DNA from: a virus | Length of the DNA: 49,429 nucleotides | Virus record (IMG/VR): IMGVR_UViG_3300032897_000008 | Span: 1 to 49,429 of that record | Strand: one strand, 5' to 3' | Shown: positions 1-49,429 of the stretch, piece by piece | Numbering within the stretch: the first letter of the stretch is position 1 | Layout of the letters: every line of letters starts with the position of its first letter | Translations under genes and position numbers: made by a program | Notes under the pieces: model-generated | Told to the model about the DNA's origin: nothing | The model's database searches: none | Seen by the model: only the letters and a program-made list of their open reading frames with translations

Positions 1-127
1 ACATGCGCGTAACCTCGATTCGCTACCAGCCGATCGAGGGTGGGGGACAGGGCGGCTACTTCGCCCTTCATGTGACCCTTGGGGCCGGCGACGGCCCCGG
101 GGTCGTTTTCTCTCCCACCGCTCTCTC
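1..127. repeat. Left copy of 127-bp terminal direct repeat
   Basis: Bases 1-127 are identical to 49303-49429. An exact repeat of 127 bases at both contig ends is what an assembler leaves on a closed circular or circularly permuted genome, because 127 is a common k-mer length. The unique genome is therefore 49302 bp. A true short terminal repeat is possible but less likely. Confidence 0.95.
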
Positions 128-569
128 GACGAAAATCCATGAGGCCTTCGAGAGCCTCTCGCTGAAGTCTCCCGTCCGTGGCGTCCTCCTGGACTGTCGC
201 GAGGCCGTAGGCACGAACGAAGAGATGTCCTCCCTCATCGGGTCTCTCAAAGACTGGAAGTACATCGTGATCCTCTGGGTAGGGGAGACCACCCGCTACC
301 CGTGGTTCGAGGGCTGCTTCGTGACGGCCTTTGTGACCTCGCAACATTGGCCAAACTTCAGAGCCTCGGAGATCCGTTACATCCTTTCCTCCACCGAGGA
401 CTGGATCGAGCCTGATGTCTATGAGGTGAACTCCACGACTCCGTGCTTCATCGTCGCAGGAGATGCGAAGGGAAAGGACATCCTTTCCTTCGTGACCGAC
501 TGCAAGCGCCTGTGGGGGGTGATCTTCGAGTGTAGGGGCGTCGCGGCTATCGACTTTCCTCTTCTCTAA
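3..569 (+). CDS. Hypothetical protein, 188 aa
   Basis: A 188-aa soluble protein of unknown function. I recognise no family. It mixes beta-type hydrophobic stretches (around residues 85-95 and 145-175) with acidic helices, and has no signal peptide or membrane segment. The ATG at 3 lies one base after the stop of the 72-aa gene that ends at 49303 on the closed circle, so it belongs to the same plus-strand operon, and it is followed after 9 bases by the UDG-polymerase gene. The reverse-strand frame at 68-292 is a shadow. A role in replication or nucleotide metabolism is suggested only by position. Confidence 0.85.
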   Translation: MRVTSIRYQPIEGGGQGGYFALHVTLGAGDGPGVVFSPTALSTKIHEAFESLSLKSPVRGVLLDCREAVGTNEEMSSLIGSLKDWKYIVILWVGETTRYPWFEGCFVTAFVTSQHWPNFRASEIRYILSSTEDWIEPDVYEVNSTTPCFIVAGDAKGKDILSFVTDCKRLWGVIFECRGVAAIDFPLL

Positions 570-578
570 AAGAGACCG

Positions 579-2426
579 ATGAAGCTCTTCCGAATCACCC
601 GTACGAAGTCCAAGTGCTCGGTCTGTCCTCTGGATGGCTACTGCACGAAAGTGAGGGGGGAAAGTGTCACAGAGACGCCGAAGATCGCCTTCATCGGTGA
701 GGCACCGGGAGCGGAAGAGGACTCATCGGGTCATCCCTTCGTCGGCTCGGCGGGCAAGGAACTTGATCGAGTGCTCGCGAAAGCGGGGCTCCATCGCCAT
801 AACGCCTATCTTCTTAACGTCACGAATTGCCGACCGCCGGAGAATGATCTTCAGTCGCCTGAGGGCCAAGAAGCCGTCGTTGCTTGTCGTCCGGGCTTTG
901 AGGAGGAGCTTACGGCGCTCTGGAAACTCGGCGTCCATACGCTGGTTCCTCTCGGGGCGAACCCCCTCCGCGCTGTGGGCTTGGAAGGACCGATCCACAA
1001 AGTCCGTGGCTCTGTGTACGAAGTACAGGTGGCCGGCCTCAGCTTTTGGGCCGTCCCGACCTTCCACCCCTCCTACATCATAAGGGGCCAGTGGTCGGAA
1101 GAACCCACCATGGTCTCCGACGTAGCGAAGGCCGTAGACATCGCTCTGAAAGGGTACAGCCCGCCGAAGGAGAACTTCCTTCTCTTCCCAACGGTGAAAG
1201 ACATCGAGGTACGGGCAAAGGATCTCCTGAAGCGCAAGCCTCTTCTCGGCGTGGACATAGAGACCACGAGCCTCAAGCCCTGGGACGGGGAGATCTTCGT
1301 GGTGGCGCTGGCCGTGTCGGGCGAGGAGGCGTTTTCCATCCCCTTCTTCTCCCAAGGCTACAAGCCCTACTGGAAGAACGGAGACCTGCATGTCGTCCAA
1401 GACTGCCTGAGAGAGATCCTCGCGGCCTGCCCTACGATGTACCAGAACGCTCCGTTCGACGTGGGGTACCTCGAACATCACGGCTACCCGGTAGGTAGCA
1501 TCGCGCATGACGTTCTTCTCATCCACCACGCGATCCATCCTGAGCTTCCGCATCGTCTTGCGTACATCGTTTCGATTTACGGCGCCACCCCGTACTGGAA
1601 AGACGTCAAGTTTCCTGGGCAGAAGATGGGTGAGGTGGATGATGAGAAACTCAGGACGTACAACGCCAGAGATGCCGTGGTGCTCCATCAGGTGCTCCCG
1701 CCTCTCCTTGAGGATCTTAAGGACACGGGGACCGAGCACATCTACTACAACTACTCCTTAAGGCTCATCCGCCCCATCCTTTCCATCCAGAGGAACGGAA
1801 TGCTCTTGGACCGAAATCGACTCTCTAAATGGAAGAAGGAACTTGAACATGATCTCGCAGAGACAGAGCGAAAGCTACGCGACACCGCCGTACTTCCTGT
1901 GGGGTTCAACTTCCAGTCTCCCCATCATCTCTCATGGTGGTTCTACGGGGAAGCGCCGACAAGCCTCCCGAAGTGGAAGGCCGAGCTTGCAAGCTATGAG
2001 GAAGAAGGCACGCGAAAGAAGAAGGCTTCGGCCAGGTACAAGGATCTCGTCGATCGGGTGGCGATCTTTGAGAAGATCACACCTCTGGCCCGGTCTCGCT
2101 CCAAGACCAAGCGGACGAAGACTGGCTTCGCGAAGGACGAGAAGGCACTGCTTCTGGCAAAGCTTGCGGCGACTACTGAGATCGATCTCATCTCGCGTTT
2201 TCGCCGTCCGACGCCAGAACACCTCGCGCGGTTCGACGAGCTGACACATCTTCGCGATTGCCTCACTCTCTTTCAGAAACGGCAAAAGCTGGCCAAACTT
2301 CTTTCTACCTACACCGACTTCGAGACCGCACCCGACGGACGGGTTCACGCCGGGTTCAAGATCCACGGGACGGCCACGGGAAGGCTCTCTTCTGGAGAGG
2401 GCCAGGAAGAGAGTGAGAGCGTATGA
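579..2426 (+). CDS. Family 4 uracil-DNA glycosylase fused to N-terminal part of DNA polymerase I
   Basis: A 615-aa fusion. Residues ~10-190 are a family 4 (Fe-S) uracil-DNA glycosylase: C13-x2-C16 and C84-x18-C103 can bind the 4Fe-4S cluster, GEAPG (40-44) is the substrate motif and HPS (163-165) the second active-site motif. Residues ~215-390 are a DnaQ-like 3'-5' exonuclease with D226-x-E228 (ExoI), N290-x3-D294 (ExoII) and Y361-x3-D365 (ExoIII). The rest is the start of a family A polymerase, ending in TATGRLSS (motif before the palm), after which the frame runs off into about ten unrelated residues and stops. The missing palm/fingers continue in the 2926-3786 gene. The stop overlaps the ATG of an HNH gene (ATGA). 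The protein should excise uracil and, with its other half, copy phage DNA. Confidence 0.93.
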   Translation: MKLFRITRTKSKCSVCPLDGYCTKVRGESVTETPKIAFIGEAPGAEEDSSGHPFVGSAGKELDRVLAKAGLHRHNAYLLNVTNCRPPENDLQSPEGQEAVVACRPGFEEELTALWKLGVHTLVPLGANPLRAVGLEGPIHKVRGSVYEVQVAGLSFWAVPTFHPSYIIRGQWSEEPTMVSDVAKAVDIALKGYSPPKENFLLFPTVKDIEVRAKDLLKRKPLLGVDIETTSLKPWDGEIFVVALAVSGEEAFSIPFFSQGYKPYWKNGDLHVVQDCLREILAACPTMYQNAPFDVGYLEHHGYPVGSIAHDVLLIHHAIHPELPHRLAYIVSIYGATPYWKDVKFPGQKMGEVDDEKLRTYNARDAVVLHQVLPPLLEDLKDTGTEHIYYNYSLRLIRPILSIQRNGMLLDRNRLSKWKKELEHDLAETERKLRDTAVLPVGFNFQSPHHLSWWFYGEAPTSLPKWKAELASYEEEGTRKKKASARYKDLVDRVAIFEKITPLARSRSKTKRTKTGFAKDEKALLLAKLAATTEIDLISRFRRPTPEHLARFDELTHLRDCLTLFQKRQKLAKLLSTYTDFETAPDGRVHAGFKIHGTATGRLSSGEGQEESESV

Positions 2427-2914
2427 AACTGACAGTCATTTCGAGAAAGAACGAGTGCTACGAGGTTCTATTCGACGAAGGGGACGCTTACGAAATCCTT
2501 CAGCGAAAGTGGTACGTGTCAAATTGCAGGGGTCATTTCTACGCCAAAAGGTTCGAAGACGGGAAAGTCTTGTACATGCATCGTCTGATAGTAGGGGAAA
2601 CCCCAAGAGGCTTTGACGTTGACCACATCAACGGGAATGGGTTGGACAATCGAAGAAGCAACCTGAGAGTTGTTTCTCACAGCGAGAATCTTGCCAACAC
2701 AGGCCCTTCCAAAAAGAGGGCGACAAACGCAAGCCGATTCAAAGGCGTCTGGTTTGAACGCAGAACAGGGAAATGGTGCGCAAGCCTTACAGTGAAAGGC
2801 GTACGAAGAAACCTTGGTACCTTTCTATCTGAGGAGAACGCTGCAAGAGCATACAACAAAGCCGTAGAGGTCACCTTGGGGTCCGTAGGGTACCTGAACG
2901 GGGGTCTAACATAA
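2423..2914 (+). CDS. HNH homing endonuclease with AP2 domain, inserted in the DNA polymerase gene
   Basis: A 163-aa free-standing HNH endonuclease. The core is MHRLI then DVDHINGNGLDNRRSNL (about residues 52-85), typical of the HNH_3 group: the DH pair and the N-rich part coordinate the metal and the scissile phosphate. Residues ~100-150 (SRFKGVWFERRTGKW to AARAYNKAV) are an AP2-type DNA-binding domain, a common partner. It has its own ATG overlapping the upstream stop, and is clearly less GC-rich than its neighbours, a sign of recent arrival. It interrupts polymerase between two conserved motifs, as mobile endonucleases often do with genes for replication proteins. Confidence 0.93.
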   Translation: MKLTVISRKNECYEVLFDEGDAYEILQRKWYVSNCRGHFYAKRFEDGKVLYMHRLIVGETPRGFDVDHINGNGLDNRRSNLRVVSHSENLANTGPSKKRATNASRFKGVWFERRTGKWCASLTVKGVRRNLGTFLSEENAARAYNKAVEVTLGSVGYLNGGLT

Positions 2915-2925
2915 ACGCTCAAAAT

Positions 2926-3786
2926 TTGCCCGAGGATGCCCGAAAGGTCTTCGTCCCTGCCCCGGGAAATGCGTTCGTGTCGGGCGATTTCTCCAACCTT
3001 GAGCTTCGCGTCATGGCCTATGACTTCAAGGATGAAGTGCTTCAGAAGATGTTCGACGAAGGGAAGAACATTCACGACGAGAACACTAAAGCCATGTTCA
3101 AGATCACCCCTTCCCATCCCGGGTGGAAGCACATAAGGAAAGCCGCCAAGATCGCAGTGTTCGGTAGAAGCTTCGGAGGCGGGGTAAGAGGGATTTTCGA
3201 GCGGGTGAGTGCCAAGGTACCTGAGTTCAATTTCACGATGGCGATGTTTCGGGATGCTGACCGCCGTTACTTCGACGCCCACCCGGCCCTTGACAAAGGA
3301 TTCAAGGAAGCATCTTCCACAGCGCGACTCACTCGTGTCTGTACAACTGCGACGGGACGAAAGCGCTTCTTCCTCGGTGCTCCAGATGAGGTTGAGCGTG
3401 AAGGCATCAATACCCGTATTCAATCCGTCGCGGGGGACATCGAACACGAGTCCTTGATTGCTCTCTATGAGGAATGCGAGCGCCACCCGGGGTGGCTCCT
3501 CCTCTGGCCGATTCACGACTCGAACACGATCGAGTGTCCGATCTCCGACATCCCGCTCTGCGCCTCCACCATGAAGGCAATCATGGAGAAACCGCGCCAT
3601 CTCTGGGGAAAGACCGTGGTGTTCCCCGCCGATGTATCAGTGTCTACGACTTCCTGGGGAGAATTGAAAGCCTATGAAGAGTGGCTCAAGGACCAAAGCA
3701 CCTCCAGCGCACGCAAGCCCTCACTCCCACAACGGAAGCGAAAGCCTCACTCCCCCAAAGCCCGAGTACCTTCCCGTCGCGTATGA
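2926..3786 (+). CDS. C-terminal (palm/fingers) part of split family A DNA polymerase
   Basis: The 286-aa frame holds the polymerase active site: motif A VSGDFSNLELRV (D21, E26), motif B R71-x3-K75-x3-F79-x3-F83 and motif C PIHDSN (H197, D198). Homology to family A enzymes begins a few codons before the possible TTG start, with NAQNLP in the same frame at 2914-2931. There is no clear ribosome binding site at that TTG, so translation may restart after the HNH stop (2912-2914) or the protein may be joined by RNA splicing. E. coli Y766 corresponds to F83, and the E after the motif C Asp is a serine. The basic tail after about residue 255 overlaps the next gene by 113 bases. Confidence 0.88.
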   Translation: MPEDARKVFVPAPGNAFVSGDFSNLELRVMAYDFKDEVLQKMFDEGKNIHDENTKAMFKITPSHPGWKHIRKAAKIAVFGRSFGGGVRGIFERVSAKVPEFNFTMAMFRDADRRYFDAHPALDKGFKEASSTARLTRVCTTATGRKRFFLGAPDEVEREGINTRIQSVAGDIEHESLIALYEECERHPGWLLLWPIHDSNTIECPISDIPLCASTMKAIMEKPRHLWGKTVVFPADVSVSTTSWGELKAYEEWLKDQSTSSARKPSLPQRKRKPHSPKARVPSRRV

Positions 3787-5197
3787 TGAAGAGCGGGCAA
3801 AGAATCACTTCTGGAAGGCCGACCCTGGAGACGAGGTTCTCCCCAAGCGAAAAGGCTTCATCACTGACTGTGTGGCAAGACATCGGGGAAAGCAGGTCTC
3901 AACCCTCTACACCGTGTGGAGCACTCTCTTCATCCTCTCCACCGCCGTCAAGCGCGAGGCGTGGCTACGGTTCGGCGAGAACCACCTGTGGTCGAACTTC
4001 TACTGCATCCTTGTCGGCCCTGCCGGGATCGCGCACAAGGGAGAGGCCATCAACGATGCGGTCTCGATCCTCGAAGGTTTCCGTGACTACATCGAAAGCC
4101 CCGAGTTCGCCGTGATGAAGACCATCAACATCGTCGAGGACAAGGTCTCGCCCGAAGCGCTCCTCGAAGGCATCCACCCGAGAAACAAGCGCGTCCTCCT
4201 CCCCGGGATGTTCCGTGGCGCCTCGGGCTGTTACCTCAAGGACTCGAAGGGCAATCGCCTGAAGAATCCTGCAACGGGCCGTGACGCATGGTACTCGCTC
4301 ACCTCAGAGGCTGGGATCGTTGCGGGAGAGTTCGCCACCCTCGCAGGCCAGCAGCGCTACAACACCGGTCTCATCGATAACCTCCTTCGACTCTACGACT
4401 GCGACCGGCCATTCATCTGGCGCACCGTCAAGCGCGGGCGTCCCGTAGCCCTGAAGAACCTTCACACGACCCTCCTCGCCGGGACCACGATGACGGGGTT
4501 CCGCAGCTCGCTTTCCGACGCCGTACGGACCGACGGTTTCCTTTCCCGCTCCGCGATTGTCTACTGCCCGAAGACGCCCTTTCGCCGCTTCTCCCGCCCG
4601 CGCATCGTGGACGAAGCCCCGTCGAAAAAGGAACTCCAGCGACGGCTTGCCTGGATCACCGAGCACGCGGTAGGCGAGTTCGATCTCACCCCTGAGGCCG
4701 ACAAGTACTACGAGAAGTGGTACAACAAGTGGTGGGATGATCTGGAAGAGGACACGCAGTACCAGGGACTCAAGAGCCGCATCCACGTCCTCGTTCTCAA
4801 GATCGCGATGCTCCTTCGCATCCAGCGCTACGAGGTGGGGCCGAAACTTGTGGACAAGGATGACATCAAGGACGCGATTCATCTCATTCAGCGAACGTGG
4901 TTCGAGGCTCTCCCTGTCATGAAAGGCTTTGAGGCTGGGGATGAGAAGCCGTATCTTGGTCGTATGGAAGAGTACCTCCGCGAGCGTGGAGAGGTGACGA
5001 GGCAGAAGCTCCTTCGCCAGGGACACTTCACCACCCAGGAAGCGAAGGACGGGATCACGATGCTCGTGGACGAGGGAAAGGTCGAGATCCACCGGGGAGA
5101 GAAGATCTACCCCTATCCCTCATCCGATGGAAAGGAAATATATCGATGGACCGGAGAGAAGTGGCTGGGCTACCAAGACGTGGAGGCAGAGCAGTGA
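3674..5197 (+). CDS. DUF3987-type helicase-like replication protein
   Basis: A 507-aa protein whose layout matches the DUF3987 (YfjI-like) helicase-type family often found with primases: a P-loop-like GPAGIAHKGEA at ~115-125, a block SLTSEAGIVAGEFATLAG (~205-222), then a LLAGTTMTGF...GFLSRSAIVYCP block (~278-310), and a C-terminal winged-helix-like region (YLRERGEVTRQKLLRQGHFT). The P-loop ends in K-G instead of K-S/T. It follows DNA polymerase and overlaps its tail by 113 bases in another frame. There is no ATG, GTG or TTG in the next 40 codons, so 3674 is the only start that keeps the conserved part. It probably acts in DNA unwinding or initiation; no separate primase is recognisable. Confidence 0.8.
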   Translation: MKSGSRTKAPPAHASPHSHNGSESLTPPKPEYLPVAYDEERAKNHFWKADPGDEVLPKRKGFITDCVARHRGKQVSTLYTVWSTLFILSTAVKREAWLRFGENHLWSNFYCILVGPAGIAHKGEAINDAVSILEGFRDYIESPEFAVMKTINIVEDKVSPEALLEGIHPRNKRVLLPGMFRGASGCYLKDSKGNRLKNPATGRDAWYSLTSEAGIVAGEFATLAGQQRYNTGLIDNLLRLYDCDRPFIWRTVKRGRPVALKNLHTTLLAGTTMTGFRSSLSDAVRTDGFLSRSAIVYCPKTPFRRFSRPRIVDEAPSKKELQRRLAWITEHAVGEFDLTPEADKYYEKWYNKWWDDLEEDTQYQGLKSRIHVLVLKIAMLLRIQRYEVGPKLVDKDDIKDAIHLIQRTWFEALPVMKGFEAGDEKPYLGRMEEYLRERGEVTRQKLLRQGHFTTQEAKDGITMLVDEGKVEIHRGEKIYPYPSSDGKEIYRWTGEKWLGYQDVEAEQ

Positions 5198-5240
5198 AAA
5201 AGATTGAGTCTCTTCGAAATATGGTAATAGGAGGAACACT

Positions 5241-5414
5241 ATGATGTCACCTTTTCAATTCGGGTCTCCGATCAAACTGGCGATTGATATTACACACAAG
5301 GCCCTTACTGACTCCATAAAGAAATCAAGAGATGCGGCCACTAAAAGAAGTAAGAAACAAGAATCAAACGATTTCAAGGCGGAGATGGAAAAGATCCGGA
5401 AAGCCACGGAATAA
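5241..5414 (+). CDS. Small basic/polar protein, 57 aa
   Basis: A 57-aa frame starting MMSPFQFGSP and ending KIRKATE, preceded by a perfect AGGAGG seven bases before the ATG (5229-5234). The second half is rich in Lys and Ser and probably helical. Base composition is markedly poorer in GC than the flanking genes, suggesting transfer. A 16-codon GTG frame (5195-5245) bridges the upstream stop and this start and may couple translation. Function unknown. Confidence 0.7.
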   Translation: MMSPFQFGSPIKLAIDITHKALTDSIKKSRDAATKRSKKQESNDFKAEMEKIRKATE

Positions 5415-5423
5415 GGTTGCTCA

Positions 5424-5972
5424 ATGATCGCAAAGGAAGTCTCAACCTCGAAGCTGATTGCCGCCTACCGTCACTTCGGGTCACTCCGTCCGGCGGCTCG
5501 GTCCTGTGGGATCTCCAAGGACCTTGCCCGAAAGATCCTCATGGCGCAGGGTGTCGAGAAGCCCAAAGCCTTCTTTCCCAAGCGGCCTTCCTACAATCCC
5601 AAGCGGAAGTACTCTGACTTTGCCAAGTGGCACAAGGACCACGCCTCCGACCCCGACCTTCCCTTCTCTCTCAAAGAGATCGCCTCGCTCGCCGGGGTCT
5701 CGGAGAACGTGGCTCGGTGCTACTTCTACCGACGGCGGAAGCAGGCCAAAGCGATCCTCTCAGAGCTTCCCGACATCCGAAAGCTCGACCTCGTTCTCGA
5801 AGACATCGAGGGAAAGAAGTTCTCCTCCCGCTTACTCGGTCCCTACCACTACGCCATCCATCGCTACAGCCAGAGGGCGGCGATCCAGGGAAGCGTCGAG
5901 GGGAAAGAGGTGACCGTGGTGATCGCCTCGATAGATCAATTCGCCTCTCGCGTGAGGAAAGCTACAGCGTGA
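5424..5972 (+). CDS. Helix-turn-helix DNA-binding protein
   Basis: A 182-aa protein with two helix-turn-helix-like segments: residues ~20-42 (SLRPAARSCGISKDLARKIL) and ~82-108 (SLKEIASLAGVSENVARCYF followed by RRRKQ). The first resembles the resolvase/transposase-type HTH used to read out repeated DNA sites, the second a MerR/LacI-like turn. Lys- and Arg-rich linkers fit DNA binding. It ends in GTGA overlap with the methyltransferase, so the two are co-translated. It could regulate the early-to-late switch or guide the methyltransferase's expression; no enzyme domain is seen. Confidence 0.8.
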   Translation: MIAKEVSTSKLIAAYRHFGSLRPAARSCGISKDLARKILMAQGVEKPKAFFPKRPSYNPKRKYSDFAKWHKDHASDPDLPFSLKEIASLAGVSENVARCYFYRRRKQAKAILSELPDIRKLDLVLEDIEGKKFSSRLLGPYHYAIHRYSQRAAIQGSVEGKEVTVVIASIDQFASRVRKATA

Positions 5973-6691
5973 TCTACTTAGGGGATTGCTTGGAGATCAT
6001 GAAAAGTATTCCTTCTGAATCTATTGATCTCATCCTTTGTGATCTCCCATACGGAATCACTTCATGCAAATGGGACAGCGTAATACCGATTGAACCGCTC
6101 TGGCGAGAATACATAAGAATCACAAAGCCTGTCTCCGCAGTCGTTCTTACGGCATCGCAGCCCTTTTCATCAATGCTCGTGATGAGCAAACCGGAACTGT
6201 TCAAACATGAATGGATCTGGATCAAAAACCGAGGAAGCAATTTTGCCAACACGGTTAGGGAACCTTTCAAAGAGCACGAGCACGTTCTTGTCTTTAGCAA
6301 AGGAAAGTGGAAGTACAACAAACAGATGCAAGAAAGAACGGGAGCAGGACTTGCGAGGGTAAACTATGAATTTGATTTCAAAAGCAAGTCAGAGAACTAC
6401 AAGGACTTTGAAGGACGCAGCGAAGTCAAATTACCTGCCCTCCGAGTTCCCTCTTCTTGGCAGAAGTTCAACACCGATACAAGTGGTCTGCATCCAACAA
6501 TCAAGCCGGTAGAGTTAATGAAATACATGATCCTGACCTACACAGATGAAGGCGACACGGTCTTAGACAATGCAATGGGATCAGGAACAACAGGAGTTGC
6601 TTGCACTCAGACGAAGCGGAAGTTCGTTGGCATAGAGAAAGAAAAGAAGTACTTCGATGTAGCCAAAGAACGGATTGCTACTTCCCCTTGA
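5969..6691 (+). CDS. DNA (adenine or N4-cytosine) methyltransferase, beta class
   Basis: A 240-aa amino-methyltransferase. The catalytic DLPYG motif lies near the N-terminus (after VIYLGDCLEIM...SIDLIL) and the SAM-binding NAMGSGTTGVAC near the C-terminus, the motif order of the beta class. It would transfer methyl from SAM to an exocyclic amino group in DNA, probably to protect phage DNA from host restriction; there is no partner endonuclease. The GTG start at 5969 overlaps the previous stop. The open frame upstream to 5627 is a shadow of the HTH gene. The gene is distinctly AT-richer than the genome and probably acquired. Its end overlaps the convergent late operon by 14 bp. Confidence 0.93.
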   Translation: MIYLGDCLEIMKSIPSESIDLILCDLPYGITSCKWDSVIPIEPLWREYIRITKPVSAVVLTASQPFSSMLVMSKPELFKHEWIWIKNRGSNFANTVREPFKEHEHVLVFSKGKWKYNKQMQERTGAGLARVNYEFDFKSKSENYKDFEGRSEVKLPALRVPSSWQKFNTDTSGLHPTIKPVELMKYMILTYTDEGDTVLDNAMGSGTTGVACTQTKRKFVGIEKEKKYFDVAKERIATSP

Positions 6692-9600
6692 GGTCTGGTC
6701 GGACGGAGAATCCGCCTGCGGTGAGAAACGCGGCGTAGGGCTGTCCTGCCTCGATCTGCTTGATGACCTCGACGGCCTGAGTGACCTGGGAGCCCATGGG
6801 AGCGAGTGCGGTCACTTCCTTCATCGCCGTCTGAAGCTCCCTCTTCCCCGGCTGGCTCGATGAGAGATTCACCATGGCTTGCCAAAGCGGCCCACCCCGC
6901 AGTGTCACCACCCGCCACGGCATGAGGTTTCCTCCCGAAAGTCCCGCCATGCGATTGGCTCCGTAGAACGCGGCGGTGTTCTTCGCGAAAGTAGCAAGTG
7001 CCGCCGTACGGTCGAAGAAACCTCCCGACCCGGCAAGCCTCGTGAGCGCCGCCATGTAGTGGGTGGGAACGACGGTGAGCTGACCGAACATCTTTCCGAG
7101 GATGCCGGTGTTAAGCGCCCTTCCCTGGTCCTCGGGGCGGAAGCCGAAGGCGATCTGGTCGGTCATGTTCTGCGCGTAGGCATGCTTCGCTCCCTCGTAG
7201 TCGCCTTGAGAGAGAAGCGTCTCCACTTGATCGAGGGCTCCCGGATCAAGCCGGAAGGCCTTGATCGCTTTCGCTTTCTGGGTCCAGTCCCCGACCTTCC
7301 CTCGATCGAACCACGCCTGGAGGTTTCGATCGAAAAGCCACGAGGCGGAGTCGTAGACCCCGGCCCGCCCGAGGATATGCCCGTTCTGGACGAAGTACCC
7401 CGAGGCTTTCCCCAGGCGGTTGAAGAGACTCGCGAAGGCGCTTCCGCTTCCCGCTGCCTCGTTGAACCCGTACATCGGGACCTTGCCCGTGAACACGCCC
7501 TTCTGGAAGAGATCCTTGAGATGGTCCAGCCCTCCATCGGAAGCCGCCTTGAACCCCCGGTTCATCGCTTCGGTCCCGAGGAAGCCCGACCCGAGGAGGT
7601 AGTTGTGTTCAAGAATGGTGAGCGCACTGGAGGGTCGGAATCCGTACGCACCCATTCCCGCCGCCGTCTGGAGGTAGGAGAAGATGTTTGCTTGGGGTCC
7701 CGGTCCGTCCTTTCCCAGCGCTTTCAAGACCTCCAAGGCTTCACTGTGAGTCCCGTTGAGTGCCTCGTCGATGTAGTGCTTCCCGAGGAGTTGAACGTGC
7801 TTCGGGACATCAGGCTGGGAAAGGCGCTCTGCGAAATCCTTGAAGTTCTCTACCGCGTACGCCCAGCGGTTTGCCATCTGCGAGTACCCGATGAACTTCG
7901 AGATCGCGTTCTGGTCTTTAAGAATCCCGTCCACGTCAGCCACGCGCTCGTACTGAGACGCATACCCGAGGTCCTTCGGAATCCTCCCTCCATAGACCCG
8001 GTTGATGAGCTGTCGCATTCCGTCGGGACCCGAAAGTTCCATGTCTTGGTAGGCTTTGGGGTTCGCCTCTTTCCAATCGTGGACTTTCTTCGCGTAGTCC
8101 ACAAGCATGATATCGGGGTCCTGACCGGTCCGTGTGTAGGAGGCGTTGTAGAGCTGCCGAAGCCTTGAGGCTGCATCCTGGATTTGTGCCCGCTTCGGCG
8201 AGCCCTCGGTGTAGCCCAAGTCCTCAAGCGTCCGCTGTCGGTCCTCTTCCCCGAGGGACTGCATCACCTTGTCCACGGCCATCCAGTCTTTGTCTGAGAG
8301 GTTGTAGAGTCGCTCGATGGAAAAGGCCTTTTGAGCGTCCACGTAGGTCTGGTTGCTCGCGGCCTTGATCCCCTCACCGACTTTCGAGAACGTCCTCCCC
8401 AAGCCCTTGATCCCGTACTCCACCTCAGCTCGGGCGATCGAGGTTCTTGCCGGTGCCATCCAATCAGAGATCACCGACCTGATATGAGAGATCTCTTGGC
8501 CGAGCTTTGACCGACCCGCGTACTTCCCAATTGGGATCACATCCGAGGCGAGCTTCGGTGAGTCGGCGCTGTTCTTAAGCGTCACCCCCGCGTCGAACTG
8601 CCCACCGGGTGCCCACCTCAGGTCGGGGGTCTTCGCAAGGATCTTCCCTACCTCATCCATGGAGTGAACGGTGTAGGTTCCCGTCGCATCCGATAGGACA
8701 TACCCGCGCTTGGGGTCGTAGGTGAAGGCAAAGCCTCTCTCGTTTGCGATCCGTGAGGCGTTGTCGTATTCCTTGTACTTGCCGTTGAGGTACTCGTGGG
8801 CTTCCGCCGAGGAGGCAAACCGTTCCCGTATTCCCCACGCAGGAATCTCCACGGTGTACGCCCCGTCGTGATCGGAAGTGAGCCTGCCATCTCCCGTGGA
8901 AGCAACCGTTTTCCTTCCTTCCTCCGCCGCCACGTCCATGAACTGCGAGGCGAACTTGTAGACATCCCGAAGGCTCCCGCTCACCCCATCGCCCGAGTAC
9001 TGAAAGCGCGAACCCTCGGGAAGGATCTCGATGTTTCGAGGCCCAAAGCGACCGTCGAGAAGCTTCGGCCGGTACTTGGCTTCCCACATCGCCTGGGCCG
9101 CGTTGGCCCCAGAGCCCAGCACCTTCCCGTCCGTGTCGAGGATCGAGTACTGTCCGCCTTCCTGGCGGAGCGACATTCCTTCGCTCTCAAGGCTTGCGCG
9201 AAGATGGGAGGGCGTCGTCGAGCGAAGCAGAAATGCATCGGTCACCTCATCGAGTGATCCCTGAAACGGCGGGTAGCCTTTCATCGAAAGCGCGTAGTTG
9301 TCGGTGCCGAACTTGGCGATGTTTCCGGTTCCTTCCCGCGCCACCGCGTTCATGAACCACTCGGCTCGCTCCTGAGGCCCCAAGCCCTCCGGTGCCCGGT
9401 ACATCGTCGGCCGCTCTGGAGTCATGGCCGATGCCCCGCCAGCGGTGGGAAGCTCTTCTGGAGCGGTGTATTCCCTCGACCACTTGTTCACGAACTCGGT
9501 GACGTGTTTGATTTGCTCCCTCGGGTAGAGTGCCGTCACCGACCCGTCAGCGTGCTCGATGGCGTCGTAGCCTCCGTCCCGAAGCTTCCAGAAGGCGAGG

Positions 9601-11471
9601 TCCTCGCGCGTCCCCTCCGCGCCCTTCTTGAGCGCCTGGTCGGCCCACGAGAGCGAGGCCTGCCACACCCCGTCGGGTGCGGCCTTCCCGTAGACGATCG
9701 CCCCGTTGTAGTCCCCCGAGGTGACGGTCTGAAGGTTCGTCGGACGGTCGGTGGGAAAGAGCGCTCCCTGCTTCTCGATGTTGGAAAGGCCTTCTCTCGG
9801 AACGTCCACGGAGATCCGAGCGACTTTCATCCCGTTAGCCTGAAGCTGCCCCACCTCGCCGTAGGAGAGCATCGGGCCTTCGGAAAGACCCTTCGCCGCG
9901 CCCTCGGGCCGAAGCCTCTCCATGTTTCCTTCTATGATCGTGAGGGAGTCCCGTATCGCCCGGTCATGAGGGAAAGCATCCTGGAGGGCGTTCAGATGCA
10001 TGTCGTGGGATTGGACTTGGCGAAGGTCCTCCTTGCCGCCTTTCTCTTCCCACGCGGCCTGCCACTTGGCTCCCTGCGCCCGCTCCTGTTCGATGGCATC
10101 CGCCCACTGTCCGTGCGATACCATCTCGGCCTCAGGAAGGGTGAGATGCTCACCAAGAAGCTCTCCACCCCGTCCGAGACTCGTCCGCATCCGCCACGTG
10201 TTAGGCCCGTCGGATACCATCGAAACGCCGAGAGGCCTCTGGCTGTCGGAAAGAATGAAGGTATTCGCGACCTTCATCGAGGCCACCGGGTTGTCCATGA
10301 GGGCCATGGGATTCTCGCGCGAGTAGTCCAGTGCCTCCGAGTAGTTCTGAGCCCAATCCTTTGCCGTTGCCCCGAGCTGGCTCCGTGCGGCGGGGTCCAC
10401 GTTCCCCTTGAAAAACTGGTCCTGGAGCCTCGCGGCCTCAGGAGTGTACTCCCCCCCTGCGGTCTTCTCGAACATCTCCGCCTTTGGAAGCGCTGCTCCC
10501 CCTTTTCCCAAAACCGAGCTTTTGAAGGTTCGAAGGATTCGTCCTACTCCTTCGGCCGCTCCCTGTCCCAGCATCCCGAAGGCCGCATCCTGCGCAGCCC
10601 ACTGGCCCCAAAGAAGCCCGATGCTCTTCACCGTCTCCACGATCCCGTGGGAGGTATCCGTTGCCCCCTCGATTGGGGCCACCCCGGGTCGGGCCGCATT
10701 CACCGCTTCTGCCGCCTCGCCCCGGATCACCCCGAGGGTGCCGGTCACCGCCGCGCGTGCTCCCACCTTCGCAAGAGCAGAGGCGCCTTCGGCCACGGGA
10801 GCCGCCTCTCCTACGCCCTTCATCGCAAGGAGGTCCGTCCCGTATCCCAGCACCGACCCAAGGACCTGTGTGGGTGTCTGCCCTCCGATGAGAGGAATCC
10901 CTGTGGTGATAGGTCCAATCTTGACCGTTGAGGGAAGCGCTGTCTCGTACTTCCTCTGAAGGTATGCGGCGAGCTTCACTCCATCCTTGTCCCCCGCGAT
11001 GGCCCGGGCCATGAGTTCGTCAGGGGTTGCGTTCTGAAGATCCGTCCGGGTCTCCGCGCCTCCAGAGAAGAACTTCCCCACGTCCGTCACCGCACCTGAA
11101 AGCGCCCGCCCCGCGTTCACCACTCCACGCGTGAGGAGTCCCGTCGAGCCCATCTGCGTGTCCATGTCGTAGAGAAACCGAAGGGTCTTCCCCTGTCCTG
11201 TGGGGCTCTCAAGAACCTGTCGGAGGTTCTCGTAGCGGGTGTCGGCGAAGGCGGGCGGATAGAGGTCCTTCACGCGCTTCAGCGCTGCGATCTTCATGTC
11301 ATCCGGGGCCTGTTGCCACGCAGGGCTTGATGCCGCCTTGGAGGCAAAGAGTTGCATCCGCGCCCGCTGCTGGTCCTCGTAGGAGAGGTCCCGAAACTTC
11401 GGGTCCATCATCTGGACGGCGAACGGATTCGGTGCCTGCCGTCCCGGCTGCTGCGCGTAGGGGTCGGACAT
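6678..11471 (-). CDS. Very large internal virion (ejection) protein, 1597 aa
   Basis: The largest gene and the last of the late operon. The product is 1597 aa, with Ala/Gly-rich hydrophobic stretches (~160-290: repeated VGARAAVTGTLG-like segments, and ~1330-1520) and long amphipathic helices between them. It matches no enzyme I can name; the composition is like the large polyvalent/internal core proteins of podoviruses, which are ejected with the DNA and cross the envelope. It stands where T7 places gp16, after two smaller proteins in gp14- and gp15-like positions, but I see no transglycosylase motif. The 3' end overlaps the DNA methyltransferase by 14 bp. Confidence 0.85.
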   Translation of the reverse strand: MSDPYAQQPGRQAPNPFAVQMMDPKFRDLSYEDQQRARMQLFASKAASSPAWQQAPDDMKIAALKRVKDLYPPAFADTRYENLRQVLESPTGQGKTLRFLYDMDTQMGSTGLLTRGVVNAGRALSGAVTDVGKFFSGGAETRTDLQNATPDELMARAIAGDKDGVKLAAYLQRKYETALPSTVKIGPITTGIPLIGGQTPTQVLGSVLGYGTDLLAMKGVGEAAPVAEGASALAKVGARAAVTGTLGVIRGEAAEAVNAARPGVAPIEGATDTSHGIVETVKSIGLLWGQWAAQDAAFGMLGQGAAEGVGRILRTFKSSVLGKGGAALPKAEMFEKTAGGEYTPEAARLQDQFFKGNVDPAARSQLGATAKDWAQNYSEALDYSRENPMALMDNPVASMKVANTFILSDSQRPLGVSMVSDGPNTWRMRTSLGRGGELLGEHLTLPEAEMVSHGQWADAIEQERAQGAKWQAAWEEKGGKEDLRQVQSHDMHLNALQDAFPHDRAIRDSLTIIEGNMERLRPEGAAKGLSEGPMLSYGEVGQLQANGMKVARISVDVPREGLSNIEKQGALFPTDRPTNLQTVTSGDYNGAIVYGKAAPDGVWQASLSWADQALKKGAEGTREDLAFWKLRDGGYDAIEHADGSVTALYPREQIKHVTEFVNKWSREYTAPEELPTAGGASAMTPERPTMYRAPEGLGPQERAEWFMNAVAREGTGNIAKFGTDNYALSMKGYPPFQGSLDEVTDAFLLRSTTPSHLRASLESEGMSLRQEGGQYSILDTDGKVLGSGANAAQAMWEAKYRPKLLDGRFGPRNIEILPEGSRFQYSGDGVSGSLRDVYKFASQFMDVAAEEGRKTVASTGDGRLTSDHDGAYTVEIPAWGIRERFASSAEAHEYLNGKYKEYDNASRIANERGFAFTYDPKRGYVLSDATGTYTVHSMDEVGKILAKTPDLRWAPGGQFDAGVTLKNSADSPKLASDVIPIGKYAGRSKLGQEISHIRSVISDWMAPARTSIARAEVEYGIKGLGRTFSKVGEGIKAASNQTYVDAQKAFSIERLYNLSDKDWMAVDKVMQSLGEEDRQRTLEDLGYTEGSPKRAQIQDAASRLRQLYNASYTRTGQDPDIMLVDYAKKVHDWKEANPKAYQDMELSGPDGMRQLINRVYGGRIPKDLGYASQYERVADVDGILKDQNAISKFIGYSQMANRWAYAVENFKDFAERLSQPDVPKHVQLLGKHYIDEALNGTHSEALEVLKALGKDGPGPQANIFSYLQTAAGMGAYGFRPSSALTILEHNYLLGSGFLGTEAMNRGFKAASDGGLDHLKDLFQKGVFTGKVPMYGFNEAAGSGSAFASLFNRLGKASGYFVQNGHILGRAGVYDSASWLFDRNLQAWFDRGKVGDWTQKAKAIKAFRLDPGALDQVETLLSQGDYEGAKHAYAQNMTDQIAFGFRPEDQGRALNTGILGKMFGQLTVVPTHYMAALTRLAGSGGFFDRTAALATFAKNTAAFYGANRMAGLSGGNLMPWRVVTLRGGPLWQAMVNLSSSQPGKRELQTAMKEVTALAPMGSQVTQAVEVIKQIEAGQPYAAFLTAGGFSVRPDLKGK

Positions 11472-11483
11472 GATGAGCCCCCT

Positions 11484-13145
11484 TTACTTCATGGCTTGGT
11501 TGATAAGGTCATCGACGCTGGACTGCTTCTGCTGCGCCGTGGGCTGGGCGGGACTCCCTCCCGTCCTCGGCTTGGCCGAGGGCTGCGCTCCCGGGGAGGT
11601 CTGGGGATTCGCGATCTGCGGAACTGTCCCCGACTGTGCGGGCCTCGTCTCGGGAAGGAAGGGAATCCCCGCGAAGTACTGAGCCTTCAATTGGATCTCT
11701 GCCGTGGGGATGTCATCGTAGCCGAGGGCATTTCCCCAGAGCTTCGCCGCTACCGAGAGCGCCGATGAGAGGCCGCTATTCGGTCGGATCATCTCTCGGT
11801 TGAGGTAGTCGTTGATCTCCTCGTCCCCCGCCCCCTTGTGGTCCTTGAGGTACTGGTCTCGAACCTTGTCCGCCACCGCGTCGTAGTTCTTCACGGCGGC
11901 GAGTGCCGCGTTGTAGGCATTCAACTCTTCCTGCGCCTTCTTGTTTTTCCCATTGGCCGCCTCAATCTGAAGCCTCTGGACCGCCGTGGCGTACTTCAGT
12001 TGATCCCCGAAGGCCTGCGTTGCCACGGCCATGTTCCGCTGGTTGGTTGCGCGGTCCTGCGCCTGAACGCGCGCGAGTGCCGCCTGGAGCCGGTCGTCAT
12101 TCGCCACGAAGGTGTCGTAAGCCTTCGTGTCCTGGTCGTTGAAGATGTTGGCCGTCTTGATGAACTCGGCAAACTGCGGATTTTGCATCGCTTCGTTGAG
12201 TTGATCCGCTCCGCGCTGAAGCGCCTCTTGGGTCCCTCCCGCGTCGAGGAACGCCTGGGTCCGTCCGTTCTTCAACACCTGGATCGTGGGCTTCACCGCC
12301 TGGTCGATCGCGCGGTTTTCCTTTGGAGTGACCGCCGTCGAGGGATCGACATTCCCCATCGCGATCCCCGCAATCTTCGACAGGCCCGCGTTGGCCGCCT
12401 GTGTGACCGCGTTGTTTGCCAGCCCCTTCGTCATCTCGGTAATGGAGACCGACGTACTCGGTCCCGTGGGAGCCAGCGCGATTCCCTGCTTGCCCTCGAC
12501 CGCATCGGGGAGTCTCTGGAACGCCGCTCCGGGAGCAGCACTCGGTGCAGGGGCGGCCGGGGCCATCCCCGGAGAGGGGTTTGCCGCCGTGCCCGAGGGA
12601 AACGGCATCTGGGGTTGGGAAGTCATCGCGGGGTTGGGCGGAAGCGCCGGGTTCGTGGGCTGGGGTGTCGGGGCAGCGATTGCAGGAGACCCGCCGGGAA
12701 CCGTTCCGATGAGCCCCTGGGAGAGCATCTGGGACGCGGACATCTTGTTGAGCGCTGCCGCCCCGCCCTCGTACATGGTCCGCGCAAGGTCCTTGTCGCC
12801 ACCTGAGAGGAAGGAGAAAAGCTGCGTCCACTCGGCCTTCCGATCCACGTAGCTCATCGCCCCGTTCTCGGTGAGGTCCTTCTGGAGATCGTTGGCAAGG
12901 AGACTCATCTTCAATCGATCACTCTCCGTCTGGGCGTTCTTCGCCTGAGTGTTCGCCTCTTGCTGGTAGGTGTTCGCCTTCTGCCGCTCTGTCTCAGCAT
13001 TCTTCTGATTGATGTAATTTGCCGCCGCGTCCTGGATGCCCTTCTGGAAAAGCTCGGCCTGCCGCGTGGCGTTTGCCGCCGCCTGAACCTGTACCTCTGC
13101 CGGTGCGGGACCCGCGAACTGAGGCTGGGGAATCCGAGTTACCAT
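11484..13145 (-). CDS. Internal virion protein, coiled-coil (gp15-like position)
   Basis: A 553-aa Ala/Gln-rich protein. Residues ~15-90 form a charged coiled coil (KNAETERQKANTYQQEANTQ), ~155-220 a Pro/Ala-rich linker, ~240-430 more helices, and the C-terminus is a disordered Pro/Gln tail. No catalytic motif is visible. It lies 12 bases before the 1597-aa gene and 9 bases after the 232-aa gene. Size, composition and order suggest the middle component of an ejection tunnel like T7 gp15; this is inferred from context, not from clear homology. Confidence 0.78.
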   Translation of the reverse strand: MVTRIPQPQFAGPAPAEVQVQAAANATRQAELFQKGIQDAAANYINQKNAETERQKANTYQQEANTQAKNAQTESDRLKMSLLANDLQKDLTENGAMSYVDRKAEWTQLFSFLSGGDKDLARTMYEGGAAALNKMSASQMLSQGLIGTVPGGSPAIAAPTPQPTNPALPPNPAMTSQPQMPFPSGTAANPSPGMAPAAPAPSAAPGAAFQRLPDAVEGKQGIALAPTGPSTSVSITEMTKGLANNAVTQAANAGLSKIAGIAMGNVDPSTAVTPKENRAIDQAVKPTIQVLKNGRTQAFLDAGGTQEALQRGADQLNEAMQNPQFAEFIKTANIFNDQDTKAYDTFVANDDRLQAALARVQAQDRATNQRNMAVATQAFGDQLKYATAVQRLQIEAANGKNKKAQEELNAYNAALAAVKNYDAVADKVRDQYLKDHKGAGDEEINDYLNREMIRPNSGLSSALSVAAKLWGNALGYDDIPTAEIQLKAQYFAGIPFLPETRPAQSGTVPQIANPQTSPGAQPSAKPRTGGSPAQPTAQQKQSSVDDLINQAMK

Positions 13146-13154
13146 GTCACTCTC

Positions 13155-13853
13155 CTATGCGAGAACAGCCAGGGTCCCAAGGTCACCGAGAGCGCTCGCT
13201 GCACCCTTTCCCGCGCCTCCAAGGCCCAGACCACTCGCAATGGAGTTCCCTGCGCCCGAGATCGAAGGGCCCAAGAGCGAGCTTCCAAGCTGGCCTCCGA
13301 GTGCCGTGCCGCTCTGCTTTCCCTGCTGGGAAGCGGTATACGCGGGGTTGGTGTAGTACGTGGGCGCGACGAGGCCCGAGGTGTGCTCCATGAGGTTTCC
13401 TGCCTGACCAAGCCCGGTGTTGTAGGCCTGTCCCGAGAGGCCCATGAGGCTCTGAAGCGCCGAGCTTCCCGCCGAGAGCTGACCTGACTGAAGCTGCGCC
13501 TGTGCCTGCGCGAAGGGATTGGCGATGGCCTGCCCGAAGGCCTGTGCCGCCGCTCCAGAGCCGAGTGCCCCCTGGTTTGCGAAGTTCGACGCGGTAGCGT
13601 TGAGAGCGTTGTTTGCCTGATAGTTTGCAATGCCTGAGAGCGTCTGCTGAAGCGGCCCCGAAAGCCCCGCTACCTGTCCCAGCACCGGGTTGACGTTGGC
13701 GTTGTACGTCCCAAGCGGCCCTCCCGAGACCGCCCCGCCAGAGCCATAGAGTGCCGACTGAAGTGCGGTGCTCGTACCGTAAGGGTCTACGAAGCCGTAG
13801 TTACTCGCCCCGCTCTGTCCCGAAATCGTCGATATAGGGTTCGGTGAGGACAT
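13155..13853 (-). CDS. Gly/Ala-rich internal virion protein (gp14-like position)
   Basis: A 232-aa low-complexity protein rich in Gly, Ala, Ser and Gln, with repeated hydrophobic AGLSGPLQQTLSG- and GSSLLGPSISGAG-type segments that could insert into membranes. No Lys/Arg clusters or catalytic motifs. In T7-like order the smallest internal protein (gp14, about 196 aa) precedes gp15 and gp16, and forms the outer-membrane pore; this gene has the same place, similar size and composition. Assignment is by context. Confidence 0.72.
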   Translation of the reverse strand: MSSPNPISTISGQSGASNYGFVDPYGTSTALQSALYGSGGAVSGGPLGTYNANVNPVLGQVAGLSGPLQQTLSGIANYQANNALNATASNFANQGALGSGAAAQAFGQAIANPFAQAQAQLQSGQLSAGSSALQSLMGLSGQAYNTGLGQAGNLMEHTSGLVAPTYYTNPAYTASQQGKQSGTALGGQLGSSLLGPSISGAGNSIASGLGLGGAGKGAASALGDLGTLAVLA

Positions 13854-13856
13854 CTT

Positions 13857-14285
13857 CTACCTCCACACTCCGCACGGTATCATCACGCCCGAGAGGTTAC
13901 GCTTCACGCACCCGCGAAAGATCATTCCGGCGGACCGCGCAAGCATCCTTGCTCCTCTCATCCTGTTGGGGATGATACAGCAAATCGGCCTTCGGTCAAA
14001 GGACTTCTCGGAGACCCCGATGAGTTCACTCAGCATCTCGTTGGTATGGCGAAAGGCCGAGGGACCCAGCACGATCGGGTGGATCTCAAGGTAGTCCTGG
14101 TAGGCCTCAAGCCTCACCACCATCCCCTCTCCCCGAAAGACCTTCTCACTTCGAAAGAGCACACTTCGAAAATGATCCTTCGAGTACCCGTCACCGATGG
14201 AGTAGAAGCTCCCGCAGTGCTTCACCCGCTCCCACAGCTCGTCGACCAAGCCGTCATCGACTGCGATCTCCTCAAGGTAGTGCAT
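13857..14285 (-). CDS. GNAT-like protein, possible virion-assembly protein
   Basis: The likely product is 142 aa, starting MHYLEEIAVDD with GAGG-type spacing after GAGGCAGC; longer frames upstream run back into the nozzle gene. Hydrophobic beta stretches (MVVRLEAYQDYLEIHPIVLG) followed by helix IPNRMRGARMLARSAG and a final beta pair are like the GNAT acyltransferase fold seen in T7 gp13 and P22 gp14 (DUF2833/DUF2824-type) assembly proteins, which sit next to the internal proteins. No acetyl-CoA loop is obvious, so catalytic activity is doubtful. Confidence 0.7.
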   Translation of the reverse strand: MHYLEEIAVDDGLVDELWERVKHCGSFYSIGDGYSKDHFRSVLFRSEKVFRGEGMVVRLEAYQDYLEIHPIVLGPSAFRHTNEMLSELIGVSEKSFDRRPICCIIPNRMRGARMLARSAGMIFRGCVKRNLSGVMIPCGVWR

Positions 14286-16203
14286 GCTGCTGCCTCGTAG
14301 ACACCTGGACTCCCCGAACGCTTGCAAGCCTTGTGGCTTCCACGATGTAGTACGGGGCTACCGCTGTCACCGAGGTGAACATGAAACGAATGTGCGGCCC
14401 CGTGGCCCTGAAGTTCACCCACCCCTCGGTCTCGCCCTGCCTCACGGTGAGGTTCCCGATGCTTCTCCACGTCTGCCCGAGGTCCAAGGAGATCGAAACC
14501 GCGATTGTGATGTCCAAGATCGGTGCAGTGTCCCACGCGATCTTGAGCCTCAGCATCCGCCAGAACTTCACCATCCCGGGGGCACCCTCGTCGTAGTCCT
14601 GGGTCTGGACTGAGATCGCATTCGCCGATCCATCGGGGTTCGTGGCGTTCTCTGCCCCCAGGTATGCCCACAGCGCCCCGCTCTGTTCCATGTAAATCCC
14701 ACGAGCCTGTACGGCTTGGTTGGAGAAGTTCACAAGCATGAGAGTCGAGCTTCCGATGAGGGACATCGGGTTTCCCGCGACGGTGTAGATGCTCTGGGCA
14801 GAAAGTGACTGCGTGAGAAACGGATCTCCGAGCATCCACGTCTTTCGGGGCTCATAGGCCCACTCGTGGGTCTCCCAGTCGTAGTCGTAGATGTTCTCGA
14901 TGTAGGTATTGGACCGGGGAAACCCGAACCGCACCCGTCGCGTCTGCCAGTCCACGACGGCTTGAATCCGTTCGGGATTCTGACACTTCTGGACGCTATC
15001 CCTCACCACCTTCGACCCGACCGGTTGAAGGGTGAGAGATGAGGCGGAGAGGAAGTAGATGTTATCCTGCCCGACGAAGAAGTGCCCCGAGATGTTCAAT
15101 CCCCAGAGGTTCTGCTCATCCCTGGGCAATACCACCGACGCCACTGCCCTCGGCCCCGCAATCCCGATCCCGCCTGACGGCACCTGCTGGAACGCAAGGG
15201 GAAGGTTCGGCGTGTTGCTTGCCGTCCCCACGATGAGCGCGTCATCGAGGTAGGCGATCGCCGTGGCCCCCATCGGGACCATGCGCCTTACCGCCCCTGA
15301 GAACGCACTCCCCTGCCCGAGGAGGTTGATGTACGCCGTGGGGTCGGAGAAGTCGGTGAGATCCGTGGCCTTGCTCCACCGCACGACCTGTCGAGATTCC
15401 CCAATCGTCCCATCGTTGAGGTGCGCTGCGAAGATCCTTCCGAGGAAGTACATTACGCACTCAGCGGTGAACCCTCCCGTCGAGGGCTGCTTCGCGGTAG
15501 CTGCGGTGAGGTTGGTGATCGCCGCCGTGGCTGGGTTGATGTAGATGAGCTGATTGTTGTACGTAGCCACGACCAGCATCGGCCCAAGGGTCACATCCGT
15601 CGCATTACACGCATCCACCATCCACGGGTTTCCTGCATGCATCCCTCGCGTGATGCTGTAGGTCTTGTTGGATTGCGTTCCCGCCGACGATGCCAACGTG
15701 ATCGAGCTGTCACTGTTCACCGAGGCGATGGTGTAGGTGACGCTGTTTACCGTGAGAGTGTCTCCAGCGAGAATCCCAAGGGTCTTCCACAGCGGCGTCG
15801 ATCCCGAGTGTGGCACTACCGCCGTTCCGCTCGTGTCGATGTTTCCTACCGCGTAGCTCCACGTCTGTTGAGTGTACCCGGCGAGTGAGAGCAGAAAGAT
15901 GTAGTTCTCCGTGAAGAGATACGGATACTGGATTCCGTTCGTTCCCCACGTCCCCACGAGAAGAAGCGGGTTGTCCGCAGGGCTCCACGTTGCTCCACCA
16001 AAAGACGACACATACGCCGAGTTTCGATAGAGTCCTCTCGGACGTACCGTCACCCCCTGCGCGTCAAGAAGGCTCCCGGGCTTGAGATTAAGCGGTGAGT
16101 CCATCCAGTCGATCCCGAGGAACGGTCTGGTCACAAGCGCCTGCGGCGTGGGCAACCCCATCGAGAAGAACGGTGCGGGTGCCCCTGGTTTAGGTCCTGC
16201 CAT
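14272..16203 (-). CDS. Tail nozzle protein (packaged DNA stabilisation/gp12-like)
   Basis: A 643-aa beta-rich protein. Typical podovirus nozzle traits are an N-terminal motif announcing the protein's DNA-side face (PLNLKPGSLLDAQGVTVRPRG), repeated beta-propeller strands (VRRMVPMGATAIAYLDDALI, YDYDWETHEWAYEP) and late beta-sandwich. It should form the narrow end of the short tail, beneath the adaptor. The stop overlaps the next start by 14 bases. It is the second structural tail gene after the 334-aa adaptor, with two fibre-like genes between. Exact family (P22 gp10-like or T7 gp12-like) is not certain. Confidence 0.8.
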   Translation of the reverse strand: MAGPKPGAPAPFFSMGLPTPQALVTRPFLGIDWMDSPLNLKPGSLLDAQGVTVRPRGLYRNSAYVSSFGGATWSPADNPLLLVGTWGTNGIQYPYLFTENYIFLLSLAGYTQQTWSYAVGNIDTSGTAVVPHSGSTPLWKTLGILAGDTLTVNSVTYTIASVNSDSSITLASSAGTQSNKTYSITRGMHAGNPWMVDACNATDVTLGPMLVVATYNNQLIYINPATAAITNLTAATAKQPSTGGFTAECVMYFLGRIFAAHLNDGTIGESRQVVRWSKATDLTDFSDPTAYINLLGQGSAFSGAVRRMVPMGATAIAYLDDALIVGTASNTPNLPLAFQQVPSGGIGIAGPRAVASVVLPRDEQNLWGLNISGHFFVGQDNIYFLSASSLTLQPVGSKVVRDSVQKCQNPERIQAVVDWQTRRVRFGFPRSNTYIENIYDYDWETHEWAYEPRKTWMLGDPFLTQSLSAQSIYTVAGNPMSLIGSSTLMLVNFSNQAVQARGIYMEQSGALWAYLGAENATNPDGSANAISVQTQDYDEGAPGMVKFWRMLRLKIAWDTAPILDITIAVSISLDLGQTWRSIGNLTVRQGETEGWVNFRATGPHIRFMFTSVTAVAPYYIVEATRLASVRGVQVSTRQQHALP

Positions 16204-16566
16204 TTAACTACCCACTTGCTGCGCTCTGAGCGCTTGCCACTGAGATATCGGGTCGGTCGGTTGAACGCCAGCCGCCTGGGCCTTTCCCATCGTCAGCGGC
16301 GTGGCTGTCCCCTGCACTTGCGCAATGAGAGCGTCGATCACGTCGGGAAGCAGGCTTGCGAGCTGCATGTCCACCGTGGGCGCGGGAGGCGCGGGAGGCG
16401 GAGGCTCGTCCTGAGTCTGCCCGCCGGCTGCGATCCACGCCGTTACCCTGTCGAACAGTGGGTCAGTCGGCAGGACGTGATAAGGTAAGCCGTTGAAGGT
16501 GACCACGTAGGAGCCATCCATGCGGGCATAGACTGGCTGCGTGAAGTCTATCATTGTATTTGCCAC
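16204..16566 (-). CDS. Small virion-associated protein or fibre chaperone, 120 aa
   Basis: A 120-aa protein: N-terminal beta segment (VYARMDGSYVVTFNGLPYHV), a Pro-rich linker around residue 55 (EPPPPAPPAP) and a C-terminal helical half. This build, short beta domain plus helix, resembles small tail-fibre assembly proteins. It starts within the end of the Mtd-like fibre gene (16-base overlap), so its translation is coupled to it. No motif gives a function. Confidence 0.65.
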   Translation of the reverse strand: MANTMIDFTQPVYARMDGSYVVTFNGLPYHVLPTDPLFDRVTAWIAAGGQTQDEPPPPAPPAPTVDMQLASLLPDVIDALIAQVQGTATPLTMGKAQAAGVQPTDPISQWQALRAQQVGS

Positions 16567-17123
16567 ACAATCGCCCAGTCGATGTTACCGGCCAACGCCC
16601 CAAAGATTTGCGTTCCTCCGGCGGCATACCCCCAGTAAGAGGAAAGCACTGTAACTACTCCTGTGGAAGCGTTGATATAAAATCCAAACCAAAACCAAGT
16701 CCCGCCTGAAGGAAGAGATAACGCAGCGTTAGTTCCAGAAAGGAGTTCCTTGAACTGCCCCACTCCCGCCGCCGACTGCGGAAACGGTGCAACCTTACCG
16801 TACTGCGGTTGGTAGGAAAGTGAATTGTAGGCGGTGCTTCCGTCGCCGAACTTGAAGTACTTGGTATCTGTCTCGTAGCCGACCTGCCCGGAGAGCAGCA
16901 CAGGATTGGAAGAAGCAAGCGCCGATGCCATCCCCGTGATCCATGTTGTCAACTTCGTTCCGGTTCCCGCAAGCACCCATGGCGATACCAGCGTCAGTGT
17001 CGGAGGGTTCGTGACATTCGGGTCATCGAACTGAAACGCCTTGAATGGGAAGAACTGCTTCTGGTACTGCTGGCTCTGGTCCTGAGGATTGGTCTGGGGG
17101 AAGTTCGGCGAATCACCGGGCAT
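16551..17123 (-). CDS. Tail fibre/receptor-binding protein with Mtd-like N-terminal element
   Basis: A 190-aa protein. Residues ~77-105 read GQVGYETDTKYFKFGDGSTA, the classic repeat-like element (G-E/Q-x-G-Y-x-T-D-x-x-K-F-K-x-G-D-G) seen at the start of many tail fibres and in the Mtd N-terminal domain, which builds a trimeric beta-prism. The C-terminal half (GTWFWFGFYINASTGVVTV) is aromatic and beta-rich and may be the head that touches the receptor. It is encoded between adaptor and nozzle genes, fitting an appendage of the short tail. Confidence 0.75.
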   Translation of the reverse strand: MPGDSPNFPQTNPQDQSQQYQKQFFPFKAFQFDDPNVTNPPTLTLVSPWVLAGTGTKLTTWITGMASALASSNPVLLSGQVGYETDTKYFKFGDGSTAYNSLSYQPQYGKVAPFPQSAAGVGQFKELLSGTNAALSLPSGGTWFWFGFYINASTGVVTVLSSYWGYAAGGTQIFGALAGNIDWAIVWQIQ

Positions 17124-17126
17124 CTT

Positions 17127-18131
17127 CTACCGGTCCTCTTCGATCCAGAGAGACGGGAAGTCATACTCCCAGCGGAGCGAGCCATCCTGAATGGCAGTCT
17201 GCATGTCGCTTTCGAACTCTTTCCGAAGCGCGTATGCCCCGTCCCACTCACGGTCCCGGAGCATCCCGGTCTTCGTGGCCCACTTCACGATCATCTCGGA
17301 GAACTGGTCGGGAACGAGTGGCAACTGACCCACGGTCAGCAGCGCCTCACTCAACCCGTAGTAGTGAAGCTCGAAGACCATCGAGTTGACCGGAGCCACG
17401 TCGAACTCGATCCCCCCGCCGATCCCCGAGGCGTACCACCCGCCCGCTGGCGTCTCAAGGTCCCAGAACATCGCCGGGTACAGGTTCGTGAGAACTTGTT
17501 TGTAGAGGGGAGTTCTCTCGTCGTACCTACGGATGTCTTTCTGCATCTGCACGTCGTAGATCCAAAGCGCCGAAGCAAAATCCTCCTTCGGGTCAATCGG
17601 GATGAACTCATTGGTATGGTAGCCCGCCCCTGAGTTGAGCGAACACGCCCACCACTTCTTGTAGATGTTTACGGTGGTCCCGATGGTCGGTGTCGAGAGA
17701 AGGTTGTCTGCGAGAGTGAGGACCGGTGAGGCCGAGTTATCACTTGCGATGACGAGGTGCTGTTCTGAGCCCTGGGAGCTGGCGTTGGCCGCCCCGATGT
17801 CCACGATCCAGTTGACGTACTTGTTGGTCGTCGCGATGAGCCCTGTGATCGCAAGCTGATTCGTCCCCGGCACCGATGCCACGGTCCCGGTCACGATCGA
17901 GTTCTGGAAGAAGCTCCGTCGTTCCAAAGACCGGAATCGAATGAACGTCCCGTCGGGAAGCTGGGTGGCGCAGACCTTTCGATAGGCCCGATTTATCCAC
18001 TTCTGAATCCGCTGCGCCCCGAAGGTCGTCAGATCCACCGTCCCGTACGTCGCCCCATACGGATAGAGATCCGTTGACTCTCCTAGGTTTTCGTAGACCT
18101 CGATAATCATGTCGGAAAGCGAGTAGCTCAT
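17127..18131 (-). CDS. Head-to-tail adaptor protein
   Basis: A 334-aa protein. The N-terminal MSYSLSDMIIEVYENLGE, a helical start followed by QKWINRAYRKVCA and beta segments around HLVIASDNSASPV, is characteristic of phage adaptor proteins (T7 gp11-type/P22 gp4-type) that bind beneath the portal. The C-terminal region LSEALLTVGQLPLVPDQFSEMIVKWATKTGML is the usual conserved helical ending. It is encoded upstream of fibre and nozzle genes, as expected for the first tail ring. Confidence 0.8.
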   Translation of the reverse strand: MSYSLSDMIIEVYENLGESTDLYPYGATYGTVDLTTFGAQRIQKWINRAYRKVCATQLPDGTFIRFRSLERRSFFQNSIVTGTVASVPGTNQLAITGLIATTNKYVNWIVDIGAANASSQGSEQHLVIASDNSASPVLTLADNLLSTPTIGTTVNIYKKWWACSLNSGAGYHTNEFIPIDPKEDFASALWIYDVQMQKDIRRYDERTPLYKQVLTNLYPAMFWDLETPAGGWYASGIGGGIEFDVAPVNSMVFELHYYGLSEALLTVGQLPLVPDQFSEMIVKWATKTGMLRDREWDGAYALRKEFESDMQTAIQDGSLRWEYDFPSLWIEEDR

Positions 18132-18145
18132 CTAAAGGCCTCTTT

Positions 18146-18334
18146 TCACTTTCCCCGCTTGCGTTTCCTTTTCGACTGTCCGCTCTCAGAAAGCGAGATC
18201 GCTATCGCCTGCTTCCGTGAGGTGACTTTCTTCCCACTGGAAGACTTGAGGGTTCCGTGAGCGAACTTGTGCATCTCTTCTCGCACTCGCTCTCTCTTGG
18301 CCTTCTTGCTGGCAGACTTACCGAGCCTCGGCAT
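18146..18334 (-). CDS. Small basic protein, DUF6496-like, 62 aa
   Basis: A 62-aa Lys/Arg-rich protein. The segment EEMHKFAHGTLKSSSGKKV followed by TSRKQAIAISLSESG is the signature of a small phage family (DUF6496) of unknown function. It is the last of three tiny basic genes in a row, and precedes the adaptor gene by 14 bases. The charge suggests binding to packaged DNA. Confidence 0.8.
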   Translation of the reverse strand: MPRLGKSASKKAKRERVREEMHKFAHGTLKSSSGKKVTSRKQAIAISLSESGQSKRKRKRGK

Positions 18335-18335
18335 G

Positions 18336-18404
18336 TCACTTCTTCCCGTTCTTCGGAGGCTTGGGAGTCGGCTTTGTCCCTTGACATTTCTTGGCTCCTA
18401 CCAT
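18336..18404 (-). CDS. Tiny Lys/Pro-rich protein, 22 aa
   Basis: A 22-codon frame from ATG 18404 (which overlaps the stop of the 56-aa gene as TGATG) to TGA 18336. It begins MVGAKKCQG and ends PKPPKNGKK. The tight coupling on both sides (2-base gap to the next start) and its unusual Lys/Pro composition argue for a real small gene rather than chance, though no homology can be tested here. Confidence 0.55.
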   Translation of the reverse strand: MVGAKKCQGTKPTPKPPKNGKK

Positions 18405-18574
18405 CACTTGCCTCGCTTCTTTCCCTTGGCCGCCATCTTCTGGAACTTCGCCTTGCCGTATTTCTTTCGTCCGATGCTCGCCGCGACCGCTCCCGGGTCA
18501 CTGACCTTTCCCTTGAGCTTGGCCTTCATCTTGGCGAACCTTCCCCCACCACCTGGCTTCATGCTTTTTCCCAT
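18404..18574 (-). CDS. Small basic phage protein, 56 aa
   Basis: Starts MGKSMKPGGGGRFAKM after a strong GGGAGG; the ATG overlaps the upstream stop as TGATG. The frame is open further upstream but that part is a shadow. The protein is Gly/Lys-rich and contains DPGAVAASIGRKKYGKAKF, a pattern common in small basic phage proteins of unknown role. Together with the 22- and 62-aa genes it forms a run of three tiny cationic products. Confidence 0.78.
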   Translation of the reverse strand: MGKSMKPGGGGRFAKMKAKLKGKVSDPGAVAASIGRKKYGKAKFQKMAAKGKKRGK

Positions 18575-19173
18575 CACGAACCTCCCATCGGCCTTCGGGA
18601 AATCGCATTGTATCCCGAAGAGCCCATCTCCCGGTAGGCGTAGCTCGGTGGCATCACGTGCCACTCGTAGCTCGAACTCTTAGGTCCAAGTGTAAGATAT
18701 CCCGTTGCCGCTTGCAAGGCATACGCGGCCGGCCCGCTCACCACCACGAGGTCCGCACTCTGGGCCAAGAGGCCCAAGTTCGTCTTGGCCGCCGTGAGCG
18801 CCCGTCCAGTGTTCATCGTCGCCAATTCGGCGGTGAGCGAAAGCGTCGTCGAAGCCGCAATCAGTGTGTAGTGCGAAGCACCCGGGGTGTAGGTGAGGGT
18901 CGCGGATTGCCCCGACAGCGTAAGGTTCGTTTTCGCTGCCGAAAGAGCCCGCCCCCGGGTCATAGTCGCTGACTCGGCAGTAAGCGTCAGGTTGGTCTTT
19001 GCCGCCGTGAGAACCCGAGTGATCTTGAATGTCGCACTCTCGGCTGTGAGACTGAGCGTTGTCGGAGCAGCAGTCAGTGTGTAGCTTGTGACTCCCTCCA
19101 GGAGGAGGACGCCGCTTCCGTCCTCAAGAAGGTAACCCCCGCTACCATCTTCCTTGAGGTACTTGTCGGCCAT
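18574..19173 (-). CDS. Repeat-containing structural protein, 199 aa
   Basis: A 199-aa protein with about six degenerate ~23-residue repeats (residues ~28-165) of the form L-T-A-A-K-T-N-L-T-L-T-A-E-S-A-T, alternating K-T-N and P-T-T versions. The N-terminus has a doublet (YLKEDGSGGYLLEDGSGVLL). The repeats are beta-prone with alternating small and hydrophobic residues, suggesting a fibrous or beta-solenoid shaft. It lies between the glycosyltransferase and the small basic proteins. Likely virion surface or fibre component; function inferred from composition only. Confidence 0.72.
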   Translation of the reverse strand: MADKYLKEDGSGGYLLEDGSGVLLLEGVTSYTLTAAPTTLSLTAESATFKITRVLTAAKTNLTLTAESATMTRGRALSAAKTNLTLSGQSATLTYTPGASHYTLIAASTTLSLTAELATMNTGRALTAAKTNLGLLAQSADLVVVSGPAAYALQAATGYLTLGPKSSSYEWHVMPPSYAYREMGSSGYNAISRRPMGGS

Positions 19174-19845
19174 TTACTCTATCCCCACCGCCACTTCATC
19201 GTTGGAGCAGCCCTCGAACTGCCAATGGCGCTTGTCACTGTCGCGGTGCTGGATATCGAGAAGCTGGTGCAGGACCGCATGGGAGTTGCGTTTCGCCACG
19301 TCGTAGATCGCTCCCTCCACGGTCGGAAGCCTCTTGTAGGCGAAATCGAGGGCGGCCTGAAGGAGCGTCGTCTTTATCAGTGTGCATCCCAATCCCTGGT
19401 AGAATCCCGGCTTTCCGTGATGGTAGGGATAGGTGTGGGTGACAAACGGAGCCTTGATATACCCCGCGACGTTGAGCAATGTGTCCAGCGTAAGAGGCGG
19501 GCAGATCACATCCTGCTCGACTGAAAAAACCCACGTGTAGCCGTTCCAATTCGCGTGATTCAGGATGACGCTCCATGAGCGATAGAACGTGTCTTCCCAA
19601 TCAGCCGAGGGGTTGATGCGTTTGAGCATCCGCCCAGGTTTCGACTGCACTTTCTCTTTGATCGTTTCGGCATATCCTCCACTGTCATTCGTGTTGTCCA
19701 CAAGCACTAAGGAACGATTGGGCCATTTGAACGCATCGTACGCATCGAGGTACTCATCAAGAGATTCCGAGAGTCCATCATAGGTGGGACATCCCACAAG
19801 CACAGTGTCGAAATCCTGCCCCTCGGGCGGAACCCTGTCACTCAT
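19174..19845 (-). CDS. GT-A type glycosyltransferase-like protein
   Basis: A 223-aa protein with a GT-A (family 2-like) layout: VLVGCPTYDG (15-24) for the nucleotide-binding start, SLVLVDNTNDSGG (45-57) and a FSVEQDVICPP segment whose Q-D (111-112) lies where the metal-binding DxD is expected. It starts at ATG 19845, overlapping the stop of the collar-fibre gene (ATGA); the open frame up to 20343 is a shadow of that gene. Its place among fibre genes suggests it modifies virion or host surface sugars rather than DNA, an inference from position. Confidence 0.72.
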   Translation of the reverse strand: MSDRVPPEGQDFDTVLVGCPTYDGLSESLDEYLDAYDAFKWPNRSLVLVDNTNDSGGYAETIKEKVQSKPGRMLKRINPSADWEDTFYRSWSVILNHANWNGYTWVFSVEQDVICPPLTLDTLLNVAGYIKAPFVTHTYPYHHGKPGFYQGLGCTLIKTTLLQAALDFAYKRLPTVEGAIYDVAKRNSHAVLHQLLDIQHRDSDKRHWQFEGCSNDEVAVGIE

Positions 19846-20489
19846 GTCATTCTCTGGATGAAAGCCAGCGCGAAGTACGCAGGCCACACACTCGTGTGGG
19901 CCGCGACTACCGGCTGGGTGATCGTGTGCGCCGACACAGCCGGCTGCGTGATCGTATGATCCCCCACCACCGGCTGCGTGATCGTGTGTGTCAAAGATGT
20001 CGTGGTGTCCACGGCAGAAGTTGAGGCCGTAGAGGTCCGCGCCGACGCCGTGGTCAGTGTATGGTTTGCAATCGCAACGTTGGTCGTCAGGGTATGAGAG
20101 GAAAGGGCAACGTTTGTCGAAAGGCTGTGTGCACTTACCGCCACGTTCGTAGAAAGCGTATGTGCACTGACCGCCGCCGCTCCACTTTGCGTAAGCGAAC
20201 CGGTCAGGTTCGTCATGGCCTTGCTGCTGGAATCGCTTCTTGCCCCAACTATGAACTGGTCCCGAAGGTCCGGTCCCGGAGAGTTTGAAGTACCATCGCA
20301 CAACGCCCAGTTGGTCGGAATTGTTGCGATGGTCCCACTCCACATGATGATTCCGCCAATGGGCATCGCATAGGCGCTTATCTGCGAAAGCGACTCGCTC
20401 TTGCTTGTCCCCCCCTGGTCAACGGCAAACAGGTCCGTTCCCGCCGGGGTCGTTACTGCTGTGAGACCGCTGATCTTCGTATCAGCCAT
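19842..20489 (-). CDS. Tail collar domain fibre protein
   Basis: A 215-aa fibre. The N-terminal MADTKISGLTAV segment is shared by many fibre proteins. Residues ~40-90 contain the phage collar motif (MPIGGIIMWSG...PTNWALCDG...PDLRDQFIVGA). Residues ~105-200 are His/Thr-rich repeats (SAHTLSTNVAV, DHTITQPAV) and the end is PAYFALAFIQRMT, the usual collar-fibre terminus. It should be displayed at the tail and take part in host contact. Confidence 0.88.
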   Translation of the reverse strand: MADTKISGLTAVTTPAGTDLFAVDQGGTSKSESLSQISAYAMPIGGIIMWSGTIATIPTNWALCDGTSNSPGPDLRDQFIVGARSDSSSKAMTNLTGSLTQSGAAAVSAHTLSTNVAVSAHSLSTNVALSSHTLTTNVAIANHTLTTASARTSTASTSAVDTTTSLTHTITQPVVGDHTITQPAVSAHTITQPVVAAHTSVWPAYFALAFIQRMT

Positions 20490-20498
20490 AGGCGACTC

Positions 20499-20918
20499 TT
20501 ACGCCAACTGAAGGACGCCGTTGGTACCGTCCAACGTAACCGTAAAGGTGTCCCCGTTGTGGAGGATGATCTCGCTCCCGTAGTCGTAATACCCCACGAG
20601 GTTTCCCGTGGTCACGTCGTAGAGCACCGCGTAGCGAAACTGCCCCATGTCCGACGGACCCCCGGTCCACGCCGTGGGAGAGTTCAACACCAGCTTGTAC
20701 GTTCCTCCGCTCTGCGCCGAGGATGAGACCGCGCAGGCATTCCCATCGGTAGTATATCCATTCCCCGAAGCGATCTGCGTGACGTCGGCCTTCACCGCGT
20801 GGGTGGAGACATTCGGGGCGGCATCGGTGAGCATGATCTTGTAGGTGTCGCTCCCGAGGTTGTCCGCCTCAACCGCGTTCTCCTTGAAGGCGTAGTAGAA
20901 GACGATCGCTACGCTCAT
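20499..20918 (-). CDS. Structural protein of tail/fibre type, 139 aa
   Basis: A beta-rich 139-aa protein: Y-K-I-M-L-T-D-A-A-P-N-V-S-T, then ADVTQIASGNGYTT and repeated aromatic beta strands (FRYAVLYDVTTGNLVGYYDY). This is the general form of phage proteins of the 'tail fibre, FKE...D(T)YKIML' type found next to fibre genes in many phages. It probably forms part of a fibre or baseplate-like appendage. No enzyme motif. Confidence 0.75.
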   Translation of the reverse strand: MSVAIVFYYAFKENAVEADNLGSDTYKIMLTDAAPNVSTHAVKADVTQIASGNGYTTDGNACAVSSSAQSGGTYKLVLNSPTAWTGGPSDMGQFRYAVLYDVTTGNLVGYYDYGSEIILHNGDTFTVTLDGTNGVLQLA

Positions 20919-20921
20919 GGC

Positions 20922-21227
20922 TTACAGCCCGTAGAGCCTGAGCTTCCCGCCTCCCGGGAACGTCCCCGCGCACTTCACCGGGGCCACCCACATCGCGATT
21001 CCCCTCTGGAAGAAGTGCTCGTCCAACCACTGCGTGGAGTTCGCCCCTCCGGTGATGTCAAGCAACGTCACCCCATTCGCATCCTGGAGGATGATCCTTC
21101 CTGCCACCGAGAACGTTGCGATTGCCGCCACCGGAAGGAACCTCGGTGTGCCCGACGAGTACGGGCTATAGGTATCCGTGGTATTCGAGATCGTCACGAT
21201 CCCCGCAGAAGCTGTAAGTGCTGCCAT
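20922..21227 (-). CDS. Small virion protein, 101 aa
   Basis: A 101-aa beta-rich protein with no catalytic motif, lying three bases before the 139-aa fibre-like gene. It has alternating polar/hydrophobic strands (AGRIILQDANGVTLLDITGG) and ends GGGKLRLYGL. It looks like a small decoration or fibre component; function unknown. Confidence 0.72.
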   Translation of the reverse strand: MAALTASAGIVTISNTTDTYSPYSSGTPRFLPVAAIATFSVAGRIILQDANGVTLLDITGGANSTQWLDEHFFQRGIAMWVAPVKCAGTFPGGGKLRLYGL

Positions 21228-21231
21228 TTCT

Positions 21232-21741
21232 CTACCTCTTCACGAGCAAGTATAGGGTCTCGGCGGCCACTGCCACAAGCGCCCCGATCCCGACGTACTT
21301 CCACACGTCTCTCTGGAGTACAAGCGCCTTGGCATCCAGTCCCGCCTTTCCTATTGCCTTCTCCTGCTCAAGGATGCGAGCCGAGAGCGCGTCCGATATT
21401 GCCTGAGACTGATTGAACAATTCCGAGAGCGTCGTGAGTGTCTCCTGCGATTTCCCCGACGAAGCCTCGGCTGTCGTCAATTCTTCCTTCAAGGTCTCTT
21501 CGAGCTTTTTCGCTTCGTCCAAGGCTCGCTGCAAGTCCTGCGTTTTCGCTTCTGAGGCTGTCAACAAGTCCGCTGCTTTGTCCAAGCTTGCCTTCCAGTT
21601 CTGAAGCGTATCCCTTGAGATCGGTATTGGCGTCCCGGATGGACTTGAGGTCGGCAGAGAGCTTTGCGACCGCGCCCGTTCCAATCCACAGGCCAACAGC
21701 AGCAGCGCACACAGCGCCACAAGCAAAGCCGATCGCAGCAT
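21232..21741 (-). CDS. Lipoprotein with C-terminal membrane segment (o-/u-spanin-like)
   Basis: The ATG at 21741 gives a 169-aa product beginning MLRSALLVALCALLLLACGL: a lipoprotein signal with lipobox LLAC and lipidation Cys at 18. Then comes a polar linker, a coiled coil (~50-135, Asp/Glu/Lys/Leu-rich) and a C-terminal hydrophobic helix YVGIGALVAVAAETLYLL. Lipid anchor plus terminal helix is the arrangement of unimolecular spanins, which link outer and inner membranes and fuse them at lysis. It overlaps the i-spanin-like gene out of frame for 374 bp, as Rz1 lies in Rz. A GTG at 21753 would add four residues. The C-terminal helix could also make it a tail membrane protein. Confidence 0.72.
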   Translation of the reverse strand: MLRSALLVALCALLLLACGLERARSQSSLPTSSPSGTPIPISRDTLQNWKASLDKAADLLTASEAKTQDLQRALDEAKKLEETLKEELTTAEASSGKSQETLTTLSELFNQSQAISDALSARILEQEKAIGKAGLDAKALVLQRDVWKYVGIGALVAVAAETLYLLVKR

Positions 21742-21760
21742 ACTTCCATCCACCCTTCAT
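21368..21760 (-). CDS. i-spanin-like membrane protein, 130 aa
   Basis: The ATG at 21760 overlaps the stop of the preceding 59-aa gene (ATGA) and gives a 130-aa product: one N-terminal membrane helix (residues ~6-27, YAAIGFACGAVCAAAVGLWIG) followed by a coiled coil (~32-100) with Leu/Ala heptads and a helical end. This is the topology of Rz-type inner-membrane spanins. Nearly all of its coding sequence is also read in another frame by the lipoprotein gene. The longer frame up to 21853 is a shadow of the 59-aa gene. Confidence 0.72.
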   Translation of the reverse strand: MKGGWKYAAIGFACGAVCAAAVGLWIGTGAVAKLSADLKSIRDANTDLKGYASELEGKLGQSSGLVDSLRSENAGLAASLGRSEKARRDLEGRIDDSRGFVGEIAGDTHDALGIVQSVSGNIGRALGSHP

Positions 21761-21936
21761 CGCTTCATCCAGTCGAAGGTCGTCACCCCAAGAAGCACCC
21801 CTCCCAATCCCATCACTCCCAGCGCGATGTTCCCGTCCTTTCCCAGGTACCATCCTACCATCGCGGCAATGATGAGAACCACCCCAAAGACCCTTCGTGA
21901 GGAGGTGCTTCCGTCGGGATTCTGAAAGAGGTCCAT
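21757..21936 (-). CDS. Small two-helix membrane protein, holin candidate (59 aa)
   Basis: The frame 21936-21757 begins MDLFQNPDGSTSSRR and then has two hydrophobic helices (VFGVVLIIAAMVGWYLG and ALGVMGLGGVLLGVTTF) with a charged end (DWMKR). Size, topology and place after a peptidase gene and before spanin-like genes fit a class II holin. Its stop overlaps the spanin start, and GAGGG lies just before the ATG. Too short for the usual open-frame lists. Confidence 0.68.
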   Translation of the reverse strand: MDLFQNPDGSTSSRRVFGVVLIIAAMVGWYLGKDGNIALGVMGLGGVLLGVTTFDWMKR

Positions 21937-21940
21937 CCCT

Positions 21941-22036
21941 CTACCAGGGGAACTTCACGTACTTCGACAGGAACCACCCGAGAAACATCGCGCCTACGGC
22001 GATCACCAGACCCACGATCATCCCGAATATGAACAT
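21941..22036 (-). CDS. Tiny membrane protein, 31 aa
   Basis: ATG 22036 to TAG 21941, preceded by a perfect AAGGAGG (22043-22049). It encodes a single hydrophobic helix (MFIFGMIVGLVIAVGAMFLG) followed by the short tail WFLSKYVKFPW. In the lysis cassette it could be a pinholin or holin modulator. The strong ribosome binding site and four-base gap to the next gene's start argue that it is real. Confidence 0.65.
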   Translation of the reverse strand: MFIFGMIVGLVIAVGAMFLGWFLSKYVKFPW

Positions 22037-22048
22037 CGTTTTCCTCCT

Positions 22049-22471
22049 TCAGGAAACGGTAATCACGACCTTCTCTACGAAGGTCGCGTACTCCCTCATT
22101 ATATCAGGTCGGTTCATCGAGTCCCACTCGATGTGGGTCTTCCCATCCCCCACCACGAAGTGATCTTCCTTCACGTTGGAAAGGTAGAACTTCAGGATCT
22201 CTCTCTCATTCGATTGGCAGGTGTAGCCTTCCAGACTCTTGAACTTGAGCCTCATCTTCGGCGACACGCTCCATGCCACCTTGTCCCAATCGAGTATGGT
22301 GCATTCCCCGTCCACGAAACCCACGCCCTTCAAGGCCTCGAACATCGAGTTCACATCCGAGGGCTGGAAGAGCGTATCGGGTGCGATGTAGCACGTCGAG
22401 AGAAGCGCACACCCGAAGGTCTGCACCACCGGGTCAAGCCTCGTGTCGGTCTGAAGCCATCCTCTTATCAT
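22049..22471 (-). CDS. C39-like cysteine peptidase, candidate endolysin
   Basis: A 140-aa protein with a papain/C39-like set of residues: Q18-x3-C22 (QTFGCALLS) near the N-terminus, a HFVVGDG segment (~H107) and a following WDSM Asp, the order Gln-Cys-His-Asp. The length is that of a single catalytic domain. It is the first gene of a cluster continuing with two tiny membrane proteins and spanin-like genes, which supports a role in cleaving peptidoglycan peptides. DUF261-type proteins share this pattern. No other endolysin is recognisable in the window. Confidence 0.66.
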   Translation of the reverse strand: MIRGWLQTDTRLDPVVQTFGCALLSTCYIAPDTLFQPSDVNSMFEALKGVGFVDGECTILDWDKVAWSVSPKMRLKFKSLEGYTCQSNEREILKFYLSNVKEDHFVVGDGKTHIEWDSMNRPDIMREYATFVEKVVITVS

Positions 22472-22474
22472 CTC

Positions 22475-23053
22475 TCAGTTTTCCTTCAACCCTTCGAACT
22501 CTTGCTTTCCCACCGAGTGATTGCTCTGGAACTCCGCCTCCTTGGCCTTCTTCGCCTCGCTCTTCAAGAACTTCTCAACAGTCGGAAGGCTGTCCTCGCC
22601 CTGTGCCTCCATCTCGAAGATCTTCGCAATGTCCTCGGCCATGGGGATGATCGTGCCCTTCTTCGCCAGGAGAAGCCTCACCTCCTGCTCGCAGGCCGAT
22701 GCGCTCGCATGCGCCTTCTCGTAGTTCCACCCCAGCCACTTCATCCGATACCGCTCATGGGTCTCGTGAATCCCCGTGCAGAACTGGTCCACGACCGACA
22801 TGATGTCTTCGAGCCATATCTGGTCCTCGGGAATCCACCCATACCGGTAGAAATGCCCCCCCTCCACATATCCATTCGAGACCTTCCGTCGGATGAAGGC
22901 CCCATCCACGAACATGTAGATGAGGCGGTCGGTGACCCCCTGGACTTCAAGCCACGCATTGATCTTCGGCTCATCGTCCTCGGGCGAGTAGTCCACCCGG
23001 CCCGAGTACTCCTTGTCCCTCGCAAGCTGATCTTTCAACCACGCGCGGGCCAC
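22475..23053 (-). CDS. Hypothetical protein with HExxE-like segment, 192 aa
   Basis: A 192-aa soluble protein. The central part (FVDGAFIRRKVSNGYVEGGH, then WIPEDQIWLED, IHETHERYRMKW, YEKAHASASACEQE) has clustered His and Glu, in the order expected for a metal site (HETHE ... KAH ... E). A helical Lys/Glu-rich tail follows. This build recurs in phage proteins I cannot name, with a possible metalloprotease-like fold. It stands between a small membrane protein and the peptidase, so a processing or lysis role is conceivable but unproven. Confidence 0.68.
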   Translation of the reverse strand: MARAWLKDQLARDKEYSGRVDYSPEDDEPKINAWLEVQGVTDRLIYMFVDGAFIRRKVSNGYVEGGHFYRYGWIPEDQIWLEDIMSVVDQFCTGIHETHERYRMKWLGWNYEKAHASASACEQEVRLLLAKKGTIIPMAEDIAKIFEMEAQGEDSLPTVEKFLKSEAKKAKEAEFQSNHSVGKQEFEGLKEN

Positions 23054-23056
23054 GAT

Positions 23057-23341
23057 CTACTGTCCGTTCCCCTGAAGGATGTGATCCATGAGAAGCTTGT
23101 GGGTCTCTTCCTGCCCTTTCAAAATCGAATCCAGTTTCGTGTCGATCACTCGGAAGGTTCCGTCTCCCGCATTCAATCTCTTCTCATGGTCCTCAACGCT
23201 TTTCACCGCTTTTTCCATCTGCTTTCCCATGTCCGCCACCCTCTGGCGCAGCCGTCCATAGGCCACGGCTCCCCCGATGATAGTGAGCGCCACAGCAGTA
23301 AGTGAGGAGATCGCTTCCCATGATGCCACGCTCTTTCCCAC
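23057..23341 (-). CDS. Membrane protein with coiled coil, 94 aa
   Basis: A 94-aa protein with one N-terminal hydrophobic segment (AISSLTAVALTIIGGAVAYG, residues ~9-28), then a coiled coil rich in Lys, Glu and Asp (~30-90). The topology matches small phage inner-membrane proteins (XhlA-like reversed, or antiholin/spanin-type). It directly precedes the 192-aa gene and follows the glycine-rich fibre gene. Confidence 0.7.
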   Translation of the reverse strand: MGKSVASWEAISSLTAVALTIIGGAVAYGRLRQRVADMGKQMEKAVKSVEDHEKRLNAGDGTFRVIDTKLDSILKGQEETHKLLMDHILQGNGQ

Positions 23342-23347
23342 CTTTCA

Positions 23348-24397
23348 TCAGAACTCGATCACCACGACTCCGTTGGCGCCGTTGCCTCCCGTGGCGGTTA
23401 TGGTCCCGCCACCGGCCGACCACGTTGACCCTCCACTGCCTCCCGACCCATAGCCTCCGCCGTTCACTCCGTTGGCACCTACTGCGATGGTAGCGTATAT
23501 GGCCCTGCCACCTCCCCCGAGGTAGCTTTGGCCCCCTATGCCTCCCGGGAATCCCCAGGTGGAAGTCTGCGTATCTCCGGCGCCACTACCACCACCTCCA
23601 CCTTGTATGTTGATCTGACCGCCAGAAGCCGCGCCGCCAGCCCCACCACTGTGATCTGTTGTGGCGCTTATGGTTCCTACCAGTCCAGCTCCACCACCGC
23701 TCGCAGTGATAGAAAGCGCCACAGTATCAGTAACAGTCGTATTGTTTCCGGCGTTGCCTGCTGTCGGTGCAGTAGTACCCCCAGTTCCGCCAGTTCCAAT
23801 GGTGTAGGTGAACGTTGCCCCCGCCGCTTCGCTGACGACAGAGATTGCTGTCCCGCCGGCGCCACCTCCTCCTGCGCCAGCCGCGTAACCCCCGTTAGCA
23901 ACACTCGATCCGCCGCCGCCGCCCCCGCCTCCAACGGCGGTCACCTTGTACGTTCCCACCCATGGGGTCTTCCACGTCGCTCCTGTTCCCGAGGTGAACA
24001 CCTGAAGGAATGCCATCCCTCCAATCTTGTGCCACGACGTTCCATCCCACTCGAAGGCGACACTTCCCAGCCCCATCGTGATCAAGGCCGCTCCCGAGGT
24101 AACGTTGAGAGTGATCCCCGAGGCGTACTTGTTCGTGATGACGACTTGAAGGCCCGTGACAGTCGCCCCTGCCGTGATGTCGATCGTAGCAGAGGCCGTC
24201 ACAATCACCCTAAGGTTCCTTGTGATCGCCGAGTAGGTCTTGCTGATTGCCGTGGAGTCCACGAAATACCCCACCGCTCCCGCAAGCACGATGCTTCTGT
24301 CCTGGGGGCTTGCCGCCGGGTCGCTTACCCACAGCAGTCCCGCGCTGGACGGCGAGGTGATCGAAGTCAACCCCGAAATTGTCTGGTTACTTGGCAT
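23348..24397 (-). CDS. Glycine-rich tail fibre/adhesin
   Basis: A 349-aa protein. The first 130 residues are a beta-rich attachment domain (MPSNQTISGLTSITS start shared with other fibres; a repeated VIT/VTA motif). Residues ~135-345 are glycine-rich, with long G-G-G-G stretches alternating with short hydrophobic segments, as in the polyglycine-II sandwich adhesins of T-even-like phages. It ends with NGVVVIEF, the usual terminus. Expected to bind the host surface. Confidence 0.85.
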   Translation of the reverse strand: MPSNQTISGLTSITSPSSAGLLWVSDPAASPQDRSIVLAGAVGYFVDSTAISKTYSAITRNLRVIVTASATIDITAGATVTGLQVVITNKYASGITLNVTSGAALITMGLGSVAFEWDGTSWHKIGGMAFLQVFTSGTGATWKTPWVGTYKVTAVGGGGGGGGSSVANGGYAAGAGGGGAGGTAISVVSEAAGATFTYTIGTGGTGGTTAPTAGNAGNNTTVTDTVALSITASGGGAGLVGTISATTDHSGGAGGAASGGQINIQGGGGGSGAGDTQTSTWGFPGGIGGQSYLGGGGRAIYATIAVGANGVNGGGYGSGGSGGSTWSAGGGTITATGGNGANGVVVIEF

Positions 24398-24398
24398 C

Positions 24399-24953
24399 TC
24401 AGCTTCCCTCTATGATCGGAGGAACGATTCGCTCGCGCCCAATCCCCTCGGGCTTGTAGCGACGAGCACGTTCGGTCTTCAGGATCGACGCAATGTCCTT
24501 GTAGTCTCCATTCGGGATGCAGTAGTACTTTCCGCGAAACTTCCGTATGAGTCTCTCAGGAAAGCTCTGATTGCACACGGTACATATCCACGACCGCTCG
24601 CTCATCTTCGCGTCGGTCTGCCCTTGATTCGCGTAAAGGACATACCCATGGGAGAGTGTAATGGACCCGCCTGCGCTCTCGGGAAGGACGCTTCCATCCA
24701 TCACGATCATCTTATAGGGCGCAACACTCTTGATGACAAACTGCCGCCCATTATTCGCGCCCGATGAGGACACCGTGATGAGCATCCCCGCCGCGTAGCC
24801 CGAGGTGAGGAAGTTCGTGGAGACACTGTTGATCGAATTGTCGGACGGAAGGAAGGAGATATCCGTCCCCGAAACAGTGGGGACCCCCGTGGTGGAGGTC
24901 CCCGCAAGCACTTGTTCCTTGGTGAAGAACTGGATCTGACCCGCGTAGGCCAT
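24399..24953 (-). CDS. Virion-like protein with C-terminal zinc ribbon, 184 aa
   Basis: A 184-aa protein. The N-terminal ~110 residues are beta-rich (NSVSTNFLTSGYAAGMLITV, FVIKSVAPYKMIVMDG) like structural or fibre-attachment domains. The C-terminal part reads WICTVCNQSFPERLIRKFRG then KYYCIPNGDY, a C-x2-C ... C arrangement that suggests zinc binding. It lies between a fibre gene and a capsid-region gene, so it is probably virion-associated; the zinc site is unusual in such proteins. Confidence 0.68.
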   Translation of the reverse strand: MAYAGQIQFFTKEQVLAGTSTTGVPTVSGTDISFLPSDNSINSVSTNFLTSGYAAGMLITVSSSGANNGRQFVIKSVAPYKMIVMDGSVLPESAGGSITLSHGYVLYANQGQTDAKMSERSWICTVCNQSFPERLIRKFRGKYYCIPNGDYKDIASILKTERARRYKPEGIGRERIVPPIIEGS

Positions 24954-24965
24954 GACCCAAGCTCC

Positions 24966-25370
24966 TTAGTTCTTCGCGCCCATCTTGTCCTGCTGGTCGA
25001 AGATGACGAACAGGAACGCAGCCGATCCGATGGCCCCACCCGTGAGACCCGTCAGAGTCACCTGGTTGTCAGCCGTGATGGAGGCGATGTTGGTCACGTC
25101 CCTCGGTGCCGCCTTGGCGCTTGCCGGCACGAGAAACGCGCTCTTGATGACATCCGTATTCGGGAGGGCCGTCCCGAACTGACTCCCGGTGGGCGGCGTT
25201 CCCCCTTTCTTCTGGATGTCCCCGACCATGGTATACGCCCCCGAGGTCCCCGTGGCGTTGATCCCCATGGCCATCTTGGTCCCGGTCCCTCGCGCCTTCG
25301 GCACCCCTGAGATGTCCGGCGGCCCGATGAAGCTCGTGAGGCCCGTTGATACGGTATTGCCGTACGCCAT
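24966..25370 (-). CDS. Structural (decoration-like) protein, 134 aa
   Basis: The ATG at 25370 is preceded by GAGGAGG and gives MAYGNTVSTGLTSFIG; the open frame extending to 25919 is a shadow of the capsid gene. The 134-aa product is Gly/Thr/Ala-rich and beta-prone, with no catalytic motif. Placed immediately after the major capsid protein, it is a candidate head decoration or head-completion protein. Confidence 0.72.
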   Translation of the reverse strand: MAYGNTVSTGLTSFIGPPDISGVPKARGTGTKMAMGINATGTSGAYTMVGDIQKKGGTPPTGSQFGTALPNTDVIKSAFLVPASAKAAPRDVTNIASITADNQVTLTGLTGGAIGSAAFLFVIFDQQDKMGAKN

Positions 25371-25384
25371 CCCGTACCTCCTCT

Positions 25385-26287
25385 TTAGCCCGTCGAGCCT
25401 ACGACGCCCCTCCAGTGGAAGAACGTGGCCAGCGCCCGCATGTGGGCCTTCCACAGGACGTTTCCCGTGATGAAGTCCATGGCCGGCTCGTACTTGATCT
25501 TGCGCCTCCAGACCCACCGCAGGTCGTGCATCTTCCTGTCGGCGAGCACCCACGTGGTGGTCGAGGTGAAGAACGGGACCATCCGGAAGGTGAACTTGTC
25601 CTTCACGACGTTGATGGAGTTCGACGCCGAGTCCGGATCGTACTCGCTTGCCCCGAGGATTTCCGCCATCCACCGGTTCGTGGGGTGGATGAGCAACTCG
25701 AACGGAGGCATCGCGTAGATCGGGATGTTGCGCTCGTTGACGAGCTGGGCGAACTTGTCCATCGCCGACTGAAGATTCAACTTCGAGAGAGAGCCCGTCA
25801 GGAGGTTCGAGATCGTCCCTCCCTGCGGCCCGTACATCGGGTGGGCCGAGGCGAAGAGCGCCTGCGAGTCCAGGCCCACGCGAGCCGTGGTGACGAACCC
25901 CGAGTTGATGAGGTCCCATCCCTGAAGCTCGATGGTGTAGGCCATGGCTTTCGCCTGCTCACTTGCCACCTTCTTCATGATGTCCTGCCGGTCGTCTTCC
26001 ATCATCACCCGGGTGGCCTGCGCGGCGAACCCGTACTCGTTGAAGTAGACGATCTTCTCAGGACCCTGGTAGAACGCATCGAACGGGAAGGCCTGACCAT
26101 CGAAGACCTGAGGTGCCGAGCCGAAGCTCGTCATCAGACCTTCCTTGATGTAGTGGTCCTCGCCGTTGGAAGTGGTGTGAAGCACTCCCGTGGCGATCGC
26201 CGGCCACCGCTCGTACTCGTCGAAGAATTCCCTGGTGAGGTCCTTCTCCCAAAGCTGCGTAAGTCTCGCAGCAGACATCAGTGCCAT
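25385..26287 (-). CDS. Major capsid protein
   Basis: A 300-aa protein of the HK97-fold capsid class: N-terminal helical region (LTQLWEKDLTREFFDEYERW), a long middle with the P-domain and A-domain strands (FTFRMVPFFTSTTTWVLADRK), and the typical segment ALFASAHPMYGP as in Mu-like gpT capsid proteins. The start has a near-perfect AGGAGG ribosome binding site, fitting the high expression of a capsid gene. Decoration-type genes lie on both sides. Confidence 0.85.
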   Translation of the reverse strand: MALMSAARLTQLWEKDLTREFFDEYERWPAIATGVLHTTSNGEDHYIKEGLMTSFGSAPQVFDGQAFPFDAFYQGPEKIVYFNEYGFAAQATRVMMEDDRQDIMKKVASEQAKAMAYTIELQGWDLINSGFVTTARVGLDSQALFASAHPMYGPQGGTISNLLTGSLSKLNLQSAMDKFAQLVNERNIPIYAMPPFELLIHPTNRWMAEILGASEYDPDSASNSINVVKDKFTFRMVPFFTSTTTWVLADRKMHDLRWVWRRKIKYEPAMDFITGNVLWKAHMRALATFFHWRGVVGSTG

Positions 26288-26305
26288 GTTGCTACCTCCT
26301 TACGC

Positions 26306-26839
26306 TCAACCAGCACCAAAGAACGCGCCACGACGGATGATGACCAGAAGCTCCGCGTACGTCCCAAGGGCCGATCCAGGGGCCAGCCCCACCACCCCGA
26401 GCACGCCTCCCGTGGTATGCGACAGGTCGATCCCCTGGTATCCAGAGGTCGTCCCGCCGATCCGGTAGGCCTTCGATGCCACCCCGATGTAGCCCTGCGA
26501 AACGTAGGTCGTCCCGATGCTCTGGCACCGGAAGATCTCGTTGTCACCCGCAGGGAGAATCTCGGGGTAATGCTTCTGCGTGGCGGTCTCGTTGAAGTTC
26601 GGCACCGGCGAGTTGCAGATCCCGAAGATCGCGTTCGTTCCCGTTGCAAGGTATCCAATACCCAGGGAACTCTTGATCGGGTCTCCAACCTTCAGCGTCG
26701 TGGCCGAAGCAATCGCAAGCGGTCCCGAAGAGGACTGCGTGCCGCCCGCAGCAGCGCCCGGAGCGGTCGGGCTTGAACCCGTCCCCCCTACCTGACGGGT
26801 CCACAGCCGGAACCCGTAAGGCGCATTGCTATTTGCCAT
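26306..26839 (-). CDS. Head decoration/structural protein, 177 aa
   Basis: A 177-aa beta-rich protein (MANSNAPYGFRLWTRQVGG start, then GLAPGSALGTYAELLVIIRRG). The start MANSNAPYGF with an internal TTLKVGDPI segment resembles small decoration or head-stabilising proteins found directly upstream of capsid genes. No enzyme motif. It is 18 bases upstream of the capsid protein gene. Confidence 0.75.
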   Translation of the reverse strand: MANSNAPYGFRLWTRQVGGTGSSPTAPGAAAGGTQSSSGPLAIASATTLKVGDPIKSSLGIGYLATGTNAIFGICNSPVPNFNETATQKHYPEILPAGDNEIFRCQSIGTTYVSQGYIGVASKAYRIGGTTSGYQGIDLSHTTGGVLGVVGLAPGSALGTYAELLVIIRRGAFFGAG

Positions 26840-26892
26840 TCCTCCAGCATCCTTTCAGGGTAATCAGGCTACCCCACGCCTCATTCGGCGGG

Positions 26893-27726
26893 TCACTTTC
26901 GGACCCGTCTCAACTCCTTGATCCCATTATGCTCCTCTTCTCGTATGTCGTCAAGGTCATACTCGGGGGCGATCACCTTCTCTCTCCCCCCCAGCATGTC
27001 CCTGGAAATGTTATCCATCCCCTCGACGAACTGCTGCTTATTCTGCCGGTAGCTGTTGTGGCTTGCCATTGACATCGCCTTCAAGTTGTCGTCCCAGATC
27101 TTCCTCCGTATCACCACCATGACGTTGAAGATCTCTTCCTGCGAGGTCTTGTCGATCGTCCCGTCTCGAATCTTCCACACCTCGCCGCTCCACTCGAAAG
27201 GCGTCTTCTCCTTCTCCTCCTCCGCGTCCTTCGGATGCCGGATCACCTTGAACCCGGCCTCCAGGGCATTCGTGAGGTCTCCTTCTCCCCCCTGGACCCT
27301 CCATGTCACGTACCAGTCCTTCCCGAGGATCTTCTGGATCTTCTCCCCATCGCGGGTGAGCGGATTGCTTCTTCCCCTCGGCCGGTCGAGAATCTTCGAC
27401 AACGGGTCAACCCCTCCGTCGATCGAATGAAGGGCGATGTTCGCCTGCCGCACCCGGCTGTCCCACTCGCCTTGAGCGATCCAATACGCCTTCTGGTTCG
27501 GGGCTTTCAACCCCGCCACGAAGTCATCCGAGAGCTTCTTGAAGTGCACGAAATCGAACTCGATCCGCACCCCGGGCATCCCATCGGCCCTCACGATGTC
27601 CGCCTCGCTCGTGTCCTCGCTCACCTTGAACACCTGCTGGAGATCCATCGTGTCCTTCGGAACCTCCATCACCACCGTGGGAATCGCCTCGGCCTTCGCG
27701 GCCTTTGATGCTCCTGTCTTTGCCAT
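26893..27726 (-). CDS. Hypothetical structural-region protein, 277 aa
   Basis: A 277-aa soluble, charged protein with no family I recognise. It has alternating beta and helical parts (GVRIEFDFVHFKKLSDDFVA; WYVTWRVQGGEGDLTNALE; EEIFNVMVVIRRKIWDDNL). It lies between scaffold/capsid genes, followed by a 53-bp gap with a small G/C-rich inverted repeat. It may be a capsid assembly factor; no evidence beyond position. Confidence 0.7.
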   Translation of the reverse strand: MAKTGASKAAKAEAIPTVVMEVPKDTMDLQQVFKVSEDTSEADIVRADGMPGVRIEFDFVHFKKLSDDFVAGLKAPNQKAYWIAQGEWDSRVRQANIALHSIDGGVDPLSKILDRPRGRSNPLTRDGEKIQKILGKDWYVTWRVQGGEGDLTNALEAGFKVIRHPKDAEEEKEKTPFEWSGEVWKIRDGTIDKTSQEEIFNVMVVIRRKIWDDNLKAMSMASHNSYRQNKQQFVEGMDNISRDMLGGREKVIAPEYDLDDIREEEHNGIKELRRVRK

Positions 27727-27729
27727 TCT

Positions 27730-27996
27730 CTACTCCTTTGCCGCGAAGGAAAGCGACACGTCTCCCCCGTTGCTCTGGTACATCGGGATCGACTTCGACC
27801 ACTCTGGAGTGCCCCCCACGTTGGACTTGCACCACGTCTGCCAGTACGGATACCACGGAGCGGTCCTCCAGTGGTCCACGTGAACAATCTTCTCTCCCAC
27901 GAGGCTTCCCAGCGCCTCGTAGAGTTCCCGAGCATCCTTCGTCGAGAGCTTGATCTCGACATCCTTGACCTTGAGGGTCAGTGTGATTTCCGTCAT
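27730..27996 (-). CDS. Small hypothetical protein, 88 aa
   Basis: An 88-aa protein starting MTEITLTLKVKDVEIKLST, a beta-hairpin followed by a helix (ARELYEALGSLVGEKI), then an aromatic Trp-rich loop (DHWRTAPWYPYWQTWCKS) and a short beta end. It could be a small DNA- or capsid-binding protein. No motif is diagnostic. Confidence 0.65.
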   Translation of the reverse strand: MTEITLTLKVKDVEIKLSTKDARELYEALGSLVGEKIVHVDHWRTAPWYPYWQTWCKSNVGGTPEWSKSIPMYQSNGGDVSLSFAAKE

Positions 27997-28008
27997 CTCT
28001 TCCTTCCT

Positions 28009-28857
28009 TTACTGGATGTATCCCTTGATCCGCAAGAGGTCGGAAAGCTCCAAGCCCTTGCGCTCCGCCTCCGCCTCAAGTGCTTTCCTCGTTGCCGCAT
28101 CCGGGAGTCTCACCGTCACCTTCCGCGCACCCGTCGAAACCGTCGGCGTACTCCGTCCCTCACTGTTGACGTGAGCCGCAGGGCGTCCGGACGGCTTCGC
28201 GGGGTCGATCCCATGTTCCTTCAAAGCCGCCGCCACGGCCTCCCTCACCTTCGCATCGACGGTTTCCGTCTCGATTTCCGCCGAGTGCTTGGCCCTCACC
28301 GAGACCCACGCCCTCTCGTAGATGTCCGGCTGCGCCCTCACCTCCGGCGGCTGCTGGGCAACCAACGCCTCCACCTCGCCCTTCCACCGCTTAAAGTGCG
28401 GGTCGCGGCTTTCAAGCAATTCCTTCCTCGTGTTCGCAAGCGAGGAGGAAAGCCCCTGGAGCATCGCCCCGTACTTCTTCTCCGCGACCATCTCGTTGTA
28501 CTTGGCGAGCACTGCCGCGCCCTTCTCCTTGTCGAAGATGTCATCGGCGTGCTTGGCGAAGTACTCTTCGGGCGTTTCGGTGGGCACATTCGCCGGTGGT
28601 GCCACTACCGTCGGCTGTGAGAGCTTCGATCCCAAGCCCTCGATACCCTCTCGTATCGCCTTCGCCGAATCGCTCTGCGCCTTGAGCGCCGCGAACTCCT
28701 CAGGCGTGAGGGTCACCACATCGGGCTTCTTCTCCTCCTCCGGCCCCACCGCGATATCGACCTCCGGGGCTTCCTCCTCGGGAGGTCCTTCCTGCGTTCC
28801 CATCGCCGCTGCGTTCTCGGGATTGTCCGGGGAGAAATCAATCTCCTGCTTTGCCAT
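28009..28857 (-). CDS. Scaffold-like protein
   Basis: The ATG at 28857 (GAGAAGGAAG upstream) gives 282 aa; the open frame to 28887 is not needed. The protein is highly charged and helical: Glu/Pro-rich N-terminus (PPEEEAPEVDIAVGPEEEKK), a central helix pair and a C-terminal Arg/Lys-rich helix (KVTVRLPDAATRKALEAEAE). Acidic helical proteins just before the capsid gene are usually scaffolds. No protease motif, so it is probably recycled or cleaved by another protein. Confidence 0.75.
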   Translation of the reverse strand: MAKQEIDFSPDNPENAAAMGTQEGPPEEEAPEVDIAVGPEEEKKPDVVTLTPEEFAALKAQSDSAKAIREGIEGLGSKLSQPTVVAPPANVPTETPEEYFAKHADDIFDKEKGAAVLAKYNEMVAEKKYGAMLQGLSSSLANTRKELLESRDPHFKRWKGEVEALVAQQPPEVRAQPDIYERAWVSVRAKHSAEIETETVDAKVREAVAAALKEHGIDPAKPSGRPAAHVNSEGRSTPTVSTGARKVTVRLPDAATRKALEAEAERKGLELSDLLRIKGYIQ

Positions 28858-29185
28858 CTTCCTTCTCCTCGAAGCGCATCTTGGCAAGCTCGATGAGGGT
28901 GTTATACGCCCGGGTGTAAGCTTTCGCCTCCCCCTGTCTCACTCTCAACTCCTTGTCCGAGACCGCTTCGCTTTCCAACGCAGCCTTCGCCACTTCCAGT
29001 CCATCGACGATCAAGACCTCTTGGAGCAATTGCCAGTACTCGCTACCCCGCAGGCCCCGCGCCAACTCCGCTAACCTGCGGAGCACCCGGGATTGCTCCT
29101 TGTACTGGGGGTCCGCCAGCTCCTGCGGGTCCAGCGCCATTAGGAGCGACAGGGACTCCGGCCTGTCCTCCAGGATTCCCGCCAT
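28838..29185 (-). CDS. Small helical protein overlapping the portal gene, 115 aa
   Basis: Starting at ATG 29185 with a strong GGAGGTGGAGGGT, this 115-aa product is acidic and helical (LADPQYKEQSRVLRRLAELA, ALESEAVSDKELRVRQGEAK). It overlaps the last 143 bases of the portal gene in another frame, and the scaffold gene at its end by 20 bases. The portal region here is a Gly/Pro-rich tail that tolerates overlap. It could be an assembly factor between portal and scaffold. Confidence 0.6.
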   Translation of the reverse strand: MAGILEDRPESLSLLMALDPQELADPQYKEQSRVLRRLAELARGLRGSEYWQLLQEVLIVDGLEVAKAALESEAVSDKELRVRQGEAKAYTRAYNTLIELAKMRFEEKEDGKAGD

Positions 29186-31124
29186 ACCCTCCACCTCCCA
29201 TTTGATTCCGTGCAGCATCCAGGGCACTCATCTGTTGGGCGTTCACTGCTCTCAACATCTGAATGACTTTCTCCCACTTCTTCACATCCTGAAGGTAATT
29301 CTCCGTGTCATCGAAATCCGCGAAGTGATAGCTCTCTTTTAGCAGGTTCACGCTTCCCACATAGATCTCAAGCAGTTGCGCCCACGCATCCGGCGCGGCG
29401 GCTTTCAATTGCATCCCTTGAGGCCCAAAGACGACCTGGGAGAGCTGGACGAGCTGCGGCTGGGCCTGGAAGGTCAACTCCATGAGCTGGATGAGGGTCT
29501 CCCTCCGCGCCTCGTAGGAGTGCTCGATGTCCGTCGTGTAGATGTCGAACTTAAAGCGCCTCGGAATATCACTCACATCCATGTTGAGGATTCGGTCCAG
29601 TTGGGTGATCTCCTCATCCGTGAGCCGTCCAAGCTGTCTCTCGTTCCAGATCACCCGCTCACGGTTCCTCACGAGCTGAAAGACGACCAGAAGTCCTACC
29701 CGCGACCAGCTCTCCGACGTGCTCTCAATCGTCGTCGCCATGATACCTTGAGACGCCTGCATTCGCATCTCTTGCCCTCGAAACGTATCCCGCGTCCCGA
29801 GGGTCGGGTCGGCAAAGCCCCGGTCGGGAGAAGAGACTCCCGTGGCCTGAGCGGCAAGCGACCAGACGAGGTTTTCACTCTGAAGGCTTGAGGCCGGCAC
29901 CTCCCCGAGAGCGATCGGCTCCATGTCCTCCTTCGGGTTGTCGGTGATCCAGACCTTTCCCTGATAGATCGTGTTCTTGTTTTCCCGAAGCACCGCCCTC
30001 CTCACCGCGAGCATCTTGATCGATGCGAGCTTCATCCCGTCGTTTCGAAGGCGGTGAGTGCCCGAGGCCTCGTCCTGAAGGCCCTCGCAGATCTGCCCGA
30101 TCCCCCGGGACTCCAGCATGAAGCTCCGCGGGATGTATCCGAACTCCTGGAACTCCCGCGCGGCGATCCCGTTGAAAACCTTCCGAAGGATCGTTCGTGA
30201 GGGCACGTGGATGGTGAAGATCACGTCCTCCCACACCCCGTCATCGTCGATGTCCCAGAAGAAGTGAAACTCCATGAGGTCGATGACTTTCGGGCTTCCC
30301 GGCGCGAGATACCTCAGCTTCGCGTTTGCCTGCTCGCTCTCATTCAGGTTTTCGCGCTCCCAGTTCTTCGGATCAATCTCCTTTCCATCCGAGGTCTTCG
30401 GCTCGTCGTAGATCCCCTGTTCGACCTTGTTTTCAAACTCATGAAGGGGGAGATGAAGCTCGTGCGCGATCCACGGCATCCGCTGGATCTCGTCCCAGAA
30501 CGGCGGATAGTACGTATCTTCCTGCGAGATCGGGATGATCGCCGGCCCGTCGTGATACGTCATCGTTTTCGTCTCGCCATCGTCGCCCTTGAACTTCCAT
30601 TCAAGGGTGTCCCACACGACTTTCACCATAAGCAATCCCATGAACGTCGCCTCGTCGCTCACGATGCGCTTGATCTTTGGCATATTCAGATCCGTCTGGG
30701 AGTAGGCAAGAATCCCGAGGTACTTCGTCATGAACTTCGCGTCATCGTGGCTTTCCTGGGTGTCCGCGTAGCTTTTCAATTGCCAGAAAAACGGCTTTCC
30801 CGTGTCGTAGTACCCCTTCACCTTCGCGTAGGCCGTTTGGGCATGGATTTGTGTGAGCGGAGGCATGATCCGGGAGGCATTCGAGAGTGCGTGCTCGGCC
30901 GCAGTGGTCTCCGGCTGGGCTTCCCGCTGCTGGCGCCACTTCATCCACTTCTTCACGCGCTCCGAGCGCTCGCTTTTCGCCTCTTCAAGCTCCTGGAGGA
31001 GATAATTCAAGATTTCATCGCGCTTCTCATCCGAGAGTTCGATCGTCAGCGGGCTCGGCGAGGGCCGATCCGCCTTCGGCGTCTCATCATCGGTCGTGAT
31101 TTCTATCGTCGTGGGGTCACTCAT
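29043..31124 (-). CDS. Portal protein
   Basis: A 693-aa portal: long N-terminal helix (LTIELSDEKRDEILNYLLQE), then the portal core (KVWDTLEWKFKGDD region, WDEIQRMPWIAHELHLPLHE), wing and stem helices, and an extended C-terminal Gly/Pro/Ala-rich tail from about residue 640. The length fits podovirus portals. It lies 12 bases downstream of the large terminase, the usual order. The tail overlaps the next gene. Confidence 0.88.
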   Translation of the reverse strand: MSDPTTIEITTDDETPKADRPSPSPLTIELSDEKRDEILNYLLQELEEAKSERSERVKKWMKWRQQREAQPETTAAEHALSNASRIMPPLTQIHAQTAYAKVKGYYDTGKPFFWQLKSYADTQESHDDAKFMTKYLGILAYSQTDLNMPKIKRIVSDEATFMGLLMVKVVWDTLEWKFKGDDGETKTMTYHDGPAIIPISQEDTYYPPFWDEIQRMPWIAHELHLPLHEFENKVEQGIYDEPKTSDGKEIDPKNWERENLNESEQANAKLRYLAPGSPKVIDLMEFHFFWDIDDDGVWEDVIFTIHVPSRTILRKVFNGIAAREFQEFGYIPRSFMLESRGIGQICEGLQDEASGTHRLRNDGMKLASIKMLAVRRAVLRENKNTIYQGKVWITDNPKEDMEPIALGEVPASSLQSENLVWSLAAQATGVSSPDRGFADPTLGTRDTFRGQEMRMQASQGIMATTIESTSESWSRVGLLVVFQLVRNRERVIWNERQLGRLTDEEITQLDRILNMDVSDIPRRFKFDIYTTDIEHSYEARRETLIQLMELTFQAQPQLVQLSQVVFGPQGMQLKAAAPDAWAQLLEIYVGSVNLLKESYHFADFDDTENYLQDVKKWEKVIQMLRAVNAQQMSALDAARNQMGGGGYGGNPGGQAGVPVAPNGAGPAGAGGPPVQGAIPGAPQVSGVGAGPAG

Positions 31125-31136
31125 CTCGTTTCTCCC

Positions 31137-32930
31137 TTAATACCCGAAGAGCGAGTCGTTTTCGACGAGCGAAAGCTCGTGTTCGATGTCGCTTTCCACC
31201 GCCATCTCGATCTCCTCGGCGTTCGCCGGCCGTCTCATCCACGAAAGTGCCTTCTCCGTCTCATCAAGCACATCTACCCGGCGCGAGGGAAAGGCATCTT
31301 TCTCCTGTTGGATCTCGATCACCGCCTCAGGTGTAGCATAGATGAGGCCTTGCGCGAAATACCACCCCACGACCGCTCGTATCCGGGCAATCTTGTCCCC
31401 CTTCGCCGGCGCCTCACGGAGAGAGATGTAGACTTTCCTCCGCTCCTGCTCTTTTTCCAAAAGTTGATAGAGTCCTTTCTGCATCGCGTTGGTCTCGAAG
31501 AGCGTCGCCTGGAGCAATCCCGGGAAAAGACTCCACGCTTCGAAGATCGCATCGAAGGTTTCGTCCATCGTCAGGTATCCGACCTTGTTCCAGACCCGAA
31601 AGGCGCGGTTTCCATCGTCCATGAACCACACGGCTATGGACGTTCGCGACGTCAGAGCCGTCACCTCTCGATCCTTCGAGGCCGCGTCGGTCGAGATCAC
31701 GCCCGTGAGGGTGGCGCAGTTGAGTGTTTTCACCTCGTCGGAAAGCTCATCTCGATATGAGAGAAGGAAAAGGTTGCTCTTCTTGTCCTCGAAAAGCTTG
31801 CAGGGCTTCACGACGTACTTCGTGAACTCGTTCAGGCCCGATTTCTGCGGCTTATTCCAGTACTGAAGCGCTGCCGTCCAGGAGTCGAGCTTCGAAAGCT
31901 GCTTCTCGTCGATGACTTCCGGGGCAAGCATCTCGCCTTCTTCCTGCACGAGTCGATAGTAGATGCTCCAAGTCCCTCCGGGCATGGGCCCCACGTCCTC
32001 ATCCATCGCCCCGACGACCTCTTTTGCGTCTTTGACGAACGCCGCGTAGCAATCATCCTGGGAGTATCGCGTCCCGACAACCCCAATCCGTCCACGCTTG
32101 GCACTTCGGAGCAACGCCGAGAGGTTCGTGTTCATGTACTTCTTGGCGTTCTCCATCATGACGGTGGCTTGATACTGCCAGTCAACAGCGTCCAGTCCGA
32201 TCGGGTCATCGATATCGAGGTCGGTGAAGTGGTCTCCTTCGCCGGAAGACGTGATGCCCGAAGCTTTGATCGTCGGCTCTGCGGCAAAGCGTACCCGATT
32301 GGGCATCACGATCACTTCACCGTTCCATTCCTTCGAGTTCGGAACGGGAACGCGCGAGGGAATCGGAGTGCCGTCGGGAAACTCCCACTGAGGGCCATAG
32401 AGCGCCGCGTAGAGGGCGTTGGAGTCGATGGTTTTCTTGGAAAGATTCTTGAATCCTTCGGCCCGTGAGATAACCGCATTCACGAGGTTGATCGCAACGC
32501 TTGAATCCCTCGTTGCCATCCACGTGTTCGCCCCGTGAGAGAAGATCGAGGACTTGCCGTGTCCACGTGGCATGAGGGCGAGCCATCGAGACCCGGGAGC
32601 CATGCAGGAATCGCTCTGCCGCCAGTTGCACATGTCGAGATTCAAGGTGTCGTTGAGCCACTCGTAGGGACCGAACGCTCCCGCGATGACTTTCAGGAAA
32701 AACCACAAGTTCACGAGACCGGCCTGTCGCATGACATCCATAGTTTGACGCGACGAGGTGGTCGGGTGGGAGGAAGTGATGTCGGCGTAGAGATCGGTAA
32801 GGACTTTCTGACCGGTAGAGAAGTTCGGAAAGTCCCATGCCTCGGGATGCGGCCGGATGGCAAAGTGCGAGGGAATCTCGAAAGTGAGAAGAGAGCCGTC
32901 GTCGGATGCGATCCTCTTGTAGGTTTTCAC
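31137..32930 (-). CDS. Terminase large subunit
   Basis: With GTG at 32930 (overlapping the previous stop as GTGA) the product is 597 aa. Walker A is LMPRGHGKSS (K126), Walker B-like DLDIDDPIG follows, and VISTDAASKDREVTALTSR with later DETF and D/E residues fits the RNase H-type nuclease domain. The frame open to 33098 is a shadow of two small upstream genes. The enzyme powers DNA packaging and cuts the concatemer; it partners with the candidate small subunit upstream. Confidence 0.9.
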   Translation of the reverse strand: MKTYKRIASDDGSLLTFEIPSHFAIRPHPEAWDFPNFSTGQKVLTDLYADITSSHPTTSSRQTMDVMRQAGLVNLWFFLKVIAGAFGPYEWLNDTLNLDMCNWRQSDSCMAPGSRWLALMPRGHGKSSIFSHGANTWMATRDSSVAINLVNAVISRAEGFKNLSKKTIDSNALYAALYGPQWEFPDGTPIPSRVPVPNSKEWNGEVIVMPNRVRFAAEPTIKASGITSSGEGDHFTDLDIDDPIGLDAVDWQYQATVMMENAKKYMNTNLSALLRSAKRGRIGVVGTRYSQDDCYAAFVKDAKEVVGAMDEDVGPMPGGTWSIYYRLVQEEGEMLAPEVIDEKQLSKLDSWTAALQYWNKPQKSGLNEFTKYVVKPCKLFEDKKSNLFLLSYRDELSDEVKTLNCATLTGVISTDAASKDREVTALTSRTSIAVWFMDDGNRAFRVWNKVGYLTMDETFDAIFEAWSLFPGLLQATLFETNAMQKGLYQLLEKEQERRKVYISLREAPAKGDKIARIRAVVGWYFAQGLIYATPEAVIEIQQEKDAFPSRRVDVLDETEKALSWMRRPANAEEIEMAVESDIEHELSLVENDSLFGY

Positions 32931-33112
32931 CGAAGCGTTGCCAGATCCTCGGCGCTTACCCGACCGTTTCTGACGTAGGGTTGGCGCCACGCATAGTTGT
33001 GCGCTTGCGCGGTCAGCTTGAAGGCCTCGGGAGAGAGGTAGAAGGACGGAGGGAAGACCGCGAGAACGGCCCCACCGGCGAGACGGATGCGGGTCCAACC
33101 GAAGGGAATCAT
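32927..33112 (-). CDS. Small hypothetical protein, 61 aa
   Basis: A 61-aa protein, starting MIPFGWTRIRLAGGAVLAVF and ending RNGRVSAEDLATLR. It sits between the 51-aa gene and the large terminase, coupled on both sides (ATG overlaps the 51-aa stop, stop overlaps terminase GTG). It has a short hydrophobic stretch but no clear membrane helix. Possibly a packaging accessory protein. Confidence 0.68.
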   Translation of the reverse strand: MIPFGWTRIRLAGGAVLAVFPPSFYLSPEAFKLTAQAHNYAWRQPYVRNGRVSAEDLATLR

Positions 33113-33264
33113 CGCTTGAACCCTTCGGCGTTGTACTGGCGAGAAGACTCCGAGAGACCGTCGAGCTTCATTGGAGAGAAGGGAATACCACGATCGGACA
33201 ACGGGGCTTCGCCCCGGCGTGAGTCGCGCTTACTTCTCTTCGAGGTCTTTGAGGTCTTCTTCAC
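33109..33264 (-). CDS. Small basic protein, 51 aa, starting inside the small terminase gene
   Basis: GTG at 33264 with AAGGAGA at ideal distance; TGA 33109-33111 overlaps the next ATG. The first ~18 residues (MKKTSKTSKRSKRDSRRG) are very basic, the rest polar (PFSPMKLDGLSESSRQYNAE). It overlaps the end of the preceding gene by 35 bases and fills what would be an unexplained 117-base gap. Overlap, strong ribosome site and coupling argue for a genuine gene. The cationic N-terminus suggests DNA or RNA binding. Confidence 0.6.
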   Translation of the reverse strand: MKKTSKTSKRSKRDSRRGEAPLSDRGIPFSPMKLDGLSESSRQYNAEGFKR

Positions 33265-33709
33265 TGAAAATCTCCTTGGGCTCGGGAGAGCCGTTTTCCA
33301 CCAGCACCCGGGGCGGAAGGACCGGGGGACGATTCAGGGGCGAGTCATCGGGAATGAAAGTGAGCCGGGGATCGGCCCGCGCGGGAGTGACATCACGGAG
33401 GCGCTCGGTATCCGTGGTGGCTCCTGCGATCTTTGCGAGAGAGCCGAGACCGAGAAGGGCGACCTTGAAGATCTCTTCGGAGATGCCGGTGGGAAGGGAC
33501 TTGGAGGTGTCCTCGGCCTCGGCGAACTTCATGATGCGATCGGCCGCCAGGACGCGGGCCCCTGGGTCATCGTCGTCGTCCATGACTTCCTCGTAGGTGC
33601 GCATGGCTTTCTGGACGAGAGCACGCCCGCGAGCTTTCACCTTCGCGCGAAAGTCTGGATCGGAGAGCGAGATGAGTTCCGAAGGATCGAGACCTTCGAG
33701 AGGATTCAC
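33230..33709 (-). CDS. Candidate terminase small subunit
   Basis: A 159-aa acidic protein (MNPLEGLDPSELISLSDPDF; ALVQKAMRTYEEVMDDDDDPG) with helical segments and a Pro-rich C-terminus (RLTFIPDDSPLNRPPVLPPR). GTG start overlaps the previous stop (GTGA). It lies immediately before the large terminase cluster and has the size of a small terminase, but no clear HTH. The function is deduced from position and size. Confidence 0.6.
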   Translation of the reverse strand: MNPLEGLDPSELISLSDPDFRAKVKARGRALVQKAMRTYEEVMDDDDDPGARVLAADRIMKFAEAEDTSKSLPTGISEEIFKVALLGLGSLAKIAGATTDTERLRDVTPARADPRLTFIPDDSPLNRPPVLPPRVLVENGSPEPKEIFSEEDLKDLEEK

Positions 33710-33924
33710 AGAGGCAACTCCTTCATCCAGTCACCACGGGCCTTCGCGTCGGACTTGATGTCCGATGACGGCCGGCGGCTTCCATAGTGATGCGTGACAT
33801 AGGGAGCGCTCTTCAGGTACTCCACGACGGAGCGAAGCATGGACAGCGTGCAGTCGAGCTGAATCCCCTTGGTGATAAGGTAGACCTTCGTGAACTGTAT
33901 CCTTCGCCACGCTGCTCGATCCAA
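33706..33924 (-). CDS. Hypothetical protein, 72 aa
   Basis: A 72-aa basic protein (DRAAWRRIQFTKVYLITKGIQ; SRRPSSDIKSDAKARGDW). The TTG start at 33924 directly follows the previous gene's stop (one base gap); an ATG further in (MLRSVVEYLKSAP) is the alternative. Function unknown. Confidence 0.6.
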   Translation of the reverse strand: MDRAAWRRIQFTKVYLITKGIQLDCTLSMLRSVVEYLKSAPYVTHHYGSRRPSSDIKSDAKARGDWMKELPL

Positions 33925-33925
33925 G

Positions 33926-34309
33926 TTACTTGGCCTCCTCGGAGGTACCGTCCCGCAGGCGCTCGAGGAGGCTCTTGGCCGTCTCCACCTGATTGCTTCC
34001 CCAGGGGGTGCCGCATTTCGCGCAGGTATAGGTGATGTCCAAGATGGCTTCGGGAAAGGGCTCGGTCATGTCGGGGACCTGGATGGTCTTGAAAGAAGGC
34101 TTGGGGAAGTCCTCGGGGTTAAGAGAACAGGAGCACTTCTGGCGAAAGGAGATCCGCACGGGCCATCCGTCTTTCTGCTTTCCAAGAGATGAGTAGCATG
34201 GAAATGACTTGGGGTCAACAGCAGAGTGGTAACGACGGATGTGTTGTCTTACGTCCTGGGGTCGATAACGGGAGGGACATACTCCCGCCGCCAACATGCC
34301 GTTTCCCAT
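33926..34309 (-). CDS. First late-block protein with zinc-ribbon-like Cys pairs
   Basis: The frame is open to 34345; ATG at 34309 gives a 127-aa product and ATG at 34297 one of 123 aa, and no start is decided by a clear ribosome binding site. Cys pairs lie at FPCYSS, CSCSLNP and TCAKCGTPW, suggesting a zinc site. It is the first gene transcribed leftwards from the divergent control region, so it may be regulatory. Function unknown. Confidence 0.6.
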   Translation of the reverse strand: MGNGMLAAGVCPSRYRPQDVRQHIRRYHSAVDPKSFPCYSSLGKQKDGWPVRISFRQKCSCSLNPEDFPKPSFKTIQVPDMTEPFPEAILDITYTCAKCGTPWGSNQVETAKSLLERLRDGTSEEAK

Positions 34310-34513
34310 TTCGCTCTCGGCCGGCCGCCGTCGCAAAGCCGGCAATCGCGTGTGCCAGTATCCCGGCCCTCGCGCCGGCGCGTGTTCGCGCCTGAGACCT
34401 GGGTCCTACCCCACGCCGTCAGAGCTCTTGCGGCCCACTCCGTCGAACGCGTGTTAGGTGATGGTCTCATCCCACCCCGTCCACGCGTCGGCTCGCGTAG
34501 CTGTCACGCGCTT

Positions 34514-34541
34514 CCATCGTCGAACAGTGCGCCGACGATGG
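34514..34541. repeat. Inverted repeat, 9-bp perfect arms
   Basis: Arms CCATCGTCG and CGACGATGG with a 10-base loop. It lies ahead of the leftward block, possibly an operator or RNA hairpin in the leader of the late transcript. Confidence 0.7.
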
Positions 34542-34552
34542 CGAAAACCACT

Positions 34553-34568
34553 GTAACCACGTGGTTAC
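34553..34568. promoter_or_regulatory. Perfect 16-bp palindrome, candidate operator
   Basis: GTAACCACGTGGTTAC is its own reverse complement, and is followed at once by the near-palindrome GTTAAC. On the minus strand TTGGTT, then about 16 bases, then TACAGT flank it, so a repressor or activator here could control the late promoter; that promoter is a weak match. Confidence 0.65.
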
Positions 34569-34634
34569 GTTAACCAATTTGTGAAACGAAAACCTTTCGC
34601 ACGTTCTCATGGCATTCTCGTAAAAGACGCGAAT

Positions 34635-34686
34635 TACATAACTCTATACTACATAACTACTTACTACTACTTTTCTACTACTTTTC
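34635..34686. repeat. AT-rich direct repeats (iteron-like)
   Basis: TACATAACT occurs at 34635 and 34650, and TACTACTTTTC is repeated in tandem at 34665-34675 and 34676-34686. They lie in the most AT-rich part of the window. Such repeats next to a DnaA box resemble an origin's unwinding element and iterons. Confidence 0.7.
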
Positions 34687-34807
34687 TCCCCTTTTCGCGT
34701 AATTCTCAATCCAACGGCACTTTATATAACACGGGTTTGGAGATATTGGACAATGTTGGGGCCCGAAACGTTCGCGATGAGAAAACGCGAAAACGCCCCT
34801 TTTACCC

Positions 34808-34816
34808 TGTGGATAA
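34808..34816 (-). promoter_or_regulatory. Perfect DnaA box
   Basis: TGTGGATAA on the plus strand is the exact complement of the consensus DnaA box TTATCCACA. It is the only one I found here, in the centre of the AT-rich control region. Confidence 0.75.
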
Positions 34817-34972
34817 CTATCCTAACTCACGTAGTGACGGTGGTTTACAAAATTCGCGTAAAAAACGAGAATTTCGCGCGAACGCGCGAACGTTCCAGGT
34901 CTACCACTCCACAACCGTATAGGCATCTATCCGTCTTTGAGACAAAAATCTCGCTTTTTTTCTTCCACCTGA

Positions 34973-35001
34973 TTGACCGCTCTTTTCGTCTCTGATACAC
35001 T
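34973..35001 (+). promoter_or_regulatory. Sigma70-type promoter for the rightward early block
   Basis: TTGACC (34973-34978), 17 bases, then TACACT (34996-35001). The -35 box matches five of six consensus bases and the -10 box four of six, with ideal spacing. Transcription would start near 35008, ahead of the first rightward gene (ATG 35135). Confidence 0.7.
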
Positions 35002-35086
35002 CTCCAATGTCAATTCGTTCTTTTACATACCAAGCGTTGTTTTCCTCACGGCGTGTCGGATGCAAGCGGAAGCCGAACGCCGTAGA

Positions 35087-35109
35087 AAACAAACACGTTG
35101 TGTTTGTTT
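35087..35109 (+). promoter_or_regulatory. Perfect 10-bp hairpin in the leader of the first early gene
   Basis: AAACAAACAC, loop GTT, GTGTTTGTTT: all ten pairs match. It lies between the promoter and the ribosome site (GGAGG, 35123-35127) of the first rightward gene. It could be a dimer operator or an mRNA 5' hairpin that slows decay. Confidence 0.75.
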
Positions 35110-35134
35110 CATCCTTTCCTTCGGAGGTTTAGAA

Positions 35135-35314
35135 ATGAACAACGAAAGACTTTACGGATTGCGCGACACTCTTACGGATGAATGGTTGTGCGAGGTTAAC
35201 GGCGATTCATCCTGGGATATCGAAGGCGAGCCGATGCTACTTACAGAATCGGAGGCAATCCGGCAAGCACGGATAACTACTCGCGGAACCCAAATTGTAC
35301 GGATACGCGCATGA
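35135..35314 (+). CDS. First early protein, 59 aa
   Basis: Starts MNNERLYGLRDTLTDEWLCE after GGAGG, and follows the promoter, so it should be the first protein made. It is small, acidic and beta/helix mixed, with LTESEAIRQARITTRGTQIV at the end. Its stop overlaps the next start (ATGA). Early genes of this kind often inhibit host proteins; no motif supports a specific target. Confidence 0.75.
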   Translation: MNNERLYGLRDTLTDEWLCEVNGDSSWDIEGEPMLLTESEAIRQARITTRGTQIVRIRA

Positions 35315-35496
35315 CCGACACTCCCATCACTCGCGTCATGGTCGCGAAACCCTCCGGCGTAATCCTCCATGTCTCCGATCTCTCCGAGCCGATCTCTCGA
35401 AACGAATTGAGGGCAACGTTTCTCTCTCTTCACCTACCCCGCGCCTTCACCACCCATGTCGACGAGCGCGGCACGGCCCTCGTAACCCTTCTATAG
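35311..35496 (+). CDS. Small early protein, 61 aa
   Basis: A 61-aa protein beginning MTDTPITRVMVAKPSGVILH, beta-rich then helical, ending in hydrophobic strand TTHVDERGTALVTLL. Coupled to the previous gene. Two hairpins follow. Function unknown. Confidence 0.7.
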   Translation: MTDTPITRVMVAKPSGVILHVSDLSEPISRNELRATFLSLHLPRAFTTHVDERGTALVTLL

Positions 35497-35502
35497 GCCG
35501 AA

Positions 35503-35542
35503 ACGCGGGATCCCCCTCCCGCGTCAGCCGTTGTCAACGGCT
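35503..35542 (+). repeat. Two hairpins in the gap after the 61-aa gene
   Basis: ACGCGGGA-TCCCCC-TCCCGCGT (8-bp stem, 35503-35524) followed by AGCCGTT-GTC-AACGGCT (7-bp stem, 35526-35542). No T run, so not simple terminators; they may process or protect the early mRNA. Confidence 0.75.
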
Positions 35543-35579
35543 CTGATGAGGCCTTAGAGACCAAACGGAGGGTAACAGG

Positions 35580-35807
35580 ATGGCAGGGATGAACGTAGGC
35601 GACATTCGGGAAATGGCGTCAAGGCTGGGGCTGGACGTGGAGTGTTCCTCCCCAGGAGATGGTGCGACACGCTACACGCTGGGACACCGAGACGGCGCAC
35701 CGCATTACGGCTTCCACGAGATCATGCACAGTGTGTGCGGCAGCCGGGAAGCGTACTTGGTGCTCCGGGGCTACGAGGCCGGGCTTGCCGTCAAGAAGCG
35801 GAAATAG
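35580..35807 (+). CDS. Small early protein, 75 aa
   Basis: Begins MAGMNVGDIREMASRLGLDV after GGAGGGTAACAGG. The protein is helical at both ends with a beta middle (ATRYTLGHRDGAPHYGFHEI). No recognisable family. It may act in host takeover by position. Confidence 0.7.
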   Translation: MAGMNVGDIREMASRLGLDVECSSPGDGATRYTLGHRDGAPHYGFHEIMHSVCGSREAYLVLRGYEAGLAVKKRK

Positions 35808-35875
35808 GCCGGACCGACCGGCAGAGCATGCGGGCGGCTTCACAACCGCCGCCGGTCATTCGCGCTACCGCGCGA
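35808..35875 (+). repeat. Three hairpins before the membrane protein gene
   Basis: GCCGG...CCGGC (35808-35822), GGCGG...CCGCC (35833-35850) and TCGCGC-TACC-GCGCGA (35860-35875), the last with a perfect 6-bp stem ending just before the ribosome site AAAGGAG. RNA structure in this gap could regulate the next gene. Confidence 0.65.
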
Positions 35876-35886
35876 AAGGAGACGCC

Positions 35887-36273
35887 ATGACGTGGCTTGC
35901 ATTTCTCTACTCTCTCACCTTGGGTACCATGCACTACGCCCTCGCTACCCAGGACAGCGCAATCCTTGCCGGCTATCTCACTCCGCCCGGCACCTTCACC
36001 ACCGACCTTTCCGCCGAGCTTGTCATCGCCTCTCTCGCCTTCCTTCGCGGTTCCGTGGAAACCTGGGAGACCCAAAACACGACAGGCTTTTTCTCACCCT
36101 CTCAATCCTTCTACACCGTCTCTCTCGGCATCCGCTTCCACGGTATCGAGATCGGCTATGTCCACGAATGTGACCATATGACTCTCTCTTCCTTCGCATT
36201 CCCCGACAGCGGCTTCATGGCAAACAAGGACAGCGTGTATGTCAAGTTTTCGGGCTCCGTCAATCTTTTCTAA
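35887..36273 (+). CDS. Exported, probably outer-membrane beta-barrel protein, 128 aa
   Basis: The N-terminus (MTWLAFLYSLTLGTMHYALA) is a signal peptide with likely cleavage after ALA. The rest alternates in beta strands (SLGIRFHGIEIGYVHECDH; FTTDLSAELVIASLAFLRG) and ends VKFSGSVNLF with a terminal Phe, as outer-membrane barrels do. A phage gene like this, made very early, could alter the surface or exclude other phages. Start chosen by AAAGGAG. Homology not tested. Confidence 0.68.
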   Translation: MTWLAFLYSLTLGTMHYALATQDSAILAGYLTPPGTFTTDLSAELVIASLAFLRGSVETWETQNTTGFFSPSQSFYTVSLGIRFHGIEIGYVHECDHMTLSSFAFPDSGFMANKDSVYVKFSGSVNLF

Positions 36274-36283
36274 AGGCTCTCGC

Positions 36284-36302
36284 CGGGCCACGTAGTGGCC
36301 CG
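36284..36302 (+). terminator. Strong hairpin with short T run
   Basis: CGGGCCAC-GTA-GTGGCCCG, an 8-bp perfect stem followed by TTT. It lies between the barrel protein and the 83-aa gene and may partly terminate or attenuate transcription. Confidence 0.65.
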
Positions 36303-36331
36303 TTTCATCCGTCTCCCTTGGAGGTCTCGCC

Positions 36332-36583
36332 ATGTATCTCATCCATTCCCGTCTCAAGACCGGCCGTCTCTACTGGACCATCCGTGTCGGCCGATGGTCT
36401 CTTACTCACAACCCGAAGTACGGGTTGGACTGGTTCGCTGGCCGTGACCCCTCCGGGTGGTTTCTCTACGTCGGTAAGTTCGGCCTCGAACACCGTTCCA
36501 AGGCACAACAGCCCGAAGACCCTCGTTACTCCGCCACCGATTCCCCCTTGGCGCCCAACGATGGCTGGAGGGTAGAAGAGTGA
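36332..36583 (+). CDS. Small early protein, 83 aa
   Basis: Begins MYLIHSRLKTGRLYWTIRVG after TTGGAGG. Trp-, Arg- and Tyr-rich beta-type protein (SGWFLYVGKFGLEHRSKA). Its stop overlaps the next GTG. Function unknown. Confidence 0.7.
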   Translation: MYLIHSRLKTGRLYWTIRVGRWSLTHNPKYGLDWFAGRDPSGWFLYVGKFGLEHRSKAQQPEDPRYSATDSPLAPNDGWRVEE

Positions 36584-36744
36584 AGGTATCCTCCAGACCC
36601 GCATTCCCGCCCAAGGGCCGGCGCATCTGTTCCTGGTGTCGAAAAGACATGGGTCCTGCCCAGACCGAATACGACACCCACGGCATCTGTCCCAAGTGTC
36701 TCACCCGCGAGATGGCAAAGATCGAAGGGAGGAAATCCCCATGA
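36580..36744 (+). CDS. Small zinc-ribbon protein, 54 aa
   Basis: GTG 36580 (overlapping the previous stop) to TGA 36744. Two Cys pairs, CSWC and CPKC, make a small zinc ribbon; the ends are Lys/Arg-rich (KVSSRPAFPPKGRR and MAKIEGRKSP). Small zinc proteins of this kind may bind RNA polymerase or nucleic acid. Coupled on both sides by four-base overlaps. Confidence 0.72.
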   Translation: MKVSSRPAFPPKGRRICSWCRKDMGPAQTEYDTHGICPKCLTREMAKIEGRKSP

Positions 36745-37010
36745 CCACCGCCGTCTATCGCCTCCCTCTCTCCTCCACACTCTCGCGCGATTCCCTTATC
36801 TGTCATCTTTCCTCGATCACTCCCCAGGACGCAATCGACCGCCTCTCACGTGCCGGCGTTCTCGCAATAGAGGGCCCAGAAGAGAACTCTATTCTCCTCT
36901 TAGGCTTTCATCGCGAGATCCGAAAGCTGCTTGCCTTCTGGCGTAACCCTCGCCTCTACTCCGACGACATCTCTCTCACCATAGCCAAACTAAGGAGGCT
37001 TTCCGCATGA
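36741..37010 (+). CDS. Small early protein, 89 aa
   Basis: ATG 36741 with GGGAGG upstream. 89 aa, helical with a hydrophobic ILLLGF stretch, probably a small regulatory protein (ISLTIAKLRRLSA at the end). Function unknown. Confidence 0.72.
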   Translation: MTTAVYRLPLSSTLSRDSLICHLSSITPQDAIDRLSRAGVLAIEGPEENSILLLGFHREIRKLLAFWRNPRLYSDDISLTIAKLRRLSA

Positions 37011-37657
37011 ACACCAAGTCACGACAGATCTCAAAGAAGAAACCGTCCTCGGTTTCTCCCGTCTCCGCCGAAGCCCGCGAGCTTCAGGCCCTCAAGTCCC
37101 GCGCACTCTCTCTCATCGAGTCCTCGAAATCGATCCAAGTGAAGGACACCCCAAGCTTCGAGCGCGCCGGCGACCTCGTGAAAGACGCCGTAGGGCTCCG
37201 AAAGGATCTCCGGGGGACTGCCTTCTACAAGGCCCTTGTCGAGGCCAAAGCCGACCTGAAAACGAAAGACCAGCTCTACAAGAGCGTCGAGAAGCTCGTC
37301 AAAGACGCCGAGGATCTCGTCCGAGACGCCCTCTCCCGCTACGCCGCCGAGCAGCGCTGGAAGCAGGAAGCCGCCATCGAACGCGCCATGGAGAAGGGAA
37401 AGGACGAGAAGGCCGCATCTATCGCCGCCACGCCCTTCGTCCCACCCGTCCAGGGCCTTTCCTTCACCGAACACTGGCATGCGGAGGTGGAAAGCCTCCA
37501 CGCGCTCGTGAAGGCCGCTGCAAGCGATCCGAACCTTCTCGCCTATCTGGATGCCAACATGGTCCCTTTGAACGCTCTGGCACGCTCCCAGAAGGACTCC
37601 ATGGCAATCCCCGGCGTCAAAGCCGTGAAGGAAACCTCCTCCTCGGTGAGGGCATAA
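37007..37657 (+). CDS. Helical, Lys-rich protein, 216 aa
   Basis: A 216-aa protein: a basic N-terminus, a long coiled coil (~25-150) and a C-terminal part (TEHWHAEVESLHALVKAAAS ... VPLNALARSQKDSMAIPGVK) found in many phage proteins of unknown role near replication genes. ATGA overlap with the previous gene. Could act as a DNA-binding or scaffold-like early factor. Confidence 0.75.
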   Translation: MNTKSRQISKKKPSSVSPVSAEARELQALKSRALSLIESSKSIQVKDTPSFERAGDLVKDAVGLRKDLRGTAFYKALVEAKADLKTKDQLYKSVEKLVKDAEDLVRDALSRYAAEQRWKQEAAIERAMEKGKDEKAASIAATPFVPPVQGLSFTEHWHAEVESLHALVKAAASDPNLLAYLDANMVPLNALARSQKDSMAIPGVKAVKETSSSVRA

Positions 37658-37668
37658 AAGACACTATG

Positions 37669-37709
37669 TGACACCTGCTTGACACCGTGGGGCCATCCTG
37701 TGGTATCTT
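37669..37709 (+). promoter_or_regulatory. Promoter with direct repeats before the 73-aa gene
   Basis: TTGACA (37679-37684) and TATCTT (37704-37709) with 19 bases between, longer than ideal. TGACACC occurs twice, at 37669 and 37680, exactly 11 bases apart and overlapping the -35 box, which suggests a protein binding to one face of the helix. Confidence 0.55.
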
Positions 37710-37816
37710 CATCTTGCTTTCCGAACGCATCCGGGGTGGTCGAGAGGAAAGTCTTACTACGGCGTTGCCGCTTACAGACACCTTTCGACCCGCCCCACTC
37801 TTTCCGGGAGGAAATC

Positions 37817-38038
37817 ATGACGATCACTGAAGAGAAAATCCTTGAAGACTTGAAGTCCAAAGGAATCCGTGTCTATGGAAAGCGGATCGTCAGCTCGTTC
37901 AAGACGACAGACAGCGCCGAGCGCATGGCCAGGATCAACTTCCTCGTCGAGAAGTGCGGCTACACTCTCCACGACGAGAAGGGTTTCCCCAAGAAGCCCG
38001 AGAAGAAGCCTGAAGCCGCGCCGTCCGTAGCAGTGTGA
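37817..38038 (+). CDS. Small early protein, 73 aa
   Basis: ATG after GGGAGGAAATC. 73 aa, with an N-terminal helix-rich half (EKILEDLKSKGIRVYGKRIV, RMARINFLVEKCGYTLHDEK) and a Lys/Pro/Glu tail. Possibly a small nucleic-acid or protein-binding factor. It is preceded by a leader of about 100 bases that can form a GGGGTGGTCGA/TCGACCCGCCCC stem. Followed by the structured region. Confidence 0.72.
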   Translation: MTITEEKILEDLKSKGIRVYGKRIVSSFKTTDSAERMARINFLVEKCGYTLHDEKGFPKKPEKKPEAAPSVAV

Positions 38039-38044
38039 TTCCTT

Positions 38045-38112
38045 ACCCTCCACGGACAAACACGGTAGCCCGGAACGCACCTTGGCCTTTGGCGAGGCAG
38101 ACCGTGGAGGGT
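38045..38112 (+). terminator. Long-range inverted repeat with T-rich end
   Basis: ACCCTCCACGG (38045-38055) and CCGTGGAGGGT (38102-38112) pair over 11 bases, enclosing about 46 bases with an inner hairpin, and are followed by TTTCTT. It starts seven bases after the stop of the 73-aa gene and looks like a structured terminator or the 5' part of a non-coding RNA. Confidence 0.68.
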
Positions 38113-38118
38113 TTTCTT

Positions 38119-38231
38119 GCCCCCGACCGCAGCCCGACAAGCCATCGGGTGGGCGCGACAGATGGCCAACAGGTCTGAACGACCTGACACGAGGCGTCGT
38201 GATGAGTCACGGTCCGACTCCGTGCGGGGGC
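38119..38231 (+). ncRNA. tRNA-like structured RNA element
   Basis: GCCCCCG (38119-38125) pairs perfectly with CGGGGGC (38225-38231), a 7-bp closing stem like a tRNA acceptor. Inside, CACGG-TCCGACT-CCGTG (38208-38224) forms a 5-bp/7-base arm joined directly to the acceptor strand as in a T arm; CAGGT-CTGAACG-ACCTG (38170-38186) resembles an anticodon arm with T33 and GAA (Phe); CACGA-GGCG-TCGTG (38188-38201) is a long variable-arm-like stem; CCCGA...TCGGG (38133-38149) replaces the D arm but is set in a region too long (44 nt). The T-loop lacks the second U and position 37 is C, so a working tRNA is doubtful. Confidence 0.55.
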
Positions 38232-38235
38232 TAAA

Positions 38236-38250
38236 AGCGGCGTTGCCGCT
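38236..38250 (+). repeat. Short hairpin AGCGGC/GCCGCT
   Basis: AGCGGC-GTT-GCCGCT directly after the tRNA-like fold. The core GGCGTTGCCGCT also occurs at 37757-37768 in the leader of the previous gene, hinting at a shared RNA element. Confidence 0.6.
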
Positions 38251-38252
38251 CA

Positions 38253-38331
38253 GAGGCTCGGGCGCCGGGGCGTCAAACAACGATTCTCACGGCGTATCGT
38301 TTCATCCTGGTGACCTGAGCCTCGTTTTTTT
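38253..38331 (+). terminator. Terminator-like hairpin just before a ribosome binding site (attenuator candidate)
   Basis: GAGGCTCGGG (38253-38262) pairs with CCTGAGCCTC (38314-38323) over ten positions with one G-U pair, then G and seven T's. It encloses about 50 bases with an inner hairpin (ACGAT...ATCGT). The AAAGGAG of the next gene starts three bases after the T run, so termination or refolding here would control that gene. Confidence 0.7.
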
Positions 38332-38345
38332 CAAAGGAGATCCTT

Positions 38346-38564
38346 GTGGCAAAACCAAAATTCCCCAAAGAGATTTTCGTGTACTTGGACAAGCGAGGAG
38401 ACGACTACGACATAGAAGCAAGACAAACCCTCAAAGAGGCAGCATACGGTCTGGGCGACGGTGAGACAATGCAAATTGCCCGATATGTCTTGGCAAACGG
38501 AGAGCCGTCTTCCTACACTGCAAAGCTCATCACGTTTTCGAAGCCTTCTACTCGGATAAAGTAG
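38346..38564 (+). CDS. Small early protein, 72 aa
   Basis: GTG start after AAAGGAGATCCTT. The 72-aa product (MAKPKFPKEIFVYLDKRGDD; QTLKEAAYGLGDGETMQIAR) has a beta-strand, loop, helix look. It is AT-richer than neighbours and preceded by an apparent attenuator. Function unknown. Confidence 0.7.
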   Translation: MAKPKFPKEIFVYLDKRGDDYDIEARQTLKEAAYGLGDGETMQIARYVLANGEPSSYTAKLITFSKPSTRIK

Positions 38565-38575
38565 GGAACGATCCC

Positions 38576-39814
38576 TTGAACACTACCCCCGAGCAGAAAG
38601 CCCTGATCGATTCCTTCAACTCTAACGCGATGACCACAAATGAGAATGTCATCGAGCGCTACGTCTCCCGATGGTCTCGAAACATCGGCTCGCTCATCCG
38701 CTCAGGGCTCGACCTCCGAGGCGCCAAGCCCCTCTGCGAGAAGCTTTCGACCTTCAGGGATTTCCTCGTCCTCGGCTCGGGTCCGTCCATTCAATCCATC
38801 TGTTCCGACCTTCCCGACCGTGGAGCGCCCGCAATCCTCTGCGGCCCCACGGCCTACGGTGCCCTTCGCGCGATCGACGTCCATCCCACGGTGATCCTCG
38901 TGGCCGATCCTTCTCCCACCCAGTACCGCCACATGGTCGAGAACCTTTTCGACTCCCCGTGTGATTTCCTTCTCCCCGTCACCTGCGACCCTTCGTGGTA
39001 CGCGAAAGAGTCCATCATTCCCAAGTCCCGGCTTTTCTTCTACCTTCCGTTCTTCTCCTGGCTCGGGGACACCCAGATCGCTTTCAACGCGATGCTTCAG
39101 GACCTCTTTCCCGAGATCTCCCAGAGCTGGTTTCTCCAAGCGGGCTCCGTCGCCAACCTTGCCGTCCACTTCGCCGACAAGGCCTGCGGGATGGACCCCT
39201 CCAAGCGCATCCACATCGCCATCGAGAACTCGTGGCCCGAGGGCGGACCCTACCGCGCCCCGCTGCGCTTCCCACTCTCTCACTACTCCGAGGGCCTTCG
39301 CTCGTGGTTTCACTCCCCCCAGAACCAGATGCTCACCGATAGTCTCTCTGGAACTCAGACCGACATGACCTCACTCAACTATGCGGTGAGTCTCTTCTAC
39401 TCCATCCACTGTCTCATCTACTTCGAGGGCGAGGAGGCCAGGAAGGCCCGCGAGCGCCGCTACCATCTCGTCCACGAGGCCTCTTCCCTCTACTTCTGGG
39501 CCTCTCCCGCATCCTTTCGCCCGCTTTTCTACGAGGCCCCCTATCGCTACCTCGACTCGCGGATCGACACCTCGGTCGAGCACTGGACCTACCAGCTCGT
39601 GCTTGACCTCATCTCCCTCACTGAGCGCCTCATGACCGAGCTTCGAGACGCTGCGGTCACTGACGCCCTCCGCATCTGGAAGGAAGGTCATGCTTCCTCG
39701 GTCGAGATCCCGGTCCCCAACGACACCGAGGCTCAAAAGGTCGAGAAGGCCATCCACGACATCGACCCTTCCGTCAAGCTCATCTTCAAGAAACCGGAGG
39801 TGGAGAAGGCATGA
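38576..39814 (+). CDS. MptE-like/DUF115 family protein
   Basis: A 412-aa protein with an MptE-like (DUF115) domain: FLVLGSGPSIQSI (63-75) as a Rossmann-type glycine loop, ILCGPTAYGALRAIDVHPTV (~86-106) and GSVANLAVHFADKACGMD. Members are known in sugar/flagellin-associated glycosylation loci and phages, as well as in pterin synthesis, so the substrate here is open. TTG start preceded by GTAGGGAAC; ATG at 38630 is an alternative. It ends in ATGA overlap. With the methyltransferase-like gene and GT2 gene downstream it may form a glycan-modifying set. Confidence 0.75.
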   Translation: MNTTPEQKALIDSFNSNAMTTNENVIERYVSRWSRNIGSLIRSGLDLRGAKPLCEKLSTFRDFLVLGSGPSIQSICSDLPDRGAPAILCGPTAYGALRAIDVHPTVILVADPSPTQYRHMVENLFDSPCDFLLPVTCDPSWYAKESIIPKSRLFFYLPFFSWLGDTQIAFNAMLQDLFPEISQSWFLQAGSVANLAVHFADKACGMDPSKRIHIAIENSWPEGGPYRAPLRFPLSHYSEGLRSWFHSPQNQMLTDSLSGTQTDMTSLNYAVSLFYSIHCLIYFEGEEARKARERRYHLVHEASSLYFWASPASFRPLFYEAPYRYLDSRIDTSVEHWTYQLVLDLISLTERLMTELRDAAVTDALRIWKEGHASSVEIPVPNDTEAQKVEKAIHDIDPSVKLIFKKPEVEKA

Positions 39815-40065
39815 AAGCAATTTGGAAACCCAACTGGGACAAGGCTCCCCGTGGCACTATCGGAGCCTCATTCAACGCCGACGGCTCGGCGTGGTGGTGG
39901 TCGATAAGGCCTGAGATCCGAGGGAGCGAGAAGCGCCCTTGGGACAGGAAATGGCGCGGACCCTCCTACGGTGAGGGCTACACCGACATGAACCTCCGCG
40001 TGGATGGAGCCACCCGAAGCCTCTGGGAAGACTCCTGGATCGAGCGACCGAAAGGAAAGAAGTAG
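39811..40065 (+). CDS. Small Trp-rich protein, 84 aa
   Basis: An 84-aa protein with many Trp, Gly and Arg residues (MKAIWKPNWDKAPRG, SAWWWSIRPEIRG). ATGA overlap with the previous gene. No recognised family. Confidence 0.7.
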   Translation: MKAIWKPNWDKAPRGTIGASFNADGSAWWWSIRPEIRGSEKRPWDRKWRGPSYGEGYTDMNLRVDGATRSLWEDSWIERPKGKK

Positions 40066-40997
40066 TGCCAGTCCAGCGTGGAGGATCTGCCGCCGGGATT
40101 CACTTTTTTTCGCTGTTCCAATGCTGTCCTCGAAAAGGCTACATCCGCTTCGGCCCCCCGCGCCTGGAGCCGATGTACATCCCCACCCCACTTCTCCAAG
40201 GCAGCGCCTTCCACGCCGGCAAGGCCGAGTTCTACAAGACCGAAAAGGAGTCTCGTGCCCTCGCCCTAATCCGCGCTGAGCTGAAAGAGCGAAAGGCCGA
40301 GTTCGAGTCGAGGAAAGAATATCTCTCAACCCTTGAGAGAACTCCCGCCATGCTTGCCTCGTGGATCGCCGAGTTCGGTCGGGACGACCTGAAACATCTT
40401 TCCATCATCGACGTGGAGCGCTCGATCCGAATACCCTTTCCCGGCCGTCCTTCCTGGCACTTCACCGCCCGCATCGACATGGTGGCCGAAGACCGATTCG
40501 CGAATACCCTTATCTACGAGACGAAATCCACCTCGTGGTCGATCAAGGGTACCCTCATCTCCATCCAGCTCGGGGACCAAGCCACCGCCTACCTCTGGGG
40601 TGGAGGAAAGCACTACAAGCGCCCCATCACCGCCGTTGTCCCCGACATCACGATGTTCTCCTCCAACGCGAACAGCCCCGCGTCGATCAGAAACTACCGG
40701 GGGGATTTCGTCTACCGAGAGCCCGAGGACTTCACCTTCTTTTCCAACGCAACGCTCCAGCAGGCATCCGAGATCTCCCAAAAGATGAAGGCCGTGTACG
40801 CCGGCCACGACCCGGCGATCTTTCCCCGAAATCCCTTCTACTGCTCGGCCTACGGCCGCCCCTGCGAGTTTGCCGACATCTGCCGAAAGAACCTCACCGC
40901 GAAGTCCAAGGTTCCCACGGGCTTTCGAAAGCGCCCAGGTAAGTTCTCAACCCCAGAGATCTTCGAGCCCGTCGAGGATCTCATCTCTGGAGGATGA
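40065..40997 (+). CDS. PD-(D/E)XK (RecB/Cas4-like) nuclease
   Basis: A 310-aa protein. The N-terminal motif SLFQCCPRKGYIRFG has the Cys pair, and the C-terminal CSAYGRPCEFADIC the other Cys residues, of the Fe-S-cluster-bearing RecB/Cas4-like nucleases. Between them ARIDMVAEDRF and LIYETKST (D...E-x-K) hold the metal-binding active site. Such proteins trim or resect DNA ends in recombination-dependent replication. GTG at 40065 shares one base with the previous stop. Confidence 0.82.
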   Translation: MPVQRGGSAAGIHFFSLFQCCPRKGYIRFGPPRLEPMYIPTPLLQGSAFHAGKAEFYKTEKESRALALIRAELKERKAEFESRKEYLSTLERTPAMLASWIAEFGRDDLKHLSIIDVERSIRIPFPGRPSWHFTARIDMVAEDRFANTLIYETKSTSWSIKGTLISIQLGDQATAYLWGGGKHYKRPITAVVPDITMFSSNANSPASIRNYRGDFVYREPEDFTFFSNATLQQASEISQKMKAVYAGHDPAIFPRNPFYCSAYGRPCEFADICRKNLTAKSKVPTGFRKRPGKFSTPEIFEPVEDLISGG

Positions 40998-40998
40998 C

Positions 40999-41319
40999 AT
41001 GACCCCTACCCCGGAAGAGAACGAGCGAAAAGATGCCTTCCTCCGAGAGATGGGTTTCCGCGAGGACGAAGTCCAGAAGGTCTCAGGCATACGAAACCGC
41101 CCCGACCGTCGCGGCCAGTCCGGGTTCAAGCATCGCTATGATCCCAAGAACCCCTCAAAGATCATCGAGGACCATTCGAGGCTTCCCCTGGCGGATCTCA
41201 AAGACAACGCCGCGCGGAAGGCTCTGGCAACGGACCCTTACTACTGGCGCGAATGGGTTCTCCTTCACCTCGGTGACAGTGGCCGGAGGCGCTTCGCCTA
41301 CCCGAAAAGGAGCAAGTGA
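40999..41319 (+). CDS. Small hypothetical protein, 106 aa
   Basis: ATG 40999 after GGAGGATGAC. 106 aa, basic and helical (MTPTPEENERKDAFLREMGF; RKALATDPYYWREWVLLHLG). No family recognised. Overlaps the next gene by one base at its stop. Confidence 0.68.
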   Translation: MTPTPEENERKDAFLREMGFREDEVQKVSGIRNRPDRRGQSGFKHRYDPKNPSKIIEDHSRLPLADLKDNAARKALATDPYYWREWVLLHLGDSGRRRFAYPKRSK

Positions 41320-41504
41320 TGTCATTGGGATGGGTCATCGTAGTCCTCCTCATCTCTCACCTTTTGGCCTACTCTCTTGGGGTATTCTGTGGGTGGTACA
41401 CGACGCTAAGGAGAAACTGGTTTCTATGGAAGAACGGCTCTCCCGAGCACGACCGCATGACCCTCATGGAGTTTCGCCGTCGCAACTTGGGGAAGCACCG
41501 ATGA
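41319..41504 (+). CDS. Small membrane protein, 61 aa
   Basis: Starts MSLGWVIVVLLISHLLAYSL with a single hydrophobic helix, then Arg/Trp-rich cytoplasmic part. A GTG three bases upstream could add one residue. ATGA-type overlap on both sides. Function unknown. Confidence 0.68.
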   Translation: MSLGWVIVVLLISHLLAYSLGVFCGWYTTLRRNWFLWKNGSPEHDRMTLMEFRRRNLGKHR

Positions 41505-41689
41505 GAATACCTGCCGCTCCCCCGGGTCGAGATTTGAAGTGGCGGAAGCTTCGAGCGTTTCTCCGAAAGGCCCGAGACTTCCTCTTCGTGGTCGGCCTTG
41601 TCATCGCGATAGCGCTCACCCTCATAGTGACCCTTCCGGTCGCCATGATCAGGCCTTATAAAGGAGACGACTTCGATGGATATTTTTGA
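41501..41689 (+). CDS. Small membrane protein, 62 aa
   Basis: Cationic N-terminus, one transmembrane helix (FLFVVGLVIAIALTLIVTLP) and a short acidic end. Overlaps the next gene by 14 bases. It may anchor or modify other early proteins at the inner membrane. Confidence 0.68.
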   Translation: MRIPAAPPGRDLKWRKLRAFLRKARDFLFVVGLVIAIALTLIVTLPVAMIRPYKGDDFDGYF

Positions 41690-42323
41690 TTACCTGAGGA
41701 AGAAAGCCCTCGACATCCCCGCGCAGTTCGTCGGAGGCTCCTGGTCGCGTCGCCTCGGGGAGATCCGCGAGAAGATCTCCAAGGGTGACTTCGATTATCT
41801 CTCCTGGGGCATCGTGAAGAAGACCATGATCGCCACCGCAACCGAAGAGGTGATGCGGCGTCAGCTTTCTCTCCTCGGAGACCAGTACTTCAACAACGTC
41901 TACGAGTTTGGCGCGGGTCTTCTCACCCGTCGCCTCTGGGTCCGCTACATGAACTACACCGTCTATGACATCCCAGAGATGACCCTCCTTCAGCGCTACA
42001 TCTCCCAGATGGTGAACATCACCTCGGACCTCGCGACGTTTCTCTCTTTCCTTCGGGACAACTCTTACGGACCCACAGCGTTCTTCGCCACGTGGAGCCT
42101 CTCAGAGTGCCCCATTTCCATCCGAGACCTCGTGCTTGAAACCGTGGCCGAGTGCTGTGATACGATCTTCCTTGCCTACCAGCCCGTCTTTGATTTCATC
42201 GACAACGATACGTACTTCACAGATTTTGCGTTCAAGTACAAGGAGTTCCAGTGGACATGGTACGAGGCCAAGCCCCTCGATGGTTTGTATCTCATCGGAA
42301 GGAGAGACCGATGGACGGAGTAG
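41676..42323 (+). CDS. SAM-dependent methyltransferase-like protein, 215 aa
   Basis: A 215-aa protein with a methyltransferase-like layout: helical N-terminus, then VYEFGAGLLTRRLWV as motif I (E-x-G-x-G), YTVYDIPE as motif II and FFATWSLSECPISIRDLVLE as the later strand-helix. It overlaps the GT2 start, so its product is made with it. Sugar O-methylation or a similar step is possible; no substrate is evident. Confidence 0.68.
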   Translation: MDIFDYLRKKALDIPAQFVGGSWSRRLGEIREKISKGDFDYLSWGIVKKTMIATATEEVMRRQLSLLGDQYFNNVYEFGAGLLTRRLWVRYMNYTVYDIPEMTLLQRYISQMVNITSDLATFLSFLRDNSYGPTAFFATWSLSECPISIRDLVLETVAECCDTIFLAYQPVFDFIDNDTYFTDFAFKYKEFQWTWYEAKPLDGLYLIGRRDRWTE

Positions 42324-43087
42324 CAAACAACATCGAGACCCAGGTTACCCTCATCATGACGACCTTTCACAATATTGACTTCACCCGAAGCGCCCTATGG
42401 GCGATACGGCGTTTCCACGGAGATCTCCGGGTGATCCTCGCCGACGGTGGAAGCTCCTATGTGGAGATCCAAGCCTTGAAGAGTCTCGGCGAGGTCGTCG
42501 TGGCCTTTGGGAAAACCTCCGAGGAGTGCTGCAACGTCGCATCGGCCCTCGTGGACACCCCCTACATCCTATTCATGGACAACGACTGCAAGGTGATTGG
42601 CCCCACGGCTCTTCCCCTTCTCCTCCGAGAGATGGAAGAAGACCCGGGCGTCGCGTGCACCGGCGCTTACGCCGTGAAGGTCACCGACTGGGAGAGACAC
42701 ATCGCCTTCACGGGAACCGTCTTCACCGACCACATGCGGGTGAGCGCCACAGCCCGGTACTTCCAGCTTCACCGCACCGAGATGTTCCGCCGGGTGGGGA
42801 TGTTCCCCACCGACGAGTGGTTCTACCGGGATCAGGGAGAGATCTTCGACCCGAAGGCATATCCCCAAGGGTGCCAGGGCGACATGGTGATCTCCCGTCG
42901 CTACGATGCCAAGGGCTGGTGGACCATCACTCCGAGGGCGACGGTACCGGTGGTCCATTGGGGCGCGGCAAAGGTCACGGCGCAGGACGGAGACCGCCAG
43001 AGGGAGCCCGAACGATGGTACGCCGCCCATACCAATCACACACGGCTTGACCCCAAGCCACTCAACGAATGGGAGAAGAATGTATGA
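42311..43087 (+). CDS. Family 2 glycosyltransferase
   Basis: A 258-aa GT-A enzyme: TLIMTTFHNIDFTRSALWAI (13-32), RVILADGGSSY (40-50) for nucleotide binding, and the metal-binding MDND (89-92) DxD motif in YILFMDNDCKVIG, with later acceptor-side helices. ATG at 42311 after AAGGAG, within the end of the methyltransferase-like gene. It should transfer sugar from an NDP-sugar to a glycan, protein or possibly modified DNA. Confidence 0.85.
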   Translation: MDGVANNIETQVTLIMTTFHNIDFTRSALWAIRRFHGDLRVILADGGSSYVEIQALKSLGEVVVAFGKTSEECCNVASALVDTPYILFMDNDCKVIGPTALPLLLREMEEDPGVACTGAYAVKVTDWERHIAFTGTVFTDHMRVSATARYFQLHRTEMFRRVGMFPTDEWFYRDQGEIFDPKAYPQGCQGDMVISRRYDAKGWWTITPRATVPVVHWGAAKVTAQDGDRQREPERWYAAHTNHTRLDPKPLNEWEKNV

Positions 43088-43263
43088 AAGCGTTCAAGTG
43101 CGACGTGTGCCAGAAGTACAAGAACGGAAACTCGTACGGCACCGTGACCTTCACCACGGGTATCGCCACGCCCCAAGACTTCGAATGCTGCAAAGAGTGC
43201 TTCGACGTGATACGGGAAAAGGTGAAAAACCCCAGCATCGTGAATGAAAGGCTGGTTTTCTGA
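43084..43263 (+). CDS. Small zinc-binding protein, 59 aa
   Basis: A 59-aa protein with Cys pairs CDVC and CCKEC, flanking a short beta segment (SYGTVTFTTGIATP). A zinc-ribbon fold is likely. It precedes the Sak4-like gene by overlap and may be a recombination or replication accessory. Confidence 0.72.
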   Translation: MKAFKCDVCQKYKNGNSYGTVTFTTGIATPQDFECCKECFDVIREKVKNPSIVNERLVF

Positions 43264-44075
43264 TGGCTAAAACCACCGCGAAGAAGAAGTACTCTCAGGG
43301 CCTCTCGGACATCGCTTCCGCGTACGTCCGTGGGCTCTCCGTCGGCTACTCCAAGGTCGGAAAGACCCATTTCGCCCTGACCTTTCCGAACCCGATCATC
43401 GCCAACGCCGATGCGGGCCTTGCCACCGACATCCCGGTGAACTGCAAGACCGATCCCTGCGTGTTCCCGTTCGTCCGATGGACCGAGGACGTGGGAGAGA
43501 ACGAGCTGTGGTCCTGGCGGGATCTCCACCAACTCGTCTTGGAGCTGAAGTATCGGAAGGGAAACCTCTGGGACGAAGTGAAGTCCTACGGCTACGAGCC
43601 CGAGACTCTCATCATCGACTCAGGCACGACGTTCTGCGACATCTTCGCCCACGAGATCACCGTGGACAAGGCCCACACGGACAAGAGCGGCACCCACATG
43701 GAGACCCTCCAGCTCCAGGACTACAACCTCGTCATGCAGAGGTTTTTCAATATCTTGGACGCGGTGAAGACCCTTCCCATGCACGTCTGGATGACGGCAG
43801 AACTCGCTGACAAGCAGGATGACATGCAGAGGCGTTACCAGCAGCCGGCGATGACGGGGCAGGCTCTCGGAAATCGTCTTCCCCATTTCTTCGACGAGAT
43901 CTACTACCACTATACCGAGACCGACAAGGAAGGCGGGATGAAGTTCTACCTCACACCCCTCCAGTCCCGAGGGATCGAGTTCACGGGATCGCGAAAGGGC
44001 ATTCCCCTCGACGTCCACGAGAACCCGTCGTTCAAGAAGTTTGAGAAGTACTACGTGAAGAAAGGGAAGGCGTGA
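43263..44075 (+). CDS. Sak4-like AAA (RecA-fold) ATPase
   Basis: A 270-aa ATPase with Walker A GYSKVGKT (28-35), Walker B-like TLIIDSG (118-124) and a helical C-terminal half. This is the pattern of Sak4-type single-strand annealing ATPases (AAA_24), which promote homologous recombination in phages. The PD-(D/E)XK nuclease and the DUF669-like protein elsewhere in the operon fit the same pathway. Start ATG follows the previous stop by one-base overlap. Confidence 0.82.
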   Translation: MAKTTAKKKYSQGLSDIASAYVRGLSVGYSKVGKTHFALTFPNPIIANADAGLATDIPVNCKTDPCVFPFVRWTEDVGENELWSWRDLHQLVLELKYRKGNLWDEVKSYGYEPETLIIDSGTTFCDIFAHEITVDKAHTDKSGTHMETLQLQDYNLVMQRFFNILDAVKTLPMHVWMTAELADKQDDMQRRYQQPAMTGQALGNRLPHFFDEIYYHYTETDKEGGMKFYLTPLQSRGIEFTGSRKGIPLDVHENPSFKKFEKYYVKKGKA

Positions 44076-44287
44076 AGCGCCACGAGACTCAGTATCAGAA
44101 GGCCAAGCGCTTGTCCAAGAGCGTAAATTGGGAAGACGTTCTTGGGGAGTTGGATCTCATCGTTCAAGCGGCGCAGAACGAGGAAACCCGAATAGACAAT
44201 TCCATTCGCGAGGAGGATTGGAACCTTCTGAGAGACATCGTGCAAGCTCTCTACATAGTGCGCCACTCAGTAAGGAAGCTTTCGTGA
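44072..44287 (+). CDS. Small hypothetical protein, 71 aa
   Basis: GTG 44072 within the Sak4-like stop. A 71-aa helical, acidic/basic mixed protein (KRHETQYQKAKRLSKSVNWE; EEDWNLLRDIVQALYIVRHS). Coupled to both neighbours. Function unknown. Confidence 0.68.
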   Translation: MKRHETQYQKAKRLSKSVNWEDVLGELDLIVQAAQNEETRIDNSIREEDWNLLRDIVQALYIVRHSVRKLS

Positions 44288-44589
44288 AGAAGGAACCGTG
44301 GCTGGACTTTACCCTTATGGCTTCGATGGTCAACCCTAACCTCACCATGGCCGCCACCATGTGCCTATGGAATCGCGCACAGTCCTGTATGGCAACCGGT
44401 CCGTGGCTGGAGTACCATGAGGGGATGGAGCTGGCGAAAGCCGACTACCTCTGTCACGTCGTCAACCGCATGAGGACCGAGGGAAATCCCTGGACCGACG
44501 GCTTCCAGGTGATCGAGCTTCCTCAGAGGCTTCCCTTTCCCCTTGGGTGGACCGTGGCTCACTACGCGCAGATACGGAGGCCGGGATGA
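44284..44589 (+). CDS. Hypothetical protein, 101 aa
   Basis: GTG 44284 overlaps the previous stop. A 101-aa protein with Trp and Met-rich helices (WLDFTLMASMVNPNLTMAAT). Unknown family. Confidence 0.68.
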   Translation: MKKEPWLDFTLMASMVNPNLTMAATMCLWNRAQSCMATGPWLEYHEGMELAKADYLCHVVNRMRTEGNPWTDGFQVIELPQRLPFPLGWTVAHYAQIRRPG

Positions 44590-44747
44590 AAGGAAAAATC
44601 TTAATCATGGTCTTTTCTCTTCTCGTAGGGGTTGATGCGGTACTGCTCCCGGTCCATATAATTTCAGGAAACGTTTTGGGTTGGACCAGTGCCATAGTAG
44701 GAATTGTCTGCGGGACAGTTGTGATCGTCATGGAGATAATCGAATGA
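44586..44747 (+). CDS. Small two-helix membrane protein, 53 aa
   Basis: Two hydrophobic helices (ILIMVFSLLVGVDAVLLPV; WTSAIVGIVCGTVVIVME), with a strongly AT-rich coding sequence. It may be a second holin-like or a host-inhibiting membrane protein expressed with the replication block. Couples to both neighbours. Confidence 0.68.
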   Translation: MKGKILIMVFSLLVGVDAVLLPVHIISGNVLGWTSAIVGIVCGTVVIVMEIIE

Positions 44748-44974
44748 AGTTCCTCAACATCATTGAGGTCAGAGATGAAGGAAACGGAGCGGGGAAGGCC
44801 GCCTTCTGCGAGCAGGTGGGGTACTTCATTTCCAACCATACGGTTGTCGAGATGAAGTTTCAGAGGAATGTCTTCTACTCTCTTGCGGGAAGCGAAGAGA
44901 CCGAAGGAGCCGAGAAGACCAAGCGGCTCGTCCAGGAGTACGTGGCCTTCATCGTTTACGAGGTGACGTTTTGA
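44744..44974 (+). CDS. Small hypothetical protein, 76 aa
   Basis: 76 aa, ATGA overlap with the previous gene. Mixed beta/helix (MKFLNIIEVRDEGNGAGKAA; VQEYVAFIVYEVTF). Function unknown. Confidence 0.68.
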   Translation: MKFLNIIEVRDEGNGAGKAAFCEQVGYFISNHTVVEMKFQRNVFYSLAGSEETEGAEKTKRLVQEYVAFIVYEVTF

Positions 44975-45252
44975 GCCTGCTCTCTGAGGCCCGAGACGAG
45001 GTTGCCAAGGCGCGGGATCTCTTTGCCATGGCCGACCTCTCCTACTGCGATGAGACGTTCAAGACCGAGGTTCGGGGCCGCGTGGACGGCTTTGATCTCG
45101 CCCTTGAGATCCTCGACAAGACCATCGCGGTGAATGAGGCGAGACGGATCAAACCCCTCGGACAGCTCCATGGAGCCCAGATCCCGAACATCGTTCACTA
45201 CAAGATCGACGAGATCATCTCAACCCTCAATTATCTGCTTGGGAAGGAGTAA
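44971..45252 (+). CDS. Helical protein, 93 aa
   Basis: TTG 44971 just inside the previous stop gives a 93-aa helical protein (LLSEARDEVAKARDLFAMAD; YKIDEIISTLNYLLGKE). No family recognised. Confidence 0.65.
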   Translation: MSLLSEARDEVAKARDLFAMADLSYCDETFKTEVRGRVDGFDLALEILDKTIAVNEARRIKPLGQLHGAQIPNIVHYKIDEIISTLNYLLGKE

Positions 45253-45255
45253 AGA

Positions 45256-45582
45256 ATGGCCTTTGTCGAGTTCTTTCAATTTCTCGGGTTCCATGCTCCC
45301 GCCCTTGGAGCCTTCCTCCTTACCCTTCTCGTGGTGGTGGGGTTTCTGTGGCTCTCCTATCATCTTGGAAAGCGGGAGGCCAACCGGCGCTGGACCTTCG
45401 ACGTGGAGCACATGCCGAATGTCATCGGTCAGGACATCCGCGAGCGCTACCAGAGAAAGATCGCAGAGCTTTCCAAGGCCGTCGAGATGTACAAGGAGCG
45501 CGAACAGCGCTTGGGACCTGCCGTAGCGGGTGCCACCGAGCTTCTTGCACGGGTCAGCCCTTCCATTGGAGCGAAGCCGTAG
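45256..45582 (+). CDS. Membrane-anchored coiled-coil protein, 108 aa
   Basis: One N-terminal helix (ALGAFLLTLLVVVGFLWLSY) then a charged coiled coil (RERYQRKIAELSKAVEMYKE), like an inner-membrane spanin or a membrane tether. It follows the helical gene by three bases. Function unknown. Confidence 0.7.
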   Translation: MAFVEFFQFLGFHAPALGAFLLTLLVVVGFLWLSYHLGKREANRRWTFDVEHMPNVIGQDIRERYQRKIAELSKAVEMYKEREQRLGPAVAGATELLARVSPSIGAKP

Positions 45583-45617
45583 ACGGGTAACGAGAGATAC
45601 AGGTCGAGGAGGAAGAG

Positions 45618-45848
45618 GTGAAAGAACTGAGGAACGACACGGGATGGAGCGCCGAGACGGACTTGCTCACGCAGGTGAGCATTCTATGCGCGGCGCCCGA
45701 CACGGTAGTGATGGTGTTCCAGCGGCCCGACGAAGGACGGGGCACGCTGACGACTTCGCTGCCCGTGAGCCTGGAAGCGTTCAAGTCGCTTGTGGCTCTC
45801 GGTGTCAGGATGCTAGACAGCATCGACAAGCAGAAGTCGGTGTTGTGA
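45618..45848 (+). CDS. Small hypothetical protein, 76 aa
   Basis: GTG start after GGAGGAAGAG. 76 aa, mixed beta/helix (MKELRNDTGWSAETDLLTQV; VSLEAFKSLVALGVRMLDSI). Function unknown. Confidence 0.62.
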   Translation: MKELRNDTGWSAETDLLTQVSILCAAPDTVVMVFQRPDEGRGTLTTSLPVSLEAFKSLVALGVRMLDSIDKQKSVL

Positions 45849-45866
45849 CCGGAGAGGGGGTGTGAG

Positions 45867-46112
45867 GTGAATATCGAGAACGTGCTTAGGTCTTGCGGAT
45901 TCACGAAGAACAAGAAGGTCGAAGGCGTCTGGAAACGGCGCGATGGCTACACCGTCAACGACATGGGCGCGGATGACGACGGATGCGAGATCATTCTCAT
46001 AGATGTTCGTGATACGCCTCTATTCAACGGTCACGTCAAGGATGCCGCATTCCTCAAGAAAGTCATCGTTTCGGTGAGCTATCACTGTATCGTTCCGAAG
46101 CCGGTACTGTGA
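45867..46112 (+). CDS. Small hypothetical protein, 81 aa
   Basis: GTG start after GGAGAGGGGG. 81 aa, beta-rich with Asp-rich middle (VNDMGADDDGCEIILIDVRD). Function unknown. Confidence 0.65.
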   Translation: MNIENVLRSCGFTKNKKVEGVWKRRDGYTVNDMGADDDGCEIILIDVRDTPLFNGHVKDAAFLKKVIVSVSYHCIVPKPVL

Positions 46113-46142
46113 AGGTTTCGCCTTATCAGGGAGGGAAGGGGA

Positions 46143-46406
46143 ATGAAGCGGTACAACGGCGAGCACATGGGAGAAGTGAAGGACGGGCCGTGGGTGAAGT
46201 GGTCGGACGTTGTGGACTTGCGAATAGAGGGCCGGGAGAGGGTGGCTAAACGGATCTCCGATTCCATTCTGCGCGAGATGAGAAAGTGGGATGGGGTAGG
46301 AGGACGTGAGTTGGCTTCTCAGATGAGAGGCTACATTGAGAAGACAGCAAGGCAAATAGTTCCCCGCATCCTCTCAACGCTCTTTGACGAGGTGAAGCAT
46401 GGATGA
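46143..46406 (+). CDS. Small hypothetical protein, 87 aa
   Basis: ATG after GGGAGGGAAGGGGA. 87 aa, basic and helical (RERVAKRISDSILREMRKWD). Overlaps the MazG-like gene start. Function unknown. Confidence 0.65.
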   Translation: MKRYNGEHMGEVKDGPWVKWSDVVDLRIEGRERVAKRISDSILREMRKWDGVGGRELASQMRGYIEKTARQIVPRILSTLFDEVKHG

Positions 46407-47079
46407 CCTGAGGCGGGCGCTGGTTGCGCTGGCGACCAAGATCGAAAAGGACAAAGGCACTCCGGATGAAAGCTGGAGGCCCGACTCGGAGTTTGCGGGA
46501 TTCATCCGTGCCATCCTATCCGAACACCCCCCCGAGCCGGCCGAGGGGACGGGGCTGAGGGACGTTCTGGCCGAACGCAAGCGGCAGGATGTGAAGTGGG
46601 GCGAGCAAAACCATGACCCGATCACCTACCTTGCAATCCTCATGGAAGAGGTTGGCGAACTGGCGCAGGCCGCACTACATCAGCGGTTCGGAGGAGATTC
46701 GGGAAAGGACCGATCGGCAGAGGTTCGCACCGAGGCCATTCATTCCGCCGCCGTGGCTCTCGCCATCGTGGAATGTCTCGACCGTGGCAAGTGGACCGCC
46801 CCTGCCCCTGACGGAGGGATGAGGGAAGCGGCACAGCACGCGCTGGAGTGCCTTGACCGGTTCGACTACTTTCGCGATTCGGGCGTGAAACTGGTTGCCG
46901 ATGCGCTTCGTTCCGCCCTCCGCGCCCAGCCGCCAACGTTCGTCGAGGGGTGCGCCTGCTGGACTGACAGTGACGGGGACCACCACACCGAAGCGTGCAC
47001 GATCCACGGCAAGCCGCCAAAGGAGAAGCGCATACTCATCGACGGGGTAGATGAGAACTTTGACGAGGTTGGGTCATGA
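46399..47079 (+). CDS. MazG-like nucleotide pyrophosphohydrolase domain protein, 226 aa
   Basis: Residues ~54-115 read LAERKRQDVKWGEQNHDPIT then LMEEVGELAQAAL and AVALAIVE: the EEVGE and following acidic residues are the metal-binding motif of all-alpha NTP-PPases (MazG-like). The C-terminal part has a Cys/His-rich loop (CACWTDSDGDHHTEACTIHG). Phage members lower alarmone or damaged nucleotides during infection. It overlaps the HNH gene. Confidence 0.78.
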   Translation: MDDLRRALVALATKIEKDKGTPDESWRPDSEFAGFIRAILSEHPPEPAEGTGLRDVLAERKRQDVKWGEQNHDPITYLAILMEEVGELAQAALHQRFGGDSGKDRSAEVRTEAIHSAAVALAIVECLDRGKWTAPAPDGGMREAAQHALECLDRFDYFRDSGVKLVADALRSALRAQPPTFVEGCACWTDSDGDHHTEACTIHGKPPKEKRILIDGVDENFDEVGS

Positions 47080-47420
47080 GCCAGAAAGAGCGTGCTGCAA
47101 AGCGAGAGACCGCGAAGCGCTACCGGCTGGCCCATCCTGACCGGGAGAAGGAACGCAAGCGAGAATGGCAAGCGCGGCCCGAAGTGAAGGCGCGTCGTCG
47201 GGCATGGATGAGCGAGTACAAGAAAAAGCATCGCGATAAGAACCGGGCTCAGCATCACGCCGAGTACAACATACCCTTGAAAGAGCGATGCGAAATCTGC
47301 GGCGCAAAAGCCGAGGACCGTCACCATCCGGACTACGGGAAGCCCCATGACGTGATGCACCTCTGTACTAAGTGCCACATGGCAATCCACGCAAAGGAGC
47401 GGCAGAATGAAGGTCTATGA
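47076..47420 (+). CDS. HNH nuclease, 114 aa
   Basis: A small HNH nuclease: an N-terminal Arg/Lys-rich helix followed by CEICGAKAEDRHHPDYGKP and LCTKCHMAIHAKE. The Cys-x2-Cys pairs hold zinc, and H-H-P...H-x3-H supply the HNH catalytic His residues. Could be a homing nuclease or packaging/recombination nuclease. Its end overlaps the next gene by 14 bases. Confidence 0.82.
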   Translation: MSQKERAAKRETAKRYRLAHPDREKERKREWQARPEVKARRRAWMSEYKKKHRDKNRAQHHAEYNIPLKERCEICGAKAEDRHHPDYGKPHDVMHLCTKCHMAIHAKERQNEGL

Positions 47421-47949
47421 GCGCATCATGCAGGTCAGGTCGGGCCGGTGGGAGATCGGAGTTATCGATGATCACCAAGCTCGGCCACTCACGGAAGAGG
47501 AAATGACGGAGGCGCTTGCCAAGCTGAACGCCAAACCCGACGAGACGCCCGCCCCCGCCGCGTGTGACTGCGGACGCCACGTAGACGGAGAGGGGAACCA
47601 GATCCACTACCCGCCGTGTCCCTACGCCGCCCCCGCCGGTGATGATCCGCTATGGAAGGCTGGTGACGTGGACCTTGACGCTATCTCCAAGCCCGCCCCC
47701 GCCGACACGAAACAGGGCGCATCGGACTATCCTCCGCCGAGCGACTTCATGTCACATCCTGCATTCGTGGAACCTGCCCCTCCCGAGGCAGCGAGGCGGT
47801 GGAGGTGCTTGGGAGCGTTGGCTCGATCAGGCGACAACGTGACATACCGCTCAGAACAACTGATAGATGGCAAGTGTCCCGACTGCGGAAGTGGCGTTGA
47901 ACCGTGGCCCGTCGTGGAGGACCCAAGCGCAGGAGGCGGAAAGGCGTGA
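47407..47949 (+). CDS. Cys-rich hypothetical protein, 180 aa
   Basis: A 180-aa protein with Cys pairs at AACDCGRHVD and KCPDCGSGVE and a Pro-rich middle. Two zinc sites or a zinc ribbon are likely. It precedes a further zinc protein with GTGA overlap. Function unknown. Confidence 0.68.
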   Translation: MKVYERIMQVRSGRWEIGVIDDHQARPLTEEEMTEALAKLNAKPDETPAPAACDCGRHVDGEGNQIHYPPCPYAAPAGDDPLWKAGDVDLDAISKPAPADTKQGASDYPPPSDFMSHPAFVEPAPPEAARRWRCLGALARSGDNVTYRSEQLIDGKCPDCGSGVEPWPVVEDPSAGGGKA

Positions 47950-48143
47950 CCGCCAAATGTAAGACCTGCGGGTGGGAGTGGGAACTGCTCTACGCCCACG
48001 TGGTCGCCCGGTGCAACGGACGCCGTGTGTGCCAGTGTCCGAAGTGCGGACGCCAAGGATGGGTGGATGGAGCCTCATGTCAGGAAGAAACGCCTTTGCC
48101 TGAAGTGCCGAAAGCCCCTGTCCTCTCTCCATCCGTGGGTTGA
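47946..48143 (+). CDS. Small zinc-ribbon protein, 65 aa
   Basis: GTG 47946 overlaps the previous stop. CKTCGWEWEL and QCPKCGRQGWV are two Cys pairs of a zinc ribbon. The upstream frame to 47904 is a shadow. The end overlaps the next gene by 77 bases. Confidence 0.7.
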   Translation: MTAKCKTCGWEWELLYAHVVARCNGRRVCQCPKCGRQGWVDGASCQEETPLPEVPKAPVLSPSVG

Positions 48144-48360
48144 AAGCATGGGAGTGGCGATGCACGTGGAGTGTTTCTATCGAGACGATTTTCCTTCCCA
48201 CCGTGAGGGCTACATGTGCTATGATTCTCTGGGATTGGCACTTGTGTCCGGCGCACAAGAGCCTTCCGAGAGCCCTCATGCAATCTCCTCCGATGAGCCT
48301 TCAAGAGCCTGGGAGCCCTCGCCGGAAGGGCTCCCTTTTCATTTCAAGGAAAGGAGGTGA
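48067..48360 (+). CDS. Small zinc-binding protein, 97 aa
   Basis: ATG 48067 after AAGGATGGGTGG. CLKCRKPL and MHVECFY supply Cys/His ligands of a zinc site. The last third is Ser/Pro/Glu-rich and spans a transcription terminator (48311-48339), so the natural end of the protein may be dispensable. It overlaps the previous gene. Confidence 0.65.
   Translation: MEPHVRKKRLCLKCRKPLSSLHPWVESMGVAMHVECFYRDDFPSHREGYMCYDSLGLALVSGAQEPSESPHAISSDEPSRAWEPSPEGLPFHFKERR
48311..48339 (+). terminator. Intrinsic terminator
   Basis: GGGAGCCC (48311-48318), nine-base loop, GGGCTCCC (48328-48335), then TTTT. A strong GC-rich hairpin with T run inside the end of the previous reading frame; some transcription must continue or restart for the genes after it. 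Confidence 0.8.
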
Positions 48361-48393
48361 TGCAAACTGGCGAAAGCGATACCGATTCCTCCT
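48351..48393 (+). promoter_or_regulatory. Perfect Shine-Dalgarno with a downstream complementary segment
   Basis: AAGGAGGTGAT (48351-48361) is an eleven-base match to the 16S rRNA 3' end complement, and CCTCCT (48388-48393) can pair with AGGAGG (48352-48357). A short frame of 12 codons (ATG 48360) follows too closely to be a normal start. It may be a translational control site. Confidence 0.55.
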
Positions 48394-48407
48394 CATAAGG
48401 GGGAACC

Positions 48408-48458
48408 ATGTCTTCCGGAGTGACCGCGCCGGGGAACAGAAAGACGGTTTTCAAGTGA
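48408..48458 (+). CDS. Possible leader peptide, 16 aa
   Basis: ATG 48408 after GGGGG, 16 codons (MSSGVTAPGNRKTVFK) then TGA. It has a plausible ribosome site and lies in the leader of the DUF669-like gene. Too short to judge; it could be a regulatory peptide or noise. Confidence 0.3.
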   Translation: MSSGVTAPGNRKTVFK

Positions 48459-48511
48459 GACATAGAGCGAAACTGGGAGTGATGCATTCGGAAAGCAACG
48501 AGGAGTTTTTC

Positions 48512-49078
48512 ATGAAGGTAAAGGTTCCTGGGGCTGAGAGTTCAACAGGAGTGAAGCCGCTTGACTTCACCCTTCCCAAGGGAGACTACGTGCTGGAGCT
48601 GGGCGCGGCCTCCATCAAGGAGTGGGGAAAGTCCCCGGGGCAGAGCCACAACTTCCCGGGTGTGGTGATCGACGGCCCGGATTTCCCCGACGGCCCCAAC
48701 AAGGGCAAGAGCACGCAGGGGCGGAAGTACACCCACCGCATCTCCGAGATGTTCCCCGAGCACGACAGCTTCTCCGAGGCCTCCAAGCAGAGAACCGCTG
48801 ACGAGATCGCCGACATCTGCAAGGCCGCAGGCGTTGAGTACGACGCCGAGGAGGGCTACGAGACGGAGGACTTCGCGGGAAAGCGCATCCGTGTGCGCTT
48901 GGGAATCCGCCAGGGAAAGGACGAGGCGGGAGAGCCGCGCCCTGAGAACGTCGTGCAGCAGCAGCGCGACGACGACGGCCACGTCCACCTGTTTCTCTCT
49001 GACGACGGAAAGCCTCTCGGCGGCTCGACCAAGAGCCCGTCGAAAAAGGCCTCTTCCTCCTCCTCGCGCCGCAGGTAA
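48512..49078 (+). CDS. DUF669-like, probable ssDNA-binding/recombination accessory protein
   Basis: A 188-aa protein from ATG 48512 after GAGGAG; an earlier in-frame start lies in a non-coding-looking leader. KVKVPGAESSTGVKPLDFTL then GDYVLELGAASIKEW has the opening of DUF669-type proteins, which accompany Sak4-like ATPases in phages. The middle is mixed beta/helix and the C-terminus a Ser/Arg-rich tail (KKASSSSSRRR) that may bind DNA. The match is by general shape. Confidence 0.68.
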   Translation: MKVKVPGAESSTGVKPLDFTLPKGDYVLELGAASIKEWGKSPGQSHNFPGVVIDGPDFPDGPNKGKSTQGRKYTHRISEMFPEHDSFSEASKQRTADEIADICKAAGVEYDAEEGYETEDFAGKRIRVRLGIRQGKDEAGEPRPENVVQQQRDDDGHVHLFLSDDGKPLGGSTKSPSKKASSSSSRRR

Positions 49079-49084
49079 ACCACC

Positions 49085-49303
49085 ATGGTGAGCTTCAAGA
49101 AAGGCGACAAGGTGGCGTGGCAGGCAGGAGGTCGCGGGGGAAGTCACTCGGTCGAAGGAACGATCGTGGCCGTGGTGGCACCCGGGGCGCTTCCAAAGCT
49201 GGCCGTATCCGGAGCGACGCGCCCCCACAAGAGCTTCATCGTCGAGGATGAGAACAAGAGGCTCTACTGGCCCCGCGTGGCAAGTCTGGTGAAGGTAGGC
49301 TGA
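49085..49303 (+). CDS. Small basic protein, 72 aa
   Basis: Starts MVSFKKGDKVAWQAGG; this opening resembles small DNA-binding 'KGDKV...W' beta-barrel proteins (hypervirulence-associated TUDOR-like). Arg/Lys are spread throughout. The stop lies one base before the ATG of the 188-aa gene that continues at position 3. Confidence 0.7.
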   Translation: MVSFKKGDKVAWQAGGRGGSHSVEGTIVAVVAPGALPKLAVSGATRPHKSFIVEDENKRLYWPRVASLVKVG

Positions 49304-49429
49304 CATGCGCGTAACCTCGATTCGCTACCAGCCGATCGAGGGTGGGGGACAGGGCGGCTACTTCGCCCTTCATGTGACCCTTGGGGCCGGCGACGGCCCC
49401 GGGGTCGTTTTCTCTCCCACCGCTCTCTC
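49303..49429. repeat. Right copy of 127-bp terminal direct repeat
   Basis: Exact copy of 1-127. It carries the first 41 codons of the 188-aa protein that begins at position 3 (ATG at 49305), so the last complete gene (stop 49301-49303) is followed within one base by that gene. The junction is therefore ordinary coding sequence, not a special end. Confidence 0.95.

Follow-up and report, generated by a model that had tools for sequence, protein, structure and literature searches.

The DNA polymerase locus of soil virus record IMGVR_UViG_3300032897_000008 (the window; the whole stretch of 49,429 nucleotides analysed) very likely encodes a two-chain enzyme, in which a family A polymerase bearing a uracil-DNA glycosylase (UDG) is made from translationally coupled genes and assembles without splicing, and in which the break between the genes is an inherited gene slot. 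The ORF listing of the window showed three ORFs in three frames at positions 579-3786, not a single gene. The first-pass annotation had coupled uracil removal to polymerisation in one chain across this region, and this is not supported. Its fusion of UDG, exonuclease and polymerase stands up to the first palm segment (579-2426), but the catalytic half is a separate gene, and an endonuclease gene in the middle (2423-2914) had been overlooked. Profile searches of both domains and of the junction, as it had proposed, recovered PF03167 and DNA_pol_A, but the junction turned out to be an HNH_3 gene.

Three genes in the polymerase locus

All features described here are on the plus strand. The part 1 gene (579-2426; 615 aa) encodes UDG, 3′-5′ exonuclease, and polymerase thumb and first palm segment, and ends in TGRLSSGEGQEESESV followed by a stop codon. 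PF03167 matched part 1 with 85.5 bits (cut-off 24.3), and the UDG domain (residues 1-192; 579-1154) contains cysteines C13, C16, C84 and C103 together with GEAPG and FHPS. Equivalents of these cysteines and motifs were found in all six members of the clade described below (FHPA in L005). Four Fe-S cysteines plus GE[AG]PG and HP[SA] make up the motif definition of family 4 UDGs. TIGR00758 scored 106.5 bits, under its curated cut-off of 125.3. In the AF2 model of part 1 (mean pLDDT 84.8), residues 4-194 matched UDG structure 1ui0 (Z 23.8, rmsd 2.5, 180 residues aligned) and residues 197-606 matched residues 325-672 of Klenow structure 1kln (Z 21.9). By profile, fold and motifs, the domain is a predicted family 4 uracil-DNA glycosylase, as had been proposed earlier from the four cysteines, GEAPG and HPS. 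The exonuclease domain has approximate limits at residues 197-400 (1167-1778) and carries DIET, QNAPFD and YNARDA. Homology of part 1 to polymerase ends directly after TGRLSSGE; the codons for TGRLSSGEG occupy 2376-2402, and the break corresponds to Klenow 674|675.

The part 2 gene (2911-3786) encodes the fingers and catalytic palm. It matched DNA_pol_A with 103.3 bits and carries NAQN, motif A (GDFSNLELR), motif B (RKAAKIAVFG) and motif C (HDS); the two aspartates needed for polymerase catalysis, in motifs A and C, are encoded by part 2 alone. Its AF2 model (pLDDT 87.6) matched Klenow 674-928 (Z 23.3). Motifs A, B and C and the modelled fold indicate a family A polymerase spread over parts 1 and 2; the single continuous chain that is usual, though not strictly defining, for this family is replaced by two ORFs in different frames. 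Loss of catalytic residues had been named beforehand as a result that would refute the fusion; the UDG, exonuclease and polymerase motifs are all kept.

Between the two parts lies a gene (2423-2914) whose product matched HNH_3 (44.1 bits, cut-off 24.8; E 1.6e-11) and phrog_99 (E 1.7e-36) and is a predicted HNH homing endonuclease. A weak AP2 match (22.0 bits) fell below its cut-off of 33.3. The ATG of this gene overlaps the part 1 stop codon (ATGA). Downstream of the polymerase is a DUF3987/primase-like gene (3674-5197; PF13148, 46.5 bits; phrog_14296), which is also present in those relatives whose neighbourhood was read. The upstream gene (3-569) gave no match in Pfam, PHROG or NCBIfam profile searches; ORFs that resemble it on reading stand at the same place in L002-L004, L020 and L021. 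No family match to dUTPase or dCMP deaminase was obtained within the window, a result that speaks neither for nor against the reasons for the fusion suggested in the first-pass annotation (frequent cytosine deamination, or shielding from uracil-related defence).

The sole canonical start codon for part 2 in the window is TTG at 2926. This start is disfavoured because it would remove the conserved NAQN and has no Shine-Dalgarno (SD) pairing (+1.9 kcal/mol). We infer instead that part 2 starts at ATA (2911-2913), which overlaps the TAA stop of the HNH gene (2912-2914) and lies 5 nt downstream of the SD-like stretch GGGGGT (2900-2905), recognised by duplex energy. ATA is a rare start codon. The residue preceding NxQN was proline (P674) in 3/3 aligned intact relatives, and the codon at this place is ATA in the window and L002, GTG in L003, TTG in L004, and ATG in L005 and L010; in all five filled loci it overlaps the stop codon of the insert (NTGA or ATAA). 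Pairing energies before part 2, computed with an assumed anti-SD sequence that may differ from that of the host, were -9.3 (window), -9.7 (L002), -6.6 (L003), -7.7 (L004) and -6.3 kcal/mol (L010), and 0.8-5.7% of positions were as low in these five members (1.7% in the window). Pairing was weak in L005 (-2.8 kcal/mol; 42% of positions as low) and for an alternative GTG start in L002 (-3.0 kcal/mol).

We propose that chain 1 would run from UDG through the proofreading exonuclease and the thumb into the first palm segment, ending one residue short of P674, and that chain 2 would supply the remaining palm and the fingers from N675 onward. The adjoining genes would be translated in coupled fashion, each stop overlapping or abutting the next start, with an SD-like stretch before part 2 in 5/6 members. 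The two chains would then associate, unspliced, into one active family A polymerase that bears UDG.

Break point and slot contents across the clade

The two polymerase pieces, divided at the same point, occur again in five further contigs, which excludes chance. All six members are split at one codon, between the residues matching Klenow P674 and N675. In a tree of the UDG-exonuclease region they formed one clade (100/100) among intact relatives; this tree covers 71 of 75 cluster representatives, the 4 without a UDG plus exonuclease match in one ORF having been dropped. Further viral scans for clade members yielded none beyond these six, and no host or prophage copy was found in a scan of genome contigs with the part 1 alignment.

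The contents of the slot differ in every member. The window holds the HNH_3/AP2 gene, L002 a different HNH_3 gene, L003 a 111-aa ORF without assigned function, L004 1.7 kb with several ORFs, and L005 a methyltransferase-like gene (phrog_24333, E 8.7e-49); L010 holds nothing, with one base between TAA and ATG. The distance from the part 1 stop to the part 2 start ranges from 1 to 1688 bases. No endonuclease gene was recognised in the slots of L003, L004 and L005. The break is passed down within the clade and probably acts as a slot, its inserts being swapped or lost without a single gene being restored.

The break falls in the palm, a functionally critical stretch, as might be expected if the polymerase were dead, or if the UDG-exonuclease half worked alone and part 2 were a decaying remnant. 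This reading is very improbable. For the window and L003, dN/dS was 0.079 in part 1 and 0.072 in part 2, a sign of purifying selection on each half, in a data set in which dS was saturated in 12/15 part 1 pairs and 13/15 part 2 pairs. Motifs A and C and N675/Q677 are kept in 6/6 members, no part 2 contains a frameshift, and the part 2 model is a complete Klenow C-terminal segment. As judged from sequences and models, all six members appear to have the properties of genes in pieces, namely an inherited split with complementary, constrained halves.

The insert occupies the site of the SPO1/SP8 intron, and introns of that kind typically carry an HNH gene; were the insert, as in SPO1, a group I (or II) intron able to splice itself out, the spliced RNA would yield a single UDG-polymerase chain. 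However, the window insert leaves no non-coding room, since the HNH gene overlaps the stop codon of part 1 with its ATG and the start of part 2 with its own stop, and the one-base gap of L010 also argues against an intron. Introns of Bastillevirinae contain 350 ± 108 non-gene-coding bases, according to PMC11878797. Rfam intron searches gave no match at E<=10 in window positions 2330-3000, nor at E<=1 in L002-L005, whereas Intron_gpI was detected at E 1.2e-4 in the SP8 control, searched in that mode too; the Rfam gathering threshold misses even the SP8 intron, so only the E-value searches count. On the lack of a match, the lack of non-coding room and the empty state of L010, a group I intron was rejected, and intron splicing of any kind appears extremely improbable.

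The halves might also be joined during translation, by frameshifting or gap bypassing, or as protein, by trans-splicing of a split intein. The window part 2 has no canonical start before the conserved NAQN, and relative L022 has an intein a few residues upstream. On the other hand, profile searches detected no intein domain in part 1, part 2 or the HNH ORF (no Hint/splicing domain in the latter), the frames of parts 1 and 2 differ in the window, their spacing varies among the six members, and GTG, TTG or ATG stands exactly at the break site in L003, L004, L005 and L010. An intein in the window was rejected, and joining by any of these routes is hardly to be expected.

Origin of the break and related systems

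If the two-chain enzyme is accepted, the break could still have arisen without a homing endonuclease, for example through a stop and a new start, with HNH genes landing later. L010 is a bare break, an HNH gene was recognised in only 2/6 members, and the same doubt is raised for phage 25 gp43 in a T4 review (PMC2988022). Against this, two different HNH genes occupy the break, and the break lies exactly at the site used by the introns of SPO1, SP82, Bastille and Pf-WMP3, at polymerase residue 674 (PMC3428280). We regard this origin as rather unlikely. Because the break sits exactly at the SPO1-type intron site, the original cut was most likely the work of a homing HNH element.

The I-HmuI-type HNH introns share both site and HNH endonuclease with the present clade (PMC3428280), but here part 1 ends in its own stop codon and there is no intron. 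The SP8 (SPO1-like) intron joins the break site, and SP8 exon 2 begins AACGCTCAA, like part 2 on reading. SPO1/SP8, PaBG, vir526 and Microcystis phage Mel-JY34 have the same UDG-exonuclease-polymerase order; by tblastn, named phages showed 21-36% identity over most of part 1. The polymerases of vir526 and Mel-JY34 are single ORFs and the SP8 gene is interrupted by a group I intron, whereas the present clade has two genes. In the OM43 phages MEP401/MEP402 the family A polymerase is likewise divided over two ORFs, which flank a small uncharacterised ORF; the split is present in most group I genomes (excerpts of PMC10580990). Their break lies ~20 residues further on than ours, just before motif A; the same excerpts mention no UDG domain and no exchanged or empty contents, and their authors consider an intron. 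Coding regions split by or beside a homing endonuclease are known in Aeh1 nrdA (mobE), gp43A/43B of Aeromonas phages 25/44RR and T4 topoisomerase 60/39, and for nrdA and gp43 the separate chains come together again as active enzymes (PMC2988022). Those genes in pieces encode ribonucleotide reductase, a family B polymerase and topoisomerase; the present clade differs in that the split enzyme is a family A UDG-polymerase and the slot contents are of six different kinds. No published split UDG-polymerase or changing cargo in a polymerase break was found in the open-access literature searched.

The UDG-exonuclease-polymerase fusion is common in phages and not special to the present virus; what is unusual is the break. 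UDG, exonuclease and polymerase were in one ORF in 52 of the 75 clusters examined, which were drawn from the best 80 of 310 confirmed loci of one scan plus earlier loci, leaving out L001 (a piece of the window), L007 (SP8) and L029 (MEP401). PHROG 17 spans the fusion, PDB entry 9qhs (1142 aa, "Putative DNA-directed DNA polymerase I") gave a UDG match, and DNA polymerase I of phage PaBG has a UDG domain (PMC7412058). Sixteen of the 75 clusters scored as split, including 4 (L057, L091, L096 and L107) counted without an assigned break type; the split in L057 may be a sequencing frameshift.

Two further UDG-polymerase clades are split elsewhere, between NxQN and motif A and inside the exonuclease; in clade C, 3/4 clusters are near-identical, giving effectively two lineages. 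We tentatively suggest that, in at least three UDG-polymerase clades split at different places, the break may outlive its maker and become a coupled docking slot for changing cargo; with HNH cargo, the catalytic half would be served by an AUA start and a strong SD. If so, expression of the cargo gene would be tied to that of the polymerase.

Implications of a persistent break

Homing elements are usually regarded as neutrally spliced out or cleanly lost. Here the polymerase gene remains cut though its insert has been exchanged or is gone, which raises the questions of how a palm is assembled from two chains, whether the split acts as a ratchet, and how cargo is taken up inside an essential gene. 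ORF pairs of this kind resemble an intron-bearing or broken gene in annotation and are probably neither. The natural 674|675 break also suggests a place at which family A polymerases may be split for engineering.

Three ORFs at the polymerase locus

The first-pass annotation described 579-3786 as one chain with UDG fused to DNA polymerase I. Such a chain is absent from the window sequence, which contains instead three ORFs in three frames. Part 1 (579-2426; 615 aa) encodes UDG, exonuclease and the start of the family A polymerase up to TGRLSSGE, after which a short tail precedes the stop codon. The UDG domain lies at residues 32-174 (PF03167, E 4.6e-24), and the exonuclease motifs DIET, QNAPFD and YNARDA are present. 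The second ORF (2423-2914) encodes an HNH endonuclease (HNH_3, E 1.6e-11; phrog_99, E 1.7e-36); its AP2 match (E 2e-4) was under the AP2 cut-off. Part 2 (proposed start 2911, end 3786) matches DNA_pol_A (E 1.8e-29) and includes motifs A and C.

The conserved gene 5' of the polymerase (3-569) had no family match; its product may resemble a degenerate QueE-like protein. In the related contig L005, a methyltransferase-like ORF (5477-5998, by reading) takes its place. An N6_N4 DNA methyltransferase gene (5987-6688; PF01555, 107.5 bits) lies directly 3' of the window's replication genes, and a 1597-aa ORF (6678-11471, minus strand) had no PHROG match.

UDG-polymerase fusion is itself known and ordinary. 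The window and 108 loci, including the best 80 of 310 matches of one scan, formed 75 clusters at 95% nucleotide identity: in 52, a single ORF covered UDG, exonuclease and the catalytic part of the polymerase, 1 had one ORF without UDG match, 16 were split and 6 were incomplete. The fusion was also found in named phages and has been described in phage PaBG (PMC7412058). PHROG 17 extends over the three-part fusion, and PDB entry 9qhs is a polymerase with a UDG match.

A common break with changing contents

Five relatives in IMG/VR (part 1 identity 66-93%) have the break at the identical place. Alignment with Klenow, counted by hand, put it between P674 and N675; predicted models concurred (part 1, Klenow 325-672; part 2, 674-928). 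P-N-x-Q-N was found in all three aligned intact relatives, L020, L021 and L024. The residue preceding N-x-Q-N is I in the window and L002 (ATA), V in L003 (GTG), L in L004 (TTG) and M in L005 and L010 (ATG). The insert stop overlaps this codon in 5/5 filled loci (ATAA in the window and L002, then GTGA, TTGA and ATGA in L003, L004 and L005).

In L002 the slot between the parts is occupied by a different HNH_3 gene (E 5.6e-14) and in L005 by one that resembles a methyltransferase gene (phrog_24333, E 8.7e-49); L004 has several ORFs over 1.7 kb there, and L003 a 111-aa ORF for which family searches, including PHROG, found no family. In L010 the slot is empty: the part 1 stop TAA is followed by one base and then ATG AAC GCA CAA AAC. 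Because one small ORF of the L004 insert has a relative (55% over 47 aa) at another place in L010, the cargo may be able to move between places.

Introns of SPO1, SP82, Bastille and Pf-WMP3 are inserted at site 674 (PMC3428280), and SP8 exon 2 starts with AACGCTCAA, by reading the same nine bases as window part 2. An intron in the window insert was rejected, there being almost no non-gene-coding bases; Bastillevirinae introns have 350 ± 108 (PMC11878797). Rfam in E-value mode detected the SP8 intron as positive control (E 1.2e-4), and no intron in window 2330-3000 (E<=10) or in L002-L005 (E<=1). Since the L010 slot is empty, an intron is ruled out for the whole clade.

Pairing 5' of the proposed part 2 start, with what we take to be the anti-Shine-Dalgarno sequence, was -9.3 kcal/mol in the window (1.7% of same-gene positions reach such values), -9.7 in L002 (0.8%), -6.6 in L003 (5.7%), -7.7 in L004 (2.4%) and -6.3 in L010 (3.3%). 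L005 was the exception (-2.8; 42%). The sole canonical start in the window, TTG 2926, pairs at +1.9 and would lose NAQN; judged from sequence, ATA 2911 is therefore the likelier start.

Descent and other interruptions

In a 71-row tree built on the UDG-exonuclease part, the six members formed one clade (100/100 support) amid intact relatives. L010 was sister to L004, yet its slot is empty; thus the slot varies and the break persists. Window-L003, the only pair with synonymous divergence well under 1.5 in both halves, had dN/dS of 0.079 (part 1) and 0.072 (part 2); 12/15 and 13/15 pairs, respectively, were saturated. Directly past the break (part 2 columns 0-400), L003-L005 identity was 0.77-0.81 vs 0.63-0.76 for window-L005, a likeness that points to recombination close to the slot. 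Window nt 778-978 (part 1 columns 200-400) had 60-64% identity to L003, and 75-96% elsewhere in part 1. In this comparison the UDG domain is apparently mosaic.

Two other groups, each a single clade in the tree, were interrupted. L067 (3935-7083) and L076 (401-3170) are split after NAQTMPRE and an acidic tail, before motif A, and differing small ORFs lie between their two pieces. In L014, L093, L094 and L100 the split falls within the exonuclease domain: in L014 stop overlaps start without insert, and the others have one further ORF. The only one of these ORFs to be scanned, that of L094 (5040-5357), contains a KTSC domain (PF13619, E 3.7e-7). Published MEP401 is also split, but ~20 residues beyond the window clade's site. 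The UDG-polymerase of the otherwise intact outgroup L022 has an in-frame intein (5436-5903; PF14890, 38.4 bits, cut-off 35.8), whose insertion point, after GRL and before SS, precedes the clade's break by a few residues. Introns, intein and HNH genes all lie at or near the break; therefore one short stretch has been struck by all three kinds. In L096, a subtilase-family ORF (5769-7367; PF00082, E 5.6e-43) lies between two polymerase pieces, either a real insertion or a chimeric contig.

A polymerase gene in pieces

The genes are separate and all broken at one point; the slot contents vary, both halves are under constraint, and the predicted folds are complementary (pLDDT 84.8 for part 1, 87.6 for part 2). 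The chains would most likely be made by coupled translation and assemble like the phage 25 pair gp43A/43B, whose members co-purify and show activity (PMC2988022). A UDG function such as clearing uracil ahead of synthesis is the ordinary assumption. What is new is a clade-wide split family A UDG-polymerase of the genes-in-pieces type whose slot contents are exchangeable and may also be absent.

Follow-up and report, generated by a model that had tools for sequence, protein, structure and literature searches.

Two membrane-protein genes, here called A and B, overlap out of frame almost completely in the viral contig IMGVR_UViG_3300032897_000008, all 49,429 nucleotides of which were analysed (hereafter the window). 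The overlap is not accidental: the pair is real, conserved and unannotated. The two proteins probably contribute to host-cell lysis by a variant mechanism, most members of the family having no lipid anchor on either of them. In the window, B lies in the +1 frame relative to A, the overlap makes up 95% of A, and B extends 136 bp beyond the stop of A (Table 1). The start of A is in turn embedded in an ATGA overlap with the stop of a 59-aa gene just upstream. The original prediction had placed two spanin-like genes in a 374-bp out-of-frame overlap at 21368-21741, and these coordinates are exact on the minus strand, running precisely from the ATG of B to the stop of A. The protein shapes that it described are likewise those of the window pair, namely an N-terminal hydrophobic helix in A, a lipobox match and a C-terminal hydrophobic segment in B, and long helices in both.

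Table 1. Features of the A/B region in the window
Feature	Position	Strand	Description
Gene A	21368..21760	minus	ATG, 130 aa; type II, with a membrane helix at the N-terminus followed by one long helix
Gene B	21232..21741	minus	ATG, 169 aa; begins with a signal peptide and ends in a membrane helix, with a long helical region in between
Dual-coding overlap A/B	21368..21741	minus	374 bp
Exchanged segment	21228..21942	minus	Absent from the nearest relative, L002, which has a GTA_holin_3TM gene instead
59-aa protein	21757..21936	minus	Holin-like, with two hydrophobic helices; belongs to the exchanged module
31-aa peptide ORF	21941..22036	minus	Single membrane helix; conserved in L002; lies immediately outside the exchange
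DUF261 (PF03196) protein	22049..22471	minus	In place of the M15, M23 or amidase_2 of relatives

Neither a tblastn search of 50,697 phage records with window A and B nor a peptide-pattern search of IMG/VR with B produced a match. The first related IMG/VR contigs were reached through the neighbour genes of A and B, and a scan of these contigs revealed the same overlapping pair in L011, L008, L009, L012 and L014. A profile of B led to L015 and later to L036, and a search based on three aligned B proteins led to L032 (the same contig as L042); all three carry A. Recovery also worked in the opposite direction, as a search with A proteins led to L039, L043, L044 and L046, each of which has B in the +1 frame. 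The pair is thus present in at least 13 distinct environmental phage contigs, the window and 12 others from IMG/VR. Throughout these 13, B is +1 to A and the overlap spans 363-495 bp, or 95-100% of A. The two starts are coupled as well: B starts 2 nt before the GTG of A in six members, 5 nt before it in L011 and L009, and 8 nt before it in L036. In most embedded o-spanins the start lies at 0.4-0.5 of the length of the i-spanin (Kongari et al., PMC6139136), whereas B starts at 0.05 of A or upstream of A altogether, bearing out the earlier view that this overlap is more extreme than in the usual spanin pairs. Alignments of the portal protein and of B found no relatives in GTDB genomes, and therefore no host was assigned.

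Could one of the two frames be open merely by chance? We redrew the codons of one frame and checked the other for stops. For the window alone, the B frame stayed open in 11% of draws, which leaves some room for chance, and the A frame in 0.4%. The relatives refute this explanation. None of the 13 environmental members has a stop in either frame, which for several of them, taken singly, has a probability below 1e-3 (the members are related, and these values must not be multiplied), and the third frame contains 3-13 stops in every member. Coupled with the reciprocal recovery and the conservation of B's own non-overlapping tail, this makes a chance frame exceedingly improbable. The proposal that both overlapping membrane/coiled-coil genes are functional was open to refutation by a frame broken in relatives, and both frames turned out to be intact in every member.

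The close pair L042/L044 is instructive in the same respect. Their overlaps differ at 33 of 396 sites and the non-overlapping tails of B at 21 of 103 (Fisher p=0.001), the slower change of the overlap being expected if both frames constrain it. Changes inside the overlap avoid neither frame more than the other, again as expected under double constraint. We also ran a codon-null similarity test, in which both frames scored high, but the third frame too rose above the null. Since the third frame is largely determined once two frames are constrained, and since the members share descent, this test was dropped as proof in favour of openness and reciprocal recovery. As a separate observation, the L042/L044 pair is 90% identical and the nearby DNA matches only in scattered patches, a picture of mosaic exchange around the pair.

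The genomic setting points to lysis. A small membrane protein is encoded directly upstream of A/B in every case inspected; these proteins have hydrophobic helices in 12 of 12 cases, Tetrasphaera phage TJE1 (see below) included, and mostly two of them. The gene next upstream encodes Peptidase_M15_4 in L015 (3e-14), Amidase_2 in L032 (1e-20) and M23 in L044 (1e-6), whereas in L039 it encodes a YkuD-like protein (a weak match, E 0.016) and in L011 and L046 a DUF261 protein, as in the window. The lysis-gene setting assumed at the outset is therefore upheld by the small holin-like gene upstream and by cell-wall hydrolases beside it in three relatives. The window DUF261 protein is itself a candidate cell-wall hydrolase. 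It occupies the endolysin position, and conserved C, H and D/N residues, picked out by eye, suggest a papain-like enzyme. The 31-aa single-helix ORF sits between the DUF261 gene and the holin-like gene. Upstream of the lysis genes, L032 (about 3021-3659) and L044 (3369-4067) each have a gene with a lipoprotein-like N-terminus (..FFAC-DTSGG and ..LSC-DLSGG, respectively) and with repeats common to the preceding small gene.

Comparison of close relatives also links the module to lysis. L002 is 87% identical to the window up to 21943 and becomes similar again exactly from 21227; in place of the intervening segment it has a GTA_holin_3TM gene (PF11351, 3e-14) at 2510-2929. Likewise, L013 and L014 share 98% identity over 4,962 bp, a stretch that ends with the stop of a 174-aa gene upstream of the module. 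Beyond that gene, L014 has the small membrane gene followed by A/B, and L013 has GTA_holin_3TM (2e-9) at 9164-9619. Thus, in two independent swaps, the small membrane gene, A and B together correspond to one GTA-type holin gene, and the three form a replaceable lysis module. GTA_holin_3TM occupies the same genomic spot in these close relatives, but it is a single gene for a protein with three membrane helices and has no sequence similarity to A or B.

The swaps bear on two of the alternatives. An envelope function unrelated to lysis, such as superinfection exclusion, could be carried in the lysis region, since membrane proteins of this sort can sit near lysis genes. It is an unlikely explanation, given the exchange for a holin gene and the fixed place of the pair after a small membrane protein in very different phages. 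A better-placed alternative, which ranks next after the spanin-like reading set out below and which we consider possible though distinctly less probable, is a holin system. Here the 59-aa two-helix protein, A and B would together make the cytoplasmic-membrane hole or set its timing, the pair acting as holin accessory or antiholin. Replacement of the whole module by one 3TM holin in two independent pairs of relatives speaks for such a system, but a whole lysis cassette may be swapped even where its parts differ in job. Near-complete out-of-frame overlap is, moreover, a layout known from spanins, and we know of no holin regulator arranged in this way.

We now turn to the proteins themselves. By hydrophobicity, A has one N-terminal membrane helix, and its AlphaFold2 model (mean pLDDT about 76) consists of a helix spanning residues 5-126; A thus has the N-terminal membrane helix and helical periplasmic domain of an i-spanin, the topology being judged from hydrophobicity. 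Against Rz-like PHROGs, A members gave single weak matches (E 3e-4 to 4e-3) that may be coiled-coil noise, and window A had no match to Rz-like families below 0.01. A was also considered as a lipoprotein and rejected, as the PROSITE lipobox pattern PS51257 occurs in A of L011, L014 and L046 only and is not conserved; A of L008, L042 and L044 contains no cysteine at all. The N-terminal hydrophobic segment of window B ends in LLLLAC-G, which matches PS51257 at C18, and the protein has a second hydrophobic segment at its C-terminus. Its AlphaFold2 model, also with a mean pLDDT of about 76, is all-helical, with helices at 43-94 and 99-168. Protein-family scans of A and B returned only coiled-coil-grade matches, and a Foldseek search of BFVD with the B model gave no match at E<=0.001.

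The original prediction described B as u-spanin-like, and on this point the relatives disagree with the window. The lipobox pattern is missing from 12 of the 13 environmental B proteins and, by inspection, from TJE1 B, leaving the window as the only match among 14. In L011, L008, L043 and L046, B has no cysteine in the stretch where a lipobox would have to lie; as A of L008 also lacks cysteine, neither partner in that phage could be a lipoprotein. What aligns across the family instead is a run of small residues before Q-S-S or a similar motif (VQA-QTS, AQG-QSS, TLA-QSS, VQA-QSS), and the window reads ARS-QSS at the same site. This resembles a signal peptidase I site, and the motifs, read by eye and not by a trained predictor, suggest cleavage there. 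With the lipobox confined to the window and the signal peptidase I-like site family-wide, the conserved B is not an outer-membrane lipoprotein, and the window lipobox, if it is used at all, would be an addition specific to its lineage.

A true spanin system in the window, with A as its i-spanin and a lipid-anchored B serving as u-spanin or o-spanin, is improbable. The C18 lipobox match together with the C-terminal membrane helix speaks for such a system, as do the +1 overlapped layout, familiar from P2 lysB/lysC (PMC3556154), and the lack of any other plausible lipoprotein gene in the window that could supply a separate o-spanin. The rarity of the lipobox and the alignment of ARS-QSS with the family-wide site speak against it. 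So do the cysteines: between the membrane anchors, neither A nor B has any in the members, except for C131 in A of L015, so that the periplasmic cysteines for disulfide-linked dimers seen in two-component spanins are missing. Finally, the T1 gp11 family, the best-studied u-spanin family, is mainly beta-structured (PMC6139136), whereas the model of B is helical.

Known systems nevertheless offer partial parallels. The two-component overlapped spanins P2 lysB/lysC and phiCbK gp105/gp106 share with A/B the position of a second gene overlapping the first out of frame in the lysis cassette, the +1 frame, and a first protein that is a type II inner-membrane helix protein, like A. They differ in that B as a family has no conserved o-spanin-like lipobox, possesses a C-terminal membrane helix, overlaps 95-100% of A and starts near or before the start of A. 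The unimolecular spanin T1 gp11 combines a lipobox-like signal with a C-terminal membrane helix, a pattern found in window B only, and B is in addition always paired with A. LysF1b and LysZ of mycobacterial and corynebacterial phages are, by the available part of their description (PMC13056207), single-helix lysis proteins encoded beside lysis genes and outside the lipoprotein spanin scheme; that part describes no out-of-frame overlapping partner, and the likeness to A/B is one of description. LysF1b, a single-helix holin-like partner in a mycobacteriophage lysis cassette, also lends some weight to the holin-system alternative.

A possible cultured member is Tetrasphaera phage TJE1 (L049, NC_019930.1). 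Positions 36876-38602 of its genome have no annotated gene and directly follow gp48, which is homologous to the YkuD-like protein of L039 (31%, 7e-13). This stretch encodes a small protein with two helices, as well as two overlapping frames with the shape and register of A and B, the GTG of B lying 5 nt before that of A, a spacing also seen in L009 and L011. Among 682 open frames, each of the two is the top match of its own profile, with weak E values (0.14 for A and 0.01 for B). Judged from sequence, the TJE1 frames are probably homologous to A and B. According to its record, TJE1 infects an actinobacterium whose genus is described as Gram-positive and in which an outer membrane is not expected, a further point for a holin system. 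If both the host and the homology hold, the shared function of A and B cannot be outer-membrane disruption. Integron attC sites are unusual in this host group. TJE1 carries such sites (PMC9892861), which puts the recorded host in doubt.

Taken together, the fixed lysis setting, the near-complete +1 overlap and the opposite membrane topologies point to a lysis complex of two proteins with a new topology, one type II and the other type I. We favour, as about as likely as not, the reading that this complex breaks the envelope in a spanin-like way without a lipid anchor. The overprinted A and B would then act in lysis alongside the small holin-like protein whose gene lies just upstream. A would leave the membrane from its N-terminus and B would return to it at its C-terminus, so that their long helices may pair outside the cytoplasmic membrane. 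Once the cell wall is cut, the A-B complex would help to break what remains of the envelope. Some observations count against this spanin-like complex: if the hosts have an outer membrane, nothing seen in most members reaches it; close relatives have a 3TM holin and do without A/B, so that the envelope-breaking role may not be a required one; and the matches of A to Rz-like PHROGs are weak. Slightly more tentatively, A/B may represent a new class of two-protein lysis machine, a type II and a type I membrane protein doing a spanin-like or envelope-breaking job with no lipid anchor, possibly operating in hosts with one membrane as well as two.

In the literature cited here, spanins are described only with an outer-membrane lipoprotein (PMC6139136). 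In the same survey, no spanin could be recognised in about 13% of the phages infecting Gram-negative hosts, and its authors mention a type I protein anchored at its C-terminus as a spanin topology that may have gone unrecognised (Kongari et al., PMC6139136). The A/B family is a conserved candidate for these unexamined topologies, and TJE1, as a possible cultured member, makes the question testable. The pair also represents a near-complete out-of-frame overlap of two membrane proteins that the annotation of a published genome overlooked. Elsewhere in the window, one ORF (579-2426) matches uracil-DNA glycosylase in its N-terminal part and DNA polymerase A in its C-terminal part, pointing to either a fusion or a split polymerase.

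Follow-up and report, generated by a model that had tools for sequence, protein, structure and literature searches.

What does the DNA between two diverging gene blocks of an uncultured phage do: does it only control transcription, or does replication also start there? We address this question for positions 34310-35134 of IMG/VR record IMGVR_UViG_3300032897_000008, the whole of which (49,429 nt) is the window analysed here. The terminal 127 nt of the record are identical at both ends, and end repeats of 114-127 nt are also present in several relatives, which would fit a circular-mapping genome (a 49.3-kb record) assembled with a k-mer overlap at its ends. On the minus strand, a leftward block carries the portal (29043-31124), terminase (31137-33098) and tail genes; on the plus strand, a rightward block, starting at 35135 and continuing across the end of the record as far as 6.7 kb, encodes an exonuclease, a Sak4-like ATPase, a UDG-family-A polymerase, a DUF3987 protein and a DNA methyltransferase. 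Since the ATG start codons of the flanking leftward and rightward ORFs lie at 34309 (-) and 35135 (+), respectively, 34310-35134 is the entire intergenic region, and it fits exactly the boundary between terminase-side and replication-side genes. A ribosome-binding site (GGAGG) and the first rightward ORF, of 59 aa, together occupy 35121-35314 (+). Comparison of 9 kb around the region with named phages by megablast gave no match, and neither did Rfam and tRNA scans of the whole window.

The first-pass annotation had described this region as a putative origin and divergent control region, AT-rich, with a perfect DnaA box, two repeat sets, inverted repeats and a promoter, and separating the two gene blocks; all of these sequence elements are confirmed. 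The record's GC minimum over 500-nt intervals falls inside it (interval starting at 34541, GC 0.43 vs 0.588 overall), an interval in the methylase region being a near second (GC 0.444). The repeat sets are a 15-nt tandem at 34635-34667 and an 11-nt tandem, ACTACTTTTCT, at 34656-34687 (+), the latter an imperfect, CTA/CTT-rich and DnaA-trio-like run that is kept in the close relative L002; the record's two copies of CTACTACT both fall within this region. The inverted repeats pair 34596-34635 with 34851-34890 (73%) and 34762-34776 with 34885-34899 (87%), and correspond to inverted clusters of the word TTCGCG. The copies of this word were absent from the first-pass annotation: there are 8 in 34560-34910 where 0.48 are expected, a number reached by none of 1000 dinucleotide shuffles. 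Counted as iterons TTCGCG/TTCTCG, the sites span 34615-34890 (34615+, 34628-, 34694+, 34771+, 34786-, 34853+, 34866-, 34873+, 34877- and 34885-), partly as inverted pairs, and are kept in L002. By an unsupervised 7-mer scan alone, the region ranks third within the window. A hairpin, GTAACCACGTGGTTAC (34553-34568), was dropped as a candidate, L002 showing no conservation of it.

Searches with the terminase yielded 7 and then 43 IMG/VR loci, plus one named record, BK063670, with identical gene order, and about 20 of the relatives found in this way have a similar region at the same position. The terminase of L002/G001 is 98% identical to that of the window over the aligned part, and here the gap remains partly alignable, with retention of the TTCGCG sites, the CTACTACT run, a block at 34717-34752, the DnaA box, the promoter and a palindrome at 35087-35109. 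At terminase identities of 71-78% and below the gap is unalignable, so that features held in common at this distance constitute independent evidence. Most relatives show short iterons flanking an AT-rich core, in lineage-specific words (TTCGC, GTTAGCG, TTTATCC, TGTTATA and TGCATTTT), the word being picked per genome after inspection. The copies form small clusters spaced by 8-11 bp, and in several genomes (the window, L014, L023 and G011) the copies on the two sides of the core are oriented towards one another. An alternating TATATA core is present in 13/18 relatives. With linear records scanned only between the start of the terminase and the end of the contig, the strongest 7-mer cluster of the scanned sequence lies in the gap in G002 (GGATAAA), G003 (TATAACA), G004 (TAACTAA), G011 (CGCTAAC), G012 (TAGTACA) and G016 (AATTATG), and the second-strongest does so in G001, G014 and W01. 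That relatives whose gap is unalignable show the arrangement of AT-rich core, iterons and promoter at the syntenic position argues well for the proposed combination of an origin with a divergent control region. In BK063670, a separate, strong GCCGCTA cluster at about 9382-10081 holds 9/10 of that record's copies, away from the proposed origin.

The rightward early block has a sigma-70-like promoter, TTGACC-17-TACACT, at 34973-35001 (+). A simple promoter scan found 2 promoter-like sites compared with 0.9 in shuffles, and conservation is therefore the better evidence: the promoter is retained in L002, and like promoters occupy the same place in relatives. On the minus strand, the block CTTTATATAACACGGGTTTGGAGATATTGGAC (34717-34752), a candidate leftward promoter, is identical in L002; TTGGAGATATTGGA also occurs in L022, and TGTCCAATATCTCC in L025. 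A 15-mer common to L025, TGTCCAATATCTCCA, was set aside as a wider marker, because its more than 100 IMG/VR matches are at chance level for a 15-mer and it is evidence inside the family only. The perfect palindrome AAACAAACACgttGTGTTTGTTT (35087-35109) lies in the 5' leader between the early promoter and the ribosome-binding site, and may be an operator or a hairpin; it is conserved in L002, at a differing distance from the promoter.

When the cores of 18 relatives were searched for motifs, 13 yielded the AT-alternating run and most yielded a 25-bp dyad, whose motif score of 111 compares with 59-62 for shuffled sequence (four controls). A matrix built without the window places the dyad (25/26 bp, TAACTCTATACTACATAACTACTTAC) at 34639-34664 (+), overlapping the trio-like run, with 28.4 bits; the next best site in the record reaches 13.2. 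It is also found near the gap in G015 and G017, which lie outside the matrix set, and in 9/14 family members it stands 7-501 nt upstream of a rightward promoter (308 nt in the window). The pattern TAAyTCCTTAynnCAyAAnnAnTTA matches 57 IMG/VR contigs, as compared with 2 for a letter-reversed control. By locus, 4/57 belong to the phage family studied; the others are from unrelated phages, where the dyad precedes TTGAC-N-TAGAAT promoters by about 20-33 nt, or are perfect palindromes that closely follow the 3' end of tRNA genes. No match was obtained by blastn among cultured phage and plasmid records (short queries are insensitive in such searches), and we did not find the pattern in the literature. 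These distributions suggest a putative site for a probably widely shared binding factor, and point to a DNA-binding factor, as yet unnamed, common to many uncultured phages. As to arrangement, in six unrelated contigs (L249, L252, L258, L275, L285 and L289) different tRNA genes are followed, at 5-10 nt on the 3' side, by near-perfect palindromes, TAATTCCTTATnnCATAAGGAATTA; several large phage contigs, L241, L243, L250 and L254 among them, carry such dyads in pairs, separated by about 25 nt and with spacers rich in GC, and L254 has three copies.

The first-pass annotation had further suggested that the host's DnaA starts replication here. The single TTWTNCACA of the 49,429 nt is the DnaA box at 34808-34816 (-), TTATCCACA; allowing one mismatch gives 5 matches record-wide against 4.3 by chance, so weight can be placed only on the perfect site and its location. 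L002 has TTATGCACA, the sole difference inside the box falling on the N of TTATNCACA. The cores of the 18 relatives contain 9 copies of TTATNCACA where composition predicts 0.78 (a roughly 11-fold excess), with at least one box in 6/18 cores (0.76 expected) and a density per length 15-fold over the rest of the records, in a set that includes a few near-duplicate records. Tandem boxes occur in G002, L025 and L026, and in L003/G002 a long (AGT)n array adjoins two boxes. Judged by these counts and by its persistence in L002, the box is statistically real and selected. The 12/18 cores that have no box indicate that it is not a family requirement.

A second candidate for opening the DNA is the DUF3987 protein (3674-5197, +; Pfam 4e-12), which alone among the DNA-binding replication proteins is present in all complete relatives. 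Its AlphaFold2 model (mean pLDDT 73.7) resembles MCM ATPases (Z 20.0, 287 residues aligned, 3.6 A, 13% identity) and would place a C-terminal winged helix at residues 427-492; a sequence profile matches MCM5 weakly (E 0.045). No classical initiator was seen, the window proteins scanned giving no RepA/RepE-family match. Across relatives, iteron type follows winged-helix similarity weakly (rho 0.25, vs 0.17 for the rest of the protein), and the iteron words shared by the window and G001, by G003 and G004 (TGTTATA) and by G014 and G017 are compatible with that similarity. DUF3987 proteins are common in phages and, to our knowledge, helicases by prediction only. A published analysis predicts helicase activity for DUF3987 and proposes that related primase-helicase proteins recognise origins through their C-terminal winged helices (PMC5862659). 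The MCM-like DUF3987 protein, acting on the iterons, would be a better candidate than DnaA for the main opener, and host DnaA a plausible helper rather than the main driver.

We therefore favour, as probable though by no means secure, the reading that 34310-35134 is a replication origin fused with a divergent early control region, opened by the DUF3987 helicase on iterons with DnaA as a helper. The MCM-like helicase would bind the TTCGCG iterons through its C-terminal winged helix, assemble around the AT-rich core and then melt it, starting bidirectional forks for the family-A polymerase that the phage itself encodes; both this polymerase and DUF3987 belong to the block driven from the region. 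Host DnaA at 34808-34816 may assist the opening or the recruitment of host primase or helicase, the rightward sigma-70 promoter at 34973 would start the early block, and the dyad upstream of it could be a site for a regulator or for the initiator. Support for this fused origin comes from the iteron clusters, the TATATA cores, the eight TTCGCG copies, the DnaA-box excess, the conserved DUF3987 and the precedent of SaPI elements; against it count the skew minimum 7.5 kb off, the weak covariation, the third rank in the 7-mer scan, a helicase gene about 18 kb away on the circle, and an iteron word chosen post hoc. Concerning skew, the first-pass annotation had proposed a switch at the region as a test of its origin: the window's detrended GC-skew minimum lies instead at about 42.2 kb, a result of limited weight given that gene direction also switches at the region and the skew range is small.

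Of the alternatives, a purely transcriptional role deserves the most attention, and we regard it as unlikely. Iterons, dyad and palindrome would then be operators for phage or host regulators at divergent promoters, with replication starting elsewhere; the conserved promoter, the position of the window's skew minimum and the dyads placed 20-33 nt upstream of strong sigma-70 promoters in unrelated phage contigs speak for this. Such a role leaves unaccounted for the over-representation, in this same gap, of DnaA boxes and long AT-alternating cores, and 6-8-bp iterons with one-turn spacing around an AT-rich core are typical of origins; 11 genomes moreover have their skew minimum within 10 kb of the gap (0.6-9.3 kb), a proximity confounded by gene direction. 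The stronger form of the first-pass suggestion, in which DnaA on its box melts the CTA/CTT-rich run as at a bacterial oriC, appears more improbable still. The uniqueness of the box, its change in L002 at the N position only, the trio-like run itself and the (AGT)n array beside two boxes in L003/G002 speak for it, but DnaA-driven oriC regions have several boxes and the window has one, the run lies about 120 nt from the box and agrees neither in side nor in polarity with the box-trio order of Bacillus subtilis, and a core without a consensus box is seen in two thirds of the relatives. The first-pass suggestion of a host-DnaA-dependent start is in part supported, DnaA being a plausible helper and an improbable driver.

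That the box is a chance match in the phage of an archaeal host seems very improbable. This idea rests on the record of the nearest named relative, BK063670, which is labelled Methanomicrobiales; yet sigma-70-like sequences such as TTGACA-17-TATGAT stand at operon starts in BK063670 and at least 7 relatives, and the relatives' cores have the DnaA-box excess described above. BK063670 itself has TTGACA-17-TATGAT (noted at 1318 and 541-610) and the DnaA box TTATGCACA, which makes its host label look doubtful. Scans for the terminase and DUF3987 in 84,980 bacterial and archaeal genomes found no relative.

Among known systems, the preferred DUF3987-opened origin most resembles those of SaPIs, whose Rep reads iterons with its C-terminal domain and whose origin is thought to take two hexamers (PMC7581432). 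Shared with SaPI Rep/ori, and with Cch and Cch2 of SCCmec, are a helicase encoded by the mobile element with a C-terminal DNA-binding domain, here an AAA+ protein whose winged helix is seen in the model, and a short-iteron origin, with multiple short iterons around an AT-rich segment. The SaPI origin lies directly downstream of the helicase gene, unlike the arrangement here; the candidate initiator contains DUF3987 and not DUF927 or D5, and the phage has DnaA boxes, the family dyad, its own genome and a family-A polymerase. Phage P1 oriR combines iterons, an AT-rich core and accessory DnaA boxes, with DnaA aiding the phage's own initiator. Iteron plasmids show the same combination, and in them DnaA assists the initiator that the replicon encodes (PMC10797057). 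An accessory box is found here too; the candidate initiator is itself a helicase, and the proteins scanned include none of RepA/RepE type. The B. subtilis oriC shares a DnaA box and a CTA-type triplet run in an AT-rich region, and differs in box number and in how box and triplets are spaced, on which side they lie and in which polarity. Lambda ori also has phage iterons adjoining an AT-rich segment, which sit inside the initiator gene O, whereas the region studied here lies between genes and a long way from those for replication.

More tentatively, and with less confidence than we place in the fused origin itself, we propose a previously undescribed phage lineage with an MCM-like DUF3987 origin of constant layout and an iteron word varying between genera, together with a 25-bp dyad, likewise so far undescribed, that is common to unrelated phages, lies upstream of early promoters and whose factor is probably host-encoded. 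The family would form a natural series of cognate helicase/origin pairs with differing iteron words, through which origin recognition by DUF3987 becomes directly testable.

Two further observations concern the rightward block. An HNH/AP2 homing-endonuclease ORF (2423-2914) splits the UDG and family-A polymerase gene (579-3786, +) into parts 579-2426 and 2926-3786; this is probably an intron or an insertion of a comparable kind, with a related ORF in G001 and G006 and none in G002-G004. The N6/N4 DNA methyltransferase (5963-6691) has no homologue in any fetched relative, including the near-identical G001, which suggests that it was acquired recently.

Follow-up and report, generated by a model that had tools for sequence, protein, structure and literature searches.

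The 49,429-nt window analysed here, a phage record (IMGVR_UViG_3300032897_000008), contains a structured noncoding locus with a tRNA-like fold in the gap at 38039-38345, and the corresponding core of a sister phage is an unrelated tRNA-like RNA swapped in at exactly the same slot. The fold is one exchangeable cassette within a larger locus (37679-38564) that has its own promoter and leader RNA. This locus, with its shared promoter and varied RNA and protein cargo, was found in five other phages only. We are highly confident in the anatomy of the locus and of the fold. A first-pass annotation had described four consecutive folds in the gap; they sit where it placed them and nearly every detail was right. 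Its tRNA-like noncoding locus holds, given the real fold, the noncoding gap and the different tRNA-like RNA in the sister phage's slot, and the decoy that it suggested is plausible; the exchangeable cassette, the promoter and the leader had been overlooked.

The minus strand of the window carries the terminase and portal genes, and the plus strand those of a DNA polymerase, a primase, an exonuclease and a Sak4-like annealing protein. The cargo slot of the tRNA-like RNA is bounded by two conserved genes, p216 and p412 (Table 1). Via the flanking proteins we reached five further phages: G003 (L003), G004 (L004), G005 (L005), G006 (L006) and G002 (L012). The promoter and the architecture 3' of the p216 gene are alike in all six phages; in L003, a short open reading frame separates p216 from the promoter. 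The shared promoter reads TTGACAC-N18-TAnnnT, with the variant TTGACAC-N17-TATACT in L012, and the exact pattern is almost absent elsewhere in the six genomes. A generic promoter scan missed this promoter because its 19-nt spacer lies outside the 16-18 range of the scan. Matches to the promoter pattern in L019 and to the hairpin pattern in L065-L067 lie within coding sequence as judged by eye, and were set aside as chance.

The leader RNA, element A, is strongly folded (z = -5.8) and kept in 6/6 phages with diverged stems. Its tip is in each case a small hairpin with a GUU or GUC loop, and the L004 cap reads GCC-GUU-GGC, a two-sided swap. The promoter-leader unit at 37679-37796 is conserved in the five relatives too and is possibly a put-like antitermination RNA or a protein-binding element. 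Its GUU-capped tip recurs at 38237-38249.

The gap is noncoding and holds, in order, module B1, the tRNA-like fold, the GUU hairpin and module B3. The whole region folds with an MFE z of -3.3, none of 100 dinucleotide shuffles being equally stable; the opposite strand folds less well (z = -2.1). This stability is owed mostly to B1 (z = -3.3) and B3 (z = -4.0). The tRNA-like piece alone reaches only z = -1.3, and the tRNA-like reading is supported by the relatives and not by folding energy. A hidden protein was considered and rejected: the 115-aa ORF at 38117-38464 is without a Pfam match and, across the tRNA-like part, without a homologous counterpart in L003.

Table 1 Features of the locus and of the tRNA-like cores. 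Positions are those of the window unless L003 is named.
Feature	Position	Strand	Description
p216	37007-37657		Weak match to a PHROG family annotated exonuclease
Promoter-like element	37679..37709	+	TTGACAC-N18-TATCTT, TG before the -10 box; conserved locus start in six phages
Element A, leader RNA	37731..37796	+	Long hairpin GGGGTGG..CCGCCCC with a GGC-GUU-GCC hairpin as cap
p73, small cargo gene	37817..38038	+	73 aa; SD-like GGGAGG upstream
Module B1	38045..38118	+	11-bp stem (38045-38055/38102-38112), inner GCCTTTGGCGAGGC hairpin, then TTTTCTT
tRNA-like core	38119..38231	+	113 nt
Acceptor of core	38119-38125/38225-38231		Perfect 7 bp, GCCCCCG/CGGGGGC
D region of core	38126-38169		44 nt, long, irregular
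Anticodon-like arm of core	38170-38186		5+7, U33-GAA
Variable-like arm of core	38188-38201		
T-arm of core	38208-38224		5+7, loop UCCGACU; adjoins acceptor without spacer
GCGGC-GUU-GCCGC hairpin	38237..38249	+	5 nt 3' of the acceptor (window and L003); same cap as element A
Module B3, terminator-like	38253..38330	+	Long stem GAGGCTCGGG..CCTGAGCCTC (38253-38262/38314-38323), then T7
p72, small cargo gene	38346..38564	+	72 aa; GTG start, SD AAAGGAG; no family
p412	38576-39814		MptE-like
L003 tRNA-like core	7127-7241		7-bp acceptor, canonical D- and T-arms; more tRNA-like than the window core

The cloverleaf of the window core (-49.5 kcal/mol) lies 0.3 kcal/mol from the MFE structure (-49.8 kcal/mol). 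Its acceptor and anticodon-like arms have pair probabilities of about 1.0. The T-arm is rivalled by an alternative pairing of near-equal energy and has a probability of 0.12 in the thermodynamic model. There is no convincing D-arm, with one disfavoured 6-bp candidate at 38141-38166, and in the T-arm C55 replaces U55. The core also has C37.

DNA of the window and of G003 is about 86% identical over most of the length. The flanking modules follow this closeness, with 94% identity for A and 81% each for B1 and B3. B1 matches L003 7053-7120 at 57 of 67 aligned positions and B3 its L003 counterpart at 79 of 95, and the GUU hairpin recurs identically at L003 7247-7259, spacing included. The two tRNA-like cores between these modules have no detectable sequence similarity and do not align (z = 0.6). 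They are nevertheless set into nearly the same frame: the spacer from B1 to the acceptor is 7 nt in the window and 6 nt in L003, and that from the acceptor to the hairpin is 5 nt in both. The L003 core has a D-arm (GGUGU-AGUGGGA-ACACC) with pair probability >0.9 and the T-arm GCAGG-UUCGAUU-CCUGC, the pair probabilities of the core being mostly >0.9. By eye, we take its U8, A14, G15-C48, G18/G19 and A73 to be canonical tRNA positions. Its anticodon region is abnormal, and the proposed anticodon loop is without U33. A third core, of 56 nt and with one G-G mismatch, lies in the same locus at L006 6822-6877. The anticodon part is not kept among the three: the GAA arm is present in the window, and none is convincing in L003 or L006. 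tRNA mimicry is already known; what sets this locus apart is that unrelated tRNA-like cassettes replace each other in sister phages, for which we found no precedent in the open-access literature.

The remaining cargo varies as well. The window carries p73, B1, the tRNA-like RNA, B3 and p72. L003 has a 95-nt hairpin RNA (6961-7055, z = -4.7) in place of p73, then B1, the tRNA-like RNA and B3, and an RNA of about 140 nt (7351-7492, z = -2.6) in place of p72; both are strongly structured and without an assigned family. L006 combines its mini tRNA-like RNA with other folds, L005 has a putative small protein, and L004 has many small genes. Upstream of element A, L004 also has an apparent stand-alone small RNA (6635-6790) that combines a promoter of the shared type with an intrinsic terminator. 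p73 has no Pfam or PHROG match, and the cargo proteins tested match no known family, the sole exception being an HNH endonuclease in L004. The tRNA-like RNA itself is present in three of the six phages (the window, G003 and G006). L012 (IMGVR_UViG_3300028653_000022) contains the CRISPR repeat GTCGCGCCCTTCGCGGGCGCGTGGATTGAAAC as one exact copy at 5940-5971, placed directly 3' of the leader RNA and shortly ahead of the p412 homologue. This repeat, which we take to be type I-C-like, occurs in arrays of Omnitrophota, Spirochaetes, Chlorobium, Acidobacteria and other genomes, and by analogy the lone copy is a candidate RNA anti-CRISPR. Searches with p412 found no prophage copies in bacterial genomes. 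DNA comparison with known phages and plasmids gave chance-level matches for the window and, for L003, mostly T-arm fragments of ordinary tRNAs.

The top half of a canonical tRNA, a 7-bp acceptor stacked on a 5-bp T-stem with a TYCRANY loop, is found in both the window and L003. A strict scan for this arrangement over 263,686 bases (six records, both strands) matched only 38119-38231 of the window and the G003 copy, with 0.15 matches expected in Markov-randomised sequence; the pattern is a general tRNA one, yet it was written after the window and L003 sequences were known. The G003 match to the tRNA family described below therefore has the better independent weight. Allowing one T-stem mismatch adds only the L006 core, with 1.4 chance matches expected anywhere. 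Acceptor pairing is complete in all three cores. In their acceptor and T helix, 97% of the cells are paired and none of 500 shuffles does as well, a count that leans toward structure because the segments were picked to fit the helix and the cassettes are perhaps without common ancestry. Both partners are changed in 10 of the 12 pairs of this helix; the rest of the RNA is unalignable, and the count is therefore limited to the helix. At the level of predicted pairing, it shows the tRNA top half three times and not covariation within one evolving RNA. It is apparently the tRNA-like shape itself that is retained.

Neither default ARAGORN nor Rfam at its gathering threshold gives a match for the window core, and both also reject the G003 and G006 cores. 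The Rfam tRNA model RF00005 nevertheless matches the G003 core end-to-end (E = 7.4e-4) with 22.4 bits, below the cut-off of 29; the G006 core scores 10.7 bits (E = 1.1, same cut-off), which is individually weak. At permissive Rfam thresholds, the window has chance matches only and L003 a weak tRNA-Sec match of 18 bits. Intron-tolerant ARAGORN calls L003 a tRNA-Pro(ggg) with a score of 61, and relaxed ARAGORN calls a tRNA-Phe(gaa) at 38141-38232 of the window with a score of 37; these settings produce many false calls on both strands, and such calls were not counted as proof. A CCA is not encoded after position 38231 of the window, 7241 of L003 or 6877 of L006. The window RNA thus fails as an ordinary tRNA and has no Rfam family, which fits the tRNA mimic or new phage RNA proposed at first pass.

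For the tRNA-like RNA, expression, processing, action in trans and a role in anti-defence are what we infer. The locus would be early-expressed phage cargo, RNA as well as protein. Transcription would most likely start near 37715, and the transcript would comprise leader hairpin A, p73, B1, the tRNA-like RNA, the GUU-capped hairpin and the terminator-like B3. The tRNA-like RNA would mimic the tRNA top half without decoding. Host RNase P and RNase Z probably excise it. Once free, it may compete in trans, as a decoy, for a host factor that recognises the elbow of acceptor and T-arm; the most plausible candidate is a defence enzyme that handles or targets tRNA. The acceptor/T-arm half of tRNA is read by RNase P, RNase Z, the CCA enzyme, EF-Tu and some synthetases. 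As only this half is common to the three cores, the target would read the elbow or the acceptor. With the anticodon part not kept, a role in decoding is disfavoured, as is a decoy aimed at one anticodon nuclease.

The shared early-type promoter, the fast turnover of small cargo and the CRISPR-repeat mimic in one member make anti-defence our leading guess, and we tentatively favour a decoy or anti-defence agent acting in trans. The blind scan, the RF00005 match in G003, the swap with near-identical spacing and the pair changes on both sides count for it. So does the slot's other content of small proteins, further RNAs and the L012 CRISPR repeat, which is the layout of RNA anti-CRISPRs (PMC10651486). 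Against it count the predicted T-arm occupancy of about 12% and C55 in the window core, and the presence of the RNA in three of six phages only, with a weak case in G006. In tests with retron-Eco7, disrupting the stems or the anticodon abolished protection by phage tRNAs (PMC11555353); that system therefore offers no direct precedent for a decoy that does not decode.

Nearly the same facts would be explained if the fold were punctuation in cis, which we consider somewhat unlikely. It would then be a cleavage signal for RNase P and RNase Z, splitting the transcript into A-p73-B1 upstream and hairpin-B3-p72 downstream, as mascRNA does for MALAT1, and the excised RNA itself would have no function. 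Such a role explains why any tRNA-like sequence serves and why the acceptor and T-arm, which these enzymes read, are kept as the remainder drifts; it also suits an element set between two structured modules at short, fixed distances. However, 113-115 nt with elaborate extra arms exceed the needs of a cleavage signal, half of the phages have such a locus but no tRNA-like element in it, and B1 and B3 already resemble 3' ends.

It is unlikely that the cores are unusual or decaying tRNAs, one tRNA-Pro-like with a disturbed anticodon region (L003) and one tRNA-Phe(GAA)-like with an inserted D region (window). Phages commonly acquire tRNAs, L003 retains the D-loop AGUGGGA, the T-loop UUCGAUU, C1-G72 and A73, and the intron-tolerant and relaxed ARAGORN calls agree with such an origin. 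Yet acceptor pairing, whose loss would be expected, is complete in all three cores, and two unrelated cores fill one slot, which would require two independently decayed tRNAs between the same modules. Rejection of all three cores by default ARAGORN and the Rfam cut-off, the missing CCA, C37 and C55 in the window and the L003 anticodon loop without U33 also speak against decay. Very unlikely is a chance resemblance of terminators and hairpins to a tRNA: the energetically unremarkable core would suit it, but two matches were found where 0.15 were expected in 264 kb, both in the same locus, and G003 matches RF00005. That the fold is the attP of a temperate phage is extremely improbable, for although a tRNA-like 3' end typically serves as attP core, the six records yielded neither a tyrosine integrase nor a serine recombinase, and attP needs neither the 5' acceptor strand, which is present, nor the D-arm of L003.

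The decoy in trans that we favour can be set beside known systems. RNA anti-CRISPRs (Racr, solitary CRISPR repeat units; PMC10651486) are likewise phage noncoding RNAs that imitate a host RNA downstream of a promoter, and L012 has its lone repeat in the equivalent locus; the window RNA, however, imitates a tRNA, and the patterns used revealed no CRISPR repeat in the window, which places it outside Racr. Phage tRNAs that counter tRNA-cleaving defences, such as T5-like tRNA-Tyr against retron-Eco7 and tRNA-Lys against PrrC (PMC11555353), are also tRNA-shaped with their own promoter. They are genuine decoding tRNAs, whereas the window RNA has abnormal anticodon and D regions and is rejected by default finders. 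Viral tRNA-like structures and mascRNA/menRNA (PMC5723415, PMC11693755) share the acceptor/T-arm mimicry and make processing by tRNA enzymes the expected route, but they belong to RNA viruses or human lncRNAs and not to a dsDNA phage locus with cassette exchange.

Two known RNAs were tried and rejected. tmRNA keeps the upper tRNA half without a normal anticodon arm; here, there is no default call, relaxed calls ignore the tRNA-like ends, and no convincing tag-peptide frame or pseudoknot ring is found. YrlA (RF02553), which has a tRNA-like module inside a longer structured RNA, was considered because it has been proposed to inhibit a tRNA nuclease competitively (PMC7790460). The six phages have no TROVE (Ro60/Rsr) gene, and the best match in the locus is a 17-nt fragment of 10.9 bits. 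A YrlA-model match at G003 34875-34967 (20.5 bits vs a cut-off of 69), collinear with a 1597-aa ORF of the window, is likely chance.

We consider it doubtful, though worth stating, that the locus carries interchangeable RNA mimics (a tRNA top half here, a CRISPR repeat in another phage) behind a shared promoter and leader, sabotaging RNA-handling defences. If true, DNA phages would possess a new class of tRNA decoys, which do not decode, and phage RNA mimicry would extend from CRISPR repeats to tRNA. Homology searches detect anti-defence protein genes but mostly miss those that encode RNA. If the p216-p412 slot is a cargo site for RNA mimics, position would reveal RNA inhibitors that share no sequence similarity, as is seen in the two sister phages with their unrelated, swapped tRNA-like RNAs. 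A testable question follows: which elbow-reading host enzyme is targeted.

Elsewhere in the window, a DNA methylase is encoded at 5627-6691 (N6_N4_Mtase, E 4.9e-30), in a stretch over which window and G003 DNA cease to align (about 140 bases in G003). The sole match of the portal (29043-31124) in the phage collection is the Methanomicrobiales-associated virus BK063670, at 27%; the promoters of the window look bacterial notwithstanding. A distant relative contains group II intron pieces (RF02001, RF01998) at L008 7610-7909.
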